A DNA stretch of 14,681 nt from an uncultured Collinsella sp. (lineage in GTDB: Bacteria > Actinomycetota > Coriobacteriia > Coriobacteriales > Coriobacteriaceae), in assembly GCA_900549025.1 (NCBI GenBank), contig URMZ01000036.1, positions 1 through 14,681 of the forward strand, written 5' to 3'. The translations under genes were made by a program, and so were the position numbers. The notes beneath the pieces were generated by a model. The model was not told where the DNA came from, made no database searches, and saw nothing but the letters and a program-made list of their open reading frames with translations. Numbering within the stretch: position 1 is the stretch's first letter; every line of letters starts with the position of its first letter. Positions 1 through 14,681 of the stretch are shown here, piece by piece.

Positions 1-465
1 GGCAAGATCACCGTCGGCGACATCATCGCGCGCGCTCACGTAGGCCGCGCGACATTCTACGGTCTCTTTAAGAGCAAAGACGACCTACTGTCCGAGCTCG
101 TGAGCGACATCTGCACCCACGCTCTCGACGACGATGGCACACCGCTCGACGACCCACTCGTGCAGGTCGAGCATATCCTCAACAACCTCTGGGAGCGCCG
201 CCAGGGCGTTCGAGCCCTCGTAGCCGGCGCCGGCTCACGCATCTTCGCCGACAGCCTCCGCAAGACCATCATGGCCCGAGCAGCCGAAACCGTCCCTACC
301 GACCCAAACGGCCCCGCCGCCACCATGGACCGAAGCTTCCTACTGCACCACATAGCCTCAAGCTTCGTAGGAATGGTCCAATGGTGGGCCTGGCACAACT
401 TCCAAGCAGAAAAAACCGACGTAGCCAAAGACTACCTATCAGCCATAAAACCCCTCTTCAGATAG
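1..465 (+). CDS. TetR-family transcriptional regulator, 5'-truncated by the window edge
   Basis: The frame is open from base 1 and ends at TAG 463-465, leaving 154 residues with the true start outside the window. The first visible residues read ITVGDIIARAHVGRATFY, followed by FKSKDDLL. This is the second half of a TetR DNA-binding domain: the recognition helix followed by the usual F-x-K-x-D-L-L turn into the first ligand-domain helix. The remaining ~120 residues are helical, lack a recognisable signature, and should form the effector-binding and dimer domain. Proteins of this family repress nearby promoters until a small ligand binds. The target cannot be told, because the genes upstream are outside the window and the next gene downstream is convergent. 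The last ~60 codons favour A- and C-ending codons more than the neighbours do. Family assignment is confident, function unknown. Confidence 0.88.
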   Translation, partial: GKITVGDIIARAHVGRATFYGLFKSKDDLLSELVSDICTHALDDDGTPLDDPLVQVEHILNNLWERRQGVRALVAGAGSRIFADSLRKTIMARAAETVPTDPNGPAATMDRSFLLHHIASSFVGMVQWWAWHNFQAEKTDVAKDYLSAIKPLFR

Positions 466-485
466 ACGCCTCCTCCCAAGGCGTC
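465..485 (+). other. Short stem-loop at the stop codon of the TetR gene
   Basis: GACGCCT (465-471) pairs perfectly with AGGCGTC (479-485) around a 7-nt loop. The stem starts at the last base of the TAG stop. No T-run follows (next bases are ATCCCTT), so it is at best a weak terminator. The much stronger hairpin inside E1 (644-682) lies ~160 bp further on. Confidence 0.4.
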
Positions 486-600
486 ATCCCTTCCCAAAGT
501 ATCGCCCTCATCTCAACGCCCCCAACAACCAAGCGCCCATCACATCCAAATTCAGATATATATGTTGGGTTGCTTGCTCGGGCGCAGCAAAGACCCTGCA

Positions 601-725
601 GCTGGCCGCATGGGGTAACTTCCCAGCGCATTCCGCAGGACGCAAAAAGGCTCGCCGCACGAAGTGCGCAGCGAGCCTTTTTGCATGTCCGAGGACGCGC
701 TGGGAAGTTACCCCATGCGGCCAGC
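601..725. repeat. Long nested inverted-repeat element E1 (family shared with E2)
   Basis: A 125-bp element in the gap between the convergent TetR gene and the MIP channel, starting 21 bp past the channel's stop codon. Outer arms 601-629 and 697-725 match perfectly over 29 bp. Inside, ATTCCGCA (630-637) faces GAGGAC (691-696). Then GGAC (638-641) pairs with GTCC (687-690), a 2-nt bulge AT (685-686) sits on the right strand, and the inner stem 642-655 pairs with 671-684 (14 bp). The tip carries CGCAC-GAA-GTGCG. The outer stem resembles nothing else in the window, but the inner loop, 4-bp helix and bulge recur in E2. The two could belong to a structured RNA, a DNA hairpin recognised by a protein, or an elaborate terminator. 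The structure itself is read directly from the sequence; its function is unknown. Confidence 0.9.
644..682. terminator. Bidirectional intrinsic terminator forming the inner hairpin of E1
   Basis: GGCTCGC (649-655) pairs with GCGAGCC (671-677), flanked by five A (644-648) and five T (678-682). Each strand therefore presents a GC-rich hairpin followed by TTTTT. This is what is expected between convergent genes, and it should stop both the TetR transcript and the larA-channel transcript. Confidence 0.8.
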
Positions 726-746
726 GGACAACTATGTAGCCTCAGA

Positions 747-1478
747 CTAGAACATGCCCAAGAAACCATGCACAAACAGCGCGGCCAGAGCAGCACCGAC
801 AAACGGCGCGATGCCAGGAACAAGCAGGCCATACTTCCAGTTGTTGTCGGCCTTGTTCTTGATCGGCAGCACCTGATAGGCCATGCGAGGACCAAGGTCA
901 CGAGCCTGGTTCATGGCGAAGCCGGTGATGCCGCCCATGCCCATGCCAACAGCCCAAACGATCAGACCGACGCAGATGGCGAGCATCAGAACGTTCTCGC
1001 CAGCACGGTTAGCAGCAGCAAGGATGGCGCTGATGAACACGAAGGTGCAGATAGCCTCGCAGAAGAAGTTGCGGGCATAGTTGGTGCCCTCGGTGGTGGG
1101 GTTGGTCGAGAAGATGTTGCGCTGAGCAATGGGATCGATGACACCATCGGAAGCCTTGAACTCATCGGCATACATCAACCACGCGATCACGGCACCCGCA
1201 AAGCCGCCGAGCATATCAGCAACCATGAAGGGGATGCAGCTGCTCCACGGCACCAGGCCGACGATGCACTGGGCAAGCACCATGGCGGGGTTCATGCACA
1301 CGGCGCCGCCAAAGATAAACAGAGCAACCGAGATGCCAAAAGACCAGGTGGTGATGGCAAACATGTGGCCGGAGCCCTGATACTTGGTGCCCTTAAGCAC
1401 GGTATCGCAGTGCACGCCCACGCCAAAGATGATCATGAGGGCCGTTGCGCCGAATTCGCAGAGGAGTTTGGTAAGCAT
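747..1478 (-). CDS. larD: MIP-family channel (aquaglyceroporin type), probable lactic acid channel
   Basis: 243 residues, the usual length for a bacterial GlpF-type channel of six membrane helices plus two half-helices. The first pore motif is intact (GGAVCMNPAMVLAQ, near residues 57-70). The second reads GFAMNQARDLGPR, so the classical NPA is NQA while the selectivity-filter Arg in ARD is kept. ATG at 1478 follows TAAGG four bases upstream. The gene lies 49 bp downstream of larA on the same strand, with no terminator between, so the two are probably co-transcribed. In Lactobacillus plantarum larD, in the lar operon, encodes an aquaglyceroporin that carries lactic acid; the same pairing here suggests a lactate/lactic acid channel. 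Glycerol or another small neutral solute remains possible. The family is certain; the substrate is inferred from the neighbour. Confidence 0.85.
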   Translation of the reverse strand: MLTKLLCEFGATALMIIFGVGVHCDTVLKGTKYQGSGHMFAITTWSFGISVALFIFGGAVCMNPAMVLAQCIVGLVPWSSCIPFMVADMLGGFAGAVIAWLMYADEFKASDGVIDPIAQRNIFSTNPTTEGTNYARNFFCEAICTFVFISAILAAANRAGENVLMLAICVGLIVWAVGMGMGGITGFAMNQARDLGPRMAYQVLPIKNKADNNWKYGLLVPGIAPFVGAALAALFVHGFLGMF

Positions 1479-1503
1479 AAAACCTTATCTTTCTTGTCGG
1501 TTA

Positions 1504-1518
1504 TAAACGATTCGTTTA
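1504..1518. promoter_or_regulatory. Perfect 7-1-7 palindrome between larA and the channel gene
   Basis: TAAACGA-T-TCGTTTA, 10 bp beyond the larA stop and 25 bp before the channel ATG. A one-base centre is too tight for a good RNA hairpin, so a protein-binding site is the more natural reading. No second full copy was found in the window. Confidence 0.4.
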
Positions 1519-1527
1519 GGCCGCGTA

Positions 1528-2805
1528 CTAGTGCTGAGCGACGACAACGCCCAGGCCATCAGGAATGACGGCCACCTTGGCATCGGCACCCTTCATCTCA
1601 AAGGCGAGCTTGAGCGCCTCCTCGATAGTGTTGACCGGCGTCATGTGCATATCCTTGATCATCTGGTGATCGCACAGGTCGGTAACCATGATCACAGGGT
1701 GATGCGCCAGGATGCGGGCAAAGATCTGGCTCGTCCACTGGTCGGGCAGGGTCTCGTCCTTAGGACGGTCGATGCAGGCGCGCTCAAACTCTGCCGGATC
1801 ATTGTCGGCGATGTTGTGATAGAAGCCCTCGCCACCGTGACCGTCGGCACAACCGGCGACATCGATGATCACGCCGCCCTCGGGAAGTGTGGCCTCTGCA
1901 GAGCACATGCCCTTCACGGCCTGATAGATGTTCTGGTCGAGCGGGTAGCCGCCGTTGGTGGTAATGACAATCTCGCACTCGACGGGCTCAACGCCGGCAA
2001 GGCTCTTCACGAACTCGCAGCCAGCCTCGTGCGCCTTATGGATGTCGCCGGCAAAGGAGCCGATGACCTCGTGCTTGCCGTTGAGCACCACGTTGAGCAC
2101 AAAGGCAAGGTGAGCCATCTCGGCAGCGGCAAACATGTCCTCGCTCACGTGGTTGTGGCACAGGTTGCCGGCACGCGAATGGGAATCGTTCACAAACTGA
2201 CCGTTGTGGTTGTACATGATGGTCTTGTAGCTGGCGATACCAGGCAGGACGGACTTGCGGCTACCAGAGAAACCGGCAAAGAAGTGCGGCTCAATAAAGC
2301 CCTCGGCAAGCAGCAGATCGCAATCGGCAGCAATCTTGTTGATGATGCACTCGCCGCCAGAAGGCAGGGTGCCGATCTTTTTCATCATGCTGTCGTCGGT
2401 CGCGACGTGCATAACGATTTCCTCGTTGGCAACGATCTCCTCGCCATACTTGTTGACGAGCTCCTCGTGCGTCGACGGACGGTGCATACCCGTAGCAACC
2501 AAAATACGCACGCGAGCCTCGGGCGCAGCAGAATGAATGTGATGCAGCAGAATAGGCATCGTCACACGCGAGGGAACGGGACGCGTATGGTCGGAGCTAA
2601 TGATAACAATATCCTTCTTGCCAGCACAAAGCTCCTCGAGTGAAGGCGAGGCATAAGGGTTGGCAAGCGACTCCTCTACCAGCTCTTCCTGCGATTTCGT
2701 GGTCTTAAACTCGTTTTGATGACCCTCCATCACACCCGCGAAGTTCTTATCCTCGAGCTCTAGATGCAACGTCTTGTGGTCAAACGGTAGTTCACATTCA
2801 AACAA
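1528..2805 (-). CDS. larA: Nickel-pincer-dependent lactate racemase LarA
   Basis: Interconverts D- and L-lactate using a nickel pincer nucleotide (NPN) cofactor. I place the start at TTG 2803-2805, which gives 425 residues against 424 for L. plantarum LarA and removes a poorly conserved 47-residue extension that would begin at ATG 2946 inside a terminator. From TTG the active site falls on the published numbering: Asp72 and Arg75 in DHTRPVPSR, His108 in ATGMHRP, His174 in EPHFFAGFSG, Lys184 (covalent cofactor attachment) in SGSRKSVLPG, His200 (nickel ligand) in MYNHNG, Tyr294-Gln295-Lys298 in IYQAVK, and Trp357 in DQWTS (358 in the reference). No gaps are needed up to residue 298. The enzyme is cytoplasmic and is followed by a MIP channel. 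LarB, LarC and LarE, which make the cofactor, are not in the window. A related 2-hydroxyacid substrate cannot be excluded, but the channel neighbour favours lactate. Confidence 0.93.
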   Translation of the reverse strand: MFECELPFDHKTLHLELEDKNFAGVMEGHQNEFKTTKSQEELVEESLANPYASPSLEELCAGKKDIVIISSDHTRPVPSRVTMPILLHHIHSAAPEARVRILVATGMHRPSTHEELVNKYGEEIVANEEIVMHVATDDSMMKKIGTLPSGGECIINKIAADCDLLLAEGFIEPHFFAGFSGSRKSVLPGIASYKTIMYNHNGQFVNDSHSRAGNLCHNHVSEDMFAAAEMAHLAFVLNVVLNGKHEVIGSFAGDIHKAHEAGCEFVKSLAGVEPVECEIVITTNGGYPLDQNIYQAVKGMCSAEATLPEGGVIIDVAGCADGHGGEGFYHNIADNDPAEFERACIDRPKDETLPDQWTSQIFARILAHHPVIMVTDLCDHQMIKDMHMTPVNTIEEALKLAFEMKGADAKVAVIPDGLGVVVAQH

Positions 2806-2922
2806 TGATGAGCGCCCTCTTCCTTTCAACTGACACACTAGATAAACCGTTGGAAGGATACGCCGCTCACCGAAAAACACCACCGTCCACCGACTCATTA
2901 ACACAACGTTCATATTTGACCC
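2806..2922 (-). promoter_or_regulatory. larA leader and ribosome binding site
   Basis: The purine-rich stretch AAAGGAAGAGGG (2815-2826) lies 9 bases before TTG 2805 and supports that start over the in-frame ATG at 2946. Upstream, to the terminator at 2923-2962, the leader is AT-richer than the coding DNA, as expected for a promoter. I could not pick out a convincing -35/-10 pair; weak TATCTA-like and TATGAA-like hexamers lack good partners. Confidence 0.4.
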
Positions 2923-2962
2923 ACAACAAAACGGCCGCGATCCCAAACGGGACCGCGGCCGC
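2923..2962 (-). terminator. Strong intrinsic terminator upstream of larA (end of the ppc transcript)
   Basis: On the minus strand a 13-bp stem (2949-2961 with 2932-2944) closes on the 4-nt loop GTTT and is followed by TTTTGTTGTGG. The single imperfect position is a G-U wobble on the minus strand but an A-C mismatch on the plus strand, so the structure belongs to minus-strand RNA. It separates the ppc transcript from larA, making independent transcription of larA likely. Confidence 0.8.
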
Positions 2963-3074
2963 TACAGTCGTAAGGCGAGAAGCGCCACATGCATCTCAAT
3001 CTCAATCGATAAGACGCGAGGCGCGAAGCGCACTTTATTATCATCAGCTTTAATCCCAGAAGACCGAGGACGAA
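2963..3074. other. Non-coding stretch between the larA-side terminator and element E2
   Basis: No convincing reading frame. It holds two small GC hairpins: GGCG-AGAAG-CGCC near 2974-2986, and GCGC-GAA-GCGC inside GGCGCGAAGCGC. An AT-rich patch at ~3035-3055 reads GATAAT on the minus strand. With the strong terminator just beyond, it could be either the far 3' untranslated region of ppc or a short independent RNA; I cannot tell which. Confidence 0.35.
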
Positions 3075-3201
3075 GGGACCCGTCGGGTTTCCCTCTGAAT
3101 GCACTCCGCAGCACGAAGCCCCCTTATCCGCAGCTCTGAAGGAGCAGGATAAGGGGGCTTCAAGTGCGAGGACGCATTCAGAGGGAAACCCATCGGGTCC
3201 C
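3075..3201. repeat. Long nested inverted-repeat element E2 (family shared with E1)
   Basis: A 127-bp element starting 23 bp past the ppc stop codon. Outer arms 3075-3102 and 3174-3201 pair over 28 bp with two adjacent mismatches. ACTCCGCA (3103-3110) faces GAGGAC (3168-3173). GCAC (3111-3114) pairs with GTGC (3164-3167), AA (3162-3163) is bulged on the right strand, and the inner stem 3115-3129 pairs perfectly with 3147-3161 (15 bp). Near the tip TCCGCA followed by GCTC faces GAGC-A-GGA, a partial echo of the outer loop. Compared with E1, the outer and inner stems are unrelated in sequence, the internal loop is identical except T to C at one position, and the 4-bp helix carries a compensatory G-C to C-G swap. 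There is no T-run directly after it, so by itself it is not a classical terminator. Confidence 0.9.
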
Positions 3202-3224
3202 GGTGAGAGCCACAGGGCTATCGA

Positions 3225-6038
3225 TTACCCCGTGTTCTGCAATCCTGCCGAGACGCCGGTCACAGTCGAAAGAATCAGGCTCATGTACTCGGCCTTCTTC
3301 TCCTCGGCCATCTCGTCCTGATTCATGCGCACCTCGCGAAGGGCGCGGACCTGGGCGATGGACAGAGCGTCGACGTAGGGGTTACGCACGCGAACGGCGC
3401 AGCCGAGCACGCGACGACGCTGCAGCGGCCACTCATCACCGACGATGGCAAGGACCCACTTACGCGTGAGCTGCATCTCGGTGAAGACCTTCTCGGACAA
3501 ATCATCGCGGTCGCCCAGGTGCAAATACATCTTGGCGATGCGCTGGTCGGTCTTGGCGATCGACATCTCGATGTTGTCGATAAAGGTGCGGAAGAACGGC
3601 CACTCCTGGTAGGCAGCCTTGAGCTGGTCAAGATCGCCCAGCTGCTCGCAGGCGGTGCCCAGGCCGTACCAAGCGGCCAGGTTAATGCGCGCCTGGCTCC
3701 AGCTGAAGATCCACGGAATGGTACGCAGGTCATCGAGCGACTTGGCGCCCAGGCCGCGCTTGGCGGGACGCGAGCCGATCGGCAGCAGACCGACCTCGGT
3801 CAGCGGCGTCACGGTCGAGAACCACGGTGTAAAGTCCTCGGTGTTCAGCAGGTCCAGATAGCGCTCGTGGCTTGCGGTGTTGAGCTTCTCGGCCATATCC
3901 CAGAACTTCTGAGTGGTCTCGGTGTTAGTCTTCTCGACACTCGGGGCCGACTGCAAAAGCGTTGCAGCAGCAACGGACTCAACATGGCGCTGAGCCAGCG
4001 TGCGGTTGCCGTAACGGGCAAAGATGACCTCGCCCTGCTCGGTGAGCTTAAAGAAGCAGTTGACCGAACCCTTGGGCTGCGCCAGCACGGCCTTGTTGGC
4101 CGGGCCGCCGCCACGGCCAACGGCACCGCCGCGACCGTGCATGAGTACCAGGTCGATATCGTTCTTCTCGGCCCACTTGGCAATGCGCTCCTGCGCGGAA
4201 TGCAGCGCGAGCATGGCCGTGGTAGGACCGGCGTCCTTGGAGGAGTCGGAATAGCCCAGCATAACCTCCATGCGGCGGTTGGTCTGGGCAAGACGCTTCT
4301 GCACCACGGGCAGCGTAAGCATCTGGTCGAGCACGTCGACGCAGCCCTCGAGGTCCTCGAGCTGCTCGAATAGCGGGATCACGTCGAGCTCGGGGACATC
4401 TTCCTCGTGTGCGAAGGACAGGTGGGCCAGCTCGAAGACGTCAGCCACATGCTGGGCGCTCTTGGTAAACGAGATGATGTAGCGGTGCGCCATCTTCTTG
4501 CCGTAGCGCTTTTGGATGGAGCCGATAGCACGGAAGGTATCGATGACTTCGCGCGTCATGGGCTGCAGGTCGCCATGGATACCGTTCTCGTGGATATCCT
4601 TGAGGGCGCGGGCATGCACCACGGAGTGCTGACGGAACTCCATCTCGACCATATGGAAGCCGAAGGACTCGACTTGCCAGATGATGGTCTGGACCGGGCC
4701 GTAGGCGGCACGGACGGCACCGCAGGCGGCCAGCGAACGCTGGACGACGCGCAGGTCATCCAGGAACTCGTCGGCGCTGTGGTACATGGTGTCGGTGATA
4801 CGGCGCACGGTGGCGTTCAGACGGTCGGCCATGACGAGCATGACGGCGCGATGCGGCTCGTGCTCGGAGATCAGCTCGGCGCGGGCCGTGTACCGAGGGC
4901 TCATCTCGACCTGATGGTTCCACAGGTTAATGAGCTCGGCCGACGGCTTGCTGTAGGTGGCCTCGAGCGTGAGGTTGCGGCCGATGTGGCGGCACTTGTC
5001 CTCGAGCTTGAGCACCATGTGCGTAAAGTACTTGGCGGCGACCTCACGGCTCACCTTGGCGGTGACGTTGGGGTTACCGTCGCGGTCGGAACCGATCCAG
5101 CTGCCGGGATGGAAGAACGCCGGGCACAGCGGCGGCACAGTACCGGCCTTGTCGCCCAGCACCCAATCGTCAAAACGACGATAGATAACGGGGATAACGT
5201 CGAACAGCGTGTTATCGAAGATGTCGATGATGGTATCGGCTTCCTCGACCGGCGTGGGCTTCTTGAGCGCGATGGGGCTCGTACGCACCAGGGCGTCGAT
5301 CTCCTGCAGCATATGGCGCTCGTTCTCCACCAGGTCGGAGCCGCCCAGACGCGGACGCTCCTCCAGCAGGTTGGAGATACGGCGGATCTTGCCCTCGACG
5401 GCCTTACGACGGGCCTCGGTGGGATGTGCGGTAAAGACAGGGTGGAACTCGAGCTTGTCGAGCAGCTCGTTGGCACCCTCGACACCCAGCTCATTCACCA
5501 GCTGGTGATAGGCAACGGTAAGCTCGTTGGCAGGATCGACCTCGGTATCGGTCGACGCACCGGCCTCGCGCTCGCGCAGCTGCGCCACACGGTAGTTCTC
5601 CTCCGACAGGTTTGCCAGATGGAAAAAGCTCGTAAAGGCGCGGACAATGACCTGCTGCTTATCGAGCGGCAGGCTGTCGATCAAATCGACGACCTCACGA
5701 AATGCCACGGCAGTGGGCTCGTCGGCGGTGGGCACGCCCTGCTCGTCGACGGCTTCGTCGGCAGCGCAGGTACCGGGGTTGCCGGCATTGACCACAATCT
5801 CGGCTGTCAAAATCTTGTCGAACAGGTCCGCGATCTCGGGATCATACTCGCTAAGCACACGGCGCTCCAGGCGCAAGAACAGCGCCAGATTGTCGCGCAG
5901 CTCCTCGGGGATCTCGATCTCGGCGAGACGCTCCCTGGACTCGGCATTCGAGCCGATTCGGTTAACGAGGCGGTTGACCACGGCAGCGACGCGCGCCGCG
6001 GCTTCGGGTACAGACTGGTTGCTTAGGTTCTCAGCCAC
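3225..6038 (-). CDS. ppc: Phosphoenolpyruvate carboxylase
   Basis: Carboxylates PEP with bicarbonate to oxaloacetate and phosphate, the anaplerotic entry to C4 acids. All hallmark motifs are present: HPVFTAHPTEA with the catalytic His (about residue 205), SWIGSDRDGNPNVT (~315), the loop GYSDSSKDAG (~597), and MHGRGGAVGRGGGP (~633-646, with Met where Phe is usual). The protein ends in the expected QNTG. At ~937 residues it is longer than the E. coli enzyme (883); much of the excess is an acidic stretch near residues 85-110. Two starts are possible. ATG 6050 has AGGAGG only one base away, too close, whereas GTG 6038 has GGAGG four bases away, so I chose GTG. It has its own promoter (6083-6110). 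Downstream lies E2 and then a terminator, so it is probably monocistronic. Confidence 0.96.
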   Translation of the reverse strand: MAENLSNQSVPEAAARVAAVVNRLVNRIGSNAESRERLAEIEIPEELRDNLALFLRLERRVLSEYDPEIADLFDKILTAEIVVNAGNPGTCAADEAVDEQGVPTADEPTAVAFREVVDLIDSLPLDKQQVIVRAFTSFFHLANLSEENYRVAQLREREAGASTDTEVDPANELTVAYHQLVNELGVEGANELLDKLEFHPVFTAHPTEARRKAVEGKIRRISNLLEERPRLGGSDLVENERHMLQEIDALVRTSPIALKKPTPVEEADTIIDIFDNTLFDVIPVIYRRFDDWVLGDKAGTVPPLCPAFFHPGSWIGSDRDGNPNVTAKVSREVAAKYFTHMVLKLEDKCRHIGRNLTLEATYSKPSAELINLWNHQVEMSPRYTARAELISEHEPHRAVMLVMADRLNATVRRITDTMYHSADEFLDDLRVVQRSLAACGAVRAAYGPVQTIIWQVESFGFHMVEMEFRQHSVVHARALKDIHENGIHGDLQPMTREVIDTFRAIGSIQKRYGKKMAHRYIISFTKSAQHVADVFELAHLSFAHEEDVPELDVIPLFEQLEDLEGCVDVLDQMLTLPVVQKRLAQTNRRMEVMLGYSDSSKDAGPTTAMLALHSAQERIAKWAEKNDIDLVLMHGRGGAVGRGGGPANKAVLAQPKGSVNCFFKLTEQGEVIFARYGNRTLAQRHVESVAAATLLQSAPSVEKTNTETTQKFWDMAEKLNTASHERYLDLLNTEDFTPWFSTVTPLTEVGLLPIGSRPAKRGLGAKSLDDLRTIPWIFSWSQARINLAAWYGLGTACEQLGDLDQLKAAYQEWPFFRTFIDNIEMSIAKTDQRIAKMYLHLGDRDDLSEKVFTEMQLTRKWVLAIVGDEWPLQRRRVLGCAVRVRNPYVDALSIAQVRALREVRMNQDEMAEEKKAEYMSLILSTVTGVSAGLQNTG

Positions 6039-6082
6039 GTTTCCTCCCATTCCTCCTTCTATGCACGTAACATGCGGTATTC

Positions 6083-6110
6083 ATTATAGGCGCTTGAGAA
6101 ATACTTTCGA
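6083..6110 (-). promoter_or_regulatory. Sigma-70-type promoter of ppc
   Basis: On the minus strand TCGAAA (6105-6110), a 16-bp spacer and a perfect TATAAT (6083-6088). Transcription would start near 6076, about 38 bases before the GTG start and just upstream of the AGGAGG sequences. Confidence 0.65.
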
Positions 6111-6145
6111 CACTGATTGCGCTTTACCACACAAAAGTATTTTCT
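6097..6145. promoter_or_regulatory. Imperfect inverted repeat over the ppc promoter
   Basis: AGAAATACTTT (6097-6107) and AAAGTATTTTCT (6134-6145) are inverted copies except for one extra T, separated by 26 bp. One arm overlaps the -35 hexamer of ppc. This is a plausible operator pair or looping site, but no regulator is identified. Confidence 0.3.
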
Positions 6146-6202
6146 GCATTGCAAAGGTTTTTGCCCTAAATGGTCGTATTTCTCGGTGGGCGGCATACGT
6201 AA

Positions 6203-6238
6203 ACGGGGGCATTCCGCATAAAAGCGAAACACCCCCGT
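6203..6238 (-). terminator. Stem-loop downstream of hisS, likely terminator
   Basis: On the minus strand ACGGGGG-UG-UUUCGC closes on UUUUAU and pairs with GCGGAA-UG-CCCCCGU. The UG/UG step forms tandem wobbles, so all 15 positions pair on the minus strand, whereas on the plus strand they become C-A mismatches. The following T-run is short (TTTACG), so termination may be partial. It lies 58 bp past the hisS stop. It contains GCATTCCGCA (6209-6218, plus strand), identical to 628-637 in E1. Confidence 0.6.
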
Positions 6239-6295
6239 AACAATCGCTCTCCATGAGCAGGGCACGTTAGCAGGCCCGAAGCTCAAAAAGATGCG

Positions 6296-7609
6296 CTACA
6301 GGCGCTCGCGAACCGCCTCGACGACGTTGTCCAGATCGGCGAGCACCTCGTCATGGCTTTGCATGTCGCGCACTTTGACCTTGCCGGCGGCAAGCTCGTC
6401 GCCACCCAGGACCAAGATGAGCTTGGCGCCTACCTTATCGGCTTGCTTAAACTGGGCCTTGAGCGAACGACCCTGATAGTCGGCCTCGGTCACGATACCT
6501 GCGGCGCGAAGCTCCTGCGTAATGGCAAAGACGTTCTGACGCAGCTCCTTGCCGGCGTTGGCAACATAGACGCACGGGGCCTCATCGGCACCCAAATCGC
6601 TGCCAAAGGCCTGCAGGGCCAGCAGGGCGCGCTCAAAACCGACAGCAAAGCCGACGCCCGCCGTGGGCTTGCCACCCTCGAGCTCGACCAGGCCATCGTA
6701 GCGGCCGCCGCCGCCGATGGAGCCGACGCCGGCGCCAGGGGCCTCGACCTCAAAGACAGTACGGGTGTAGTAGTCCAGGCCGCGCACCAAGGTGGGATCC
6801 TCGACATACTCGATACCGGCGGCATCCAGATAGCGCTTGACCTGCTCGTAGTGCTCGCGGCACTCATCGCACAGGTTGTCACCCATCAGCGGAGCCTCGG
6901 CCATGATCTCGCGGCAGTGGTCGTTCTTGCAGTCGAAGGCACGCAGCGGGTTGAGCTCGGCGCGCTCGCGGCACTCATCGCACATCTCGTCGGCGTGATC
7001 GAGGATGAACTGCTTAACCTGCTCGCGATAAGCCGGACGGCACTGGGCGTCACCCATCGAGTTGATGAGCAGACGAAGCTTGGAAAGATCGAAGCCCAGG
7101 CGCTTGTAGAACTCCATGAGCATGATGATGCACTCGGCATCTGCCGCCGGATCGGGAGCGCCGAGCCACTCGATGCCCACCTGGTGGAACTGGCGCAGGC
7201 GGCCCTTCTGGGGACGCTCGCCGCGGAACATGGCCTCGGCGTAGTACGCCTTAAACGGCGTGGAGCCCTGGGGCACCAGATTGTTCTCGACGACGGCGCG
7301 CACCACGCCGGCCGTGCCCTCGGGGCGAAGTGCTAGGCGCTGCTTGGGCTTGAGTTTGGTGTCGGTGCCCTCGGTAAAGACGCGCTCCAGGTTGGCACCG
7401 CTGAACACACGGAACATTTCCTTGCGCACGACGTCGGTCGACTGGCCGATACCGTGGACAAACACGTCCACCTGCTCGATCGCGGGCGTCTCGATGGGTT
7501 TAAAACCAAACGGCTCGAACACGCCGCCCGCAATCTGCTGCATCTTTTGCCAGGCGCGCATCTCGGCGCCGATAAGGTCGCGGGTTCCCTCCGCCTTCTG
7601 TGCCTGCAT
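6296..7609 (-). CDS. hisS: Histidyl-tRNA synthetase
   Basis: Charges tRNA-His with histidine in the cytoplasm; class II synthetase, 437 residues, normal bacterial length. Motif 2 shows LRPEGTAG (residues 94-101) and RGERPQKGRLRQFHQ (~129-143). The histidine-specific motif GLDYYTRTVFEVE is near 277-289, GGGGRYDGL near 299-307, and motif 3 VGFAVGFERAL near 319-329. The central insertion has six Cys, including two CDEC pairs (~210-213 and 247-250), and could hold a metal; CxxC pairs here are familiar in Gram-positive-type HisRS. The start is ATG 7609, with AAAGGTG seven bases upstream; an in-frame TTG two codons earlier (7615) sits too close to that site. A TATAAT at 7652-7657 provides a promoter. 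aspS, a frequent hisS neighbour, is absent: ppc lies downstream instead. Confidence 0.96.
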   Translation of the reverse strand: MQAQKAEGTRDLIGAEMRAWQKMQQIAGGVFEPFGFKPIETPAIEQVDVFVHGIGQSTDVVRKEMFRVFSGANLERVFTEGTDTKLKPKQRLALRPEGTAGVVRAVVENNLVPQGSTPFKAYYAEAMFRGERPQKGRLRQFHQVGIEWLGAPDPAADAECIIMLMEFYKRLGFDLSKLRLLINSMGDAQCRPAYREQVKQFILDHADEMCDECRERAELNPLRAFDCKNDHCREIMAEAPLMGDNLCDECREHYEQVKRYLDAAGIEYVEDPTLVRGLDYYTRTVFEVEAPGAGVGSIGGGGRYDGLVELEGGKPTAGVGFAVGFERALLALQAFGSDLGADEAPCVYVANAGKELRQNVFAITQELRAAGIVTEADYQGRSLKAQFKQADKVGAKLILVLGGDELAAGKVKVRDMQSHDEVLADLDNVVEAVRERL

Positions 7610-7651
7610 GGGCAAACACCTTTCTTTTGTATCGCGTCATAGGTAGTGGAC

Positions 7652-7657
7652 ATTATA
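7652..7657 (-). promoter_or_regulatory. -10 element of the hisS promoter
   Basis: A perfect TATAAT on the minus strand, 42 bases upstream of the hisS ATG. No good -35 is visible: at 17 bp spacing the sequence is the GC-rich end of hairpin E5. The promoter may thus be activator-dependent or weak. Confidence 0.55.
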
Positions 7658-7674
7658 CGGCACAAAGCAGCAAC

Positions 7675-7734
7675 GCGGCGGCGCGTCTGACCGAACGAGG
7701 GTATGGGGACTCGTTCGGCCAGACGTGCCGCCGC
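7675..7734. repeat. Long hairpin E5 between the MFS gene and hisS
   Basis: Arms 7675-7699 and 7710-7734 pair over 25 bp with two imperfect positions, closing on a 10-nt loop. It lies 37 bp past the MFS stop codon. Unlike E1-E4 it is a single uninterrupted stem without internal loops. No T-run follows on the minus strand (GTTGCTGCTTTG), so termination would have to be of an unusual kind. The promoter-proximal arm ends 17 bp upstream of the hisS -10. Confidence 0.85.
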
Positions 7735-7771
7735 GGGCGAAACGGACAGGTGGCGATGCGCCTTGGCCTAC

Positions 7772-9076
7772 CTACTCCCCTGCCACGCTCGCGCGCAGCT
7801 TGGCGGCGATGGGCTCGGATGCCAGCAGGAACACGAGCATGACCACGGAGCACGCCAGGCACACAATCCAGGTACTCGCAAAGGAGCCCGTGGCATCGAA
7901 CAGCACGCCCGAGACGATGGCGCCCACGGTGCCGCCGACCATCTCGAGCGAGGTAATGGTGCCCGTGACCTTGCCGAGGTCGGCCATACCAAACTGCTTG
8001 GACGCGGCAATGGTAGGCGTGATGGTGCCCATGCACGTTCCGATGCCAAAGCTCACAGCGGCCACAATAGGACCAAGGTCCGTCGTCGGGAAGCACAGCG
8101 CCACACAGGCGACAATACACGCAACGGAGCCAAGAATATTGCCAAAGCGCAGGCCAAAGCGGTCGTAGATGGCACCGAGCGAAATCTTGGCGATAACGAC
8201 CGTGACCATGTAGGCAGAAAGCACCGTACCGGCCCACATGGGGTCGTGGCCGCCCGTGACGATCTTGGCGCCGTTGACGGTGACGCTCGTCATGTTGGTG
8301 ACCTGGTTGGGGAGGATGGCGCCATTGACAAGGCCCATAAAGAGGAATGCCACGACAAGCAGCCAGAATGCCGGGCTCTTCTTAATGCGCGACCAACCGA
8401 CGCTGACCTCGGGGGCCGTATGCTCGTCCTTATCGCCAGCGGTGGAAACAGACGGATCGCCTGGGTTCTCACCGAGCGGCTTAAGGCCAATCTCGGAAGG
8501 CTTGGTGCGGAAGGAATAGGCCGTGAGGGGCAGCGCCGCCACAATGCAGACAGCGGCAAGCACCAAGAAGGCGGAACGCCAACCCACGCTCACGATCAGC
8601 GAACTCACAATCGGCGAGAGAATGGCACCGCCAAAGCCTGAGCCAGAAAGCGCAATGGAGATAGCAAGGCCGCGCTTGGCTGTAAACCAGTTGGCAGTGA
8701 CGAGGCTAATGAGCAGGCGGGTCGAAGCGACAGCGAAGCAGCCCGAGACGGCAAAGAGCACGTAGACCTGCCAAAGCTCGCCCACAAAGCTCATGCCGAC
8801 AAGCACGGCAGAGGTGGCGATAACGGTGAGGGAGCCCAATACGCGGCCACTCACCTTATCGGCAACATGGCCGATAACGAGCGAACCCACGACGCTCACC
8901 ACGGTGGAGATAGCGTTAGAGACGTTGTACTGGGCAAGCGTAATCCCGAGGTCGCTGACGATGAGCGGCTGGAACAGGCTCATGCAGTTGACGAAAATCG
9001 TGTAGCACGTGGCCATGATCACGAAGCCGGAGGCCACCACGAGCCAGCCGGGGAAGAACTTACGCTGCTGGGACAT
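7772..9076 (-). CDS. MFS transporter (12-helix major facilitator, oxalate/formate-antiporter-like)
   Basis: 434 residues, rich in hydrophobic segments consistent with 12 membrane helices in two halves of six. The N-terminus FFPGWLVVASGFVIM and the segment NWFTAKRGLAISIALSGSGFGGAILSPIV are typical of the OFA/monocarboxylate-porter branch of the MFS. VIGHVADKVSGRVLG fits the conserved loop 2-3 motif. A charged central loop (about residues 190-245) separates the halves. ATG 9076 has AAGGAG five bases upstream. No promoter is evident in the 124 bp after the M20 gene, which is mostly hairpin E4, so co-transcription with the amidohydrolase is likely. The carrier may import the M20 substrate or export its product. 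Substrate unknown; the family is certain, the subfamily tentative. Confidence 0.88.
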   Translation of the reverse strand: MSQQRKFFPGWLVVASGFVIMATCYTIFVNCMSLFQPLIVSDLGITLAQYNVSNAISTVVSVVGSLVIGHVADKVSGRVLGSLTVIATSAVLVGMSFVGELWQVYVLFAVSGCFAVASTRLLISLVTANWFTAKRGLAISIALSGSGFGGAILSPIVSSLIVSVGWRSAFLVLAAVCIVAALPLTAYSFRTKPSEIGLKPLGENPGDPSVSTAGDKDEHTAPEVSVGWSRIKKSPAFWLLVVAFLFMGLVNGAILPNQVTNMTSVTVNGAKIVTGGHDPMWAGTVLSAYMVTVVIAKISLGAIYDRFGLRFGNILGSVACIVACVALCFPTTDLGPIVAAVSFGIGTCMGTITPTIAASKQFGMADLGKVTGTITSLEMVGGTVGAIVSGVLFDATGSFASTWIVCLACSVVMLVFLLASEPIAAKLRASVAGE

Positions 9077-9116
9077 ACTGCTCCTTATTTAACAAACGAA
9101 TAGCCGGCGCCGGGCG

Positions 9117-9206
9117 CCGGTAGTGCCCAAGATTGCCTTGAAAGACAAGGGCATAGGCCTTACGGCCATGCCCGCAGGCTTGAAAGGCAAGGTTGGGTGC
9201 TACCGG
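9117..9206. repeat. Nested inverted-repeat element E4 overlapping the M20 stop codon
   Basis: Outer arms 9117-9130 and 9193-9206 pair over 14 bp, with a TG/TG step that is a tandem wobble on the plus strand. Then GA (9131-9132) faces GG (9191-9192), TTGCCTT pairs with AAGGCAA, a purine-rich loop follows, and GGGCAT-A-GGCC pairs with GGCCATGCCC. CTTGAAAGRCAAGG occurs twice, once in each half. The M20 stop codon (9200-9202) lies inside the right arm. A second GC palindrome (9103-9120) overlaps the left end, so alternative folds are possible. It occupies nearly all of the M20-MFS gap and would sit in the middle of a shared mRNA. The A-GA-TTGC / GCAA-GG-T loop recurs in E3. Confidence 0.85.
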
Positions 9207-10498
9207 TGGTCGGCGATATAGCCCAAAGCGACGGCGGTATAGGCCGCGGCACCGAGGGGAAGCTCGGCATCGTTAAAACGTGCCTTGGGATGGTGCTGGG
9301 CAAAGTGTTCGTCCGTGTCGGTTACGGCCGCGCCCACGGTAAAGTACGCACTCGGAATCTCGCTCGAGATAAGCGCGAAGTCTTCACTCGCCATGGCATG
9401 GAAAAGCGGCAAGAAAGCCGCCTTGGGCAGCACTGCGCCCACGTAGCCAAGCGACGCCTGGGTCATATCGCTGTCGAGTACAAGCGGCGGAACATCCGAA
9501 AGCGTCTCGATGGTCGCCGGCGTACGATATGTTGCGGCAACGCCGTTAACGACCTCGGCGATGCGGGTCTTGAGGTGAGCCATGAGCTCAACATCAAAGC
9601 CGCGCAGCGTTCCCTCGAGCACGCAGGTGTCGGGGATGACGTTGGCCGCCAGGCCGCCAGCAAACTTACCGACGGTAAGTGCGACCTCCTTGGCCGCCGG
9701 CACTTCGCGAGCGATGAGCTCCTGAAGCGCCAGATGCACATGGACGCCGGCCGTGATGGGGTCGATGCAAATCTCGGGGCTCGAGCCATGGCCGCCCTTG
9801 CCCTGAAGCGTGATGCGAAAACCGTACACGCCCGAAAGCGCCGGGCTCCCATAGAGCACCAGGCCGAGCGGCGATTGGCTGTTGACGTGCATGGCAAAGG
9901 CAGCCTGGGGGCGCGGGTTCTGCAGCAGGCCATCGGCGATGGCAGCGCGCGCCCCTTCAAAGGTCTCCTCGCCCGGCTGGAACAGCAACTTCACCGTGGC
10001 GTTGGCCTCCACAAGCTCGGCCTCGCGGGCCTTGAGCAAACGGGCCGCACCGAGCAGTGCCGTCGCGTGCATATCGTGACCGCAAGCATGCATGCAGCCA
10101 TTGGTGGATGCAAAGGGCTCGCCGGATTCCTCGACAACGGGCAGGGCATCCATATCGCCTCGGAGCATGACGACCGTTCCGGCCTGCTCGTCCTTGCACG
10201 TGCCATTGCCCTGAGCGGCCGCGGCCGCACCGGCACCGATCAGGCCAACGACGCAGGAACCGTCGACGAGCGTGGTATGGGGGATGTCCATCTCGTCCAG
10301 ACGTGCCTGGATATAGGCAGACGTCTGCGGAAGATTGTTACCGAGCTCAGGCATCTGGTGTAGATCGTGTCGCCACGCAGCGAGCTCGTCTGCAAAAGCC
10401 CGAGCTTCTGCGACAAGACCGTCACCGATAGCGGTCTGCGCCGCTGTGGTAGCCTGAGGCGCTGGTTGCGGTTGAAAATCGGACAGAGCTGATGCCAT
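9200..10498 (-). CDS. M20-family metallo-amidohydrolase (M20D, hippurate/N-acyl-amino-acid hydrolase type)
   Basis: 433 residues; hydrolyses an amide bond of an N-acylated or otherwise conjugated amino acid in the cytoplasm, using a two-metal centre. Motifs in order: WRHDLHQMPELG (~43), LRGDMDALPV (~112), MHACGHDMHATALLGAA (~136-152) with the M20D Cys and His ligands, LFQPGEET (~172) with the catalytic/metal Glu pair, AMHVNS (~202), KGGHGSSPE of the dimerisation domain, and ASEDF near the C-terminus after the final His. A stretch near residues 86-106 (GAGAAAAAQGNGTCKDEQ) is a low-complexity insertion. The start is ATG 10498, with GGAGGG five bases upstream; the frame extends 26 codons further but runs into an operator-like repeat. 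It is followed by the MFS gene across E4, suggesting import plus cleavage of one compound. The exact substrate cannot be read. Confidence 0.92.
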   Translation of the reverse strand: MASALSDFQPQPAPQATTAAQTAIGDGLVAEARAFADELAAWRHDLHQMPELGNNLPQTSAYIQARLDEMDIPHTTLVDGSCVVGLIGAGAAAAAQGNGTCKDEQAGTVVMLRGDMDALPVVEESGEPFASTNGCMHACGHDMHATALLGAARLLKAREAELVEANATVKLLFQPGEETFEGARAAIADGLLQNPRPQAAFAMHVNSQSPLGLVLYGSPALSGVYGFRITLQGKGGHGSSPEICIDPITAGVHVHLALQELIAREVPAAKEVALTVGKFAGGLAANVIPDTCVLEGTLRGFDVELMAHLKTRIAEVVNGVAATYRTPATIETLSDVPPLVLDSDMTQASLGYVGAVLPKAAFLPLFHAMASEDFALISSEIPSAYFTVGAAVTDTDEHFAQHHPKARFNDAELPLGAAAYTAVALGYIADHR

Positions 10499-10528
10499 AG
10501 AAGCCCTCCAGTAACGTTTTTGCAGCAC

Positions 10529-10550
10529 GCACTTTGATAGCGTAAAGTGC
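10529..10550. promoter_or_regulatory. Inverted repeat upstream of the M20 gene, operator-like
   Basis: GCACTTT (10529-10535) and AAAGTGC (10544-10550) are perfect 7-bp inverted half-sites with an 8-bp spacer, 31-52 bases before the M20 start and downstream of the EamA terminator. The M20 promoter must lie in this 75-bp space, so a repressor site is a fair guess. Confidence 0.4.
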
Positions 10551-10576
10551 AAGGTACAACTGTAAGGGCATGACAT

Positions 10577-10601
10577 AAAAATGCCGCCCTGGGAGGGCGG
10601 C
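10577..10601 (-). terminator. Intrinsic terminator of the EamA gene
   Basis: On the minus strand GCCGCCC-TCCCA-GGGCGGC (7-bp stem, 5-nt loop) is followed directly by ATTTTTATG. It starts 13 bp past the EamA stop codon. Confidence 0.85.
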
Positions 10602-10613
10602 GCAACAAGTTGT

Positions 10614-11597
10614 TTACAATTGCGGGTGTGATTTTCGGCGCAAGAAATCGAAATGCGTCTCGCTCAAGATAATCGAAAGAAAGATGAGCGCGAAGCCGGC
10701 GAGCAGGCGCGAGGTGAGCGCCTCCCCCATCAGCAGCACCGAGAACAGCACGCCCGAAGGCGACTCCATCGAAAGGAGCAGTGAGCCCGTCGAGGCCGAG
10801 ACATGCGCCAGGCCGACGTTTTGGATGAGCAGAGCCGCGCATGTGCAACCAACCGAGAGAAACGCCATCGCGCTGATAAAGCTCGGCGTCCACACGGACA
10901 GAGGCGCTTGGGTCTCGAATAGCAGCGACGTTGCCAGGCTCAGCACGCCGTTGCCCACAAACATCCAAAACGTGATGACGTTGATGTCCATTTTGCGACC
11001 GTACTTGGCAGTCACCGCCATCTGGATGGCGAAAAAGACCGCACCCGCCAGCGTAATGACATCACCGATGTTGAATTCAACGCTATCGAGCGCCACCAAG
11101 CCAATGCCCGCCAAGCACAGCAGCGCCGCGCCCAGGTTATAGCGGGTGAGTTTTTCGCCGCTCAGAAAATAGCTCGCGAACGGCACAACGATGCAATACG
11201 TGCCCGTCAAAAAAGCATTCTTGCCCGCCGTGGTGTGCGCCAGACCGACTGTCTGCAGGGCGTAGGCGGCCCACATAAGTGCGCCCATGCCAAGTCCGAC
11301 GATAAGGTTGCGGGCGTTGAGGTGCGCGATGATGCGCTTGTGGAAGATGAAAAACATGACCAACGCCGCAGGCAGAAAGCGCACGTAGAGCAGTTCGAAC
11401 ACCGGAATGGTGTCGAGCGCGTCCTTCATGGTCGTAAAGGAGTAGCCCCAGACGACTGCCACCGAAAGCAGCAGGACTTTCCAGAACAGCGGCGAGCGAG
11501 CGCCGGCGCCGCGGGAGGTGCCGCCCGCGCCCAGGTCCTCGCGAGCAACAGGGCTATCGGGCATCATTTCGATATTGTCAGTGGCATGCTGGGCCAT
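10614..11597 (-). CDS. DMT-superfamily permease with two EamA domains
   Basis: 327 residues with about ten membrane helices arranged as two EamA repeats. The first repeat runs from ~39 (FWKVLLLSVAVVWGYSF) to ~170, with the conserved RFLPAALVMF and the loop ALQTVGLAHTTAGKNAFLTG. The second repeat runs from ~178 to ~312, with QNVGLAHVSASTGSLLLSMESPSGVLFSVLLMGE. These repeated (L)-T-A-x-x-A-x-x-x and E-P/S helices are the family hallmarks. The first ~37 residues are polar and probably cytoplasmic. ATG 11597 has GAGG seven bases upstream. Members export amino acids or other metabolites, or import nucleotide sugars; nothing here fixes the substrate. It has its own terminator (10577-10601) and is separated from the upstream gene by E3 and a second terminator, so it is probably monocistronic. 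Confidence 0.9.
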   Translation of the reverse strand: MAQHATDNIEMMPDSPVAREDLGAGGTSRGAGARSPLFWKVLLLSVAVVWGYSFTTMKDALDTIPVFELLYVRFLPAALVMFFIFHKRIIAHLNARNLIVGLGMGALMWAAYALQTVGLAHTTAGKNAFLTGTYCIVVPFASYFLSGEKLTRYNLGAALLCLAGIGLVALDSVEFNIGDVITLAGAVFFAIQMAVTAKYGRKMDINVITFWMFVGNGVLSLATSLLFETQAPLSVWTPSFISAMAFLSVGCTCAALLIQNVGLAHVSASTGSLLLSMESPSGVLFSVLLMGEALTSRLLAGFALIFLSIILSETHFDFLRRKSHPQL

Positions 11598-11664
11598 AGG
11601 GCATCCTCGCGCTCAATCTGGGCGTGGTGTCCGCACGCGCATGGCTGCGTGCCGCCTCATGGTC

Positions 11665-11701
11665 AAATAAAAGCAGGGCGCACCGGACCCCCGGCACGCC
11701 C
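11665..11701 (-). terminator. Terminator-like hairpin in the leader of the EamA gene
   Basis: On the minus strand GGGCG-UG-CCGG closes on GGGU and pairs with CCGG-UG-CGCCC (11676-11701), followed by TGCTTTTATTT (to 11665). The UG/UG step gives tandem wobbles only on the minus strand, so this is minus-strand RNA. It lies 68 bp before the EamA ATG and 230 bp after the YhgE/Pip stop. It may be the end of the YhgE/Pip transcript or an attenuator for the permease. Confidence 0.7.
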
Positions 11702-11790
11702 CGCTACTGTAGCAACAACCGGCGTTGCATCGCAATCCAGCCCACTAAAGTACCGACTTGAATAACCTCGATGTTCCGTCAACGTCAGCG

Positions 11791-11890
11791 AAAACGGCCC
11801 CAAGCGAGCAAGGTGACGTGAAATGAAAGGGCGCTGACCTTCTGGTCGCGCCCTTGAAATTGAACGTCAGATTGCCGCTTGGGGCCGTTT
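11791..11890. repeat. Nested inverted-repeat element E3 downstream of the YhgE/Pip gene
   Basis: Outer arms 11792-11806 and 11876-11890 pair perfectly over 15 bp. Inside, GCAA (11808-11811) pairs with TTGC (11872-11875), GG faces GA, TGACGT (11814-11819) pairs with ACGTCA, GAAATGA faces GAAATTGA, and AAGGGCGC-T-GACC closes on TTCT and pairs with GGTC-GCGCCCTT. Unpaired positions on the plus strand are almost all purines. AACGTCAG also occurs just outside the left arm (11780-11787), so TGACGT has an alternative partner. The rest of the 333-bp gap 11598-11930 holds a second hairpin (11904-11931), a terminator (11665-11701) and no gene. Confidence 0.85.
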
Positions 11891-11903
11891 GCAGCGTCGA
11901 GCC

Positions 11904-11931
11904 GTTACGCGGTTTGGTAAAACCGCGTAAC
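11904..11931. repeat. Perfect 12-bp hairpin abutting the YhgE/Pip stop codon
   Basis: GTTACGCGGTTT (11904-11915) and AAACCGCGTAAC (11920-11931) pair without mismatch around GGTA. The final base belongs to the TAG stop codon on the minus strand. No T-run follows, and E3 begins 14 bp further on. Role unknown; it could act as an mRNA 3' stabiliser. Confidence 0.75.
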
Positions 11932-14120
11932 TAGATTAATTTGGTTGACTCCAGTTTTTCGATGATCCAGTCGTTGGCTTTGATGACCGGGCGGCGGAAG
12001 ACGACGCCCAGTGCCAACGACGGAATCAGATAGCTCGCCAGAATGCCTAGCTCAATCCAGTACTCCATGTGGTACGCACCGGCCATGGCGGCATGCATGG
12101 CGTTGATGCCGTGGGTGAACGGCAGGAACGGATAGATCGCCTGGAACACGGGGCCGGTCATCTCGATGGGGAACGTGCCGCCCGAACCGCCGACCTGCAT
12201 GACCAGCAGCACGACGGCGAGCGCCTTGCCGATATCGCCAAACGAAACCGTAAGCGTGTAGACGATATTGGAGAACACGAGACTCGCGACCCAGCCCGCC
12301 AGCACAAACTGCAGCGGGTCGTCGCACTGGATGCCAAAGAACAGGATGTCGCCCGCACACACGAGCGTTGCCTGCAGCAGGGCCAGACCGCCAAAGAACA
12401 GGTAGCGGCCCAGGTAGATCTCGTGCAGGCGCACGGGGATGAGCTCGTTGATAAGCTCATCGTCAACCGAGACCTTCATCATGGCCGCCAGCACAATCGA
12501 GCCCACCCAGAGCGACAGAATCGTGTAGAACGGTGCCATGGCCGAACCGTAGTTGCGGATCGGATAGACCGGCTTGCGATCGAGCGCGACGGGGCCGGAA
12601 AGCGACACGGCCAGACCCTCGGGATCATTGCCGATCATCGTCTTGATCGTAGCGAGGTCATCCGACATCAAGGCGCCGTCGAGCTCGTCCTTAAACGCAC
12701 TGATCTTGTCCGACGCCTCGCCCAGCTGATCAGAAGCCTTGTTGACCAGCTTTGCAGCCTTGGAGAGGCCCTTTGCCAGCGAACCGGATGCGTCGGTCAG
12801 GCCAGCAACAGCACTATCCAGATCGTTCGAAATACCGTTCAGCGAATCCAAAACGCCCGAGATGGTCTTCTTGAGCTCCTTTGCCTTGGCCGAAAACGTA
12901 GAGTCGTAGTCAGTCTTGGCGCCCGAGATACCAGCCTTGGCATCCGCGATTGCCTGATCGACCTCGGCACGCGACTTATTAACCTCTGCCATGCTGTCAG
13001 AGAGAGACTTCGCGGTGGCCGTCAAGTCCTTGGCGTTGTTGCGATACTCCACAGCAATCCTGCTCAGCGATGTTGCCACAGACTTGAGGCTGTCCTGGAG
13101 TTTTTCGTCAGTCACCTGATCGGCAAAGCTGCGGAGCTGGTCGGCCGTGGCGTCGATATCGTCGGCACGCGTGTTGAGCGCCGCCGCGGCATCGTTGAGC
13201 TGGGACACTGTAAGGTCGACATGTTGATTCGCGGCATCAAATGCCTTCGCAAGCTCGGCGGACACGTTGTCAAACGAGCCCGCGCTTCCGTCAATCGCGG
13301 CATTGATGGCGTCGTTGGCGTCCTTCAGCGCTTCCTTGGAATCGCTAATACCGCTCTTGACATGCTCCATCAGCTGCTTCGTTGACTCATCGACCGTGCC
13401 CGTCTGCTTGAGCATGCCGCTCGCCGACGTCAGCGAATCGGACGTGGAGCTCAAAATGCCCGCCAGCGACGAAGCATTTGCCCGAACGTCTCGCAGGTCC
13501 TCAATCGAATCGCCGAGCGTCGAGGACAGGTTGGCGATAAAGTTACCCACCTGGTCGGTGCTCATGTAATCGAGCAGGCTGGACACCGTCTTAAGACCGA
13601 TCGTCGTAATGGTCTCGGTAAAAGTTTTGTTAACCTGGCTCTGGACGGCGCTCGAACCCTTCTCGGTCACGATCTGCGCAATGGCGTTGGCCTTCTGATT
13701 CTCGTAGAACTCGATATCGGCATGCTTCACGTCGGTCGAGAAAAGCGTCATCATGTCAGCGCTAAACGTTTTGGGGATAACGACGGCAGCATAGTACGCG
13801 CCCGACTTAACGCCCTCGATAGCCTTTTCGCGATTGTTGAGCACAACCCAATCGAAGCTCTCGTTGCCGCGTAGGGTGGCGGTCACGTTTTCGCCCACGT
13901 TAACCTCGACGGGGATCAAATCGCTCTCGTAACCCTCATCGGTGTTGACCACGGCGATCTTAAGATTGCCGGTGTTGCCGTACGGATCCCAGCTGCCGGC
14001 GATGTTAAACCACGCGTACAGACACGGTACGATAATGAGGCCCATCACGACAACCAAGCCGATCACGGAGCGAGACACGTTTTGGACATCGCGCTTAAAC
14101 AGATGCAGGATGTTCTTCAT
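11931..14120 (-). CDS. YhgE/Pip-family membrane protein (ABC-2-like)
   Basis: 729 residues. One membrane helix lies near the N-terminus (~18-40, VIGLVVVMGLIIVPCLYAWFNI). After it comes WDPYGNTGNLKIAVVNTDEG, a family signature. Residues ~60-520 form a large outside domain whose second half (~180-500) is long, Ser/Ala/Asp/Lys-rich helical coiled coil. The C-terminal ~210 residues hold about five more helices, including QVGGSGGTFPIEMTGP followed by FLPFTHGINAMHAAMAG, the most diagnostic Pip/YhgE segment. Homologues include the Lactococcus phage infection protein, a phage receptor, and, distantly, EsaA of type VII secretion. The native role is unsettled, with export or envelope functions proposed. 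ATG 14120 directly follows the TAA of the upstream membrane gene; AAAGGAGGT (14130-14138) lies inside that gene, so the two are translationally linked. Confidence 0.88.
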   Translation of the reverse strand: MKNILHLFKRDVQNVSRSVIGLVVVMGLIIVPCLYAWFNIAGSWDPYGNTGNLKIAVVNTDEGYESDLIPVEVNVGENVTATLRGNESFDWVVLNNREKAIEGVKSGAYYAAVVIPKTFSADMMTLFSTDVKHADIEFYENQKANAIAQIVTEKGSSAVQSQVNKTFTETITTIGLKTVSSLLDYMSTDQVGNFIANLSSTLGDSIEDLRDVRANASSLAGILSSTSDSLTSASGMLKQTGTVDESTKQLMEHVKSGISDSKEALKDANDAINAAIDGSAGSFDNVSAELAKAFDAANQHVDLTVSQLNDAAAALNTRADDIDATADQLRSFADQVTDEKLQDSLKSVATSLSRIAVEYRNNAKDLTATAKSLSDSMAEVNKSRAEVDQAIADAKAGISGAKTDYDSTFSAKAKELKKTISGVLDSLNGISNDLDSAVAGLTDASGSLAKGLSKAAKLVNKASDQLGEASDKISAFKDELDGALMSDDLATIKTMIGNDPEGLAVSLSGPVALDRKPVYPIRNYGSAMAPFYTILSLWVGSIVLAAMMKVSVDDELINELIPVRLHEIYLGRYLFFGGLALLQATLVCAGDILFFGIQCDDPLQFVLAGWVASLVFSNIVYTLTVSFGDIGKALAVVLLVMQVGGSGGTFPIEMTGPVFQAIYPFLPFTHGINAMHAAMAGAYHMEYWIELGILASYLIPSLALGVVFRRPVIKANDWIIEKLESTKLI

Positions 14121-14681
14121 TTATGCCTCACCTCCTTTGGAGTGCTTGCCAAGCGCGGTGGTATCTCCATCATTTGTGGCTGTGCTGTCGCTGCCCTGAG
14201 ATTTATGGTGCGAGCCGATATGCGGCAAGCGGCCCGTGGACTGATCGCCGCCCTTGGCACCACGCTCGCTGGCGTTGAGGCCAAACATGTGGCGGGCGGC
14301 AGGAATGGCGGCCGTGTGTTCGCGCATCTCGCGACGCAGGTCCTCATCCGAAAGCGCCGAGATGCGCATCTGGGTATTGAGGCTCGCTCGGATATATTCG
14401 ATATTGATGAGCCAGCCGCAGATGGCAATAACCGAGATGATCCAAATGACAAGCAGGATGATCTTGCCGTTATTGTCGATATCGAGAACCGTCGACAGGA
14501 CAAAGAGCAGGACCTGAACGCCCACCACGGCGGCAAAACCGCCCTTGATGTAGTACGGGTAGCGATGTTCAAAGGCGACCGCATGATCGAGCAGTTCGCG
14601 ACGGTACGAATCCGAATCGAGCATGACACGCATGGCCGTGCGCAGCGAGTAGCGCTGGCGCGGCAGGTCGTTGGACTCGCA
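14121..14681 (-). CDS. Small membrane protein upstream of YhgE/Pip, 5'-truncated by the window edge
   Basis: The frame is open through the window end, giving at least 186 residues. An internal ATG at 14633 exists, but the upstream codons (PRQRYSLRTAMRVMLDSDSYRREL) look coding, so I take the gene as partial. Two membrane helices are visible, GGFAAVVGVQVLLFVLSTVL and ILLVIWIISVIAICGWLI. A charged segment follows, then a polar tail of about 60 residues rich in Gly, Ser, Thr, His and Lys that looks disordered. I do not recognise the family. Its TAA stop touches the ATG of the YhgE/Pip gene and it carries that gene's ribosome binding site, so the two proteins are made together and may form one envelope complex. 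A second, separate Pip-like gene further upstream is common in related operons, but cannot be checked here. Confidence 0.75.
   Translation of the reverse strand, partial: CESNDLPRQRYSLRTAMRVMLDSDSYRRELLDHAVAFEHRYPYYIKGGFAAVVGVQVLLFVLSTVLDIDNNGKIILLVIWIISVIAICGWLINIEYIRASLNTQMRISALSDEDLRREMREHTAAIPAARHMFGLNASERGAKGGDQSTGRLPHIGSHHKSQGSDSTATNDGDTTALGKHSKGGEA
14130..14138 (-). promoter_or_regulatory. Ribosome binding site of the YhgE/Pip gene, inside the preceding gene
   Basis: AAAGGAGGT is a full match to the 3' end of 16S rRNA, about nine bases before ATG 14120. It overlaps the last codons of the upstream membrane gene, the usual arrangement for coupled translation. Confidence 0.8.

Follow-up and report, generated by a model that had tools for sequence, protein, structure and literature searches.

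Integron attC sites keep their fold while the sequence of their stems varies, lie just past stop codons and carry extrahelical bases; their outer ends, the R''/R' core sites, are conserved and are used by the integron integrase. HMP-PP riboswitches regulate the gene downstream of themselves. Structurally, HMP-PP riboswitches and HRC-8-4 have been described as terminator-like stems with conserved tips (PMC8632094). The REP/BIME sequences of the GTAG and CGTC superfamilies are palindromic, multi-copy and mostly found downstream of coding regions, with units of 20-40 bp, a family consensus in the stem and a GTAG or CGTC tag that stays unpaired, and some REP dimers downstream of genes are reported within longer palindromes (PMC3733652). 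GTAG-tagged REPs go with a tyrosine transposase (RAYT). CGTC-tagged REPs combine an unpaired CGTC end tag, a stem of 8-9 bp nearly always opening with AT, and a CCA-like tail (PMC3733652). REPs are also targets of insertion sequences (PMC1525189), and the insertion into REP elements of IS621, from the IS110 bridge-RNA system, is analysed in PMC11208160. The hairpin family reported here, represented by two elements (E1 and E2) in a 14,681-nucleotide stretch of DNA from an uncultured Collinsella sp. (the window), resembles each of these systems in part. Like attC sites, as these are generally understood, it shows a kept structure, varying stem sequence, a position after stop codons and extrahelical bases, but in our alignments the conserved positions are near the tip and the outer ends vary, which sets it apart from integron attC. 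Like REPs, it is palindromic, multi-copy, located after genes and targeted by an insertion sequence, whereas its stem is largely free in sequence, its conservation lies in the internal loops close to the tip, and the core CGTC is partly paired. Alignments A1 (20 of 27 copies, leaving out L034 and six near-duplicates) and A4 (39 of 50 references, the 11 dropped being long-inner copies of G082 and G143) show by eye neither the AT stem start nor the CCA tail of CGTC-tagged REPs, and the element consensus contains no GTAG tag. In parallel with IS621 and REPs, the core of the hairpin is an insertion site for an IS110-like element, although here the hairpin is the target and not the insertion sequence. 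The combination of a strong stem and a conserved tip sequence recalls HMP-PP riboswitches and HRC-8-4 (PMC8632094), but, unlike the former, the element is located behind the stop codon of its gene, and in the window's group it mostly has no U tail.

The first-pass annotation placed E1 at positions 601..725 and E2 at 3075..3201, in the same orientation just beyond the stop codons of minus-strand genes, and its coordinates, lengths, orientation and stop distances are all correct. E1 lies 21 bp from the stop of a minus-strand gene (747..1478) for the D/L-lactic acid transporter LarD (NCBIfam NF043012, 418 bits for a cutoff of 390), and E2 lies 23 bp from the stop of a minus-strand gene (3225..6050) matching phosphoenolpyruvate carboxylase (PEPC; NCBIfam NF000584, E 1.9e-203), at 678 bits and thus under the curated cutoff of 815. 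Both elements are complete, with their sense on the minus strand, and fold into the nearly perfectly self-complementary structures that had been described, with RNA fold z-scores on the two strands of -17.0 and -16.2 for E1 and -14.8 and -14.3 for E2, none of 200 shuffles being as stable in any of these cases. In E1, a 29-nt arm distal to the host gene (601..629) pairs with the arm adjoining the host stop (697..725), enclosing on the plus strand the box AT-TCC-GCA followed by GGAC (630..641; sense GTCC-TGCGGA-AT) and an AT bulge, GTCC and the box GAGGAC (685..696; sense GTCCTC-GGAC-AT), both kept across the family, and between them a minus-strand type I inner hairpin module with a 14-bp stem, a CA bulge and the tip CGCAC GAA GTGCG (642..684). 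E2 has the same plan, with a 28-nt distal arm (3075..3102) pairing with the arm adjoining the PEPC stop (3174..3201), the plus-strand box AC-TCC-GCA followed by GCAC (3103..3114), an AA bulge, GTGC and the box GAGGAC (3162..3173), and a minus-strand type II inner module with a 15-bp stem, a GCA/A internal loop and the tip GCTCT GAA GGAGC (3115..3161). The AYTCCGCA and GAGGAC boxes, the 4-bp helix that changes from GGAC/GTCC to GCAC/GTGC and the AT or AA bulge were therefore read correctly at first pass, except that the boxes are not wholly unpaired: TCC and GGA form a 3-bp helix flanked by AY/C and GCA/GA internal loops. In the gene sense, the core common to both is CGTCCTC..TGCGGARTG. A covariance model, R2, built from 39 minimal copies, of which one came from the window's group and none from the window itself, matched in the window only E1 (4.8e-10) and E2 (2e-9) at E-values up to 1, so that their resemblance goes beyond chance; neither was in its training set, whereas the scores of 145 and 112.7 bits under model R1 come from a model trained on both.

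Further copies are present in relatives, and the family extends well beyond what the first reading of two elements supposed. In transcript order, the architecture is a stop codon, a short gap, the outer stem, CGUCCUC, the inner hairpin, UGCGGARUG and the other outer arm. For 70 of 94 copies the outer stem is 28-29 bp long despite its varying sequence, and the absence of shared stem sequence noted between E1 and E2 holds for that pair, whereas the outer arms of 20 copies have a loose consensus together with strong covariation. The boxes stay conserved, with TCCGCA kept in 80 and GAGGAC in 81 of 82 distinct covariance-model copies (L034 excluded), the training copies of that model having been picked by the same boxes. 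In both the long and the minimal form, 0 of 500 shuffles, which ignore relatedness, reach the observed stem covariation score; double-change cells number 289 against 88.8 in shuffles for the long form and 96 against 28.3 for the minimal form, and slid registers pair at most 47 and 53%, respectively, against 93% in the true register. Alignment A3 comprised 32 copies after removal of 22 named loci, long-core rows and duplicates, and minimal-copy sites were retained only when they passed an outer-stem score of 9. An outer stem was found at 85 of 92 sites defined by boxes plus inner hairpin, against 11 of 600 random positions, indicating that core and outer stem occur together. The family thus combines the covarying pairs and the conserved placement expected of a conserved structured RNA. 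The pattern TCCGCAN{40,70}GAGGAC matches coding sequence too, and its counts were not used. The possibility that the outer arms are guide or spacer copies was rejected, as 87 of 94 share no 16-mer with the rest of 1.07 Mb of partly redundant Collinsella sequence; the remaining 7 outer-arm matches, as well as 8 inner 16-mer matches, are interpreted as falling in additional or damaged copies of the element.

Among 88 copies with a called right-hand neighbor (orthologues included), that gene is directed into the element in 79, its stop lying 9-35 nt away in 76 of them, and the neighbor on the opposite side is unordered; for nine copies no called gene is directed inward, and in four of these a tRNA on that side points away. 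Similarly, 45 of 53 stem-filtered minimal copies (duplicates L406, L407 and L446 omitted here and from the U-tail count) follow a sense ORF with 100 codons or more, which ends 4-39 nt before the stem in 44 cases and overlaps it by 7 nt in one. Many host genes are metabolic or housekeeping, 20 of the 45 hosts of minimal copies having been scanned for identity. GroEL is also a host in other genera, including two genomes of another family (G133 and G170), Pta and PFOR are hosts in another genus as well (G222), and an aldolase, homoserine kinase and a heavy-metal ATPase recur as hosts in other species of the genus. In one genome (G040), copies face both directions on either side of dnaA, as judged by eye, and we claim no replication-strand bias. 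Four or more U within the first 9 nt past the outer stem occur in 21 of the 53 minimal copies and in 12 of the 100 long ones, so that the make-up of an intrinsic terminator, a U tract behind a GC-rich stem, characterizes a minority and not the family as a whole. Beyond E2 lies a terminator-like hairpin of 15 pairs, 11 of them G-C (2930..2963, minus strand), from a scan giving three sites in the region for a shuffle mean of 2.8. Given the minority of U tails and this additional hairpin, termination is not the common function.

The core recurs in 63 of 296 Coriobacteriia genomes, the other 233 having no match at E 1e-4, with 12-15 elements in each of four fully listed genomes of the window's group. 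The element is rare in other phyla, its range taking in Krumholzibacteriia and Peregrinibacteria/Peribacteria; among the 20 loci found outside the class, 7 lack a clear hairpin by our own filter and L562 is not convincing. In agreement with the first-pass statement that the motif was not a recognised one, an Rfam search of the window and 15 minimal-copy loci at a relaxed E-value returned nothing at gathering score, and at gathering score eight loci gave five matches, every one a tRNA. In titles and abstract openings, nothing among the matches listed was recognised as this hairpin. The report in PMC8040213 presents 250 palindromic candidates, including one Collinsella motif upstream of L7/L12, and one of its candidates may overlap the element.

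The initial proposal of selection on a fold is supported by the placement in a single orientation, the covariation and the loop conservation, and one-orientation placement just after stops favors a 3'-UTR element over a mere repeat. Of the three outcomes that the first-pass annotation had named as refuting it (a lack of further copies, stems conserved without covariation, and loops that lose their conservation in a larger alignment), none was seen. We consider, at a probability of roughly 0.45, that E1 and E2 are 3'-UTR RNA hairpins whose tip would be read by a putative protein and which would protect or define mRNA 3' ends; transcription of the element, protection from decay and the protein reader are all inferred from sequence. 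According to this proposal, the element, mostly 4-39 nt past the stop codon, would form the last part of the transcript, where the long outer stem, of near-fixed length in the window's group yet free in its sequence, would carry the conserved tip and make a stable 3' end that withstands 3'-5' decay; with a U-rich tail behind it, the stem would also aid transcription termination. A putative protein reading the internal-loop tip might explain why the tip is conserved and the stem sequence is not. Counting against a 3'-UTR role, one genome (G045) has an intact PEPC followed by a similar terminator-like hairpin and no E2; the nine copies into which no called gene points and the 233 genomes of the class that gave no match count against it as well. 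A bolder extension, which we regard as doubtful, is that this is an ancient gene-end signal common to several phyla, in which a stem of any sequence bearing a tip read by a conserved putative factor would form a general mRNA 3'-end cap with interchangeable inner hairpin modules.

It is also conceivable, albeit rather improbable, that the hairpin acts at the DNA level, as a cruciform or single-stranded fold whose tip on the gene-antisense strand would be read by a DNA-binding protein such as gyrase, a nucleoid protein or a recombinase, its position at gene ends then reflecting transcription topology. On the antisense strand, 87 of 94 copies have GAA, GTA or GCA as their apical loop, a type known from the stable d(GNA) DNA triloops with a C-G closing pair (PMC5815330) and present on neither strand in 76 ordinary hairpins after stops, and the core is recognised as DNA by the IS110-like element. 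However, fixed orientation and stop distance are more natural for a transcript, and loops are more varied in minimal copies of other species (GAA 12, AAA 10, GTAA 6, GCA 5, GCAA 5, ACA 3 and others). The stems show no wobble preference, with 21 G.U against 22 A.C mismatches in copies preselected for good pairing, whereas selection on RNA would be expected to favor G.U; since the 76 ordinary hairpins give the same parity (19 against 18), the wobble count does not discriminate, and it was dropped as a sign of DNA-level upkeep.

Less probably still, the core and inner hairpin may be a small selfish mobile unit living in or with gene-end palindromes, in the manner of REPs, which likewise lie downstream of genes and attract insertion sequences (PMC3733652, PMC1525189). 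The first-pass argument that kept pairing speaks against a mobile repeat stands as far as covariation and the conserved tip are concerned, but the family does show some mobility. Inner hairpin modules recur at different loci and are exchanged at a given locus, the E1 locus, for example, having a different inner module in four genomes (G001, G019, G041 and G054), while two element alleles exist at the PEPC locus among strains whose PEPC sequences are 99-100% identical, and in 12 genomes remnants of half an element from the alternative allele are visible (both by eye). Several copies per genome and sporadic occurrence in other phyla would also fit such a unit. On the other hand, the same host genes are followed in different genera by stems that differ and yet pair, core and inner hairpin seldom occur without an outer stem (7 of 92), and no hairpin was found in 114 viral stretches with a loose pattern, while the core pattern matched no viral stretch; a phage origin was rejected on the same grounds. 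That these are ordinary bidirectional terminators with an accidental likeness is very unlikely: many inner stems do have A-rich/T-rich bases and, in other species, U-rich tails follow some of the outer stems, but terminators need neither 28-29 paired bp nor a tip conserved across genera, U tails occur in a minority of copies, E2 already has a terminator-like hairpin beyond it, and the triloops are unlike those of the ordinary hairpins.

The family includes sites that an IS110-like recombinase targets in nature, and it is a natural example of hairpin arms changing in concert. If the reading as 3'-UTR hairpins is right, a common gut genus would possess a multi-copy 3'-end element, unmatched in Rfam 15, after many of its central-metabolism genes, and a reader protein for mRNA ends could be found directly by pull-down in these bacteria, which have been little studied.

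The two long hairpins of the window, E1 (601-725) and E2 (3075-3201), lie where the first-pass annotation had placed them. Gaps of 21 and 23 bp separate them from the stop codons of two minus-strand genes, which NCBIfam identifies as LarD, a lactic acid transporter (E1), and, by a match below the curated cutoff, phosphoenolpyruvate carboxylase (PEPC; E2). Their self-pairing is borne out by folding, with z-scores of -14 to -17 on either strand and none of 200 shuffles as stable. Inside the outer stem, the boxes AYTCCGCA and GAGGAC pair as a TCC/GGA helix with internal loops AY/C and GCA/GA on its two sides, and the inner hairpin follows. E1 and E2 are the only matches in the window to R2, a covariance model of minimal copies; a third strong inverted repeat (7674-7735; 26-nt arms, 92% complementary, 10 nt between) has no match to it.

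The same annotation had proposed that the pairing of the stems and the sequence of the loop are what is conserved, and this holds across a family of related copies. In a 20-copy alignment of the long form, E1 and E2 included, from which covariance model R1 was built, 93.4% of cells are paired and 43 of 54 pairs show two-sided changes; double-change cells number 289 versus 88.8 in shuffles, none of 500 reaching the observed value, and pairing falls to at most 47% when one arm is slid. Among distinct copies found by the model, TCCGCA is present in 80 of 82 and GAGGAC in 81 of 82. The 4-bp helix varies (GGAC/GTCC, GACC/GGTC, GCAC/GTGC, GCGC/GCGC, and others), and of 94 copies measured, 70 have an outer stem of 28-29 bp. 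Further copies exist in related genomes: the strong form (best E <1e-30) occurs in 23 of 43 genomes of the genus, with weaker matches in 15 and none at E 1e-5 in 5, and full lists for four genomes hold 15 (G040), 12 (G014), 13 (G024), and 13 (G008) copies above 100 bits.

In other species the element takes a minimal form, whose inner hairpin is short. A core pattern matches 59 of the class's 296 genomes, coding sequence being among the bare matches. R2 was built from 39 minimal copies, including a single one (L403) from the window's group (the "aerofaciens group," an inferred name); in it 92.7% of cells are paired, and double changes number 96 versus 28.3 in shuffles. At E 1e-4 it matches 63 of the 296 genomes and finds nothing in 233. 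The matched genomes are 34 of the 37 in the genus and 14 of the 15 from the family's other genera, with 9 more elsewhere in the order and 6 elsewhere in the class; since only a few candidates per genome were scored, R2 copy counts are lower bounds. G082 (L428-L435), from another family of the class, has 14 core-pattern matches, several of them with a similar inner hairpin; its outer stems are weaker. At a GrcA locus (L034:3323-3560), a long-form element minus one outer arm lies beside a complete minimal one; these are tandem or recombined copies.

The strict core pattern retrieved 68 stretches from the genome collection, and by a rough estimate about 8 bare matches would arise by chance; nine stretches were in records titled as other groups. 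Eight of these hold long hairpins, from Peregrinibacteria (L458), Peribacteria (L476, L503, L511), Krumholzibacteriia (L483, L512), UBP16 (L500), and Mogibacterium (L504); the ninth, L485, lacks an outer stem. R2 was run on ten genomes behind such loci, seven outside Coriobacteriia. All four matches in Krumholzibacteriia G316 are clear hairpins with unlike stems of up to ~33 pairs, and the strict pattern does not cover three of these; Peregrinibacteria G310 has two copies besides L458; of 20 loci fetched, seven gave no clear hairpin by the filter and one more was unconvincing. Six of ten ORFs adjoining out-of-class elements have Pfam matches, including IF-2 and topoisomerase I, whose stops fall within the outer arm. 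Because these are mostly metagenome assemblies, single contigs may be mis-binned.

Placement relative to genes is asymmetric. Among 89 copies placed with a home-made gene caller, one without a called right-hand gene, the right-hand gene (in motif orientation) runs toward the element in 79 of 88, orthologues included (100 copies from 11 genomes form 18 clusters), and its stop codon lies 9-35 nt away in 76 of the 79; the left neighbor occurs in both orientations and at any distance. Four of the nine exceptions have a tRNA on the right-hand side, pointing away, and one, L270:3321, falls in a cluster whose other copy (L278) lies 17 nt after an OppF-like gene. At L247, L253, L261, and L270 no called gene points into the element and the tRNA on that side points away; L247 and L270 each carry two elements tail to tail, ~170 bp apart. 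Among 53 minimal copies passing an outer-stem filter, 45 have a sense-strand ORF of 100 codons or more that ends near the stem, at 4-39 nt before it in 44 of these, and a similar opposite-strand ORF occurs in 15.

Hosts in the window's group, by NCBIfam, are LarD, GroEL, homoserine kinase, phosphofructokinase, aspartate-semialdehyde dehydrogenase, class II aldolase, a heavy-metal ATPase, GrcA3, branched-chain aminotransferase, Pta, PEPC, PFOR, an OppF-like protein, and lactaldehyde reductase; the host at L271 had no NCBIfam match. For minimal copies, 20 of 45 hosts were scanned and 15 matched at a strict cut: GroEL three times, Pta, PurL, and an AdhE-like alcohol dehydrogenase twice each, and PFOR, aldolase, homoserine kinase, heavy-metal ATPase, TypA, and ribosomal protein S10 once. 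GroEL (G133, G170) and Pta with PFOR (G222) are hosts both in the window's group and in another genus or family, and aldolase, homoserine kinase, and the heavy-metal ATPase recur as hosts elsewhere in the genus, in other species. High expression is presumed for many of these host genes.

Of the two readings first offered, a structured RNA in 3' untranslated regions or a DNA hairpin read by a protein, we favor the RNA, at a probability of about 0.45, because the sense orientation is fixed, the stop-codon distance is constrained, and U tails occur now and then. The transcript would then run stop codon, outer arm, CGUCCUC, inner hairpin, UGCGGARUG, outer arm. In favor of a DNA hairpin are the antisense-strand loops, which read GAA, GTA, or GCA in 87 of 94 copies and in 0 of 76 ordinary hairpins; a wobble test of the stems did not tell the two readings apart. 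Among known families, PMC8632094 describes terminator-like stems bearing conserved tips. CGTC-tagged REPs share the letters CGTC with the element, but it lacks their defining features, and the suggested comparison with Rfam returned no match for the element at gathering score.

The core is also an insertion target. An IS, whose transposase we take by eye to be IS110-like of the DEDD type, splits three copies with both junctions seen (L255:494-3066, L252:2446-3232, L261:1942-3514; some IS copies are internally shorter), and a fourth left end lies in L253; the insertion site is TCCGCA every time. A search with the left end gave 11 strong matches; of eight readable left ends in the genus, seven abut the arm and box of this hairpin element, and one lies at another site also reading TCCGCA. 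By eye, the non-coding end of the IS contains ACATTCCGC, nine bases common to the target and a candidate bridge-RNA guide. At the GroEL locus of two genomes (L032:3393-3410; the same locus in L303), TCCGCACTGACG replaces TCCGCAGGACG and resembles an excision scar of this IS.

Within the family, the outer stem of a given locus can be retained around an unrelated, replacement inner hairpin, and a given inner module is found at different loci. The PEPC locus carries two element alleles in strains whose PEPC genes are 99-100% identical; judged by eye, six strains have an E2-like element and, further downstream, half of the other allele, and six others the reverse. In G045 the PEPC locus has no element and retains the downstream terminator-like hairpin. 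This genome (L259, L362) has a LarD with E1 98% identical to the window, versus just 81% for PEPC, and the LarD/E1 locus has therefore probably been exchanged horizontally. Together, the inner-hairpin swaps, the PEPC alleles, and the absence in G045 indicate that the element turns over with its arms still paired.
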